Origin: Labia minor
Lineage: Eukaryota > Arthropoda > Insecta > Dermaptera > Spongiphoridae
Assembly: GCA_963082975.1 (NCBI GenBank)
Contig: OY720344.1
Coordinates: 1,612,001-1,676,000 of the forward strand
Reading direction: 5' to 3'
DNA length: 64,000 nt
Below, one piece after another: positions 1 to 64,000 of this stretch. Under the pieces are notes generated by a model that saw only the letters and a list, made by a program, of their open reading frames with translations, did no database searches and was not told the origin of the DNA. Each line of letters opens with the position of its first letter. Position 1 is the stretch's first letter. Position numbers and translations under genes: made by a program.

Positions 1-430
1 GTAATCACTTGTGAATGGGGGTAAAGAAAATTTATTGAGAAATTTTTTCAATCTTTCTCTCCTTATAATACATCACGACAAGAATTTTAGAATTTTATAT
101 TACCTTATTGGTATTTCATTTAAGAATTTATAATTAAGAGAGAAGAGAATTAATTAATTGACATGATATTTTATGTGAAAAATTGAAAATTGGTTGGAAA
201 ATATTTTAAAATGGTTTTGAAAAATGAAATTGAATTAAATATTGAATTTTAATTACTAATGTTTATAAGAGTTGTTATTTGTACTTTCTCTTTATTATCT
301 TGAGGATCTTATTGAGTGATAATAAGTATAAAGGAATTCATTTCATTCATAATTGTAAATTATTACAAAATGATAGTTAATATAGATTATAGATCTATTG
401 TGATGAAGGTATATATATTTAGAGCCATTT

Positions 431-972
431 TTACTATCTTCACCAGTTTTGAAGGTTCCTGAATCATTTTCACTAAAGTTGAAAAAAAAATGTCTCTCTC
501 TGTGTGTGTATGTGTGTATGTGTGTAGACAAGATTACTCAAAAACAGTTTGAGCTAGAATCATGAAATTTGTTAAAATTTGTTACATGGGCATTATTCAA
601 AATTTGTAGTTTTTCTAACAACTTTTGAGAAATTAGCTCAACCGGAAGAGGGTCATTACCTACCACGTTTTGATTTTTTTTTCCTCTAAAGTGACCGTAA
701 AAATAAAGATATAGGTTTGATAATTTTTCACATGATTCAAAATTGTATAAAACTGCTATATATAGAATTACGGCCTGATTGAATCGCTGAAAGTACCGGA
801 ATTAATTTTTTAACACTGCAAATCTCATGCGCCAACACGTGACGTTGTGACATCAACAAATATTATTTATAATTTTAATTTATGATTTAATTTTAATTAA
901 ATTTAATTTATAAATATGTTAATTAATCCAATTCAAATTTGCGAGATAGTCGAGTGGAGACACTCCAACTTT
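431..972 (+). repeat. Repeat family A, copy 1
   Basis: This copy reads in the same direction as the copy at 49966-50574. Shared landmarks in order are a stretch ending in GGTTCCTGAATCATTTTCAC, a TG-rich run, GTAGACAAGATTAC, the block GGAAGAGGGTCATTA, a CTATATATAG tract, GCGCCAACACGTGA and the terminal GCGAGATAGTCGAGTGGAGA. No ORF of note lies inside. Family A occurs at six sites in this window in both orientations, so it is an interspersed non-coding element. Its class is not recognised. The ends carry a short inverted match (TATCTCGC and GCGAGATA), which would fit a non-autonomous DNA element. Confidence 0.8.
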
Positions 973-1121
973 TTCTTGTATATATTAAAAAAACAAAAAA
1001 AAAAAATTTCTCTAAAGACATCTATTCTATTGGTATATACCTTATTATACAATATCATACTATAATATGGAGTTTGATATAAAGATTAGTACAAATAGTT
1101 TTCTACTAAATTGACTATATC

Positions 1122-2085
1122 CATAACGTCTTTATCAACTTCCCTTCATGTTTGTCTGTCTGTCTGTTCGCTTTTTTATGACAAAATGAAATCGATTTTT
1201 ATCAACTTTAATTTGAGCTAGACTTTTGAAAATTTTTATAGTTATTTCAATGGATCCCTAGAATGTATTGAAAAAAATATAATTGTATTATAATTAATTA
1301 ATTGTAATTTGATTAACGATTAACTGCTTTAATATTTAATTTTCATTCACGCCATCTGACGGATAACTATTGAGTTGGTTTTCATTTCGAAAATAATTCA
1401 AAATAATTTATAACATTAAAAGATGAATTTTTAATTAATATAATAATTATAATAAATATATTTTAAAAACATTACTTAAATATTAACATTTATTTAATAT
1501 AATTATCATCATTTTTGAAGATTAATATTTTCTTTTTGTTTTATTCACAATTTGAAAATTTTCGTATAACTTCATCTTTTCTATTTCTCTTGTTATATTA
1601 ATTAAATTTATCATATTAAAATTGCACTAAAAAGAATAAAATAATATAAATATAAAAAATATTTTATAAAATAACGTTTTTCTCATGGACTAAAAAAAAT
1701 AAAATAATTTTTCTATAAGCGTGACAAAGTTTATGGATGAATTGCTTCATATTAAACGAAAAACATCGGGCGCGTTTAGTTTTCATTTGCTTTCTATTTT
1801 ATTTCTATGCAACTAAATTCCTTTATAGCGCTATAATTTATATATATACTTACATATATACCACACACTAAAACACTTCATTAACAAATAACCTTATTTC
1901 TTCTAATATAATCAAATGTTTTGGATTTGATTGATAATATGTTAATTTAATAAAAATTCTTTTAAATTTTGTTACATACTTTGATATAAGTATATTACAG
2001 TGAAAAATAATTTAAAAAGATTAATTGCTTAGCTCTTAATCTATCAATTTTATTATATAACAAAAAAATTTGTCAGTTTACATAA
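1122..2085 (+). repeat. Left arm of a ~1 kb long inverted repeat
   Basis: This segment is matched in reverse complement by 5428-6531. The outer edge starts at ATAACGT. The match then runs through a TCTGTCTGTTCGCT block, a CTATAAAAATTTTCAAAAGTC-like block, a CATGGACTA...TTTTTCTATAAGCGTGACA block and TCAAATGTTTTGGATTTGAT, ending near GTCAGTTTA. Arms differ by substitutions and small gaps. No protein of note is encoded. Confidence 0.75.
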
Positions 2086-2154
2086 ATTTGACTTGATGTT
2101 TTATGTAGCACAAAATAGGGACCCTTGGAGGGATGTGGTTATTAAAAGATTATT

Positions 2155-2205
2155 GTAAGAAGTTTCAAGTTCCGTAGAGCCATAAGAGATAGATAGAGAT
2201 ATAAA
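2155..2205 (+). mobile_element. 3' end of a LINE, tail fragment
   Basis: The stretch AAGTTCCGTAGAGCC followed by GATAGATAGA matches the last coding bases and GATA-type tail of the LINE fragment at 49195-49680, there on the minus strand. Only the 3' tip is present, as expected for 5'-truncated non-LTR insertions. Confidence 0.5.
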
Positions 2206-2239
2206 TTTTTATAAATATTAAAATAATTATATTAAAGAA

Positions 2240-2274
2240 GGGGGGGGGGAGAGAGAGAGAGAGAGAGAGAGAGA
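2240..2274. repeat. Poly-G then (GA)n microsatellite
   Basis: A run of about nine G followed by about 12 GA units. Confidence 0.95.
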
Positions 2275-2754
2275 TAACAATTGGAATTTAACTTGAAAAT
2301 TAAAACTTTTAATCAATAATATGAAAAAAAAAAGATATATATATATATAATAATATCATTTTTTTTTAATTAAAGAGAATAAATGACCGAAATGGTCACA
2401 TTTTCATTAATTCATTATAGTTATATTTATTCATCGACAAAAAAAAAAAAAATAAATAAATACTTAAATAATAGAAAAATAATTTACGGGAATGATTAAA
2501 TTTAATTTAAAATAAAATTGCTAAAGATTTCTAATTGTCTCATATATATATATATATAAGATATACAAAGGAAATAGATTTTGACACTTATTATCTTATC
2601 ACAAAAATATCAAAATATCATAGTCTTGCACAATTAAATCAAGACAATTGTAAATGATAAAAAAAATAAATAATGTATCTTTATTTATATATTTATTTTT
2701 ATTTAATAAATCTATTGTACTTTATAGAAAATTAATTTTCATTATGATTATGTT

Positions 2755-2786
<32 letters not shown>
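2755..2786. repeat. (TAG)n microsatellite
   Basis: About ten TAG/AGT units in tandem. Confidence 0.95.
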
Positions 2787-3107
2787 TTTATATTAACTAA
2801 AAGTTCAACAAGTACAACAACAAGATAAAATATTATATTTTTATGTTAAGAAGCAGCCATAATTAATAGATGAATTAAGAAATCAAAGAAATTAATTTTT
2901 AATTTCAATTTAATTTTTTAAATGAGAAAAACTTTTATGTTTTTATGGTATTAAAAATGAATTTCTCTGGAACACAAAATGTTTAGGTGTACTAATCAAA
3001 TGATATTGTACTATTATTATTATGGTTGGCGGGGCGAGGCTTGTTCACCCCTCCTCTAAATAAATAATATATTTTAAAAGAATATTAAGAAATTTTAACA
3101 AAAAATT

Positions 3108-4142
3108 AGCTGGAGTGTCTCCACTCGACTATCTCGCAATTTGAATTGGAATAAATAACATTATAAATTAAAATTAATAAATAATATTTATTAAATCAGC
3201 GCATGTTTGGCTGACTTTGTTGATGGCACCACGTCACGTAGCAGTTTTATACAATTTTGAATCATGTGAAAAACTATCAAACATTCCGTGTATCTTTATT
3301 ATACACTTTTACTTAACTCACTCTGTCCGGTTGTACGCAGGTTGTCCGGTTGAACGTTGTCCGCGGCATTTTATAATCGATATTTCAACAACTTCCCGAC
3401 ATTCAATCAACTTGAAATTTTGCATACGCGCTTGCTCCTGCTAATAATACACGAATCAATTGAAAAATCCACTGAATTATTTATCTATTAGTGGTAATTA
3501 ATTAACTAAACTTTCATATGCGGAAGATGGAATAGTTCACTATTTCAATCATAGATGGCGATCTAGAGGCGCTGAATACGACTAAAAAGTATAAAATCAA
3601 TTTAAGTAAAAAGAAATCTTTTTAAAAAATACACTTTACTTAAAAATTGCACTAAAAAGTAAAAAATAAAATCCCTTTAAAGTGTGTGCGCTCAAATTAT
3701 AATAAGACCGTAAAACATTTGCTTCCATTTGGTGTTATTATAATTTGAGCGCACACACTTTAAAGGGATTTTATTTTTTACTTTTTAGTGCAATTTTAAG
3801 TAAAGTGTATTTTTTAAAAAGATTTCTTTTTACTTAAATTTTTTTTACGGTCACTTTAGAGGAAAACAAACCAAAACGTTGTAGGTAATGACCCTCTTCC
3901 TGTTGAGCTACATTTCTCAAAAGTGGATAGAAAACTACGAATGAATTGAATTGAATAATGCCCGTATACCAAATTTCATTATTCTAGCTCAAACCATTTT
4001 GACGTAATCTTGTCTACACACTCACACACACACACACACAGAGACATTTTTTCTCAACCTTAGTGAAAATGATTCAGGAACATTCAAAACGTATAAAAAC
4101 ATCAAAATCTCGACATCGAAAATGTTCGTGATCGCAATAGTA
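3108..4142 (-). repeat. Repeat family A, copy 2, interrupted
   Basis: The inverted orientation starts with GGAGTGTCTCCACTCGACTA and ends near GTGATCGCAATAG. The element is split: family sequence stops near 3300 (ATCTTTATT) and resumes near 3842 (ACGGTCACTTTAGAGG). In the copy at 8606 these two sequences adjoin. The 540 bp between are a later insertion. Confidence 0.8.
3301..3841. mobile_element. Insertion with near-perfect palindrome nested in family A
   Basis: The second half is a hairpin: arm 3599-3705 and arm 3735-3840 are reverse complements over about 105 bp, with a 29-bp loop. Landmarks are TTTAAGTAAAAAGAAATC, CACTTTACTTAAAAATTGC and AAGTGTGTGCGCTCAAATT. The first half (3301-3598) is unique in this window and slightly GC-richer. 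A foldback element or MITE fits; no transposase is visible. Confidence 0.75.
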
Positions 4143-4914
4143 AAAATTAAACGACAAAACAGATTAAAAAATTTCCAAGATTTTAGAGAAAAAAAAAATT
4201 ATAAAGTATGTTAACTAATTAATAAAGTAAATATTAACTAATAATTAAAAAAATAAATGTTAAAAATTTCCAATATTTTAAAGGAACAAGAATTAAAAAA
4301 TTATTTATTTATGCTTTTCTATTATTCTCGATTTTAATCCCAAATAATTGTTTTATACATTTTAATTTGGATTCACTTTAATAATAGTTTTGACGAGATA
4401 AGCCCCTATACTGCGTGATTCTATTTTATTTATTTACTAATTACTGACCCACGATAGAGTAATGGAGGTATTTCCTTTTTCTATCTTAAAATCCTAACTA
4501 TTTTGTACATAATTTGTTTCATAAAAAAATATTGTATAAATATACTAGTATAGTTCAATAAAGAAATGATATTAAAGTGTTTACTAGTATTCCCATTGAC
4601 CTCGATTTTCCACTTCTTTTCTAAAAATTTAAATATTAGTATTTTTCTTTTTTTTTTTTTATATATATATCATTACACACTTTTCACCAGATCAATAACA
4701 ATTATCTAATTAGAAAAGAAAAGAAAAGAAGAAAAGAAAAGAAAAGAAAAGAAACGATATCTTGCTTAACAACATCAAAGCGATTTTGTTTTAATGGATG
4801 ATTCTCGTTTGTAGTGATGCGATGATTCTTTTCTTTAATTTACTAATTAATTAATCATAACATTTATTTATTTGGATTAATAGATTGTATATAGATATTG
4901 TATGTGTGGGGGAA
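4143..4914. other. AT-rich DNA without recognised gene
   Basis: No coding frame with supporting splice sites or similarity is visible. An AAAAG-type microsatellite lies at about 4708-4754. Confidence 0.6.
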
Positions 4915-5090
4915 ATTTCGAGGATCTCATCAAGTGATTGGTTCACCTCTGTCCTTGGAATGCGAGCTCATCGAGGACCGTTTGTTCCTGTTAACGGGAC
5001 TACACCGATGAGGCCCTCGTAACGGCATTACAGCAGCACTGAAGACACTCACCAGACCATCACCACCATTCAGTACAATTTCCTCTTCTT
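4915..5090. other. Low-AT island of unknown role
   Basis: This stretch is markedly GC-richer than its surroundings. It carries two similar short motifs in opposite orientation: GATGAGGCCCTCGTAA on the plus strand, and GATGAGATCCTCGAAA when 4910-4932 is read on the minus strand. Both resemble a hammerhead core but deviate at key positions. No ORF or tRNA fold was recognised. Confidence 0.4.
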
Positions 5091-5427
5091 TTTATGGACA
5101 GAATTTCTTTTAAAGAAAGCTTTCTAATAAAAAGCTCAATTGAACTCCCTATATTAGAAAATAAATATTCACTTAAATAAATAGAAATAAGTATATACTT
5201 ATAATTTTTTGTTTTTTAAAGTATTATTTAAAATAATATAAATATAAAAACATTTTATGAAATAACACTTTTCCAATGGACTAAAAAGAATAAAATAATT
5301 TTTCTATAAGCCTGACAAAGTTTATGGATGAAACGAAAAACGTTGGGCGCTTTTAGTTTTATTTATTCATATGAAAAATCAAGTCATATTTTTGTAATAA
5401 TAAAAATTTTATTAAACACATTAACTG

Positions 5428-6531
5428 ACAATTTTTTTTTATCATGCAATAAAATTGATAGTTTAAGAGCTAAGATTCACTGTAATATACTTATATCAAA
5501 GTATGTAACAAAATTTAAAAGAATTTTTATTAAATTAACATATTATCAATCAAATCCAAAACATTTGATTATATTAGAAGAAATAGTGTTACTTGTTAAT
5601 GAAGTGTTTTAGTGTGTGGTATGTATGTAAGTATATATATAAATTTTAGCGTTATAAAGGAATTTAGTTGCATAGAAATAAAATAGAAAGCAAATGTTTT
5701 TCGTTGAATATGAAGCAATTCATCCATAAACTTTGTCACGCTTATAGAAAAATTATTTTATTCTTTGTAGTCCATGAGATAAACGTTATTTTATAAAAAG
5801 TTTTTATATTTATATTATTTTATTTTATTCTTTTTAGTGCAATTTTAATATGATAAATTTATTTAATATAACAAGAGAAATAGAAAAGATGAAGTTATAC
5901 GAAAATTTACAAATTAGGAATAAAACAAAAATAAATATTTATCTTCCAAAATTGATTTTATCAAGTAAATGTTATTATTTTGAATAATAATTATTATATT
6001 ATATTTATAAATAAATCATTAATTAAAATATGAAATTTTATAAATATATATATTCTCTTCATAAAAAAAGGTTATTCTATTGTTTTGTTTCCTCTCTCTC
6101 GGGGACATATATAAAAAAAATGATCTTTTCTCTATGCCATTTGAGGGGAAAAAACCCTCCTCATTGGCGATACAACTGATTAATAAGAATTCATCATTAA
6201 TTTTAATTATATAAAAATTTTTTAAATACGTTCAAAATGAAAATCTATCCTGAAATCAAAATATGTATGTTTCAGAATCCGTTAAAAAAAATTAATCGGA
6301 GCAATATAAAAGGAGTTAGTTACTAAAAGTAATTAATCGCTAATTAATTACAATTAATTAATTATATTTCAATTATATTTCTTCTATACCTTCTAGGGAT
6401 CGATTTAAATGTCTATAAAAATTTTCAAAAGTCTATCACAATATTAAGATAATGAAAAATTGATTTGAATTTGGCAAAAGAGCGAACAGACAGAGAGAAA
6501 GTCGCCAAGTGAAGTTGAGAAAAACGTTATA
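5428..6531 (-). repeat. Right arm of the ~1 kb long inverted repeat
   Basis: This is the reverse complement partner of 1122-2085. The segment just inside (about 5210-5345) also repeats part of the left arm in direct orientation: CTATAAGCCTGACAAAG and AAACGAAAAACGTTGGGCGC match 1715-1780. The right side is therefore itself a foldback. The 94-codon ORF here is a by-product of the repeat. Confidence 0.75.
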
Positions 6532-7257
6532 ATAAAAAAAAATAAATTAATATACATATAAGATTTTCAAGAAATTATTGTTAATCTAGTCTACCTTTAT
6601 AGAGTTTAGCATAATTTGCTTTGTTATTATCCCTTACTATAATAATCATAAATTAGAGATAGTTATTCCTTTTGGAGAAGATCCCAATCAATCAATATCC
6701 CCCTTTTCTCTCAATAGGAAAACCAAAAATAAATCTACAATTTCCAATAGAATTGTATTGGATTATTTGAAATGAAAAATTCCAAATTATCTAGATTTTA
6801 ATAGTATTTATTTGTTGATTTTTTTTTAATCCTTAAGTAATCTTTTAAAAGATTAAGAAAGAATAAAAGTTTATAATTTAATCTTGCAAATATTTCCAAG
6901 TGAATTAATTATCTTTTAAGTAAATAGTGATTAAGAACTGCAAAAAAAAAAAAAAAAAAAAATCAAAATTTTCATTAACAGGCATACTCATTAAATTTTA
7001 GTTATTTTTCCGCAGATGTTTTTTTACAAAAAATATTATTATCATTTGTAAAGGAAATATTACATGCACTTTCTTTTTGTTTTATATGAAATTGAATTCA
7101 TTAATCATTTTTATTTTTAATAATCATATTCAATATTTAATAACTTATTTAATTCTGAGCACTTTTAATTGACACTATTTAAATTTCATAATATATATTG
7201 AGGGGAAAAAGAAAATATTTAACAAAATATGTGAATTCTAAAATTTAAAGAAAAATA
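6532..7257. other. AT-rich DNA, nothing recognised
   Basis: Only homopolymer and AT-rich tracts are visible. Confidence 0.6.
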
Positions 7258-7916
7258 AGTTGACCTGTGGCCAGGTCCGAACCGACCGACGGTTTGAAAT
7301 AAATTAATTTCCAGCTACAGAAACAATTTCAAATAATTTTCATATATCTATTAATGTAATAAAAAACAGATAGGCATACATAAATAATAAATATAAACAT
7401 TTTTAATTTTATTTTATTTATAATATATATGCAAGACCAGGCTGTGACGTCATGAATGGCTGGATGACGTCATATAATTTTAAATCAAGAAAAAACTAAT
7501 AAATATGATTTTCTCGAGGATAAAACCAATACAAAGTGCATGATTCGTGGTGATATATAAAAAAATCTCCTTTGGTGTGAAAATAACCCTTTCCTTCCTA
7601 ACGTCGATCGCTAATACTACCACTTCCGGTTTCCGGAATTGCACCAAAAGTTGATCAATTCATCCCACTGATGCATTAAGTAAATATACCAAATTTCATC
7701 AAAATCCGTTCAGCCGTTCAGGCTGTACACATCTATACGGACGGACAGACGGACGGACGGACAGACGGACGGACAGACGGACAGACATCATGCTAAAAAT
7801 ACTTTTTTCTGTTTAGAAAATGCATGATTCGTGGAGATATGTAAAAATCTCCACATGTGAAATTTGGTGTGAAAACAATACCTCCCTTACTATCGTCGGT
7901 CGGTAATAAAGAAAAA
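7258..7916 (+). repeat. Repeat family B, longest copy
   Basis: The element begins TTGACCTGTGGCCAGG with GAACCGACCGACGG just inside, and ends TATCGTCGGTCGGTAA. CCGACCGACG and CGTCGGTCGG are an inverted pair near the ends. Inside are two TGACGTCAT blocks, a sentence-like TTTCATCAAAATCCGTTCAG block and a tandem run of GGAC/AGAC units (about 7738-7788). The TTTCATCAAAATCCGTTCAG block resembles motifs common in arthropod repeats (recalled, not searched). Confidence 0.75.
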
Positions 7917-8059
7917 ACTTAAAGTTACATATATTATATAATAATAGATATATTTTGGATAAATAATAGATATTTTTACTGTATGTATGTATCCCAATAA
8001 AGATTATTCACATAAACTATTATAGTATAAGTATATATTTATATTCTTTTGTAGGCTAT

Positions 8060-8165
8060 CCTATAGGAAAGATTGTATCACTTTAAAAGGAGATTATATT
8101 GATGAATAAAAATGATTTTTGAAAAAAAATGTTTTTTTCGTTGTTAGTTTTGGGACTTATTGAAC
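8060..8165 (+). pseudogene. Mariner transposase C-terminal remnant
   Basis: The frame reads DCITLKGDYIDE then a stop, which is the usual end of mariner transposases (compare CIVLKGDYVD in the relic at 27318). The following GGGACTTATTGAACG resembles the 3' flank of that relic. Only the extreme 3' end remains. Confidence 0.5.
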
Positions 8166-8605
8166 GATGTGTTATAAATATCGAATCAATTCGATTCAAT
8201 AATATAAGTATTTACATTTGTATAAGGGAACAGAGAAAGACAAATTTCAATAAACAAAATAATGATTCATTAAGTGAATGATATCATCAACGTATTATAT
8301 TAAGTGGAAAAAAAAAAATCGTCGTAGGAGAGATTCATTCATCTCAAATCATTTTGTTAAAAATAAAACATTTCAGTGAGAAGAGAGATCTCCTAGTGGA
8401 GTTGAAAAGTAAAGAAAGAAAAAATATCAGCAACACCAACAACATTTATTCATTCTTAAATTAAAGATTTAGTTTTCTTTGAATTTATTTTATTATTTTA
8501 TTATTATTATTATTTTTATTATTATTTATTTTATTATATTATATTTTATTTTATTTTATTATTTTAGTATAAGACTAAAAGATTTGTTCATTGATTTATT
8601 AAGAA

Positions 8606-9237
8606 ATTAGCTGGAGTGTCTCCACTCGACTATCTCGCAATTTGAGAGAATTGGAATAAATAACATAATATATTATATTTAAAATAAATTTAATTCATTA
8701 TAAATTATAAATTAAAATTAATAGATAATATTTAGTAAATCAGCGCATGTTTGGCTCTTTGTTGATGGCACCACGTTACGTGTTGGCGCGTGAGATTTGC
8801 AGTGTTAAAAAATTATAATTCCGGTACTTTCAGCGATTCCATCAAGATGAAATTCTATATATAGCAGTTTTATACAATTTTGAATCATGTGAAAAACTAT
8901 CAAACATATATCTTTATTTTTACGGTCACTTTAGAAGAATAAAAATCAAAACGTTGTAGGTAATGACCCTCTTCCGGTTGAGCTAATTTCTCAAAAGTTG
9001 TTAGAAAAACTACGAATTTTGAATAATGCCCATGTAACAAATTTTAACAAATTTCATGATTCTAGCTCAAACTGTTTTTGCGTAATCTTGTCTACACACA
9101 CAGACACAGAGAGAGAGAGAGAGAGAGACATTTGTCTCAACCTTAGTGAAAATGATTGAGGAACCTTTAAAACGTATCAAAACATCAAAATCTCAACATC
9201 GAAAATTTTCGTGATCGCAATACTATCTCTGGCGAGA
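8606..9237 (-). repeat. Repeat family A, copy 3, near full length
   Basis: It runs from GGAGTGTCTCCACTCGACTA to GATCGCAATACTATCTCTGG without the insertion seen in copy 2, so it defines the uninterrupted form. A GA microsatellite replaces the TG run of copy 1. Confidence 0.8.
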
Positions 9238-9248
9238 TATTTAAAATA

Positions 9249-9274
9249 ATATATATATATATATATATATATAT
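9249..9274. repeat. (TA)n microsatellite
   Basis: About 13 TA units directly after family A copy 3. Confidence 0.9.
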
Positions 9275-9479
9275 TAATTATTTTTATTTCTTAATTAATT
9301 AAAAATTAATTTCCAATATTCAATTTAGAATTCGATTTATAATAACATATTATTTACGTTTATATATATTATATATACACTTGGACAAATGTGGTTGCTG
9401 CAGTCAAAAACTCCCAAGAGTCACAGAGCTGTATAGATAAAAATAAATCTTCTATTCTTCTATATATATAGAAGATGTA

Positions 9480-9760
9480 TAAGGTTTTTGTCTGTAAATA
9501 TTTTTGCATATCTTCACGTTTTATGATTTCTAGAATCTAAAAGTAACTTTAAAATTTTTCATGAAAATTGTGACGTTATATTATAGATTCAAAATTGGCT
9601 GAACCGATTATAATAATGAAATTACATCTCAATATTCTTATATACCTCTACTATTTGAACAAAGGCTATAAATTTTATTAATATCTGATCAATAGCCGCA
9701 GAAATTAATTTTTTATAAATTTATATAATACTCGATGTTGTTCTCGTGGCTCACAATCAC
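9480..9760 (+). repeat. Repeat family C, copy 1
   Basis: Shares with 13640-13945 the blocks GAACCGATTA, ACAATGAAATTA-like, and CTATAAATTTTATTAATATC. Divergent; no ORF. Class unknown. Confidence 0.5.
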
Positions 9761-10056
9761 TAAAGAAGTCGAATACTTTTTCTTTTCTATTTAAAAGTAA
9801 AAGGCAAGTATATATTTTATCCAAGCTTAATAAAACAAAACAGAAATTATTTTCACTAAATTATAAGTAATATCTTTGTTTTTGTTTTTAGTTTAATTAC
9901 TACTATATTTTAAATGCAAAAATCATTTATTGATAATGTAAAAATTAAAATATGATTTTTTAAAAATGTAATGATTTAAATATAAAGGATTGTATGATAT
10001 ACATATATATTTATAAATTAAAAAAATTATAAATTAAAATTAATAAATAACTCGAT

Positions 10057-10057
10057 G

Positions 10058-10091
<34 letters not shown>
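10057..10091. repeat. (ATA)n microsatellite
   Basis: About eleven AAT units. Confidence 0.95.
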
Positions 10092-10300
10092 GCTATTTAT
10101 AAACATATGCAATAGGTAGAATGTAGGTATTCTAATCAAAGACAATTAATTAAGTAAATATAATTACCCAAAATATATGAAATATGTATTATTATATAAA
10201 CATACACACATACACAGAGAGAGAGAGAGAGAGTGAGAGAGAAAGGGTGAATTAGAGAGTGAGCTGAATTTTATCAATTTCAAAATAATTAATAAAAATA

Positions 10301-10354
10301 TGACCTGTGACCAGACACAGAACCGACCAACGATTAGAAATAAATTAATTCCCA

Positions 10355-10396
<42 letters not shown>

Positions 10397-10833
10397 ATAA
10401 TAAAAAAAAAATATTTTTAAAACTTGAATTAAAATGGTTAAATTATATTATTTTGGTTTTTATATTTTAACTTTAATTACTCAATTATTTATCACCTCTA
10501 TATTTTAAGTGAAATATTTTCTGACAATGAATATAAAATTAATACTTTGTAAGTAGTTTACTACCACTTCCACAGCAAAAGTTGATGAATTCATGTTAGT
10601 GATGCATTAAGTAAATATACAATATATCAAATTTTATCAAAATCCGTTGAGTCGTTCAAACTAAACACGTCAATACGGACACACAATGGACAGACGGACA
10701 GACAGACAGAGATCATGCTAAAAATACTTTTTTCTGTTAACAAATTTCATGATTTGTGGAGATATATTAAAAATCTCTACATGTGAAATTTGATGTGAAA
10801 ACAATACACCTTCCCTTCCTATCGTAGGTCGGT
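10301..10833 (+). repeat. Repeat family B, diverged copy
   Basis: Starts TGACCTGTGACCAG and ends ATCGTAGGTCGGTAA, with the GATGCATTAAGTAAATATAC and AATACGGACA blocks inside. A TA microsatellite at about 10357-10393 replaces part of the left half. Confidence 0.65.
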
Positions 10834-10871
10834 AAAAAAAAGGAGGGTCGAGAAATTAATTGATAGCCTTA

Positions 10872-10906
<35 letters not shown>

Positions 10907-12744
10907 ACTATCAAAAAATAATTACACATCATTTAATAATGTTTAGAAAAAAAAATAATAAAAGAAATTGTGTGATAACATTTTTAAATATATATTTATA
11001 TTGGAATAAATAATAAATATTGAGTATTCTTTTAAAATAATAATTAATAAACAATAAATTATAGATAAATCAATTTTAAATTATGAAATTTGTATACTTC
11101 TACACAAAAAAAATAGTACAAATAAAATACACATTAAGATTTGAGACATAAGCATAGATATTATGCTTTCAGAAATGGATGAATTAATTTAATTGTTTTT
11201 TAAAAGTAATGAACATTCTTACAACAAAATTATTAATATTATTATTATAGTTATTTATAAAAAATAAAATATAGGTCCATTATCCTAATTTTTCGAGTGA
11301 AAAAAATGATTAAGCAAGAAATGTTTACATATTTAACTAACCAAAACGTAGAAAGTGATAAAAACAAAACATGCCCGTATTGTATGCAAATGAGCTGATT
11401 AGATTAAAATAAATATTATTTTAAGATGAAACAAAATGTTGTCATAGTTAACAAAATTAAGTTCGGACAATTGGTCATTTCTTTAATAGATTTGTCAATT
11501 TCACTTTATATATATATATATATATATATATAATTGATCATTTATATTGTACTTTCATTCATTTATATCAGTAAAAACAAAAAAAAAAGGAGAGAAAAGA
11601 ATGAGTTCATAGTTATTTTTCATTCAATCACTGATCTTCAGTTTATAATACTAACTAATCATGGAAAAACAAAAACATCTTTGAAGAGTTGTTAATTATT
11701 ATTTTTTTATCAACAACAAATTTCGCTTTTACAATTCTATCTTTATTTAATTCAGAAAAAATAAACAATAATAATTAGTAAATTCATTTTCAATTTTTAT
11801 CTTTGTATATTTTTTATTTTTTTTTTTTATTTTCATTTAAAATTCATTGAATAAACTGTTAAAAAATAAAAATAAAAACATGCGTTATACTTACAAAAAC
11901 CAATGTATTCAAAGGAGCAACAGGTGTCAGACAAAGAATTTTAAATGAGAATTGATAAAACTCTTTAAAATATATATAATCACTAAAAATAATAAATAAA
12001 TAAACAATTTAGTCTTCACTAAAATTATTTAAGTATGAATTAACACAATTCTTGCAATTTCGTTAATTTTCATTCACTAATTTCAAAAATGCTTATTTTA
12101 ATGTATGAATATATTGAAGAACTGATCTAGACTAGCTGAGTGAAATGTTGAGTTGAAGACTCCGCCTGTTGAATTCTCGGGAAACACGAGATATCACGGA
12201 ATTTCACGAACTATTACGATTATCTTCACTGCTGGAAAAAGGTTTAAACCAGAAAATTTTTCTAAGTACATTTAAATATGATCATAAACATAACAAATTC
12301 CTCAATTGGTGTAATTGCAAATATTTTTAAAATGTCATTCAAGTTATTGAATGAATAAAAAAAAATATCATGATTTGTTGAACAAAAGAAACCGTTTGGC
12401 CTAAATTTATTAACTACGGTACTTGGGATCGTCGAATTTATATAAATACGATATTTTCTTTTGAGTTTAAATTTAACAAATTTTTGTTGTAAGATCAAAT
12501 TTTAAAATTTTCTCGTTATTCTGCATTATTTATTGTGGATGTTTCCTTGTTCAAAATATGATTTCAACATAAAAAATATTTTAGTATATATATTATATCA
12601 TAATTCCTATGATAATAAAAACTAACAAAATATTATGTTACAGAGAATAAATGCAGATTTATTAAAAAAAAAAAAAAAAATTCTAAAATTTATAGTGTGT
12701 TGATATTGATGGTACGTCATCCGTATGATATAATGATGATATAG
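10834..12744. other. AT-rich DNA, no gene recognised
   Basis: A (CT)n run lies at about 10877-10905 and a (TA)n run at about 11505-11532. ORFs of 60-80 codons here have biased AT-rich composition and no recognisable motif. Confidence 0.6.
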
Positions 12745-12964
12745 TTGTCGTTGATTTCGTACCCAGTAGGTAAGATTATATCTATACTAGAAGATTTTAC
12801 TGTTTGGGGGAGGGGGGGGGGAGGGTGTACATCTATATTTACATTTTTGAACGAGGAATTCGTGAAGAGGTTTCGACATCCGGTGAATATTTCTAAATTG
12901 TCGAAATTATTTCTTGTAGACTCTTAGGCATCGGAAATGTATGGTTTATCTAATTAAATAGCCG

Positions 12965-13560
12965 AGAGCTTATAACTTAAGTTTGGATTTGGTAATAGTT
13001 AAGGATCCATGTCACCTCTCGGATTTTGATAAAACTTCACCAGTTAATTCATTGATTAATTCTAATAAACTTTTGCCTTAGGTAATATAGAGGGGAAACT
13101 TCTAGTTTTTGAAATAAAAAGGATTAGTTTGGATATAAATCCATTGATATTCTATTTAGCTACCGTGTTTTATCCATTTGACCAGCAGAGGGTTCCACTA
13201 GTTTTATGTTTGTTTGTTTATTGTTTTCAGTTCGGATAGGATATAGAAAAATTAATTAATTAAATAATTTCCCTATATCCAAACCAATCCGAAAAAACCG
13301 AAAATTAGTGAATAAGTGAATTAGTCAATAAAACATTACTTAATGGCTACATTAATGGATATATTTGGACGTTCATAACCAGCTAATCTGTTAAACTTAA
13401 AAAATATTTATTTATCTTGAAAACTACAAGTTTCACCGCTATATTGCCTAAGGAAAAAGTTTCTTAGAATTAATCAAGGAATCAACTGGCGTAGTTTCAT
13501 CAAAACTACCCACCCCACCCCCAAATTATACATTTTATTACTGAATTATCGCTTGAATTC
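12965..13560. mobile_element. Foldback element, family D copy 1
   Basis: The left portion (about 13024-13110) and right portion (about 13418-13508) are imperfect reverse complements: GATAAAACTTCACCAGTTAA pairs with AACTGGCGTAGTTTCATC, and CTTTTGCCTTAGG with CCTAAGGAAAAAG. An inner hairpin pairs CAGTTCGGATAGGATATAG with CCCTATATCCAAACC. A second copy lies in an SDE2 intron. No transposase; MITE or foldback type. An outer G-rich tract at about 12803-12828 and a C-rich one at 13507-13520 also mirror each other. Confidence 0.7.
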
Positions 13561-13639
13561 GCTCGAAGTATAAAAATATCTACAATAGATACCATTTCGA
13601 GCGTATGCAGTTTGGACTTGTAATGTTATTGGGTGTTAT

Positions 13640-13945
13640 TGTCGTACAGAGCCCATATTGCACAGAATTTAAAATTTTATGAATATCTTCATTTTTTATA
13701 ACCCAGAAAATCCAAATATGACTCGAGAATTTTTCATATATGTATGTCTTTCTTTCTATCTGTATCTCTATCCGGAACATTGTGCAGTTATAGACTCAAA
13801 ATTTGTTGAACCGATTACAATGAAATATTACCAGAATATTGGTTTATGTCCTTAATATATTGAACATAAACTATAAATTTTATCAATATCTTAATCTAAA
13901 CAAAATTAATTTTTTAAAATTGATTTCAAGTTCAACAAAGTTTCA
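13640..13945 (+). repeat. Repeat family C, copy 2
   Basis: Matches 9480-9760 in GAACCGATTACAATGAAATA and CTATAAATTTTATCAATATC. Confidence 0.5.
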
Positions 13946-14264
13946 CTTTGTCCATAAGATCTCAATCATGTGAAAGGTTTGCGTATCTTCTAATATCAAG
14001 AGAAAATCTCTGTGAATTCTGGTCAAATTAGTAAATATTAAATCATATAAATATTATTCGTAAACTTTAGTACAGTCAATAGGGATTTGGTTTTTAAATT
14101 TTAATTTTAATGAGAATTCCGACTTGTTTATATCAATATCTTATTTAAGTTTACATTTATGTATAACAAATTTTATTCAAAAAATTGTATTGTTATTCCT
14201 CTTAAAAAATATTTAAATTTTAAATACAAATAATCAATTAAATGTAAATTAAATATATAGGTTG

Positions 14265-14480
14265 AGTGGGCGGTACTCGAGTTTAGAAAGAATAAGAAAA
14301 AACAAAAAAAACTAGCTATATTCATGGGTATAGGGAGACCAATGGAGAAACGATCGGTTGTTAGTCCAAAAACGCGATGAGTAGATAATATAAAGGAGAA
14401 CATGAGAGAGTATGAGAGATGGAGGTGGCTGAGAATAGAGACTTTTGGAAAATAGTGCCAGTATCGGAACTTTTTCCTAG
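14265..14480 (+). pseudogene. LINE ORF2 C-terminal fragment
   Basis: The frame reads IGRPMEKRSVVSPKTR, one stop, then VDNIKENMREYERWRW. This pattern (GRP...KTRWVDNI) is typical of the region after the reverse transcriptase in arthropod non-LTR elements. It is broken by a stop and is not the same fragment as at 49195. Confidence 0.5.
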
Positions 14481-14532
14481 AATTGTCAATAACAAGAAAT
14501 TGTAATGGCTTTTGTCCATGTCAATAGAAGCA

Positions 14533-14775
14533 GGTTGCTTCCATTTCGACTGAATACAATGTCATCAGCAGTATTCTAACAGTTATTAACAAACATAATC
14601 TGTCGGAACAACTTTTTAGAAATTTTGAAGATCATCTGGGAAAGAAAGTGATTAGATTACTAAAACAAGAAGGATTTCTTTTAAAAATGTCGAAATGTGA
14701 ATTTGCCTAAAATTCAGTTAAATATTGGAAAAATACAGTGAGTCCACACCACTACAATCTAAAATCTATTAAAGA
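14533..14775 (+). pseudogene. Ty3/gypsy-type reverse transcriptase fragment
   Basis: LPFRLNTMSSAVF resembles the LPFGL...F block of Ty3-type RT. Downstream, in another frame, LLKQEGFLLKMSKCEFA resembles the segment after the catalytic YxDD box. The YxDD box itself is missing between them, so this is a deleted and frameshifted relic. No LTR was identified. Confidence 0.45.
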
Positions 14776-14779
14776 TATT

Positions 14780-15824
14780 AAAGAGGGGGGTACAGGGGCG
14801 GGGAAAAAAAATCATGAAAATTTTATTGTGACACTTGAAAGTTACTTACTAAAGAATTTTCATAACTTTGTTGTAAAGGACATTGAAAAAGGAGTTGAGT
14901 AAATGTCAAGTTAAATAAATTTTTGAATTCTTTGAGGGTAGGAGAGAATGTATGTGTTTTTTTTTTTTTTTTTTGGCTTTCTTCGCAAAGTACGAAAATA
15001 CAATATAAAATAAACATTTTTTTATTAATTAGTTATTAATAATGAAAAGAAAATTAGGAGGGAATGAATATTAATAATAATCAGTCGCAATAAAAGCAGA
15101 TAACAGCGTTCAAAAAAGTCATAAAAGTGACCGGCCCATTCAGTTTTGTTTTCTTCCATATTACATTAATTTTTGATTATGTTATTAACAAAGAATAACT
15201 TTTCCAGTAAAGCAATGTTGAGGTTGGGTGTATCAGCATTTTTTTTAAAAATATTTCTTTTATATTATTGTTCGTGTGAACTGACAAACAAATATGTACT
15301 TGCACTTACATTACATTCTTTATAAATTAAGAAACACTTCTTGTAATTAATCGAAGGTGGATGAAGGCGGTCAGGCATAAATTTTAGTGATTTGGTACTA
15401 ACGGATTGCTACAAAGATTAACGGAAGACCTAAGCTGGCATTTTATATGATAGGAATGATTCACCTGATTGTCTCAGTCTGATATCGCTACTCATCAAGA
15501 CAGTCAAGCTTAAAAAAAAAAAAAAAAAAGAATAGAATTTTGAAAGGCTGTCTTAATAATTATTATTAAATATCTATATAAAAAAACAAAAAAAACAAAA
15601 AAGCAAAAATATTAACTTAATTTAAATAAATAAATTCATTTAATTAAAATCATAGACAGAGGATAGACACAAAAAAAAAGGTTTAAATTATTAATTAATT
15701 TTAGAATAAATGAGAATTAATATAATAATATGCAATTAAGAAAGAAAAAAAAAAAATAGAAATGAATTTCAAAATAAAATACAACTAAAAATATATTTTT
15801 TCAAACTGTAATCAATTTATTTAT

Positions 15825-15866
<42 letters not shown>

Positions 15867-16035
15867 ATTAAAAAAAATAAAACAATTCAATTTAATAATA
15901 TAATTTAAAATTTTATTCCTATTTTGAAAAATTGAAAGTAATTAGAAAATAGAATTGTAATATATTTATATATATAAGATATGATATATATATACCTACT
16001 ATACTATTGTGAAATTTAAAATTTAATATAAACTT
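14780..16035. other. AT-rich intergenic DNA
   Basis: A poly-T tract lies at about 15832-15860. No gene recognised. The end adjoins the 3' side of N6AMT1, so part may be its 3' UTR. Confidence 0.6.
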
Positions 16036-16683
16036 TTACCTATTAAATCGTAAAATGTGGAGATGTTCACCACGAACTTTCCTATCTAAAACTAATGTCA
16101 TTTTTAACTGTTGTAACTTGAAAATTTGCTCAATTTCATCAAGTTGATTTTCTTTTACTGTCACAAGATAAAATACTCCCTTAGAAGATAAAAGTGGTCC
16201 AATTTTAGGAAAGAGACGATCCATCACTTCTCGGCCTTTTTTTCCTCCTGCCCATGTCTTGTATAGATGTGATGAAATGAAGGATGAATCCTGAGCAGTA
16301 ATTTCAGAGCTCTCCGTAGGATGATAGGGAGGATTGAAAATAATCACATCAAATTGATTCCGCTCTTGTAAGACAGAAACCAAATCCATATTTATAAGTG
16401 CGACAGAAGCAATATTAATTTGAGATGTTCGTTTAGTTGCATCACAAGCATAAGGATTGATATCAGATGCGACACAGTGAGCTCGAGAACCAAGGACCTT
16501 GTTCAAGGCGGTAATTACTGCTCCTGAACCACATCCAATTTCTAAACACAGAGAAGGTTCAACCGTTTTGATCCAAGAAATGTCCTTTTCCAAAGCATCT
16601 AACAATAAAAAGGTATCCTCAGCTGGATCGTAAACGTGTTCCAAGTCCTCTGTGGTGAGGTGATCAAGGATTGGCGTTTCCAT
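16036..16683 (-). CDS. N6AMT1: eRF1 glutamine methyltransferase catalytic subunit (HemK2/N6AMT1)
   Basis: This is a single uninterrupted ORF of 215 aa; human N6AMT1 is about the same length. It is a SAM-dependent methyltransferase that in animals and yeast pairs with TRMT112 and methylates the GGQ glutamine of release factor eRF1; a histone H4 lysine activity is also reported. Visible motifs are the N-terminal YDPAEDTFLLLDAL (about 18-31), the SAM-binding EIGCGSG (48-54), acidic SDIN (73-76) and the substrate-binding NPPY (117-120), all intact. The ATG is chosen because the family start aligns there. Its A is also the last base of the stop codon of the upstream SNAPIN frame (TAATG), and there is no room for a separate promoter. 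Co-transcription with SNAPIN is therefore inferred. Confidence 0.95.
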   Translation of the reverse strand: METPILDHLTTEDLEHVYDPAEDTFLLLDALEKDISWIKTVEPSLCLEIGCGSGAVITALNKVLGSRAHCVASDINPYACDATKRTSQINIASVALINMDLVSVLQERNQFDVIIFNPPYHPTESSEITAQDSSFISSHLYKTWAGGKKGREVMDRLFPKIGPLLSSKGVFYLVTVKENQLDEIEQIFKLQQLKMTLVLDRKVRGEHLHILRFNR

Positions 16684-17818
16684 TACGTGTCTTCGGATGT
16701 GCCTTGAGTAGACACGACGGCTGTTGCTGAGGTAGAAGGCTCTATTAAAGCCTTTCGGCGGGACGATTCTTTTTCAATAGATTGATGTACCTTGTTAAGT
16801 CGATCCTTAAAATTAATCAAGTATCCTTAATTATTATCTATTATTAAATAAATAAATAAATAAATAAATAATGTCGAGTAGAGTAGAGTATGGTGAATAG
16901 TTTCAATATGATATCTTCATGGTCAAAATCAGTTTAACACAAATCATAATCAATTATATAAATATAATAACCTTGAATCATGTTTTTTAATTATTTAAAA
17001 TTTTTGAATTTACAGTGCCAAAAATTTTTTAACAATTTTAATATTTTTTTTAACTTATTAACAAATTTGAGTGATAATAAGAAACATTAAAATTTGAACA
17101 AATTATCAAAAATAAAAAAATAATTGAAACCCAACATTAGTTTGTGTAAATATTTCAAATTATAATTAAAAATTTTCATTTATGTAAAAAACTGTATGCA
17201 AAAAAGTATTTTCATGCAATCCGTAAATATTATGAGTTCCCCACATTAAGAAGATTTACATCCAATACGGAGTTAATTTCAACATTATATTAAATTAAGT
17301 TTAAATATTAATAGGATTTCAATTGTTTCAAAATAATATAATACCTGAGCAGTTTGCAAGATGTTACTGACGACTGTAACTTTTAATTTAGCATTTAATA
17401 ATTTTGTAACATAGACATCCAAGTCTAAAGGACACTTTTGGTTTTCAGATATTTTTTTTAATTCTTCTGTAAGTCCCTCAATTTGTTGTTTTAATTCAAC
17501 TTGACTTATTCTAAAAATACAAGTCAATAAATATATATACATATGAATAACGTATAGTTCGAGAACTTTATTTATAATGGGTTTTAAAAATATAAAAAAA
17601 TATTCTTAAATTATATAGAATAGAATATAGAAGGTTTCTATTTAATATATTATAAATTTTGAATACCTCGTTGCCTTAACTCTTTCATCTAGTTGATCTA
17701 TAGTAGGTTTCAAAAGACACATAAGTCCTTCTGCCAAAGTATCCCGAGTCGGATTCTCTACAAAGTCTTCAGTTTTATCATCAAATGAAGTAGTAGTGCT
17801 TTCTGTATCGAGTTCCAT
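16683..17818 (-). CDS. SNAPIN: SNARE-associated protein Snapin (BLOC-1 subunit), 3 exons
   Basis: Exons are 17667-17818, 17345-17510 and 16683-16805, giving 146 aa (human 136). Snapin is a small coiled-coil subunit of BLOC-1 and BORC that works in lysosome-related organelle biogenesis, endosome positioning and synaptic vesicle priming. The core is clear: RDTLAEGLMCLLKPTIDQLD (about 25-44), SQVELKQQIEGL, then LDVYVTKLLNAK and VSNILQTAQ, continuing in the last exon with DRLNKVHQSIEKESSRRKAL. The N-terminal 20 residues are acidic and unconserved. Donor and acceptor sites are GT/AG and frames join. The third exon is too short for simple ORF calling and ends in TAATG, overlapping the N6AMT1 start by one base. 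Confidence 0.92.
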
Positions 17819-18104
17819 GACAAAAAAATATACTTGAAGCTATCTATCTAATAAAATTTAATCAAACATTTTTATTTTATTAAAATATTGTATTATAATA
17901 TTGGTAATTATGATGACAGATTCCAAAAGATCACAGACCATCCCACAGACCAGGAGGGGGAACACGCAATGTTAAATTCGTGAAACAGCGTTTAGCGCTG
18001 CTGCTAAAAAGTGGCCCCTATATGAACTATGATTTAAAAAAACCGGCCTGGCACCATTTTTAAAATCCATTTTAAATCATTTGAATGAGGGAAGCGGGAA
18101 TGAA

Positions 18105-18262
18105 AAAATTATGAAATTTTTCAGTTGAGTGAAAAATTATTTATTTAGAGCTAAACTGACATTTCAGAAATAAATTTTTTTTTTTTTTCAGAAAATTGCT
18201 GAAATGTTGGTCTTATTCCCAAATAAATAATTTTTCACTTAACTGAAAAATTTCATAATTTG
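18105..18262. repeat. Family E hairpin, copy 1
   Basis: A palindrome of about 158 bp: AAATTATGAAATTTTTCAGT at the left pairs with AACTGAAAAATTTCATAATT at the right. The loop is a poly-T tract. A second copy is at 47403-47541. Confidence 0.8.
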
Positions 18263-18621
18263 CATGTCTAGAAGAAAAGAATAATGTTGTATGTGACATA
18301 TTTATTTGAAAATAGATTATTACAAAATATCATTAACAATAATGATGTGTATCTCATTTGTAAACAAATCTTTTATACATATTTTTCTTTAAACATATTA
18401 TATTAAATTTCTCACTTAAATAAAAATTACACAATTTTTCAATTATATAATTATATAAATTGCACATCTAAAATGAAAAGAATAATGTTCTATGTAACCT
18501 ATTTATTTAATAAATAGATTATTATTGTGACATGTTTTTAAACAAAATTAAAAAATTTTTATAAAATTTATACAACTGAGGTGTATATTCCTCTGTTTTC
18601 CCAACCTTGGATATTCCATTA

Positions 18622-18870
18622 TTAAATATCACAAAACCTACCATCTTGATTTATATTCAAGGGTATCTTTGCACGAATTAATTTCTTCTTTTCAGGTGTG
18701 TAGAAATCATAATCATTAAAATGAAGTTTGCATACACGATATTTTAGCAGACTATTATACTTATTATTATTATTATTATTATTATACTCATTGGCAACTA
18801 GAACAAGTGTCCTCGTTCTTCTCCAGGTAGAGAATTTGTAACACAATTCTTATGAATACAATCTAAAAAC
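18622..18870 (-). pseudogene. THAP-like zinc-finger fragment
   Basis: The minus strand encodes CKLHFNDYDF followed by LIRAKIPLNI. This fits the second half of a THAP domain (C-x2-H-F ... A-x-P). A nearby frame, after a possible TTGCAG acceptor, gives DCIHKNCVTN, which could supply the first zinc pair. The frames are joined only across an (AAT)n expansion that inserts a poly-Asn run, and a conserved Trp between the halves is not clear. THAP domains occur in host genes and in P-element-type transposases. Function cannot be assigned; it may be a dead transposase exon or a diverged gene fragment. Confidence 0.3.
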
Positions 18871-19419
18871 TGCAAAATCAAAAATTTATTTATATGTACA
18901 TATATTATATAACTTTATCAATATCAATAATAGTAAAATTATATTAATTATACTTACTTTATTATTATTCATATTGATCGCAATTGGAGGGTGTCGGATC
19001 AGTCAGATAATATAATATTTACAATTGTTTCAAATTGTTTAGGTTAGACAATCAGATGTTCACATGTTTACGACACTTTCACAATATTTAAAACATTTAA
19101 AATGATTCAAATGGATTTCTCGAATTTATAAATGAGCCTGGTGCGGCATCTGTTGGTTGTTTTATGAACAACTTTCGGATTTAAATTAGTGCCAGCAGCG
19201 CCTCTTGTGGCCCCTATGTCCTTAACATGTTTTCAAAAGCTCTGGGCCTGTGTCGGGGGGTTGCTGTGGTCTGTGGCCATCTGTGGCTAGTATGAATTAA
19301 TTTCTTTCCTGAGATATAAACAAACTAGGTAATTTAAAAAGAAGTTAGCAACGAAAAACAAACTTGTGATCCAATAAGAAGTTAGCAAAGAAAATATATA
19401 GTACTCCATGAGTACTAAT

Positions 19420-19741
19420 CAGTGGCGGATAAGGAAGTCTCCAAAATTAATTAGGTCAAAAATAAGGTTATTTTAATCAATTTACTAATTAATCGAGAAT
19501 GTTTAAAAACCTTAAAACATCTTTATCCACATTTCTACTACAAGTTAAATGAAATTATGTAAAATGTAGTTATTCGACTTTTGGTACTTTTCACAAAATA
19601 ATATATATTATTGAAATATTTTGATTAAAAATTATTTCATCTATTTATATATGTACTTTAAAACAATTAGCTTTTTGGGGGGCCACTTACTAGCTAGCCC
19701 CCCACCAGCGGCCGCTTAATACGCGTACCTTATAATCCGCA
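19420..19741. mobile_element. MITE, probably hAT type
   Basis: The left end CAGTGGCGGATAAGG is mirrored by CCTTATAATCCGC at the right. ACTAAT flanks both ends as a possible target duplication. The interior is AT-rich with a CCCCCCACCAGCGG patch; no ORF. Confidence 0.5.
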
Positions 19742-20224
19742 ACTAATAATGATTATATTGCATTGTAACAGGCCTCCTTTTCCAATATATTTGCCCAAGA
19801 TTTTGGAGGGTACCGTGAAAATCCTGATTTTCTACTTATTTTATAAACTTTTAAGATTTTTTTATATTTAACTTATTTAAAAAAGAAAAAAATAATAATA
19901 AATAAATAATTTATAAATAAAAAATTTCTCCAAGGAATTTTAAAAATATTAAGTTTATTTTATATTTGAAATACATATGATGTGAATATAAAATATCTTT
20001 TTTATATGTAGATATTTGGCATCAATGGTAAGGTGAATATTTTTTTTTGCCATGTTTGTTCAAAATATTTCGATATGGTTAACAATTCATTTATGATCTT
20101 TCCAGACAAATATTAAATTTCATAGTTAATATTATTCTGCCAATAGTCTAATTTAATTCTGTTGAGAATATAGATTTTGAACAAATTAAATTTGAAAATT
20201 TTCTAAAATAAAAGTATAATTATT

Positions 20225-21124
20225 ATGCCTAGAAATATCGAAATAAAAGCCCGATTAAATAATATTGAAAATATTAAATTAATATGTGAAAAATTAAGTA
20301 AATCTAAGCCTAAAATATTACAACAAGAAGATACTTTTTATAAAATCAATGAAGGAAGATTAAAACTTAGAAAAATTGAGGTTTATATATATGTGTACAA
20401 TTGGGGTTGCCACCTTTTTGGGTTTCAGTGAGTTCCTGATTTAAATATTATTTCTCTTTTTGGTTAAGTACAATTGAAAATATACAATATATGCAGCCTC
20501 TCACGGGACGACTATAAAATATACTTTTGAAAATAAAAATAAATTATGTTTTTGTTAATATATACTTAATTCTCTTTCACACGAGAAAGTGAATTAAATA
20601 AATCTCATAACAAAATGGGTCTTAGTCTTCAGGTGGCAACTCTAAATACAATTTACATAAATAAACAATCATAATTAACTCATCTTCTATTTTTAGGACA
20701 ATACCGATGAATTGATATTTTATAAAAGAAATGATACTCAAGGACCAAAGTTATCTACTTATGAAAAATGTTCTCTTGATAAATATGATAATTTAAATAA
20801 TGTTTTAGAAAAAGCTTTAGGCATTATTGGTGAAGTAAAAAAAACTAGATTACTCTATATGATTGGTCAGACAAGAATTCATGTAGATTCTGTCAATAAA
20901 TTGGGTGATTTTATAGAACTTGAGGTATTCATTTATTTATAATTAAAATAATTTTTGCTATTTTTTTTTTTCTTTTAAATTTAAATAAATTATTTTAGGT
21001 TGTTTTAAATGAAGGCCAATCTTTAGAAGAGGGGGAGAAAATTGCAAATGATTTAATGATAAAGCTTCAAATAGAAAAGAAAGATTTACTATCAAATGCA
21101 TATATGGATCTTTTAAATAAATAA
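20225..21124 (+). CDS. CYTH-domain protein (CyaB/ThTPase-like), 3 exons
   Basis: Exons are 20225-20380, 20697-20924 and 20999-21124, joining in phase 0 to give 169 aa. CYTH proteins hold triphosphate substrates in an eight-strand tunnel; members include class IV adenylate cyclases and thiamine triphosphatases. Seen here: [11 protein letters not shown] at the N-terminus carrying the signature (N-x-E-x-K instead of the textbook E-x-E-x-K), GRLKLRK (about 43-49), a Tyr-Lys-Arg strand, [22 protein letters not shown] (about 112-126) and a C-terminal helix. The length is that of bacterial CyaB-like proteins and shorter than vertebrate THTPA (about 230 aa). Substrate cannot be told from sequence. 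The convergent neighbour is ATP5F1D. Confidence 0.8.
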
Positions 21125-21735
21125 ATAAATAAATTGTTGTATTAATCTTAAAATTCAAATATGAAATATTTTTATGATTTTTATTAAAATGCTATTGTGT
21201 TACAAGAGGCTTATACATATTTGTCTTCTTAGTAATGAAATAAATGATTGATATTTTATTAATTTTTTTTTTTTATTTCTTAAAAAAAAAACTTTTTCCT
21301 GAGTTTTGCTGTTTTACTATCATTATTTTCTCGTTAGAGCTTCTTATATTACTCACCATGGTATAATTAACTTCATTTGGAAATTTGGAAAAATCATTAA
21401 TATTTAATATATGAATATATTTAAATATGACTGGACGTTGATTAATGTTATATTATTGGGTAACAGAATTTACATAGTAAAAACTTTACAACTAAATTGC
21501 TAATCCCAAAAAAACAATCCATTCCTTTGCTTAAGGAGAATGAAGAGTAGATACATGATAAGAGGATTATGTTTTTATTTAATTTTAATCAATTTCAATT
21601 TGAAAAGTAAATAAATAATCAAAATAAAATGCATTATAATATAGAAAGGATTAGAGATTAAATTTCTATTAACTAATTATTTATTATAATCTATACAGTT
21701 CATTTAAAAAATGATACATTAATATATATTTTAAT
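21125..21735. other. Gap between convergent genes
   Basis: AT-rich, presumably the 3' UTRs of the CYTH gene and ATP5F1D, with several ATAAAT-type signals. No other gene seen. Confidence 0.6.
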
Positions 21736-22292
21736 TTAATGAGCTTCTGCTGCTAGTACAATAGCTTGACATGTTTCAACTGCAATTTCAGCTTCTGCTT
21801 TTGCAGTAGGATCTTGAGAAGATTCTAATTGTCTCGTTGCTGCAGAGAGTGCTTCTCTTGCTGCTCCAAGATCAATATTTTCGACAGGACATGCTTCCTC
21901 TGCCAAAACTTGTACACTTGAATCATCATTAATGCTTACAATTCCACTTGAGACAAATACTTTTGTTTCACTTCCATCTTCATTAAAAACTCTAACAACT
22001 CCCGGCTTTAAAACAGCCAGAGTAGGAACATGGTTTGGTAAAATACCGAATGCTCCGCTAAATGTAGGTACATCTACTTGATTTACACCTTTTTTATCAT
22101 AAAAAACCTAAAATAAATAATAAATATATAAAATTAAATCAATAAAAGTAAATGGGTGGAATTTACCTGATTTGCGGCTGCTAATGTCAAGGGCATTTTA
22201 GGACCATCTGCATATGTCCTTATTGAAGTTTTATTGAGCACATTTTTTGAAGTAAATCTCAAAATAGGATGAATTGATCTTAAGGCGGACAT
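21736..22292 (-). CDS. ATP5F1D: ATP synthase F1 subunit delta, mitochondrial, 2 exons
   Basis: Exons are 22167-22292 and 21736-22107, giving 165 aa (human precursor 168). The subunit is part of the central stalk of mitochondrial ATP synthase, corresponding to bacterial epsilon, and binds gamma and the c-ring. The first exon encodes a basic, serine-rich presequence (MSALRSIHPILRF...) ending near TSIRTYADGPKMPLTLAAAN. The second begins VFYDKKGVNQVDVPTFSGAFG, the beta-sandwich core, with FGILPNHVPTLAVLKPGVV, and ends in a two-helix hairpin rich in Ala, Glu and Gln. The intron is 59 bp. The start faces TRAPPC3 across 576 bp, a possible shared promoter region. Confidence 0.93.
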
Positions 22293-22868
22293 GATAACTT
22301 TCTAAAATAGGTTAAAGAGTTATTAGAAAATTAAAAAAAAATTATATATTTTAAAATTAAAATAGATTAATAAAATATAAAGGTTAAAAAATATATTTAT
22401 AAAATAAATAAATATTGAAATTCAGAATAAAATTACTTTTTTTAAGATGTTATAAAATTAGAAAAGTTGTGAATAATATGAAGGAAGCAACAACATAAAA
22501 TAATATCTCATAACACATTACGTAATGTTTTTAAACTTAAAAATAAAAAAAAATAAATTTAAAAAATTCTTTTAGAATATTATTTAAAGCTTTTACAAGA
22601 ATTAGACGATTTTTCAATCAATAAATAATTATAAATCGTAATTTGCCTAAACTGTCAATATGTTGATGAAAACTAATTTCACTTAATGTCATTATTGAAT
22701 GAACTTTGTCAATAGCATTGAATTTTTTAATAAAATAAAAGTTTATTTTTTCTCATTAATAAGATAATTAACTGAGAGAAATATTTTTAAATAGAAATAC
22801 TTTCATATTTAATAATAAATAGTTATTATAAATCATTTCAATACTAACTCATTTTATAATCTTGAAAA
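22293..22868. promoter_or_regulatory. Divergent promoter region ATP5F1D / TRAPPC3
   Basis: The two start codons point away from each other here. The DNA is AT-rich and no specific element was recognised. The role is inferred only from gene arrangement. Confidence 0.35.
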
Positions 22869-24953
22869 ATGTCCCGCCCTGGGTCTAGATTGGATCCAAA
22901 GAAAGTAGTAAGTTTGCTTTTTATCAAACATTGTTTACAAATAAAATTACATTTCAACCAAATAGGACTTGAAATATTAATAAAAAATAAAATAAAATAA
23001 AATTTTACTTTGGAATTATATTTTGGTATTAGAACAATATTCTTATTACTTATACACCTATTCAATTCCATACATTAAACTTAATAAATATTCACAAAAA
23101 TTCCTCAATATATATATTTATATAGATTTAGTTTATTTAGCTATTTGGGAAATTTTTTGTAAAATTGTTAACTCATGTTAATTTGTTTTGATTTTATTTT
23201 ATATTTAGACTATAAAGAGATATATATTTAAATATAATAATTCAATATTTTGTAAGTGAGGAGTAGCAGAGGTCCATGTTATATACCCATTAATGGAACT
23301 GCATGCTATTTATGTATTTACAAACGAAATTTGTTTGTAAAAAGACTAATTGGAAAGACAAAGAGAGATGTGAGCGAATTTAAAGAGAATATGAATTGAG
23401 TGAAGCAAACTTAGAAATGTGAATAGAGTAGGTTGGAAAAGAATAAAGAATATTCGAGTTCAGTAGCGCCAGAGAAATAATAATAATATAATATTTTGTT
23501 GTATCAATTTTAGAAATTATTCTTTATTTTGTAGAATTCTGAATTATTTACATTGACCTATGGGGCATTGGTTTCACAATTACTTAAAGATTTCGAAAAT
23601 TGTGAAGATGTTAACAAGAATCTGGAACGTATGGGTTATAACATAGGTATAAGACTTATCGAAGATTTTTTGGCTAGAACAAATTCCGGAAGATGCTATG
23701 ATTTCAGAGATACAGCTGAAAAAATTCAGGTAATAATTATAGGATTATTTTATAATCTATTGAAATTTTAATTAATTCACTTCAATTTAATGATTTTTTT
23801 TTATTTTAATCACATTTATTATAATTATTATATCATGTTTTGTTAATATTATTATTGTTTAATTGTTTCTAATACTTTTTAATATTTTTAGTTGGGCTTT
23901 CGAATGTTTTTAGGAGTTAATCCTACAATAACAAATTGGAATTCTTCCGGCGATGAATTTTCTCTACAATTTGAAACAAATCCCTTGACAGAATTTGTTG
24001 AACTTCCTGACAGTTGTCTTACATTAAAATATTCAAATATTTTAGCAGGTGTGATTAGAGGAGCCTGTGAAATGGTATTTTTATTCCATTCATTAAGAAT
24101 TTTCAAATTTTTAACATTAAAGTAGTAGCGTACTGTAGTAGCGTATTAATTTGAATAAGGAAGAGGTTGGGGGGGTTCTAACCGAGACAAAAAGTGTTAA
24201 CTTCTTTTCCAGTCACAACCAAATTCATACATATATAAATCAACATATAAATGGCAATGCTAGTAAAGATTTATGATATAATCTGGTGAATTTTAGTCAT
24301 AAATATATATTTAAGAGCATTTCAGGAAAGGACTTGCTAAAATTTGTTAATTTGGGGAATAGGAAGAAAAACGCCTAAAAATTCAAAATTCAAAAAAAAA
24401 GTCTTTGGTTGGTTATACATTTTTGTTATACATCGGAAATACTAGTGTCCGAATAAGTGATTGTCTAGTTTGTTTAAAGATATATTAAATATTTTTGTAT
24501 CTCTTCATTACTTAATCAAAATTTAGTGCAGAATTCTACCGTACACTCAGCATTGGTTACTATTTACTATGGGCAAAGATATCAGTTAAATATATTGTTA
24601 CACTGTAGAAATCTATCAAACAAATAAATAACTCTTCTGAAAAAACAATTGTTCCAAACTTTAAAAATATAATTAGCATTATTATCATTATATCCTTGAA
24701 TTTTTTTAAAAAAATTTATTAAACAGTACTCTTACAAAGCAACACTTGAAAATGAAAATATAACAAAAAAATGGGAAAAAGTATTACTAATTTGAATATT
24801 TTATAGATATAAATTACTTATTAATTTTTGCAGGTTCAAATGGAAGTAACATCCTGGTTTGTCCAAGATCAATTAAAAGGTGATAACGTTACTGAATTGA
24901 GAGTAAAATTTATTAAAAAATTAGAAGATGCAATACCTGCCGGAGAAGATTAA
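22869..24953 (+). CDS. TRAPPC3: TRAPP complex subunit 3 (Bet3), 4 exons
   Basis: Exons are 22869-22907, 23535-23729, 23892-24074 and 24834-24953, giving 178 aa (human 180). Bet3 is a core subunit of the TRAPP tethering complexes, which act as Rab1/Ypt1 exchange factors at the cis-Golgi. The family is recognised by SELFTLTYGALVSQLLKDFE at the start of exon 2, IGIRLIEDFLART, RCYDFRDTAEKIQ, FRMFLGVNPTITNW, FVELPDSCLTLKYSN and the end VTELRVKFIKKLEDAIPAGE. The cysteine in RCYDF corresponds to the palmitoylated cysteine of Bet3. The 13-residue first exon, MSRPGSRLDPKKV, parallels the human N-terminus. The last intron is 759 bp with no recognised element. Confidence 0.95.
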
Positions 24954-25549
24954 TTAATAAGTTTAATTATATTAAATATATTTATAGTTTATATATAATC
25001 ATTAATATTCTATCTAAGCTTATATAATTATATAAAAATGTAAATTAAATGTTTTAAATAAAATTTTATTTATTTCTACTCTTATAATAGAATATAATTA
25101 TATTTTTAGTTATTTTCTGAAATATTTGCAAAAATAACTATCGTTGGAACATAAAGTAAATTTAAGTAACAGAGAAAGAAAAGGTAATTTTAAGTTGTAT
25201 TTCTTGAAACTTTTTATTCTTATTTGATAATATATTGTAACTAAATTATAAATATTTTATCAAATATAATTATTAAATAACTTCGTATTTTTAGTTTAAA
25301 TTGATTTATATTTATCAATATCTAAAAGAGGAATTATTCTATAGTTGTATAAATTATAATCTTATATTTATTTCGCATTTACTTACATTCATTCTGATTA
25401 TATATATATATATATATATATTCATATAAATAATAAATAAAGCATTAACAAATTTATTATTTATTGAAACTTAATCCTTTATATCCTTAATAGATTAAAA
25501 AAATAAATTTATAATAAAACAAAATTTACAACTTTTGGAAAATTGGATC
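24954..25549. other. AT-rich intergenic DNA after TRAPPC3
   Basis: AAATAAAATTTTATTT near 25056 could serve as the TRAPPC3 poly(A) signal. Otherwise a TA microsatellite at about 25405; nothing else seen. Confidence 0.5.
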
Positions 25550-26470
25550 CGGCTATGCCAAGTTTTTTTGTAATCAACATTATTGTTGTTATTAATTGTT
25601 GGGCTTTTAGGATTTTGGGAGTGTTTTATAAAAAGACTTGCGTTGAGGAGAAATATCAATTGCCTCACAAAAGAGTCTTAGTTTCAGGAGTGAGGGGGTT
25701 TGATCAAAGCTCAAGTCAGATCAAATTTCCTCAGCAACAGCTCCTCGTTTATACATTCTATTTTCGATTCTCGTGTATGATCCAGGACTGTCAAAGCTCT
25801 GGGAATTTAGGATTCATTTAAATACAACATCTATAGGAAGGATAGGCTTTTGTTTGATTCTATTTTCATCAGAATTGTATTTTGGAATTAGAAAAAGAGT
25901 CTAAGAGTTTTTTTGTCAAGGGACATTGACGAATTTGAGCCAACGTTTGTAGAGCGTGATTCTTTAGAAATGAAATGAAGAAATTGACAAGGATAGGTGA
26001 AATAGGGGATTCCATTGGTGCTCCTTCAATTTATCTGTACAAGTCTGTTTTGAAAAAGGAGTATTGAATGAGAGAAACGGTGGTTTGATATTTCATCATA
26101 TATGTGTGCGCGGTGATGAATTTTCAAGATATCCAATCTTTGAGAGCGAGTTTTTTTTATGAATGAAAGTATATGAAAGCTCATTAATAGATAGTTTGAA
26201 TTGATTTGGTATTTTCGAAGACGTTCTAGGAAATGAAAACTGTTTTTAATGAATGAACTGGATTTTGGGTTGGAAAAATTTCGTTAGCTTTTGGGCAAGT
26301 TTGTGTGTAGGTGAATTGAAAGCACTGATAATGGAGGGAAATGGGATTTCAAGTTTATGGATTTTTTTGAGACTCTATTTCTTAAGAATTCTTATGATTT
26401 TTTTATTGTTTTGATTTCAAAGGAGAGCCCAGAAGTTCTTTTATTTTCTAAATTTATAATTGATCACCTT
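25550..26470 (-). pseudogene. Penelope-like reverse transcriptase relic
   Basis: On the minus strand, AFNSPTHKLAQKLTKFFQP (about 26280-26345) matches the NSPTxKLAKxL block of Penelope-like element RTs. About 250 bp downstream, IEGAPMESPISPILVNFF (about 25990-26060) matches the later APMGSPISP motif with Gly changed to Glu and a stop codon just before. The region is less AT-rich than its flanks. Stops and frame changes break it throughout, and neither the catalytic YxDD nor a GIY-YIG endonuclease was found. The 92-codon plus-strand ORF here is a shadow. Confidence 0.55.
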
Positions 26471-26533
26471 TAATGGGTTTCTTTTCTTAATAGTTGATAA
26501 GTTTGATCATTTTTTGGAAAATTAAATTAAATA

Positions 26534-26894
26534 AGTTGACCTGTGGCCAGGCGCAGAACCGACCGACGGTTTGAAATAAATTAATTTCCAGCTACATAAA
26601 CAATTTCAAATAATTTTAATATATCTATTAATGTAATAAAAAACAGATTTGGATGGATTAACATAAATATTTTTAATTTTATTTTATTTATAATATATAA
26701 GGAGGCGCTGGCTGTGACGTCATGAAGAGCTGGATGACGTCATATAATTTTAAATTAAGAAAAAACTAATGAAGATGATTTTTCCCGAGGATAAATCCAA
26801 TACAAAGTGCATGATTTGTGGGGATATGTAAAAATCTCCACATGTGAAATTTGGTGTGAAAACAATACCTCCCTTAATATCGTCGGTCGGTAAA
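26534..26894 (+). repeat. Repeat family B, internally deleted copy
   Basis: Starts GTTGACCTGTGGCCAGGC and ends TATCGTCGGTCGGTAA. Lacks the roughly 290 bp of the copy at 7258 that contain the GGAC run, while both ends are well conserved. Confidence 0.8.
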
Positions 26895-27317
26895 AATGAA
26901 AAAATTAGGATTCATTAAAAAGATACATCATTCTTTTATGACCGGGTAAATAAGTATAGTATTAATGGCGTACAATTAAAAACTCTGATAACTAAACACA
27001 ATATTAAATATTGGCAATTAGATTCTGTAATAAAACGAAAATATCTTAAGAAAATGGAATGATCTTATTAAACCATGAATAAAGAAAATTATTAATAATA
27101 AAAGTATGATCTATATGTACTTGGGCAAGTGAATAAGTGTAACTTTTTGAATTTTTCGTCTCTTAAATGAAATGGTAACATTGCTCCTGTCAGCAGGCAA
27201 CTATCTGTTGAGCCTTGTCGAAATTAGAACCAGCTGGGTCTTATAGTTTTTGTTTGACATCCATACATAGCAGACGATCTCGTGATTGGAGAAAAAAAAT
27301 GGAAACAGTGAATTTCC

Positions 27318-27690
27318 ATGAAAATCCATGAATTGGGATACGAATTGCTTCGTCATCCGCCCTATTCTCCCGATTTAGTCTCGAGTGGCTATATCTTGTT
27401 TCAAAACCAGAAGAAATGGCTCGGCGGAAAGAGATTTCATACTCCAACGATGAAATCATCTCACAAACAATTACCTATTTTGATGTCCTCGATAAATATT
27501 AGTTTTTTGGAAGGGATACAAAAATTGGAGAAACGTTGGACAAAGTGTATAGTGCTCAAAGGAGACTACGTTGATAATTTTTTATCCAAAAACCTATGTT
27601 TTATTCCAAAAGTTACGGACTTATTGGCCTGCACTCGTAACTTGTTTTTTACAGAAGTGGGCTGTCGATGATGTGGGGAGGAACCAAGAG
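27318..27690 (+). pseudogene. 5'-truncated mariner transposase
   Basis: The ORF begins KIHELGYELLRHPPYSPDL and continues with WLGGKRFHTP, LEGIQKLEKRWTKCIVLKGD, the C-terminal third of a mariner-family transposase. The N-terminal helix-turn-helix and the first two catalytic aspartates are not present upstream. The third catalytic residue, normally Asp in PSDYFLF, is Gly (SSGYILF). It is dead as an enzyme. The reading frame after KGDYVD runs on past the usual stop. Confidence 0.85.
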
Positions 27691-27996
27691 AAAAAAGAAA
27701 TTAAAAAAAGATTTTTTTTGTCCAAAGGGTGGTCAAGATTAAATTTTATATTTTATTTCTAAACCATACATTATTAAATAAAATATATGATGATATCATG
27801 CATTTGAATTATATAGGATAAATAAATAGAATTTCGTTTTAAGAGAAATATATAAATTATTCTTCATTAAATAATTATTTAATTTATTTTATTTAATGAA
27901 GAATATAATTTATACAAATAGATAAATTTAAATTAATAAACATATAGTTATATTTTGTATTAATAAACTTTAGTTTTTTTTTTATATAGTCTAATA

Positions 27997-28320
27997 CTGG
28001 GGTGGCCAACCCGCGGCCCGCCGTAAACATTTTTGCGGCCCGCGAGATTCATCACACTTCCTTGTTTCTTTTTTTATTTTTAGTATTATATATTTTTTAC
28101 AATGTGCATGCAGTATCATTATTATTATATTATATATGTTTATATATGTAAAAATAATAGTAAACATAATAAAAATTCATTATTTTCCAATTTGTCACAC
28201 CAAACAATATCTATAATGGGTCTAAATCTAATATGGGTATGTATAATTTTATATGCGGCCCGCGAAGTTATGATGCATTTCCAAAGTGGCCCGCAAGATC
28301 ATTTGGGTTGGCCACCTCTG
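27997..28320. mobile_element. hAT-type MITE with 8-bp target duplication
   Basis: The left end CTGGGGTGGCCAACCCGCGG and right end GGTTGGCCACCTCTG are inverted. GTCTAATA occurs directly outside both ends (27989-27996, 28321-28328), a perfect 8-bp duplication as hAT elements make. Inside, GCGGCCCGCGA occurs near both ends. No transposase; 324 bp. Confidence 0.85.
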
Positions 28321-28642
28321 GTCTAATAGATTCGCGCAGTCTATTGATAAACAACTTAACTAAAATTTTAATCTTGGGGGAAAAAAAAAATATTCAGAAT
28401 TCAGAATAGTATCGCGGGTTAATATGATACCGGTTTTAAAAATTAATTTTATTAATACTTTATAACGATTTTTTTTAATTTTCTCAAAAGGAAACACTTC
28501 TTTGCCCATTATTGATTGAGATAATTTATTAAATAGCAATTCATTGATGAAAAAATAAATATCATATTGAAAAAAATTAAATTTTTATTGGTGAAAAGGT
28601 CCTTAAAATGTTTCAATAATTATAAATTCAAACATAAAAATA

Positions 28643-30734
28643 ATGGCTCTTTTTCGAGGAAATACATCATTTTCAATTATTTCAAAATGTATTAATGGAA
28701 CAAAAAGGAGTATTTTTAATGGAGCAAAATATAACCTACAATCTCTTAAACAGCCCAGATGTAAATCATTAAATTATAATCTAAAGTAAATTTATTTAAC
28801 ATTCATTGATTTTTTTTCTTTTTTTGTATTTTATTAGATTTAGATACTTCATTGTCAAAACTACAATTCTCATCAATTTATATTAAACCACAATTTTTTA
28901 CCAGTAATAATTTATATTCAACAACCTCAGGTATCGATGATTCATTTTTCTATGCCTATTAATTAATTGCCGATATATATAAATCTAATTACCATTTAGT
29001 AAATCAAGATCAAAAAGAGAGTGAAGAAGAAAAGGAGAGGCAAGAAAAATCATGGAAAACAATGAAGTATGGTTTTATTGCATTTACTGCCGGCTTTGGA
29101 CTTCTAGGAACTTATATTTTAGTAGAATTAGGATCTCCTAAAAAAAATGATGATGGTGAAATAATTTTAGATACTTATAGTCATATGCCAATTCCTAAAC
29201 AATATTTTTTAAGAGCTTGGAATGAAATGAATTATTATAAAAAAGTAATTAAATAAATTCTTTTATGACAAATTAAAAAAAAAAAAAAATTTCTATTTGA
29301 ACATTTTTGAAAAATAACATCTTTTTTTTATATAGATGATTAAAGAACCATCTAGAGAGAAACTTTTACCTGACCCTTTAACTTACCCATATGTGCAGCC
29401 CAAATATACTTTAGTTCTTGAATTAACTGACGTTTTGGTTCATCCAGATTGGACAGTAAGAAATTTGAATTTAAATTGACATTATATAGTATATATAATA
29501 TGAAAATTATATTTCAGTATAAAACAGGTTGGAGATTTAAAAAAAGGCCCGGTATTGATCATTTCTTTGATCAAGTAGCACCTCCTCTTTTCGAAATTGT
29601 CATTTTTACTGCTGAACAAGGAATGGTAAAATAATCTTTATTTTATAATAATAATAATAATAGTTAACAAATAAATTTTTATTTTTCAGACAGTTTTTCC
29701 TATTATCGATGCTCTCGACCCCAAAGGATATATTTGTTATAGATTAGTTAGAGACTCAACCCATTTCGTAGATGGTCATCATGTAAAGGATTTAGAAATG
29801 ATTAATCGAGATCTCAGTAAGGTATATTATCTAGTGTTCTTTTCTTATTTATGACTTTTTTCGTAGTATTAATTTCAAAAGAAAATTCTAATTTTTTTTA
29901 TTCTTTTTGAATTATTTATTATATGTTAATATAAATAATATAATCAAATATCTCAGATAATTCTTTTTTTTTAGGTCATCGTAATTGATTGGAATAAGGA
30001 TTCTGTTAAATTTCATCCTCGTAACACTTTTGTTTTACCACGTTGGTCTGGAAATGATGATGATGTAACATTAATAGATTTAGGAGCATTCTTAAAAAGT
30101 AGGCATCTTTTAATTTTCTATTTAGATAAAATATTTACTTAACAAATTACTAAATAATTTTAAATTTATTATATTATTTATTTAATTTATTAAATTTATT
30201 ACATTAGTCACGACACAGCTCACTCACACACTTACGTCAATTGATTAATGAAATAATTATAATATTTTGATTTCTTTAAAATAAATTTTCTACAACAAAA
30301 TAAAAACAAATTTATAGCCAATAATATCATGTGACTCTTATGTTCAATATTCTTAATTATATCATTATATAAGTATTTCTCTTTTCTTTATTTATTTATG
30401 GTGAAAAAAACTTGTTAATTATTTTCTACTCTTAAAAATGTATTTGTTGAATATAAAATAGATATATTGCCTTTTTTTAAGCTATTGCATCTGCTGAAGT
30501 AGATGATGTACGTGAGGTATTAGACTATTACCGAAATTTCGATAATCCACTCCAAGTTTTTCGTGAAAATCAACGAAAACTTTTGGTAAATATTTACATT
30601 TCAATAAAATATAGTATATATTGTATTAATATTAAATAATATTTAATTTTTTTAAGGAACAAATGCAGGAAACAGAGAAACAAAAACAATCCGCTTCAAA
30701 TTGGGCATTTAAATTTCCTACAAGGAAATTATAA
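28643..30734 (+). CDS. TIMM50: Mitochondrial import inner membrane translocase subunit Tim50, 9 exons
   Basis: Exons are 28643-28760, 28838-28930, 29000-29244, 29336-29455, 29518-29625, 29690-29821, 29975-30098, 30482-30585 and 30657-30734, giving 373 aa (human 353). Tim50 is the TIM23 receptor that takes presequence proteins from TOM in the intermembrane space. A Ser/Lys/Arg-containing presequence is followed by a charged stretch, one membrane segment ([19 protein letters not shown], about 98-116) and a C-terminal FCP1/NIF-like domain: [51 protein letters not shown] and [10 protein letters not shown]. The metal-binding DxDxT of active phosphatases is replaced by ELTDV, as in other Tim50 proteins. 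The exon 1 donor is the only choice that keeps exon 2 open. Exon 1 and 2 borders are the least certain. Confidence 0.93.
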
Positions 30735-30802
30735 GAACGATATCTGTTGTTTTTTTTAAATATCTTATATTATATCTTTATATATTTTCCATATTTCTGG
30801 TG

Positions 30803-33492
30803 TCATTTAATAAATAAACAATTGATTCCGAAACATGATTTGAGTCTTTTTAAAATATTATTATAAGCAACTATTGCATTTGACTTTAAATTATTTATTA
30901 TGTTTCTTGTTTGATATTGATCTTTTATTAAATCATAGGCTTCATATGTAATCTAGAAATATATAAAAATAAATTTCTTTCTAAATTTCGCTGTTGTTTA
31001 ATAAAATTGAATTAATTTTAAGACCATAGGAAACAATATTTCAATAACTTACATTATTTCCCTCAAATTTGCAGAAAATAAAATTTTCTTGTTTAGATAA
31101 TTTTCTTAAACAAATAAACGTATTATTTTTAGAATCTTGACATTTACATAGTGCATTACGAGTACATTGCTATAAATTAAAAAAAAAAAATAATAAAACA
31201 GTAATTATATTTACTATTATTATATATATACAACATAATTATAACAATTTATTATATTTTACCGCAAGATTAATAGAATCTGTGTAATTGCAAAATTGAT
31301 CCACAGATTTGAAATTTGCCTCTCCTTGATATTCAATAAGAAATGTTCTATCAGAAAGTGGATTTTTGTACTGAAGTATTTCTTTTGCCCAACTTTTACC
31401 ATCAACTTCATAAGCCAATTCTGATCTGGTGGCTAATTCATAAATGGTTGGCAAAAGATCAATATTTAATACTGGGAATGTAAATGTATGATTTTTTGGA
31501 ATTCCAGGCCCTCGAATCAGCAAAGGAATTCGAATGTCGGTCTCATATGGCTGTCGTTTATCCCATGGTAAACCAAATTGGCCAATATGATATCCATGAT
31601 CAGAGGTAAAGAGAATATAAGTGCTATCTAGTAAATTATATTTCGTTAATGTCTTTATACATTCCTCAACAAGATCATCAACGGAGAGTAAAGTTTGCCA
31701 GCGTTTTCGGTATATTTCATTTAAGGTTGGTATGAAAGATTCAGGCAATGGATTGGGTTCTTGGCTTAATAGCCAATGTCTATTCTATATAAAAAAATTG
31801 TAAAATAATATAAAAGAATAATATTATAAATATAAAATTTACCTTTGATTTTATATTAAAGTTTGGTGTAAGAGGAATCGAAATATTTTTAAAATATTTT
31901 TTGTATTTATCTTTTGCAATAAATGGGGCATGGGGTGCGGGGACTGAGTACACCATTAAAAAATTTTTCTTTTTATTTCTATTTCTTAGAAATTCATTTC
32001 CATAACTCTTCTATAATAAAAAATACATTAGTCACGAATTACATTCTAATAAGCATAATTGTCTTGAGACAATATGTAAAAAAGTACTGAAATTTATTTA
32101 TTTAATTTACTAAATATAGAGTTTTTCTATTATCGAATAAATAAGTTTATGTCTCAATCATAACATTGAAAGAGTTTACAAATATCAAATTAATACTCTG
32201 TGAAAACATGAGTTGAACTTTTCTTAATACTTACAATTTTATCTGTTAGGTAATCATTCACAAAAAAAGATTTACTACCGTTTATCGAAAGGGTGTAATT
32301 ATAATATTTGGAATTCCCTTTAAGACCAATCCACCAGTCCCATCCGGGTGGAATATGTTTAACACCACCTGCTAATTTATCTCCATACTAAAAAATGTAT
32401 TTATCATATTTAATACGTGTATTTAATTATCATTTCAAGAAAAGTGTTTATTATAATTTTTATAATATTTTTGTAAATATTAATGTACTTGGTTGATTTT
32501 TCAATTAGAATTTAAATTGATGAAATATAAAAAACACTAATTATTTAAATTAAAAAAATAATTAATAATAATATTAATGCAAGTTATAATTATTATTAAA
32601 TATGTGTGTAGTTCTATTTTCATAGGTACCTGGTTTAAATATTTTCCACTATAAAATGTTTGATAATCATTATTTTTAAAAAAATTACCAATTGTGAAAT
32701 GTTCATAATTATTTTGCCAGTTTCTATTATTGCAACCGCCTTCCAAAGAATTATTAAATGTTTTATGATTGTGCATATATTTTCCAGTAAGTATTGAAGC
32801 CCGGCTTGGACAACAAATGGGAGTTGTTACAAACTAATAAAAATTTTTTAAAAAATTAGTAGTAATAATTTATTTAATAATATTATTATGAAACAAGATA
32901 TTTTCCTTCAATTTGATTTATCAAGTGTGTAAACATCTTTATCAACAAAATTGTGTTAAAAATTAGAAAAAGAAACAACGGGTGGAATGTTTAGAATAAT
33001 ATTATAAAAAAAAAGGTTTTTGGGTGTGGCTTAAATGTTAACAAAGTTTTAATTTTGATATTTCTATAATAATTACATGGCAAAAAATTAATAATAATAA
33101 TAATATGAATATAAGTAATAAGAAAATAAAATCACACCCATTGTAAAGTTTTTTTGACAGATTGAGAGAGAAAAAAAGAAATATATCTTAACATTTGAAA
33201 CAGCAATATAAAATACTTACTGCATTTTTAAAAGTAGAGCCATGGTCTGCTATTAAATTTCTGGTCTTATTCAATAAAGTCTAAAAATTTCTTATTAATA
33301 TAAGTTAAATAAACAATTACTATTTTCATTATCATTATAATAATTTTATTTCAAAATTAATAAAATTGATAATAATAAACTTACAAGACCATTTAAGAAA
33401 TAATCTTGGTCATCCGTAAGTATAATTACAAAATTACTATTTTCTGAAAGAGCTTGATTGAAATATAGAAAAATAAAGAAAAATAACTTCAT
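30803..33492 (-). CDS. GNS: N-acetylglucosamine-6-sulfatase, lysosomal, 8 exons
   Basis: Exons are 33385-33492, 33221-33280, 32630-32833, 32235-32387, 31843-32010, 31263-31784, 31053-31169 and 30803-30952, giving 493 aa (human 552). GNS removes 6-sulfate from N-acetylglucosamine residues of heparan and keratan sulfate in the lysosome. A signal peptide (MKLFFFIFLYFNQALS) leads into the metal-binding TDDQD (26-30). CCPSR (63-67) is the sulfatase signature whose first Cys is converted to formylglycine, followed by LTGKYMHNH. Family-specific blocks include SKYYNYTLSINGS, APHAPF, RKRWQTLLSVDDLVE, TSDHGYHIGQFGLPWDKRQ and LIEYQGEANF. The Cys-rich region near the C-terminus (CTRNALCKCQ) is shortened. 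The stop lies 68 bp from the TIMM50 stop, so the 3' UTRs probably overlap. Confidence 0.95.
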
Positions 33493-33549
33493 TTCTATTA
33501 GAGATCACTATTGGTTTTATCTTTTTGGTTAAGAAGAACCAATTAGAAA

Positions 33550-33755
33550 TATATTGGAAGCATTAAATCAATTCAAATTAATCCTCAAGCAACACAGATT
33601 CCACTTTTTATAAAGGACCAGAAGATTTTATTTGTATTAATAGAAAATATAAATACTTGATAATTATTATTTACCATTTGAAAGAATCTGTAAAAAAATA
33701 TGTTTAGGAAATTATATAACCGTAGTATTTCCTTCAGATTCAATAAACACTTTTC
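33550..33755 (-). pseudogene. TOMM6 pseudogene, intron retained
   Basis: The minus strand carries an ESEGNTTV-like stretch and then SFKW-like sequence before a GTAAAT donor. After an AT-rich intron-like gap comes a second block whose reading, with two in-frame stops, parallels the second exon of TOMM6 (GI-x-VA, then IDLMLP). The intact gene lies 620 bp away on the same strand. Because the intron position is kept, this arose by DNA duplication and not from mRNA. The start codon is lost and the frame is broken. Confidence 0.6.
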
Positions 33756-34377
33756 AAATAAATTTATATTTTTATTGAAGTCATCATATAATAATTATGG
33801 TTTTAATAAAGAATTGAAAATAATACAAAAGTGATTATCAAAACTTAAATTTAATTTTTCGAATATCTAGCGCTATAATTTGAAATTATGCTACCAGCAA
33901 GTAGTAAGCCATTTTTTTTTTAATTAAAGAAAAATTTAAACTTAAAATTTTGCCTTTATAAAGGCATACTTTACAGCTTAATACAACAAATCACTAATGT
34001 TTATTGATTTTAAATTAAAAAAAGTTGAATATATAATAATAAAAATTAATATACATTTATATAATATTTATATTTAATTTAAGCTTATGTGAATAATTAT
34101 GAAATGGTAATTATAATAAATTAATATTTATAGAATGAAATTTTTATCTGAAATTGAAATTTTGGTTGAAAGAAAAAAAAATTATATTTACTATGCTAAT
34201 TATTTTTATTTAAAAAATAACATAAATTGATAAACTATCACTTAAGAAAACTTCTCAAGTCATTAATAATCTTATCGAATATTGATAATATTTTCACGAA
34301 TATATTTTAACAAAATATACATGGAGAAAATTAAAATATAATTTAGGTATTTACTTATAATAATTATTTTCTTTTGA

Positions 34378-34607
34378 TTATGAAGTATTCATTGGTGGCA
34401 TCAAATCAATTCCAATACATCCTCTTGCTATACGAATCCCAACAGCGAAAATTGCAACGCTTTTGATTAGAGACCTAAATAAATTAAATTATATAATTTA
34501 AAATATCAAAAATGAAAATAAATTATTAGTTACCATTTAAAAGGATCATTATAAATTCCTTTAAATACATTAACCATTGTATTTCCTTTATTAGATTCAC
34601 TAGGCAT
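34378..34607 (-). CDS. TOMM6: Mitochondrial outer membrane TOM complex subunit Tom6, 2 exons
   Basis: Exons are 34534-34607 and 34378-34474, separated by a 59-bp intron, giving only 56 aa. Tom6 is a small tail-anchored subunit that stabilises the TOM protein import pore. The second exon gives KSVAIFAVGIRIARG followed by GIDLMPP. This corresponds to the C-terminal membrane helix and the conserved DLM-x-P end of animal TOMM6 (human about 74 aa). The N-terminus MPSESNKGN is polar. Splice sites are canonical and the frame joins at a Trp codon. The gene starts 465 bp from IKK on the opposite strand. It is too short for ordinary ORF calling. Confidence 0.75.
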
Positions 34608-35072
34608 ATTTTATTTATTATTTTCAGTAATTTTTAACTTAAATTGTATATTACAATTATATAAAAATTTTCAATTAATCGATAATGCTGAAAAATTTGG
34701 AATGTGTTAAAATATGGTTAAAATATTAAAAGAGAAAAATTTAATTGAGAAAGTTAAAGTCACTAAAAATCGTCTGTGATATCAAGTCATGTTTCTCCAT
34801 CTAGCGTTTTATTTTGACACTTAACCTCCTGAACTAATTATAGAAATAAAAAAATAAATAAATAAATCTAAATAAATCAGAAAGAATTTTGATATGAGAG
34901 ATTTTTACTATTACTATTCAAAATATAAGTTATCTCTTTTATAGCTCTCTTAAATAATGAATCTAGCAACTCTCTATTAAGTATTAAATAAATTTTATCT
35001 TACTATAAGTACTTTAGATATCTAAGGAGTACTTAATTGTTTATTCGATTTATAAATAAATAATGTCATAAA
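34608..35072. promoter_or_regulatory. Divergent promoter region TOMM6 / IKK
   Basis: Start codons face outward. AT-rich; no recognisable NF-kB or other site was identified. Role inferred from arrangement. Confidence 0.3.
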
Positions 35073-38000
35073 ATGGCTCATGAGGATTCTAGAATCTTGG
35101 GCTCTTGGGTACAAGAGAGAATATTAGGATCTGGAGGTTTTGGAATAGTATCTTTATGGAAAAATAAAGAAGATGGGTTCATTGTTGGTAAATATTTCCT
35201 AACATTTAAAATAATTAAAACTTTTATGAAAAAGTATATTCACTTAATAATCAATTATTTCAAATATGATAATTTAAAATAAATTTATTGATAGTTATTT
35301 TAAAATTTAAAATTTGTTTTAAATAATTGCTTATTAATTAATCATAAGTGTGATTTTTTTTTATAAATAAATATTTTTTTAATAAAAGAAAAATTAAAAA
35401 CATTGACACTATTTTATCTAGTTTACTTGAAACATAACAAAAATTATTTTGGACAATAATTAACAACGTTCAATATCTTTAATCAAATATTGGAAGAAAA
35501 TAATTTATTTTTTTCTCATATGATATAATTATGATGATTTTGGTATAATAATATATTTTTCCGAAAATGTATTCTCTTAAATATAATGAATTAATCTTCT
35601 AATATTTATTTATTTTTAAAACTTTAAATTAATTATAGCAATAAAGAAATGTCGCCCCGGTGTTGATGCAATATTAACCCCTCTATACAAAGAACGTTGG
35701 TCCAAAGAAGTAGAGATGATGGCACGGTTGGCCCATCCAAATATCGTTGCTTCAATAAAAATACCTGAACCACTTAAATCTATGAAATCTGAACTTCCTA
35801 TATTATGCATGGAATTTTGCGCTAAAGGAGACTTACGACATGTAAAATTTTATTTTTTTATCGCATTTCACTTAAATCTTATTAATTTTAGATTTTTTTA
35901 TAATAGATATTAAACCAATCCGTAAATTCCTCTGGACTTCAAGAAAACGATGTTCGTGATTTTATTTATGATATTAAAAATGCAATTCAATATCTTCATT
36001 CTATGAAAATAACTCATAGAGATTTAAAACCAGAAAATATTGTGCTAAAGCAAACAGAAAATCGAGTAATCATTTATTTTTTATTATTATTATCATTACT
36101 ATGTTATTGTTACTATTATTATTAATAATTATGGTTTATATCTTAATATTTACACTTTTTAAATTAATAGATAATTTATAAATTAATTGATCTTGGTTAT
36201 GCCAAAGAGTTGGATGCAAGTAGTATTTGTAATTCCTTTGTTGGAACTCTACAATATTTAGCTCCAGAACTATTACAAGGAAATAGGTACTCAAAATATA
36301 ATAACTATAATTTAATTCTTTTCAGTTCCAGCTACTATAATATTTTAAACATGACTTAAGTTAAAAATTTTAAATCTAAAAATTATACATATTATATATT
36401 ATATTTTGAATGAATGCATTTCGAACATAGTTTAACTTGATTGATAATTATAAATTTTCGTTATACGGAAATCATATGAATTTTCGTTTATATGGAACAA
36501 ATTTTTGTAGAAATATTGTTTATATTTTAGATTAAACAAAACAACATTTAAAAAATATATAATTTGATATTTCTTTTCACCTAACTTATTAATTCATTTT
36601 AGGTTCTTTTGTATTCTTATATTAAATAAATAAAATATGTTGTAAATCAAATTTATTTGAAATATTGTTAAAATTCATATAATTTATCAAATTATTTATG
36701 TTTTTTAATTTCTAGTTATACTTCTTGTGTTGATTATTGGAGCCTTGGATTGGTATCATTTGAAGTGATCACTGGTGTTAGACCATTTTTACCTCATCTG
36801 GACACAGTCAACTGGTACCTTTATTTCAAATATTTAAAGAGTAACCATCTACTATTTTTTTTAAATTTATCTAACAAGGGGTTGCCTCGTTATGCTATCT
36901 CTACTTTTGAATGAGCGATATCGCATTCGAAAGTGCAAGTCAAGATTAGAAAAATTGTCAGAGCTTTTGGGAGTGTATGGGCCTTAGTTTCGGAGAAGAT
37001 TAAACGTAAAAAAGAGGTATTTTTCACTTATGAGGTAAGTACGATAGAAAGCCATAATTTGGGATGAGACCTGATAGCTTGGGAGGTAAGGCCTCTGAGA
37101 TAGCATAACCTGGAATCCCCTTATAAGCTTTATACATTGTATTGTATTGATAAACAATGCCTTTTTATGAGAGAACCAAATATTAATAAAACTCGGAAAA
37201 CGTTTTATTATATATTGTATGATTTACTCAATGAAATCTCATATATTATATAAGTCTAATTATTTTTTTAATTTTCGGTAGGTCATGATTAAACCTTTTC
37301 TATTCTAACCAATGGTCAATGATGAATTTCAAATTATTTGTAAATTAAATCAATTTTGTAAAGAGATTAACTGAATCTTTTTATATATTCACCATTAAGT
37401 TAAATTTTTTAAATATTACATATAAATGAATTTTTTCAGGATAACCTATGTTCAAAAAAAGACTTCAGATGATATTTGTGTATATCAAAGTTTAGATGAT
37501 CAAATAATATATGCCAAAGAAATATTTGAAACTAATTATATTTCTTCGTAAGTTTGAAGATGATTTATTGTTTTATTTAAATTGAATTATATTCATTGAA
37601 ATTGGAATTTTTTCTTATTCTGTATAGAACTCTTAAATATGAATTAGAAAATTGGCTCAAATTAATTCTTGAATGGGAACCTAGTAGAAGAGGAAGGAAT
37701 GAGAATAATGAAATAATATTTTATAAAAAAATTGATCAAATTCTAAACAAAAAGGTAAATTTAAAAAAAGTATAGAAATAATAACAAATGAGGAGAATTT
37801 TTTTTCTTACTTAGTCAATTTAATTATTTTATTTTAAATATACACTATGTGTTTAATTAATTTATTATATTTACAAAATAATAGATTTTTTTTTAAGATT
37901 ATTTTAATTTTTTCAATGACAACGTATAACTTTTTGAGTTATGAAATTGATGAATCCACTCAAATGTTAACACTTCAAAAATGGATAGAAAGGGATACTA

Positions 38001-40496
38001 ATTTTAAAATTGATCATCAAGAACTTATAAAACCTGATGGCACCCTTATAGATGCAACAAAATTAGTAGTAGAATCATTTCCCCAATTAAAGGTAAATTT
38101 TACTATATTTTTATTTTTATATATATAATTGATTATTAAATTTATATGTTCTTAAATCAAATTCGATCAAGGTCAATAATTTTAGAAAAAAAACACACAA
38201 ACCAATAGAAAAAATATTCGAAATGATAATTGGTAATTAAAAATCAAATATAAAAATAGTGCAAGCTCAAGACACACATTAATATAAATGAAAATCAAAT
38301 TTTTAATTGATTATTAGTCTTCAAATTTGGAATAATTAGAACATGGGCTGAAAATTGGATAAATGAGGTGGAATGGCCCGCTCAATTAATTATAGTGTTT
38401 ATATATTGAAATTGGTTCTTAAATCTCATTGTGATTCTTTGTGATAATTTTACTTACATAATTTAATATTTTTAAATTCCCATATATACAATTAAAAATG
38501 AATGCATTTTGTTTCAGGTTGGAGATACTCACATTTATGTATTTGATAAATATTCATTTGTAATGCCTAAAGTTCCACCGAGAATCCCTTCCCTTGTAAC
38601 AAAAATGATGGAAGATCCTAAACTGTTGGTAAATCTATTCCATTTAAAAAGAATTTGGTCAAATGCAGTTTTTTATTTGAGACAAGAAATGGATCTATAT
38701 AAAACATTCCTTTTAGGATATAAAGCGAAAATGTAATTTTTTATTGTGTATTAAAAATTAATTTTGATTTATTATATAATTTTCAAACTATTTTTAGGTT
38801 GGATCTCTTTAAAAAAAATAATATGCTTCAAATAAATTGGTTAAACTTAAATATTAATATTTCACAATTAGAAGAATTATTAAAATTGTATGAGGAATCC
38901 GAAAAATTTGATATAGAAGAAACTAAAAAAAATAATATTGGTAAATTTATTACATTATTTATAAAATTAAATACTTCAAACATATAATAAATATTATTTT
39001 TAAAAAAATTAATATTGTATTTATAAGGGAATTTTGTAAATAAAACCACATATTAATATTTTATTGTAAATTTATTCAAAAAATACACAGTGTATTTTAT
39101 TTACAAAATTCCCTTATAAATAAAAACAACCACCAAATCTTTAACAATTTAATATTGTATTTATTTACAGTTTCAATTTACAACTTTACATAAATTACAA
39201 TACTTTATTTCATTTAATCTTTCGAGGCATTTTTCATATTTTTAGACCGTATCTTCGTTTTAATAAAAATCTCAATTTTGTTCTGATTTTAACAAATTAT
39301 AGTAAAAAGTAAAAACTAAATTAGTATTATGGATTGTTAGAAGTTTTACTATAAGGTGTTGAAAGATAGAAATTGACCTTATTATTATATAATAAAATTT
39401 TTTATCATCTAACTTTTTTGTGAATACATAATATTGAAAAAGTTGAGTTGTCATTATAACCTTTATCTATAATTTTATGAATAAAGGATATCATAGCATT
39501 CAAACAAAATACCCATAGACCTTTTCTAATTGTCAACTCTTAATCTTTGTCATTAGACAATATAGTTACCCTATTTGGTCTTTATAAGTCATATATATTA
39601 ATAAATAAATTTATTATTTTTCATTTTTATTTTATTAATTATTAATCTTGGATTTTAGATAATAATTTGATTTTAAATTCCTGGACTAAAATGGTTTCTG
39701 AAGAAACTACAAATATTACAGTATTAAAGGATTTACTAATTAAATTAAAACAAAAATGTGATTCAGTTGCACAAAAAATTAATGAATTACAAAAAAGTCC
39801 ATATATTATGTTCAAAGAACAAGATATTTTAAAAGATTTGTATGAAAAGGGATTAAAATTATTAGATAAAATAAAAATATTAATGAAAGAAAATAAAAAT
39901 GTTAAAAAAAATAGTGTTGAAATGGCACATATCATTTATAAATGTTTCAAACATAGAGATCAAATAATACACGATGAAATATTTGCTTCCCAACTTCAGT
40001 ATGAATAATATTCAACATTTTTCACTTTTTCATTTTTTTTATATGTTCATATATTTATTCATTTGTGTGTGTTTTCAGAAAATTATTAAATATTCAAAAT
40101 GATATTGAAAAAATTTCAATACCGATTTCTACAGCTATAAATCATATAGACACACTCAAATCAAATATTAAAAAAGCACAAATTGAACGACAAAAACAAA
40201 TATGGGCCCTTTTGGTAATATATTTTATTTTAAAACATAATTAAATAAAATAAAATAAATAAATACAATTTTAGAATAATTTAAAAGAAACAAAAAATAT
40301 TTTAATTGATAAAGAAAATATTTCAAATCATTCTGATACAAAAAATAAAATATCTGAAGCTGATACAATAACAAATTCTTCAAATAACATAGAAAACTTG
40401 TTGAAAATCATAAGTCTTAGAAAAATTATGAATTCAAAAAAGAGCGACTCAAATATTATTATCTTACAAAATAAAGAATATCGTCATAGGTAATAT

Positions 40497-40527
<31 letters not shown>

Positions 40528-40665
40528 ATTTAAATTAATTACTATATATGACTTCTTTAATAAAGGATTGAACAATCAATAGAAAAGGCAAAACAATTGA
40601 AAACATTCGTTTGCAAAACTGATTCATTTGAATGGGATGAATTGAAAAAATCAATAAGGTCTTAA
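35073..40665 (+). CDS. I-kappa-B kinase (IKK-alpha/beta class), 14 exons
   Basis: Exons are 35073-35187, 35639-35841, 35907-36065, 36171-36286, 36716-36814, 37440-37547, 37628-37754, 37898-38092, 38518-38732, 38798-38940, 39659-39998, 40079-40214, 40275-40489 and 40566-40665, giving 756 aa (human IKK-beta 756). The kinase phosphorylates I-kappa-B or Relish-type inhibitors in NF-kB signalling. The kinase domain has GSGGFG (19-24), AIKK with Lys41, HRDLKPEN with Asp145, and DLG at 166-168. DLG, unlike the DFG of TBK1-type kinases, marks the IKK-alpha/beta class. The activation loop SICNS puts Ser177 and Ser181 exactly as in IKK-beta. A ubiquitin-like segment follows (about 310-400), then a long Lys/Asn-rich helical dimerisation region. 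SFEWDEL (744-750) near the C-terminus is a candidate NEMO-binding motif. Confidence 0.93.
36876..37122. mobile_element. MITE in an IKK intron
   Basis: AAGGGGTTGCCTCGTTATGC at the left and GCATAACCTGGAATCCCCTT at the right are inverted repeats of about 26 bp ending in GAGATAGC/GCTATCTC. 247 bp, no ORF, GC-richer than the intron around it. No clear target duplication; superfamily unknown. Confidence 0.75.
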
Positions 40666-40770
40666 TGAACATTTTTTGAAATTAAAATTCTATATCATTA
40701 ATGTTGTTAAATAATTCAATTATTAAAAATACAATTGTTATATATATATAAATCTTAACTACTATACATA

Positions 40771-40797
40771 GAGAGAGAGAGAGAGAGAGAGAGAGAG
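40771..40797. repeat. (GA)n microsatellite
   Basis: About 13 GA units downstream of IKK. Confidence 0.95.
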
Positions 40798-40862
40798 CTC
40801 TTTTCAAAGTCTGTATGTATATATTTTATATTTATTTCGTTTATATCTTAAATATTTTAATA

Positions 40863-41370
40863 CAGTAAGACCTCTCTTAACACTGTTTCGGTTTAATGCT
40901 CTATTCAAATTCCCCAAAATTGCACTCAGCGTTAGACTTCACGCTATCCGAAGCAGTTGATCTTTATTTTTTTCTTTTTTGCATGTTCTAAGGACGTATT
41001 ATCGTTTCAAACATTTGTTCACGTTATTCTAGGTATAAATTTATACAATATAACGATTGATATAGTGAAAAATAGTATGATATCTAGTTTTTATCATGGT
41101 TGTTAAAAAATAAAAAAATAAAAAATTAAGAAAATAAAGCAACAAGAAAAAACGTCTCTAGAAATTAAAATGCAAGTGATTGGAAGATTAGAGACAGATA
41201 AAGATAAAGGTTTTTTTTATTTAAAAAAAATAATTAATAAATTCAATGGTAAAATACATGACCATTTTTCTGCCCATCTTCTCTTAACCCCATAATTTAC
41301 ATGAGATAACAACTTCGTTTAACGCTGTTTCTTATACGGTCTACTTTGATTGAACGTATGGGTCTTACTG
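40863..41370 (+). mobile_element. pogo/Tigger-type element with transposase stub
   Basis: Ends CAGTAAGACCTCTCTTAAC and GGGTCTTACTG are inverted and flanked by TA on both sides, as for pogo-like members of the Tc1/mariner superfamily. Inside, EKTSLEIKMQVIGRLETDK (about 41148-41205) resembles the N-terminal helix-turn-helix of CENP-B/Tigger proteins. The rest of the transposase is deleted, so this 508-bp copy is non-autonomous. Confidence 0.75.
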
Positions 41371-41372
41371 TA

Positions 41373-42339
41373 TATTAAAACCTTAATTGTTTTCTTTTTT
41401 CCATTTTTCTTTCTATTTTTAATTAATTCAATAAATTATGAATATGTATTGTATACCTATTCGTTTTGTTAATTGTAAAATTTAAAATTTGAAAAAAGTG
41501 AAATCCAAATCATTTTTGCTTATTTTGGTATTTTTTTTCAATAATCAAAAATTTTTGTAAATGTAATAACCTCTTTTGTTTTTACGACATCTTTAAAACT
41601 ATTACTGCGGCATACAAAAAGAAGTGCAGATATCTTTTTTGTGAGCGAGTATATTATTATTATTATTATCTATTAATTATATATTGATAGTTATATGCTA
41701 ATTATGTTATTTCAACTCAACATTATAAAAAAAACTCTTAATTTATTATTATAGAGAGAAGTATATTAAAATAAAATATTAAAGTTAAAAATAAACTATA
41801 ATAAAATTATTCTATGACTTTTGGCATTTTGGTAGAATTATTAATTTTACTTTTTCTTTTTGTCAGTTACAAGAAAGGTGTGCTAGAATGTTTTTTAAAT
41901 TTGCACATTTACTAATTATAATAAAAATGCAGTAGTATTGTTAAGAGCACTTCAAGCTTACTAGTATTAAAAGTTTTACTTTGAGATTTTGACTTGAACA
42001 AAAAAAACACTACAAATCTAACAGGTATAACAGGTAGGTAGATGCTGCTACAATGAACTTTCAAGTTTTTCTAGGTTTATTAATATTGAATCTGATTAAA
42101 TTAAATTTACATTTTACCTGTATATAATTCAGTAAGAACTAAACAATATTTTTAAATAGAGCATGATTTCGGGTTCATTTTAATGGGGGGATTATAATAT
42201 ATAAGATATTTTTTCTATATATTAATAACAATAAATTAAATAAAATGTTATTTAGAAATTTATTCAATTAAAATTTTATTTTATAACTCTTTATTATTGA
42301 TTAATTAATTCTACAAATAAAATGACAGACTATATTTAA
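41373..42339. other. AT-rich intergenic DNA
   Basis: No gene or repeat recognised. Confidence 0.6.
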
Positions 42340-42482
42340 AAATTGTATAAAAGTGCTATATATAGATTTTCAGTTTGATTGAATTGCTGATTAATTTTTT
42401 AACACATTTACTGGCAATCACGCGCCAACACGTGAAGTTGTACCATCAACAAAGAGCTAAACACGCGTCGGTTTAATAAAAC
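42340..42482 (+). repeat. Repeat family A, fragment
   Basis: Carries CTATATATAG, GAATTGCTGATTAATTTTTTAACAC-like sequence, CGCGCCAACACGTGAAGTTG and CCATCAACAAAGAGC blocks of family A, without either end. Confidence 0.7.
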
Positions 42483-42634
42483 AGGCTGCATCTAATAATG
42501 TTTATTGTGCTTCTTCAATTATGCTTATAAGCATAGAGAAATTATACTTTACTTTGAATCCATATATTAAACCAAGTTACTGTAACATCGAGCTATCGCT
42601 CGACCCTTTAACAAATTTTCTTGTACAATTTATT

Positions 42635-43314
42635 CAGGGCCGGCCCTAGAGCCGAGCCAGTAAGGCCATGGCTCGGGGCGCTTGGCTGGCAGGGGCGCCA
42701 TTATGAAAAAAAAATTAATCCTTCTCGAATATATATAATTTCTCTCTTTTTTCGTAGATAAAAACAGTCCTGAAAGATTATCCAGAAACAAAAGTTTTAT
42801 ATACATATTGGTGTTAAGAAAATTTTGTATTAAATTTAATATAAAAATGGTTGGATTTACGCGCTTTTATATCGGAAGAATTATTATCATAAGAAACTTT
42901 ATTTATAATCTTTTCTTTTGGGGTGCGTGGCATCCCCTTAATGTCTAAAGATGCTTAAATACTTTTTAGAGTGATAAGAGGAACCAATGAATGGCTCAAA
43001 CCCCATACAAAGTATCGACCGCTGTCGATCAATCAATAAATATAATAAACCAATTCACTGTTTATGTTCCCCCTTTTGGTAACTTTTACTTTAGGAAACA
43101 TCTCCTTTTATGGAAATGTTGATATCTCCTTTTTAGGAAGATCAACCAATATGTGGATCCAACTAAAATAAAATATATTTTCAAATATAAAAATATTTTT
43201 TTAATAACAAACAAAAAATTTTTAGTTGATTCTTTTTTTTTTTGCTTGTTAAAACATATGGGGCGAACTTTAGACCCTTGGCCTAGGGCGCCATAAGAGC
43301 TCGGGTCGGTCCTG
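42635..43314. mobile_element. hAT-type non-autonomous element, 8-bp duplication
   Basis: Ends CAGGGCCGGCCCTAGAGCC and GAGCTCGGGTCGGTCCTG are inverted. AATTTATT stands directly outside each end (42627-42634, 43315-43322), a perfect 8-bp target duplication. Subterminal GGGGCGC and GGGCGCC blocks also mirror. 680 bp without transposase. Confidence 0.85.
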
Positions 43315-43322
43315 AATTTATT

Positions 43323-44219
43323 ATTATAAACTTTAAAATTTTACAATTTTTTAAATTATTTATTATAATTGTTAAATGTGTTTTCTAAAAGTGACCCATT
43401 AAAAATTTATTTCCTAAAATTTTACAAATTAATTAAAATTACTTGATTTTCATTTCCAGATGAAAAATATATTCAAATTTATTTGATAAAATATTTGATC
43501 CTATATTATACTCGTATATGTATATGTTGTTATAATTAGATGGATTCAGTTTTATATTTTTAAAACTAGCAATAGCTTATAGACTGTTTCGACCACACAA
43601 GGAGTACTACTGATGACTACTGATAATAATATAAATTCTGATATTATATTGACACCTGTACTTGTCTATATTTTAATGGTCTGTGATTTTAATTAAGGAG
43701 GATTAAGGAGAGGTTATATTTTTTCTTTTTCAAATATCATTTATAATTTAATCTATAAAATATTTTAATTAATATAATATAATTTATTTAATACTATTAG
43801 ATCAAACTTATTTGAAATTTCTTCATATATAAATATTTTAAATATAAAAAAATATGAATATCATATCAATTAAAAAAGAATAGCGGGCGGCAAATTTCAA
43901 TATGGATGACGTAATTTGTGACGACATTTAAATTTGCTATTTTAAATTAAGAAAATAATAATAAAGTTGATTTTTCTCGAGGCTGAGATCAATACAGATC
44001 GATTTATCTTTATAAATATTATCAATGGTGTGAATATCAAAAAAAAAATATTTTAGCAGTTTAATAATCCCAAATACAAATATACACTTACGAGCAAAGA
44101 AATAGAATCACTCTCTTTTCATTAAATTAATGATAATTTTTAGTTTCAATATAATTTATTAGGAATTTAAATATGTTTTCCATCAAGTTTAATGTTTAAG
44201 TATTTAAAATAAGTGTAAC
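43323..44219. other. AT-rich DNA with a family B fragment
   Basis: About 43885-44005 carries GATGACGTAATTTGTGACG and a TTTTCTCGAGG block that recall the centre of family B. The rest shows nothing. Confidence 0.45.
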
Positions 44220-44423
44220 ATGATATACATATTAAAACATTTAATAATCTTAATTTGTGTACAAAGTAATGATGACTTTTTCGCTGGTTATATGAGAAAT
44301 AATTTGTTAAAATTAATTCAATTCAAATCCCTTCGAGAGCCAAATTATTTAAGTCACATTCAGGCGGCTAGTAATAAACTCATATTATCTTATGAATTAA
44401 AAAAAAGGGGATATCAGTTCTAA
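44220..44423 (+). CDS. Candidate small secreted protein, 67 aa
   Basis: Not recognised. The ORF starts with a hydrophobic segment, MIYILKHLIILICVQS, that reads as a signal peptide with cleavage likely before NDD. About 51 residues without cysteine follow, ending in a basic ELKKRGYQF. KKR before GYQF could be a processing site, so a peptide-hormone precursor is one possibility. No introns, homolog or neighbour supports this, and AT-rich DNA gives hydrophobic ORFs by chance. Confidence 0.25.
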   Translation: MIYILKHLIILICVQSNDDFFAGYMRNNLLKLIQFKSLREPNYLSHIQAASNKLILSYELKKRGYQF

Positions 44424-45296
44424 TATTGCTATAAAAATTATTGTTAATTAAATGGATTATTTTTTATGGAAATTATATTTATTTAAGCTTTAATACAGTA
44501 TCATTTATATTAATATTACAACATATTTAAGAATAAAAATTACATTTAAAAACTCGCAAAGGTGATTCCATTTGTTTGCTCATTAGTGTATATACAATTT
44601 TTGGGAGTATAATAAGATAAGATAATGTAAGATAAAATCAAGGCTATGATGGACAATGCAAATGATTCGAAAAAGTGGGGGGAGGGCTAACTGGAGGTTA
44701 AATCTCATATGGTGATGGAGGAATTGATTTCTAGAAAACTGTCACTATTATTAATCCTTTAAGATTAGGATCACACACATCCAGTTTGATGGTAGAAAAT
44801 TTTTGTTGAACAAATCTTGGCCTATTAAGGATAGGTGAAAGTTAAGTATGTTTTAAGCTAAACCTGTAAGGCTGAGAGCCTTAATTTTTGTTTTCAAGAC
44901 AAATGTTTTAATTAAACTATCAGGTCAATGCTTAAGGGGAGGTAATAGCAGTTTCCCAGTATGATGCAATTCAAGGGTTGGTCTGTGATCTTTCATAACT
45001 TTCAAGTTAATTGAATTTTTTTTGTCAATGAAAAAAGATTAATTATTGGAGGACAAAAAACTTGAGAAACATTTGATATTAAAAAAAAAAAAAATATTAA
45101 AAGAGGTTATAAATTCAAAAAGATTTATTAGGAAAATTACATTACTAAATTATAACAAAATTTAATATACTCCTTTTGTTTAATTAATGTTTTAAAAAAT
45201 AATATAATATAAAATATTCGATATATATAAATATCTATTTATAATAGTGTACAAATCATATAAATATGATAAAGTTTTAAATATATATTTTTTCAA
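44424..45296. other. Intergenic DNA, one less AT-rich patch
   Basis: About 44620-45000 is richer in G than its flanks and has no open frame of note. It may be an old repeat; no partner copy is in the window. Confidence 0.45.
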
Positions 45297-46906
45297 TCAT
45301 TTTATTTCTTCAATTTTTTGTTTTTTACAAGTACTTGTAGATTCTTCTTCAGATTCGTGTTCACTGGATGAACTCAATTCTTCCTCATCAGGATCCATCC
45401 TACAAAAAAAATTCCGATATTTTGATTTATATATAGTATTATATAAAAATAAGAATTTATATATTGAATGTATAGTTTATAGTAAATTTACATATTCGAG
45501 TAAAATCATATACACAAAAACATGCACTTGTATTATATTTCCATTAAATAAGATGGTGATTAATTTGAAATAATTATAAAATATTTATTATTAATGGTAT
45601 ATAATATAACTTACCAAGCAAAACTTTTTTTTTTCGAATTTTTATTTGAAGAGGATACTTTTCCTGAAGGACTTTTTCTTTTGAGTGGATTATTATTTAA
45701 TTGTTGTGCTTTTTTAAAACCTATAATAGATATATTATTAATTAAATTTAATCTAAATTGTATATAAAAAAATGGGTATATATTGAAAACCCCCTACACC
45801 TCGCAGAATTTGATGAAACTTCGCCAGTTGATTCTTTGATTAATTCTAAGAAACTTTTTCCTTAGGCATTTCTTTGGAGAACTTCTAGTTTTCGAGATAC
45901 AAGTGATTAAAGATTGGATATCAATCCATTGATATCCCATTTAGCTACCATGTCTTATCAGGTTGACCAGCAGAGGGCGCGACTAATTTTCGGTTTTTTC
46001 AGTTCGGATTGTATATAGAAAAATTAAAAAATTGATTAATAAAATAATTTTCCTATATCCAAACCGAACAGGAAAAAACTAAAATTAGTGAATATGTGAA
46101 TAATTAGTGAATTAGTCAATGAAAATTTCTTAATGGCTGCACATTTCGACATTCATAACCATCTAATTGATATCCAATCTTTAATCACGTAAAACTCAAT
46201 GTAAAAATAAAATACCTTGTTCAACAGCATCCATAACATTTTCTATTTGAATTTTGCGTTGTTTTTCAAATTCAGGATCATGAAATGTATGTTTTGGTTC
46301 TGCACATAATCTTTCAATCTTTTTCTTTTTTAATTCTTCTTTTTCTTCTTCTCTAACCGTCTGTTGAGTTATCCAATTTTTTAATCTCTTTTCTTCATTA
46401 ATATCACGAAGTCTTCGTCCACTTAAATCTCGACATGCCTCCCGATTGGTAGTTTTTTCAATTTGAGCTCCAATAGCCCTCAACATAGATCCAAAACCTG
46501 TTAAATAAATTTTTTTATTTTTTCTATTTATTATAGAAAATTATATTAATGAATTTGGAATATGTACCTCCTTTTCCTCCTAATAATCGTGGTATGACAC
46601 TAATAGCATATTCTTGAGACAATTTATCATTATTATTAATTACACGTCCATTTTGTGTAAAGTAAAAATTGCTTTCTACATCATAATTTGTTATCTAAAA
46701 TTAAAATGCAAGAATTAATTGATTAATTAAAGATTAATTTTTGTGATTTTAATGGCTGAAAAGATTAATTCATTACTTCAATAACAAATATTGTTTCTAA
46801 CCTCAAAATAGTTGCTTAAATTATCAATGATATCTTGTTTGTTTCTTATTACTTCTTTTACTTCACAAATTATTTTTTTTGGTGTGTATATTGTTAAATG
46901 CACCAT
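45297..46906 (-). CDS. SDE2: SDE2 splicing regulator / telomere maintenance protein, 5 exons
   Basis: Exons are 46802-46906, 46568-46694, 46216-46497, 45615-45720 and 45297-45399, giving 240 aa (human 451). SDE2 has an N-terminal ubiquitin-like fold that is cut after a GG to release the active C-terminal part, which acts in excision of certain introns and in replication-stress responses. Here the fold ends VIPRLLGGKGGFGSMLRAIG (about 67-86), where GGKGG is the processing site. The hallmark QIEKTTNREACRDLSGRRLR follows, then EPKHTFHDPEF, a Lys-rich stretch, SFAWMDPDEEE and an acidic Ser/Glu tail ending KKQKIEEIK. The C-terminal SAP-like domain of the human protein is absent. Intron 3 holds a family D element. 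Confidence 0.92.
45785..46195. mobile_element. Foldback element, family D copy 2, in SDE2 intron
   Basis: Matches 12965-13560 in order: ATGAAACTTCGCCAGTTGAT, CTTTTTCCTTAGGCATT, GACCAGCAGAGGG, CAGTTCGGATTGTATATAG paired with CCTATATCCAAACCG. AAAGATTGGATATC and GATATCCAATCTTT form an additional perfect inner pair. It fills most of the intron. Confidence 0.75.
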
Positions 46907-46979
46907 TTTTATTTAATATTTATACAAATAAATTATAAACTAAATGTTAATAAATAGAAGAAAAATCATTAAAGGTGGA

Positions 46980-48212
46980 CACTTCAATATACAGACTTCT
47001 AACAACTTGAACGGATGCTGACGGATGCAGCTCTGTGACCATCTGTGACAGACTTGAAACCAGAGGGCCTACACGCCAATTATCGAGTTAGAAAATGTAC
47101 TTGAAACAACTTGAAACGCACTTTCTAAACATTTATTTCAAGACGCCCACCAGATCGCACTGCAAGCGCCCGCTACACAGATAGCAGGCCAATTTTAAAT
47201 TTAAAAATTGTGAGGCAAAATGAATGGGAAAACCCCATGTAAATTCAATAATTGCAATTTATAAATTGTCTAATTTTGATTAATGAGATCATCCCCAATT
47301 TTGTAAAAAAGATTTTGTAATTTTAATTAATTTTTAAATAAATATTATAGATTACCTAGAACATTATTCGCTTCTTTTAGATATGTGAATTATATAAAAA
47401 ATTGTAGAATAATCAGTTAAGTGAAAAATTATTTATTTAGATATAAAACCAACATTTCTGAAAAAAGTTTAATTAATTTCTGAGATGTTAGTTTTATCTC
47501 TGAATAAATAATTTTTCACTTAACTGAAAAATCTAGAATTTTTTAATTTCCAATGTTCCATGTAAATAAAAAAAAATAAAAAAATCTGGCTAGGCACGAT
47601 TTGAATTAGATTTAAATTAGTTTCGAAACCCTGTGCACAGAGCATACATACACAGAGTAAATCACTCAATGCTATTTTTTTCTCACCCTTAGTGCTGGCA
47701 GGTGCTGGCAAGGATGGCAGACTGGTTGGACATGTGTGAGCGTTTTTACCGACCGGCGAGAGAGGCATTTTTAAATTTTTTTTGTATGAATATTGGGAAT
47801 TTAAAAATTATTTATTGAGATATAAAATTAGCATTACAGAAATCAAATATGCTTTTTTCAAATATCCAAATAAATAATTTAAATTAACAGAAAACTTCAC
47901 CTACTTTTATGTAATTTACATAAATAAAATAAACGAATAATGTTCTTGTTAATATTTTATATGTATGGATTAAAAATTTTCTTCAATGCCAATATTTGAA
48001 ACGAGAGAAACACATACGAATTGTTCTTAGTGAGAAGGAAATTTATAAATAAATAATCATTTCTATTTCCAAAAAGATACTATTTAAAAAGATCACAAGA
48101 AATCCATAAATCATTGATTAACTAAGAATAATTAATCCAACGCATTTTTAATCATCTAAGTTTATCAAAATACTGAATTACGAACATTTGGGTAAATTTA
48201 TAAATGAAAAAA
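46980..48212. other. Repeat-bearing region upstream of SDE2
   Basis: Contains CTGTGACCATCTGTGACAG near 47035 (like the ends of the 17932 composite), a less AT-rich stretch to 47210, and the family E hairpin. A second low-AT patch lies at 47640-47760. No gene recognised; the 82-codon minus-strand ORF there lacks support. Confidence 0.45.
47403..47541. repeat. Family E hairpin, copy 2
   Basis: CAGTTAAGTGAAAAATTATT pairs with AATAATTTTTCACTTAACTG across a short A/T loop. The arms also share AACATTTCTG/GAGATGTTAG as in copy 1. Confidence 0.8.
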
Positions 48213-48500
48213 ATGTGGGATGTCTCCGGTCGGCTATCATGCAAATTCCAATTGGATAAATTAACACATATATATTATATTTAAATGAAATTATAAATTA
48301 AAATTAATAAATAGTATTTATTAAATCAGCGCGAGTTTGGCTCTTTGTTGAGGGCATCTGGTCACATGCTGGCGCGTGATTGTTAGTCAACGTGCTAAAA
48401 AATTAATTCCGGTACTTTTAGCGATTCAACCAAGCTGAAATTCTATATATAGCAGTTTTATGCAATTTTTAAACATGTGAAAAACTATAAAAGATATACT
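48213..48500 (-). repeat. Repeat family A, 5'-side fragment
   Basis: Begins GATGTCTCCGGTCGGCTATC (diverged from the family end) and holds TTAAATCAGCGCGAGTTTGG and CTATATATAGCAGTTTTATG. Stops near 48500, before the GGGTCATTA half. Confidence 0.7.
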
Positions 48501-49194
48501 GAGAGGAGTACGTGAATATATTTGATTTAATAGTGCTTATTGTGAATTTCTATATTGCTGTGAAATTTGTATTTATTTAACAAATATTAAATAATTTAAC
48601 TTTGTTATTTGATTTGTTACAATGTAATTTAAATTATTTATCAAACAATTTATAATAAATTTTTCAATTTTATTTGTGTTAATTGTTAAATGGTATGTGG
48701 TTGTCGAGTTTGATATTCAAATAATTGCAGGGAATTCGGAAGGCCTGTGGGAGGGGGTGATCTTCGGCCATTTTTTTTTTTGCGGTGTCATCTATTGGAC
48801 GCCTGAAGAGTCGACTTTTTTCATGTAACGCCATCTGGTGTTCGAGTTACGCCTGTCCCATAAGAGTGATACTGGGTTGACCCTGTGCCCTGTGCCACAG
48901 ACCATCCGTATCACAGACCATCAATTGGTTTAGAAAAATTTTGAACTCATTTAGTGCCTCTAGGGGTCTCTGAGATCGATGAGATTTATTTTGGGAAAAA
49001 TATGGGATAAAAATAAATAAAAAAAATTGGTTCATCATGTGTTTCAAATGAAAATACATTTAATAATACTTGATTTTGGATAACGAACATAAATTTTTAA
49101 ATTTCTAAAGATTATTACACAATTTCAAAAAATAAAAAGTTATTATTTAATTGTTTAGCAAGGAGGTTCTTTTGATAAATCTATCTATCTATCT
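48501..49194. other. Intergenic DNA with CACAGACCATC pair
   Basis: CACAGACCATCCGTATCACAGACCATC at about 48896-48923 repeats the end motif of the 17932 composite in tandem. A low-AT patch surrounds it (48720-48970). No gene. Confidence 0.5.
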
Positions 49195-49680
49195 ATCTCT
49201 GTGGCTCTACGGAACTCGAAAGTTCTTGGCCGCAGCAACCACACTTCTCCAAGTATCCCTATTCTGAGCCACAAGCCTCCAATCCCTATTCTCTCCCATC
49301 TCTCTCCCGTCCCTTCCTACATTATCCACCCACCGTGTCCTTGGTCTTCCAAGCGGGTATTTCCCACTCGGTCTCCCCCCAATATATTTTTCGCCATTCT
49401 TTCCTCTCCTATTCTAGCCACGTGTCCTGCCCACCGCAGCCTTCTCGATTTGATAATTCTAACTATATCTGGAGATGCATAGAGGTCATGTAATTCCTTG
49501 TTTAAGCAGTCTCCGCCATTCCCCGGTGACCTCCTCTTTCTTTGGCCCATAAATGCTTCGCAGAATCCTATTCTTAAATACTCTAAATCTACTCTCGTCA
49601 CCTATGGTCATAGACCATGCCTCACACCCATATAATACAACCGGTTTTGATAAATCTACAAATGCATATTAGAGATCCAA
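49195..49680 (-). pseudogene. LINE ORF2 C-terminal part with frameshifts
   Basis: Minus-strand blocks in order are KPVVLYGCEAWSMT, LRSIYGPKKEE, then after a frame change NKELHDLYASPDIVRIIKSR, RLRWAGHVARIGEERMAKNI, and after a second frame change KYPLGRPRTRWVDNV to a stop. This is the region after RT in Jockey/CR1-like non-LTR elements of arthropods. It ends in a GATA microsatellite tail (CTATCTAT at about 49182-49199 on the plus strand), the usual 3' end. 5'-truncated and inactive. Confidence 0.85.
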
Positions 49681-49965
49681 CGTCATAATAAATAAACCGG
49701 GTCTGAGTCCAAAACTACATTTAAAGCAGTGTTTTCCAACCATTTTTTATACCCTGCCCCACCAGAGCTAAAAACTTAAAATGTCCCCCATTATACATAT
49801 ACATAATTTGTAATATTAAATATATTTTAATTGTTCATTAAGTAGCCAAAATAATCAACTACAGATCGCTCATCAAACTTACTTTTTTTTATATATCTTA
49901 TTTGAAAGAATAAGAAGTAGAATGAATAGATAGTTAACTAGCACAGGATATTCATTTTTACTATC

Positions 49966-50574
49966 TGGCAAGAGATAGTATTGCGATCACAAAAATTTTC
50001 GATGTCGAGATTTTGATGTTTTTATACGTTTCGAAGGTTCCTGAATCATTTTCACTAATGTTGAGAAAAATGTCTGTGTATGTATCTATGTAGACAAGAT
50101 TACGCAAAAACGGTTCGAGCTAGAATCATGAAATTGGATACATGGACATTATTCAAAATTCGTAGTTTTCTATCCACTTTTGAGAAATGTAGCTCAACAG
50201 GAAGAGGGTCATTATACCTACAACGTTTTGATTTTTATTCTTCTAAAGTGACCGTAAAAATAAAGATAGATGTTTGATAGTTTTTCACATGATTAAAAAT
50301 TGTATAAAACTGCTATATATAGAATTTCAACTTGATTGAGTCGTACCAGAATTAATTTTTTAACACTGCAAATCTCACGCGCCAACACGTGAAGTTGTGC
50401 CATCAACAAAGAGCCAAACATGCGCTGGTTTAATAAATATTATTTATTAATTTTAATTTATAATTTATAATTAATTAAATTTAATTTAAATATAATATAT
50501 ATATATATATATATATGTGTTAATTAATCCAATTCAAATTGCGAGATAGTCGAGTGGAGACACTCCAGCTAATT
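49966..50574 (+). repeat. Repeat family A, full-length copy
   Basis: Spans from GAGATAGTATTGCGATCAC to GCGAGATAGTCGAGTGGAGA. A TA microsatellite sits at about 50485-50516. It ends about 200 bp upstream of the NDFIP start codon. The 65-codon ORF inside is part of the repeat. Confidence 0.85.
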
Positions 50575-50677
50575 TTAAAAGATGCGCTTTCTTGAAACGT
50601 CAAGGGGGTAGTTCCCAGCAGGCATCAGCCATCTCTACTGTCGAGAGCCCAGCTTTTTTAGCTCAGGGCGCTCACTG

Positions 50678-50684
50678 TATAAAT
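50678..50684 (+). promoter_or_regulatory. Possible TATA box of NDFIP
   Basis: TATAAAT about 100 bp before the ATG, in a GC-richer stretch (50580-50690). In AT-rich DNA such a match is weak evidence. Confidence 0.25.
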
Positions 50685-50781
50685 CGATTTTTTCCATTCT
50701 TCCTTTTTTTTCTTTTGATATAGTCTATTGTGTAAAAAGTGAAACAATCTAGTGGCTCTTTTGATCTATTAACCAAGAGTC

Positions 50782-52920
50782 ATGGAACGCAATGTCACAT
50801 TAGAAACAGTAAGTGAAGACTGTCATTCGGATCATTACATCTACTTAATGGAGAGCTAAGATTTCACAATGGCCACTCTATTTACAAATATTATTTTCAC
50901 TCTATTCGTCGTATTACTATCCTTTTAATTGAATGATAAAGAAAGTCTATATATAATATCTTTTTCAAGTGTATTTATTTAAATTTTATATTCCAATTAA
51001 CAATTCGTGATATATGTTAAAATTTTCAAATTTTTTTATAAAAAACAAAAAAAAAAAAAAAAAAAAAATAAATAAAACAGCTGTTTGATTGTAATCACAA
51101 AATAACATTCTAATTGTTAATTTACTTTGATTTATTTCTAATGGCATACATTTAATCCATTACAAATTGTAATTATATTTGATATCATTCAATACAAATA
51201 TATAATATCTTTATTTTTTTTTTCCCACTTATTTTACTAATTGTTAGGAAAAAATTAAATTGCATTTTATTCTGCCAGGCTATAACACCAGTGGAAGAGG
51301 TTGGACAGCACCCTCCTGCATCATCTGTTCCTCCTATATCAGCACTTCAAGCTTCTCCAGCACATAATATTTTAAGTTTAACAGTTCTTTTACCACCAAA
51401 TGACAATTCACCTATGATGGAATCAGGGCGAAATCTTGGATTACATTCCACAGCTTGCTCAGTTGATAATTCAGCCGGAGCCGCTGCAATATTTGATCAT
51501 CAAATGGTAAAATAGATGCTTATTTATTTATAAACATAATTTACTCCTATAAAGGGAATGATTATAATTGATGTTGGTAATAAAAAGAAAAGAAATTTGG
51601 AATATTTTAATATATTTCATTCAGTGCATTCGAAAGAGCAGATCGAGTTTAGTAAAAGTGTCTGAGCTGTGTTTATGAATTAATTGTAAATTTATTTATT
51701 TATTATTCCTTACAGTAATAGAACGTATACAGAAATTAAAAATATCAATAAATTCTGTTAATTTTCAGAATGATTTAGATGAATTGCCACCACCAAAGGC
51801 AGATCTCTCTGCTCCCCCTCCATATGAAATTGCGACTAAACTCCCCACTTATGAAGAAGTACAAAGGGAGAAAACACTTCATGGTGAACCAACTCCTGGA
51901 GTTGGTGTCTCCAATCCTGGGCCAGGTCGCCTACCACCACCTCTTGCATTTCTAGCCATTGATGCTGAAAACCCGGATGCTGATGCTGAAACTGGTTTAC
52001 TAGGGACAGATTTTATGTTTTTCACTGCATTTTTGGGTTAGTAAATATTTTTTTTCTAAAGTTAATCTATAAATATAATAATTAGCCATTTATAAATAAA
52101 GAACCTGGACTTAATTTTGAATTCAATTTTTACAGTTGCTTTTCTTTTTAATTGGATTGGTTTTCTGCTTCTAATGTGCTTCTGCCATACAATTGCTGCA
52201 CGATACGGAGCCCTTTCTGGATTCGGATTATCTCTTGCTAAATGGACCCTTATAGTCAAACATTCTACAGACCTTGCCTCTCGTGAAAACAGTTGGCTCT
52301 GGTGGCTCATAATGGCATTCGGTAATTTTAACTATCACTTATTTAGAATAACACTTTCGTGAAAATAAATCTCCTCAACCACTAAGCACTCTTATAAAAA
52401 TATTATTATTAATATTTCCCTTCTCTACCGAACGCATAATTTAAAAAGTAATGAATCAATTTCCTTGCTGATGCTTGATATTGATATCAATTTAAAGGTA
52501 ATTAAATAAGCTTTGAAAATATATACATCTTATAAATATCGGTTTAGCATTTTAAAAAAAAATTAAGACTATATGCGCGCTTAGAGGTTGAATTGATTTA
52601 CCTTCTTTTTTTTAAACTACCAAATATATATTTATAAATATTTATAAATATAATTATGAATTTACATTTTAAAATTTTATCTCAAATTTTCTTTTTGTTA
52701 CTTATTCTTTAGTCTATATTTTTATATAGATTTATAATATATTGCTCTTATTTAAAACAATTTAATAATTTATAACTTCGTTAAACAAGTAAAATAATAA
52801 ATAAAATTTGTTTCAGGATTACTTATATGTGTGCGAGCCATCATCCAATATTTAAATATCAAACGCGGATGGCGACTTTTAAGTGGTTCTGCCCAGGAAA
52901 GGCTGCTGTTCTTCTATTAG
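50782..52920 (+). CDS. NEDD4-family-interacting protein (NDFIP1/2-like), 5 exons
   Basis: Exons are 50782-50808, 51279-51506, 51769-52036, 52136-52321 and 52817-52920, giving 270 aa (human NDFIP1 221, NDFIP2 336). Ndfip proteins sit in Golgi and endosome membranes and recruit and activate HECT E3 ligases of the NEDD4 family through PY motifs facing the cytosol. PPPY (101-104) and LPTY (110-113) are visible. After TGLLGTDFMFF come hydrophobic segments: TAFLVAFLFNWIGFLLLMCF, then a loop RYGALSGFGLSLAKWTLIVK, then WLWWLIMAFGLLICVRAIIQ. The C-terminus QERLLFFY corresponds to RVLFIY of human NDFIP1. The third PY motif of vertebrate proteins is not seen. The 9-residue first exon is inferred from the in-phase donor and is the least certain part. 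Confidence 0.93.
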
Positions 52921-53550
52921 GCATTCTTTTTAATGCCAACCTTGACCTGATATATATATATATAAATCTTTTTTTTCCCTCAATTTCTCTATTTATATTT
53001 GAACTATATATATATATATATATATATAACATTATAGTTCGGAAAATAAACTTGAAAATCTTTCATATTTATTTGTTTGCCATTAATGTTTCAAATCCGA
53101 ACTTAATGTACAATTTGAAGCAAATCATTCCAATTTTAATTTTAATTCTTTTGGATATACAAATTTCCACTTTCTATATATACATCAACAAATAATATGA
53201 TCTAAGAATCATTATAGACTAAGTCAATTTTTATTTATTTTTTTTATTTTTAATTTGTTTTAGAATTTATCTTTTTTTGTTTTAACTTTTTTAATTGTTC
53301 TCAAGTGTAAAACAGGTTTGGAAAAGTTTTATATGTGTCTTAATTTATTACATCATTAGATCTAAAAATTAATAATTTAAAATTTATTAATATTATTTTG
53401 AATGATTTAATATTGATCTCAAACTCAAAAAATCTTTAGATATAATTAATATTTACAATCTTCAACAAATTTTTTATCAAATCAGTTCATTTTAATGGTA
53501 TAATATATCGATTTTAAGAAAATGGAGTGAGAGGATACTCCTTCACAGTG

Positions 53551-53583
<33 letters not shown>

Positions 53584-55384
53584 TAACTAGAGAAGTATGG
53601 ATAGTTCTTTTATTTAAATAAATTTATTTTAAAATAACAAATCAATAATAATGAAAAAATTTTATCTTAGAATCTTATATAAACTTTTCCAAACTTTTTT
53701 TTCTTGTTTACTTTCTTAACAAACATTTCTAATATAATTCGTATACATATGCAAGAATTTTAGTATTTAATCATTAAAAAAAAGAACTATTTTATAAAAA
53801 ATTCTTTAAATATAAAAGAATTATATTAATATTTAATTAATCTTATTTAAGAGCATTATAACCGTGTTTAGGGAGAGCGGATGCTCAATCCGTTACATTT
53901 ACGTGGTCCCTGTTTTAGGGAACATGGAAAATTCTTTAAATAATAGTTATTCGGCGATATCTGACCATTTCAATTCCATTTGTGACAATAATGTCCTTTT
54001 GGATCTGATTGGTAAAGACAAAGGTAGAGATTGGAATTGGCACACCTTTCTTCTCAAACAAAAATAGCCCAAGTAGTCTTATTTAAAGATCCAATCTCCA
54101 TGTCAGTTTAGGCAAACGCTGGCTTAGAATTTTATTTTAATTTATTAAAGACTTCTCTTTATAAGATCTTTGTTTAATTTTATTTCTTTTTCTACTTTTG
54201 ACACTTTAAAACCTTTAATAAATATATTAATTGTAAAAAATAGATATATTTGGCTAGATAATAATAATTATTAAAGAGCTTATTAATTTCAATTAATCTC
54301 TTATATTATATTTTTCTATTAAATTTCTTTAAATTATAAATTCTTACATTATAGCCACTTGTTGCTCAAAAAATAATGTATAATATATTAAATATTGGAC
54401 AGTAATTATCCAATTTATTTTAGGTCCATTACTTTAATGGACCCATTTATTATCGATTTAGCATTATGTATAGTAAACATTTAACGTAAATATATTATTT
54501 GATATTATTGTAAAAAAATAAAATTATTTTTATTAGTTATTGTATATTATATTCACTAAAAAATATATTATATAATATGTGTGTAAAAATGTATTCAATA
54601 TATTTTATTTGAGGTATTATAATAATAGTCTTTCTCTATTTAAAAAATTACCAAATTATTTTTTCTCACTTATACTTTTAATTCTTTCCGTGATTCTTTC
54701 ATTAGAAATAAATAAATAAAAAAAGGAGTTTTAAATCTTTACTTTTCTTAACCATATAATCAAAGTAAATGCCCTTTAATGGGACATTAATAAGTTTGTA
54801 TCCCGAAAATTGGTAATATTGTCGTAATTTGAATTTTCTCCCTGTCATAAACTGAGAACTGTTCGACTCTCATATTAAAAATTTATTAACATCATTACCT
54901 ATATTTCTATTTGAGAATTTTGGCAGTGAGAAACATTTTTCTACATTTTCAAATTATCCCCACACTTAAATACTCATTATTATTCAATTATAAATTTAAA
55001 ATAAAAAATTCGAGAATGGCCACAATATATATATTTATATATTCTTTTTTCAGATACCTGCCTAATTTTAAAACATCTTTTTGACTATCCTTAAATACTT
55101 TAATTTCTTTAAAGTAGTAGAATATTTTCAAAAAATACTTTCTCATTGACCACGCCTCAATTTTTTATGATAAAACAATTTTATATATATTAACTCATAG
55201 TATAATCAAGAAATAATAATATACAAATAAATAATAACTTTGAAAATTTATTTTCAAAATTTTTAAAATCAACTGATAATTAAATTATTAATCAAAATAT
55301 TCCAAATAAATATTGACATTTCAGGATAAAATTATTAAAATATAAATATAATAATAATAATATAAAATTATATCTCTATATGTT
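52921..55384. other. NDFIP 3' region and AT-rich intergenic DNA
   Basis: Contains TA runs and an (ATA)n microsatellite at about 53549-53581. A 67-codon ORF at 53864-54067 sits in a less AT-rich patch but shows no recognisable domain or splice context. Much of this may be 3' UTR. Confidence 0.5.
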
Positions 55385-55550
55385 CCTTCCTAAATTGTCC
55401 TCTCACCGTCCTAGGTCTTCCAAGCGGACGTTCGCCCCCACAAATATATTTTTCCGTCAATTTTACCGGGTCTCCTGTCCATCGCAGCCTTCTCGATGTT
55501 ATTATTCTATGTTTGGACATGCATAGAGGTCATGCAATTCCTTGTTATGT
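55385..55550 (-). pseudogene. Second fragment of the 49195-type LINE
   Basis: GTCTTCCAAGCGG, ATATATTTTTCCG, CATCGCAGCCTTCTCGATG and GCATAGAGGTCATGCAATTC match 49340-49505 in the same order and strand. About 165 bp remain, with internal deletions. Confidence 0.75.
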
Positions 55551-56059
55551 AGCTAGTTACCTTTGTCTTAAATGTTTGTTAATTTGAAAATTTAAAAAAA
55601 ATATATGTTCATTTAAAATGATTAATCACTCACCCTCAACTAAATAATTATAATGCTATAATTCTATTATATTTCAAATTCCCAAGCTCTATTTTATTAA
55701 AAATATACTATATATAGCTAATTTTAGATATACTGAGATATACTATTCATACTATTAATTTAATTTATTACTATTCATTGTTAATAAAATAAAATTTTAC
55801 TTTTAGTTTTTACTGTAAAAGTTAGTTCATAGAGGGCGTTTTCGATAGATATTTTAGAAACGATTTCTTCTCTATGTTGTTAGTATTCTATGAATCCAGC
55901 TGAATCCAGCTATCTGCTATCCATGATTAACAATTGAAAAAGTATGTTTTATTTAATAAATAGAAATAGTAGATAAATACATTCATATTCATGATTTTAA
56001 AGATTGTTAAATTTGATTTGATTATAGGGATAAGGGAGATAATTTTTATTAGAAAAAAT

Positions 56060-56313
56060 TTTCGTCGCTTGGTGGTGAGTAATCGTGGGAGGCTTGGTTC
56101 ATTTCGTTTCCTTGGACCTGGGTGTGTACTGGTGGGACTGTACGGAAACGATCACCGATTTTGCACCTGTACGTTCCACCTGAACGTGATGGTGTGTTTA
56201 AATCACGAGGGTAACGCGAGATCCAACGGTATGCGTGCCAAGCATTTTCCTTGCAATCGTTTCAACTGCCATTTCCGACTTTAGGATACTAAAAGTCCTT
56301 CGAGCCATTGCAG
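56060..56313 (+). other. Possible 5' UTR exon of POSH
   Basis: This stretch is distinctly GC-richer than its flanks and ends CATTGCAG/GTACAAT, a fair splice donor, 527 bp before a TATAG acceptor at 56840 just upstream of the POSH start codon. Long ORFs on both strands here are of low significance. No transcript evidence is available. Confidence 0.3.
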
Positions 56314-56868
56314 GTACAATTTCCCATTCATTCATTAGTTTACCTTTTATTAATTTTATTATTGGTCTAATCACTTGAAATTTACAATTATGCGTTTTAA
56401 AATTCGAAATAATAAGAAAATTAAAAAAAAATAAATAAATAATAAAATCATTCTGATTAAACATTACAAATAAACATTGACAGATTATAGTTTAAAATCA
56501 AATATTCAAAATATAAAATAAACTTTACACTTAAATTGTGAGATATATCATCAATATTTCCTATATATTTTATCTATTTTTGTCTATGAAAGTCTATGAA
56601 TTGTTTAATTGTTTAATTAAAAATATGATTCTTAAACTAATTAAAACTTTTTCTAAAATAATGACTAATTATTAACATCTGAACTTAATATTTTTTTTTT
56701 TAAATTTTTTATTATAGAAGATATTGTTTTTTAATCAGCAATCTTATTTAATGTATTATTCGATTATAGTATTAATAAAATAATATAATAATTTTAAATA
56801 AATAATTCACCCTCTATTAAGTTGAATTGTACATATTATAGGATGTGTCTTTGTTGATCTTCTTGATA

Positions 56869-59800
56869 ATGGATGAATGGACATTGAATGATCTCCTTGA
56901 GTGTTCGGTTTGTCTTGAACGCTTAGACACCTCCAGCAAAGTTCTACCATGTCAGCATACCTTTTGTCGTAAATGTTTGGAAGAGATTGTAAGCACTCAT
57001 CGAGAATTAAGATGTCCAGAATGTCGGGTCCTTGTGGACTCGAAAATCGACGAGCTGCCACCAAATGTACTATTGATGAGAATTTTGGAAGGAATGCGCA
57101 ATGCGGCCCCTCGTAAAAGAGCTGCCACAGCACCTTCTTCCACTACAACTAATAGTCAGTCGTCAACAGTTACTCATGCACGAAGAGATCTTCAATCGGC
57201 AGCGGCGGCGACGGGAGGCGGTTCTTTAGGGCCTCCAACCGTCGCCGCCGCGGCATCTCATCCTAAACACACCCCACCTCCTAATCAACCGTACGCCCGT
57301 GCTATTTATGATTATCTCTCCAATGAACCTGGGTAAGCAATTTTTATTTTAAAAAAAAAAATGCCAAATTTCTTTCTTTCACATTTTCACTTTCATTTAT
57401 TCCAAAAATAATTGTATTATGATAATTAAATTTACCTTAAAACACAAAAATTCTATATTGATAAAAATAAAATTTCTACTATTCTGGAATGAATGTTATT
57501 TTATTTTTATTTCTATTTATTTAAACTATTTAATTGAAATAATGTTATCTCACGATTTGTTATTTGAACCTTTTTCTTTTTAGGGATCTTCGTTTCAAAA
57601 AGGGTGATATAATTCTACTTCGGAAAAAATATGATACAAATTGGTGCCAAGGGGAGACTGCAGGTCAGCATGGAATTTTTCCACTTGCATATGTTCAGGT
57701 AATATTTGAGTAATTTAATGATATTAAATACATTTAAATACATTCTCTATCTCTATAAAGATGACCACTTTTCTTTTTTCTTTTTTAAGGTTATCATACC
57801 ATTACCTAATCAAATTCCTCAATGTACGGCGCAATATGATTTCCGAATGTCCACTGAGGAAGAAGAAGGCTGCTTAACATTCAATAAAGTAATTTTTATC
57901 CTTTGTTTTGGAATTTAATGAATTTTAATAATTTTTATTTTAGGGGGAAGTTATTACGGTTATTAGAAGAGTGGATGAAAATTGGGCAGAGGGCAAATTG
58001 GCTGATAGAATCGGTATTTTCCCTTTGGCATTTGTAGAACTTAACAGCGTGGCCCGAGCATTAATGAAATTATCTTCAAAGTAAGAGACTTTTAATCTAA
58101 CCAATTTCAATTGTAAAAAAAAATGTATACTTCATTTTAAAAGTTTCAATCATTTATTTTATTTATGATTGTATTTGATTTTTTTTTATATAGTTCTCAA
58201 CCAGGTCCAAGTAGAGTAGCTCCTCCTACCCCCACCTCAGAGGATACCACTCCTTTAATACCTACCTCAACAACAGCTGTATCTGTATGTTCTGATCATC
58301 ATCCATCCAGAAGCTCTACTATTTCTGCAGCGGCTCCTCAACAACCGACTCCATCTACATGTGTTATTGCTCAGTCAGATTCCAGTTCTACTGTTTCTTC
58401 AGGTGTGAAAATTTAAAACAGACTATTAAATCATTCCTAATTCAAAAATCAATTAAAAAGATAATATTTTAATACATTTATCATTATACTACATATTCAG
58501 GGACTAAATATATTAACAATATAATAATATAACAATAACAATATATTATATTAGAGTACAAGTTTTTAAAATTCATTCATTAGGCAAATACTTTCTATAG
58601 GTTAATTTTATTATTATTTAAATTGCAAAAGAAAAGATAAATTGCTAAAATTCATTTTTTTAAAATTTCTTAAACATTTAAATTACTTTCAATAGATAAT
58701 TGTTAATTTTTGTAAATTAGTAAACGAAAATATTCTTAAAACGGAAGTTAAGTCCGGTCAATTGTTTCGACTTCCTGTTTCACTGTTGTTTCAACATAAT
58801 TTTTGAATAATTTTAACGCCATACAATTAAGTAATGAAATTCCATTATCATTTGTTTTCATTATCACTTTATTTTCTTCATATATCAGTACAGTGAATGC
58901 TCTATATAAGCAACTCAATTGAACCAATTTCAATAAAAAAGTTTCTTATTGGGAAAAGTTGCTTATAGGTACAAATTGTATTTAAAGCACAGAAATTTTA
59001 ATTAATTTATTAATTAATTAACAGAAATTTACTTCAATACTGGCAGCACAAAACAAAACATATTTCAATATCAGTTTTTTTACAATTTGAGGTTATGTTT
59101 TTGTGAACAGCTGACAACTCAAATATTTATTTAGCTTTAAAAAATATAAGTTGCTTATACAGAACAGTTGAACTAAAAAAAGCTGTTTATATAGAGCGTT
59201 TTACTGTATTTAGAAAATAGATTTTGAATAAAATTGAATTAAAAATTATTTGCGAATTTTTTAAAAAATTAAAACATAATTCTCCGATCTATTCATTTTG
59301 AATTCAATCAATATTTAAATTATTTAATTACAATAAATTGGAATATCAAAGTTGCTGACTCAAAGAACGCAGTGTGGTGTATGCCTGCAGGCTCTTCGTC
59401 TACAACGACTCCAAATACATCTTCAAGTAATACATCTTCATCATCAAGTACTGCTCCAAGTTCACCTACATCCCCTCCTCCTCCACGTCCTACTACATCA
59501 TCAGTCAGTAGCGGAAAACGTCAGCATAGTATAAATGCTGGGAATCAACAGCAAAGGTACCTCTTTTTTGGAGTAAAATGAAATAATTAATTATTAAAAT
59601 TGTTTATTAACACATCCTAAGCGGGTCACTTCAGTACAAAAATTAAAATTATTTATATAAACCGGCATTTTACATACACATTATCATTAAATTAGGCTTT
59701 ACGTAAAATTGCCATATCTTTTCAAATATTAAATATTTTTCAATGAAACGTTCAGGGTCTTACATTAAAATTAGTTCTTTATTCATTTATTTATATTCAT

Positions 59801-62800
59801 TATATTTGTTTTTTTCCTACTATATTTTAAGTAAAACTAAAAAAAAAACAGTCATTCACATTCATATGTTCTAAATTTTTTAAAACATGTTCATAAATCT
59901 ATTAAAAAAAAACGATAATCTAATATTGAGAGAACGGTAGCGTTTTTAACACTTTCTTTTATGTAGAGGTAGAACATAGCAAAAGTTGCACATGTTGACA
60001 GACATCTCGTATTTCCATAGGCACTTAAAAAAATGAAAGAAAAATACAGAAAAAATACTCTTATTTGTTCATTACAAATAGTATGCCATTTACATTGCAA
60101 AAGCTTCTCTCGGAAGTTTTTCCAAAAACTTTGGTGTTATCTGTGGCGGAATGACAATCATTTTTTGGGTGATTGCCTCTTAAGTTCTTGAAGAGTTGTG
60201 GGGCGATGTTTATACACTTGAGCCTTTAAGTGTCAGATGACTTTACGGGCCAAGCGATGTCTCGTCACAAACAGAGAAGACGTCTAGGAAACAACTCTTA
60301 TGGCAAAATATTAATAATATTTCGCCTTAATAGCAGATGTTATTGTTGGATCGGTTGATTCTTCTCGTGAATGTTCACCAGTCAGCCAATGGAAAGCTAT
60401 GACCATTAAAAAATTTGATACTTAATTTTAGTAGTTTTTATGTTTTTGTATATCACAAATGAATTGATTAATTCACAATTTATAAGGTACGTAGCAATTC
60501 TATTGGTCCATTTAGTTGTTTTCCGTAAAATCGAATATAATAAATAGTAAATCAATCAGAGCACTAGGTTTAATAAATTTTTGTCTCGTCTTTTTATCGA
60601 TATTCTGGCTTTTTTCATCTCAGCACAATGCATGATAGATATGAGAGTTACAGTATTCTTCGATTGCCAGAGTTGCAGTAAATCATCTTTTTTGTCATGA
60701 AAGCTGTTTCTTTAAACCTTGAAGAATAAACTTCTTCTCCATGATACTTCATCTAAAACCAACTGAAAATGCTGAATAGGATTGTAAATTTCTCTGGACT
60801 CGGGAAGTCAGTAATCTTACAACAAAGGTTGACTTTGCAAAGCCTATCTGAGTCATCTTGCACATCTCCATTATTGTTGAATTGCAAGGCTCTCCATTGA
60901 CGAAATCTGTCTCTACTCTTAGTTTTTGAAAATTACGGTGTTTCTTTACATGGATCCCTGCTCCAATAATCATCTCTCTTCGGTTCTTAAGTATAGTGAC
61001 GAATAAAAGAGAACGACACTCTAGCTAGTGCAGCGTCTTTCTCAACATCATCTTTCTTTCCAGTTTTTATTCTTCCAAGGTTGATGAATTATCTGTTGAT
61101 GACCATTCTTTACCATCATCCAAATCTCAAGTGGATGAACGTGAATTTTTCCTTCGAGAAAAAGTTGCAGGGAGGAGTATATCTTCTTTTTCACTTGATC
61201 TGTAAAACTTTCGTATGGTATCGATTATTCGAAGGAATAGATAAATTGTCTGCAAATAATTCTTTATCACTCTTGTATGTATTGTGGCTTATGTTAAGGA
61301 ATTATTTTTATAAAATTATCACGTTTAAGAATTTTTTACCTGCAAAGATAATATTTGCGAATAATGTACCATAGTAATAACTCTCTTTCAGTGATATTTT
61401 TCTTCTCTCGGCTAACTATTCACCTAATATTAATTCCAAAGACAATAGAGAAACAAGAGTTGTAATTGACAATAATTAAATTTATTGTGAAAAGAATGTT
61501 AAAAAAATTAACAAACAAAAAAAAAAGGTAAAATAATATCAATAGTTATTTAATATATATATTATATTATAAGGATATTACCAGTCCGCGCTAGTATATA
61601 ATAAACAAGTTTTGTCGTTTCTCGCACTTTAGCACTAGAATTTCCCGCTTAAGATGGGTTAGTCATAAATAAAAAAACTTCTTGCTAAATTTTGTACTAG
61701 TGTGTGCTTTACACATATTTAATTTTTATTTGTAAAATAAAATTTATATTTAAATAATTTAACTTCTGAATTTATAATTAATAATATTAATAATTTTATT
61801 TGCTAGGAATTCTGCAGAAATTCTTAGTCCAAGTGAAGAAATAATTCCCGAAACTATTTCAACACCGGTAAATCTTTATTTTTATATCTTTTCATTTTTT
61901 TTTATTTTATTTAAAATATTTAATATTTATTTTTTTCTAGATACGCGGAGAACATCAAAATCATCATCGACGTTCAAGCGATTTTCAGGCACCACCTCCA
62001 CCTCCTCAAATTGGAGGACATGTGTCTTCTTGTTTACCAGTTCCTGCATTGTAAGAAATTTTTTGAAAATAATAACCATTCATTTTATAATTTAATATTT
62101 AAAAAATTATAGATTCGTGTGTTTCTTATATAATCATATTATAATTTAAAGTTTAATCTTCATTTATTTATAAATGTATTACTTTGAATCGATTAAAATC
62201 CATTCACTAGTTTAACGGGAAAATTGAATTTACATTTTTATTATGATTAAACAAAATAAAACTGGGATAAGTTAAATTAATTATACATGAAAACACGCAA
62301 TAATTAATGTTCATAGATTGAGAGATAATCTAATGAAAGATTGTTTTGCATTCACTACAAGATTTGACATACATATACAATATACATATCTAATTGAAAA
62401 TTGGTTATTCTTTCTTTTCATACAAAATTATTATGACTATACAAAGTAAAAATTGTTCAATATATATTAGCTGCTTCTACTTCCCTTGGCGGTCTTCTCA
62501 CCTACATAGATAGATTTGAGGGATATATACTATTTTATATGGATATATGTACTATATATTTATTTCATTTCATTTTTTAATTTAATACTGTAGTAATTTA
62601 ATAATAATAGTATAAATTATTACTCTTTAATCTCCATTATATATTAATTTTCTATTATATTTTTGTATTTATAAACATATTATAATTATCATAAATTTAA
62701 AGTTGAATTATTTTTAAAAATTTATATAATTCATATTCTTTTAAAATTGTTAACTAAATAAAAATTAATAACTTATATTTAGTAAAATTTTAAATAAATA

Positions 62801-64000
62801 TTATCTAATAATTATATTGAATGAATTCAAATTATAACTTAAAAAACTATTTAACTTTAATAATTTAATTTAACTATTATTATAAAAATAAAAATTAATT
62901 TATCCTATTATTGGAATTACTAAAATAATATTTTATATTCGGAATACTAGCGAATTATCTGAAAGGAATACACTCAGGCGATTATAACATTATAATATAA
63001 CATTCCCGCATAGACAAACTTGAAAAATAAATATAAATTAAAATAAAATAAAAAGAATTCATTAATTCTCCAGAACTTGAAACATAAAGATTTATAATTT
63101 TATAATATTTAATTATATACTTTTAAGAAATTTTCATATTCAATAAACTTAATTTTCTTTTCTAGATATAAGGCACTTTATCCATATAAACCTCAAAAAG
63201 CAGATGAATTAGAACTTCATAAAGGTGGAATTTATTTAGTCACTGAAAGATGTCAAGATGGCTGGTTCAAAGGAACCTTGAGTCGAACTACAAAAACTGG
63301 AGTATTTCCTGGAAATTATGTTACACCAGCAATGTATGTTTCTACATCACTTTTTAGTGTTTTTAATTAGGAAATTTTTCAAATATTCTTTTATTAAATT
63401 TTTACTTCTTATTTAGGCCTCTTACAAATCATTCTCGAGGCACACGTACAAATGGCACTACAAGTAGCAATGCAGGATCACCACGAAATAGTGCTTCTTC
63501 TAATTTTGCTCGAACAAGCTCAAAGCAAAATAATCTTCATTTAACTTTTATCCCTAGAGCGACAGGCCAACAAACGGCAAATCTTCAACCCCCTGAATTA
63601 CCTCCACGATCGGCAAGTCCAAATGTCGCCCATATATCAACATCATGGCATGGTCCTCCTCAGGTAAACACTTAATTCCTTTTCATGATCAAAAGATATA
63701 TTCAAATGGAAATAAATTATTATTGAAAAATATTATTTAAATTAATATCTTATTTTTACATTGGAAGCAAAAATTTCATAAATTGATAAGGATTCATATC
63801 CCCTGTCATTAAAAAGTATTTATTATCTTATCATGGTTGCATTTCAGGATTCTGGCGTTTCCAGTGCAGTGCCCCCTCTAAATGAAATTACTGGTACCCC
63901 ATTGGGACGGTCTAGATCAGCTGTAATGGGTGCCGCCTCAACTTCTAATTCACTTGCCTCTCCTCAAATAACAAGTATAGCTGCACCGCCTAATGTAACT
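56869..64000 (+). CDS. E3 ubiquitin ligase POSH/SH3RF, partial (3' end outside window), 11 exons seen
   Basis: Exons are 56869-57332, 57584-57698, 57790-57888, 57944-58080, 58194-58402, 59391-59556, 61807-61867, 61941-62050, 63166-63333, 63417-63663 and 63848 to the edge, coding 643 aa so far (human POSH 888). POSH is a RING ligase and scaffold joining Rac to the JNK cascade; in flies it also tunes immune signalling. The C3HC4 RING is C12, C15, C28, H30, C33, C36, C49, C52, within [11 protein letters not shown] and [13 protein letters not shown]3-1 is at about 143-197 (ARAIYDY ... GIFPLAYVQ), SH3-2 at 203-258 (AQYDF ... [12 protein letters not shown]) and SH3-3 at 454-510 ([20 protein letters not shown]). 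Ser/Thr/Pro-rich linkers separate them. A fourth SH3 is expected beyond the edge. Introns 5 and 6 carry transposon insertions. Confidence 0.95.
58891..59206. mobile_element. pogo-type MITE in POSH intron 5
   Basis: Ends CAGTGAATGCTCTATATAAG and TTTATATAGAGCGTTTTACTG are inverted repeats of about 24 bp bounded by TA dinucleotides. 316 bp, no ORF. The terminal sequence is related to, but distinct from, the element at 40863. Confidence 0.8.
59621..61648 (-). mobile_element. Decayed DNA transposon in POSH intron 6
   Basis: The intron is 2250 bp, mostly less AT-rich than its neighbours. The minus strand holds [17 protein letters not shown] (about 60170-60225) followed in another frame by [18 protein letters not shown], which resembles the C-terminus of Tc1/mariner-superfamily DDE transposases. 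Further stop-riddled frames lie at 60740-61380, including a 74-codon ORF without known motif. CTAAGCGGG at the left and CCCGCTTAAG at the right could be termini, but the match is short and the boundaries are uncertain. Confidence 0.35.

Follow-up and report, generated by a model that had tools for sequence, protein, structure and literature searches.

SNAPIN and N6AMT1 meet in a one-base stop–start overlap at a probable copy of the known dicistronic snapin–CG9960 gene

The 2002 annotation of Drosophila (Misra et al. 2002) already counted the pair formed by snapin (CG9958) and CG9960 as dicistronic, according to a survey published in 2008 that dealt with conserved upstream frames (PMC2276209). 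The survey gives Ka/Ks values of 0.02 for the upstream frame and 0.07 for the downstream frame, indicating purifying selection on both; the most distant transcript it names as joining the two is an EST from Daphnia magna. FlyBase release 6.04 holds 159 dicistronic pairs, with monocistronic forms of both genes at 45 of these loci and of one gene at 69, and the gap from stop to start ranges from -34 to 319 nt where transcripts are polycistronic only (PMC4528330). Reporter mutants of Drosophila stoned and Snapin indicated leaky scanning, and the upstream frames of these two loci are described as deficient in internal AUGs, with start contexts that are off consensus (PMC11892635). In-frame AUGs in a first cistron have been reported to attenuate the second (PMC3372440).

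A second route to a downstream protein is coupled termination–reinitiation, for which UAAUG is among the usual layouts (PMC5972666). That source describes influenza B segment 7, in which about 10% of terminating ribosomes restart, and states that the viral type of coupling uses a UGGGA core. It also describes coupled restart in five cellular transcripts that lack any TURBS-like sequence, but presumes that restart after long cellular frames is very rare.

We analysed a window of 64,000 nucleotides, the whole stretch of DNA considered here, in which the two protein families lie on the minus strand with the following features.

17667–17818, minus strand: SNAPIN coding exon 1, with its ATG at 17818–17816 (splice sites and protein similarity)
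17345–17510, minus strand: SNAPIN exon 2, with GT..AG introns on either side
16806–17344, minus strand: SNAPIN intron 2, with 10 ATGs, the last starting at 16920; a possible site for a private N6AMT1 promoter
16683–16805, minus strand: SNAPIN exon 3, with its stop TAA at 16685–16683 and no AUG ahead of the N6AMT1 start
16681–16685, minus strand: TAATG stop–start overlap (sequence read directly)
16036–16683, minus strand: N6AMT1/HemK2 coding region, a single exon of 215 amino acids plus stop (TIGR00537 and human N6AMT1 match)
16022–16027, minus strand: ATTAAA, the first AATAAA or ATTAAA hexamer past the N6AMT1 stop, beginning 9 bases past the end of that stop

The SNAPIN splice sites were placed from the sequence and from protein similarity; the model has two introns with GT...AG borders, 156 and 539 bases long, and a product of 146 amino acids. 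This product covers all of the Pfam profile Snapin_Pallidin (PF14712, positions 1–89 of 89) with an E-value of 1.2e-25 and a score of 90.2 bits (cut-off 29.6). The downstream product passes the HemK2/MTQ2 model TIGR00537 (99.6 bits, cut-off 87) and matches human N6AMT1 (PDB 6khs, E = 4.5e-42) over residues 3–214, including the NPPY and GREVMDR stretches. Other NCBIfam models, which were made for prokaryotes, score at most 109.6 bits on it, each under its own cut-off. Both frames are thus complete, and the product of each passes a family cut-off. Pattern searches gave 71 matches for SNAPIN in a prokaryote contig collection and two for N6AMT1 among viral contigs, none of which was confirmed as a relative; the single phage match of N6AMT1 (28.6% identity, to an unannotated record) is uninformative. 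SNAPIN exon 3 is 45.5% G+C, compared with 28.9% for exon 2 and 18.6% for the intron that separates the two exons.

Several other features were recognized in the window. An exon of the ATP synthase delta/epsilon chain lies at 21736–22107 on the minus strand (PF02823, E = 2.2e-19), sulfatase exons at 31239–32833 on the minus strand (PF00884, E = 7.5e-19 for the scanned frame 31239–31784) and NEDD4/Bsd2 (NDFIP-like) exons at 51679–52362 on the plus strand (PF10176, E = 8e-20 for the scanned frame 52096–52362). Exons of a TRAPP component, presumably TRAPPC3-like, occupy 23535–24125 on the plus strand (PF04051, E = 3.2e-18 for the scanned frame 23535–23771), and a RING finger exon that we take to resemble POSH/SH3RF occupies 56842–57336 on the same strand (RING PF00097, E = 3.6e-10). 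An open frame at 18622–18849 on the minus strand contains a CKLHF...KKKLIRAKIP stretch, which we assume to be THAP-like; it has no Pfam match at 0.001. Another, at 49317–49601 on the minus strand, contains RRLRWAGHVAR, in our judgement typical of the polymerase end of a non-LTR retrotransposon. The open frames at 538–801 (minus strand) and 3181–3444 (plus strand) have VLYNFESCEKLSN in common and are perhaps copies of one mobile element. Rfam reports a tRNA at 44860–44926 on the minus strand (35.1 bits, gathering threshold 29), whereas ARAGORN finds none in the window.

The two reading frames meet exactly. TAATG, read at 16685–16681 on the minus strand, contains the SNAPIN stop and the N6AMT1 start, and the last A of the SNAPIN TAA (16685–16683) is the first base of the N6AMT1 ATG (16683–16681). 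The overlap described in the earlier note is therefore confirmed, with both frames intact. TAATG is not a rare pentamer in the AT-rich window, where it occurs 255 times (mean in shuffled sequences, 304.7), so the overlap takes its weight only from the two real frames that meet there. A frameshift fusion back through SNAPIN was considered and rejected, because, within exon 3, the N6AMT1 frame is closed by stops a short way upstream of 16773.

The closest counterpart is the Drosophila pair, in which a single transcript encodes the two proteins in this order and both frames are conserved (PMC2276209). The earlier note had thought the pairing unusual, a view that is not supported, as snapin–CG9960 had already been named dicistronic in that survey. 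The one-base overlap falls within the -34 to 319 nt range of the fly loci with polycistronic transcripts only. Among the matches listed in our search of the literature on the pair or on UAAUG, the exact overlap is not reported for SNAPIN/N6AMT1. The Drosophila sloth1/sloth2 locus resembles this one in its nearly touching frames (5 nt apart in sloth); its first start is the weaker one, and there leaky scanning has reporter data. The sloth products, however, are proposed to be paralogues acting together (PMC9681215), whereas SNAPIN, a factor in lysosome traffic, and N6AMT1, which modifies a factor of translation termination, belong to unrelated families.

The arrangement of AUGs departs from that of the fly locus. 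The first cistron of Drosophila snapin (134 amino acids) is deficient in internal AUGs, as far as it is described in PMC11892635, whereas the predicted mRNA here has six between the SNAPIN AUG and the N6AMT1 AUG. Each has a pyrimidine (T or C) at -3. One, at codon 33, is in the SNAPIN frame, the other five are in the +1 frame and none shares the frame of N6AMT1. The short frames that those five open end after 3, 5, 7, 7 and 8 codons, and the last of these AUGs lies 172 nt ahead of the N6AMT1 AUG. The context of the AUG at codon 33 is weak, with C at -3 and T at +4. In leaky-scanning dicistrons of the stoned and Snapin type, the first cistron would be expected to be free of in-frame internal AUGs; because the AUG at codon 33 departs from this fly rule, we do not claim that pattern here, only that leaky scanning is the probable mode at this locus. 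Within the N6AMT1 coding region there are 10 internal AUGs, half of them with a purine at -3.

We found no support for selection on the layout itself, as synonymous shuffles often produce such arrangements. Among 10,000 synonymous-codon shuffles of SNAPIN, 41.8% contained at least six internal AUGs (mean, 5.27), 30% lacked a purine at -3 of any internal AUG and all had a tail of at least 172 nt. Nevertheless, the layout as it stands would let scanning ribosomes pass, either directly or after short frames.

By the rule established for vertebrates, G at -3 together with G at +4 makes a fairly strong start. Both true starts, of SNAPIN and of N6AMT1, have this combination, which at the SNAPIN AUG would limit skipping by ribosomes. 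Compared with CAAAATG, an optimal start in flies (PMC9681215), the SNAPIN context TGTC agrees at none of the four positions preceding the ATG and the N6AMT1 context CGTA at two; the SNAPIN start, TGTCATGG, thus has nothing in common with the fly CAAA, yet both -3 and +4 are G. Upstream of the SNAPIN ATG are two more ATGs, at distances of 123 nt (G at -3, opening 27 codons) and 51 nt (A at -3, opening 3 codons); if they are within the leader, they would complicate any scanning model.

We consider it probable (roughly 0.8) that this locus is the local copy of the dicistronic SNAPIN–HemK2 (snapin–CG9960) gene known from Pancrustacea. Two intact proteins on the same strand, their one-base overlap and the layout of AUGs are observed directly. 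That one shared mRNA carries both frames is highly likely, given the orthologous pair in Drosophila and Daphnia; dicistrony, as proposed in the earlier note, is accordingly the best reading of the locus, although the mRNA is drawn from orthology. If the mRNA is shared, then leaky scanning, with or without reinitiation after short frames, would be the favoured mode of translation, by analogy with the fly locus; the earlier note had not listed this mode. A single promoter upstream of SNAPIN would give one mRNA with a common 3' end past N6AMT1, and most ribosomes would translate SNAPIN. Some would bypass the SNAPIN start codon, the context of which is only moderate; these ribosomes would skip the weak internal AUGs, or translate the tiny frames and then resume scanning, and would initiate at the N6AMT1 AUG.

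The absence of AATAAA and ATTAAA from SNAPIN exon 3 and the N6AMT1 coding region, with the first such hexamer just past N6AMT1, is compatible with a shared 3' end. The same absence occurs in 36% of Markov sequences, however, and we therefore dropped it as evidence for one.

The main rival to leaky scanning is coupled restart. As in influenza B segment 7 and SART1, ribosomes would end SNAPIN at the UAA, and a fraction of them would begin again at the AUG that overlaps it. If the mRNA is shared, this mode is a possibility of secondary rank, and as an account of the locus overall we regard it as unlikely. The UAAUG overlap is exact, and the pentamer is identical to that of influenza B segment 7 and, going by a reference title in PMC5972666, to that of the silkworm retrotransposon SART1. 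However, the viral UGGGA core is missing: neither UGGGA nor GGGA or UGGG occurs in SNAPIN exon 3 up to the ATG. Folding is not unusual either, with a z-score of -0.82 for exon 3 and of -0.63, relative to shuffled sequences, for the 100 nt that follow the A of the AUG, the only downstream length folded; for SART1, downstream structure has been reported (PMC5972666). The presumed rarity of restart after long cellular frames also argues against this mode. Termination–reinitiation as raised in the earlier note thus keeps its UAAUG layout and loses the viral element, although the cellular cases do not always depend on UGGGA, and these cases are why coupled restart stays a rival.

Coupled restart might have one further consequence. 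According to PMC10804810, N6AMT1/HEMK2 methylates the termination factor eRF1. Should translation of N6AMT1 in this lineage require restart at the SNAPIN UAAUG, the amount made would be tied to termination at that stop, and the gene might serve as a feedback sensor of termination. We regard this idea as highly speculative; the sequence allows it, with no positive sign beyond the overlap.

Alternatively, a promoter located within SNAPIN, in intron 2 or exon 3, could produce a monocistronic N6AMT1 mRNA in which the N6AMT1 AUG comes first. Exon 3 has no AUG ahead of N6AMT1, and transcription starting below 16918 would give an AUG-free leader; monocistronic forms are also well represented at the FlyBase dicistronic loci (PMC4528330), as noted above. 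However, exon 3 is free of AUGs in all of the synonymous shuffles, so this property follows from the protein sequence, and a separate promoter would leave the joined Daphnia EST (PMC2276209) unexplained. We consider such a promoter improbable as the source of N6AMT1.

Least probable of the three, and very doubtful here, is an operon whose polycistronic precursor would be split into two mRNAs, the second of which has a leader spliced on at the exon 3 acceptor or at an AG near the ATG: no spliced-leader RNA was detected in the window by Rfam at the gathering threshold, which returned one tRNA only (a weak point, as such genes may lie elsewhere), AATAAA and ATTAAA are absent between SNAPIN and N6AMT1, and the sources cited here for the Drosophila pair do not invoke a spliced leader. 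On the other side, calanoid copepods have spliced leaders and sequences like them occur in sea-louse cDNAs (PMC4664967), and splicing of a leader to 16805 would leave N6AMT1 with a 5' leader free of AUGs. The 12 AGs between 16900 and the N6AMT1 ATG have pyrimidine fractions of 0.40–0.65, and those ending at 16727 (0.65) and 16703 (0.60) exceed the predicted exon 3 acceptor at 16806; as that acceptor itself reaches only 0.50, the measure cannot discriminate leader acceptors.

Knowledge of the SNAPIN–HemK2 pair as such is unchanged, as its dicistronic nature had already been described. The window contributes two things, an exact overlap of stop and start as UAAUG and more internal AUGs in the first cistron than the fly rule would lead one to expect. 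With its one-base overlap and six internal AUGs, the locus offers a natural contrast to the fly locus for how the second protein arises. It would be a clean example of a dicistronic animal gene and, if the window is pancrustacean, one that has persisted for a very long time.
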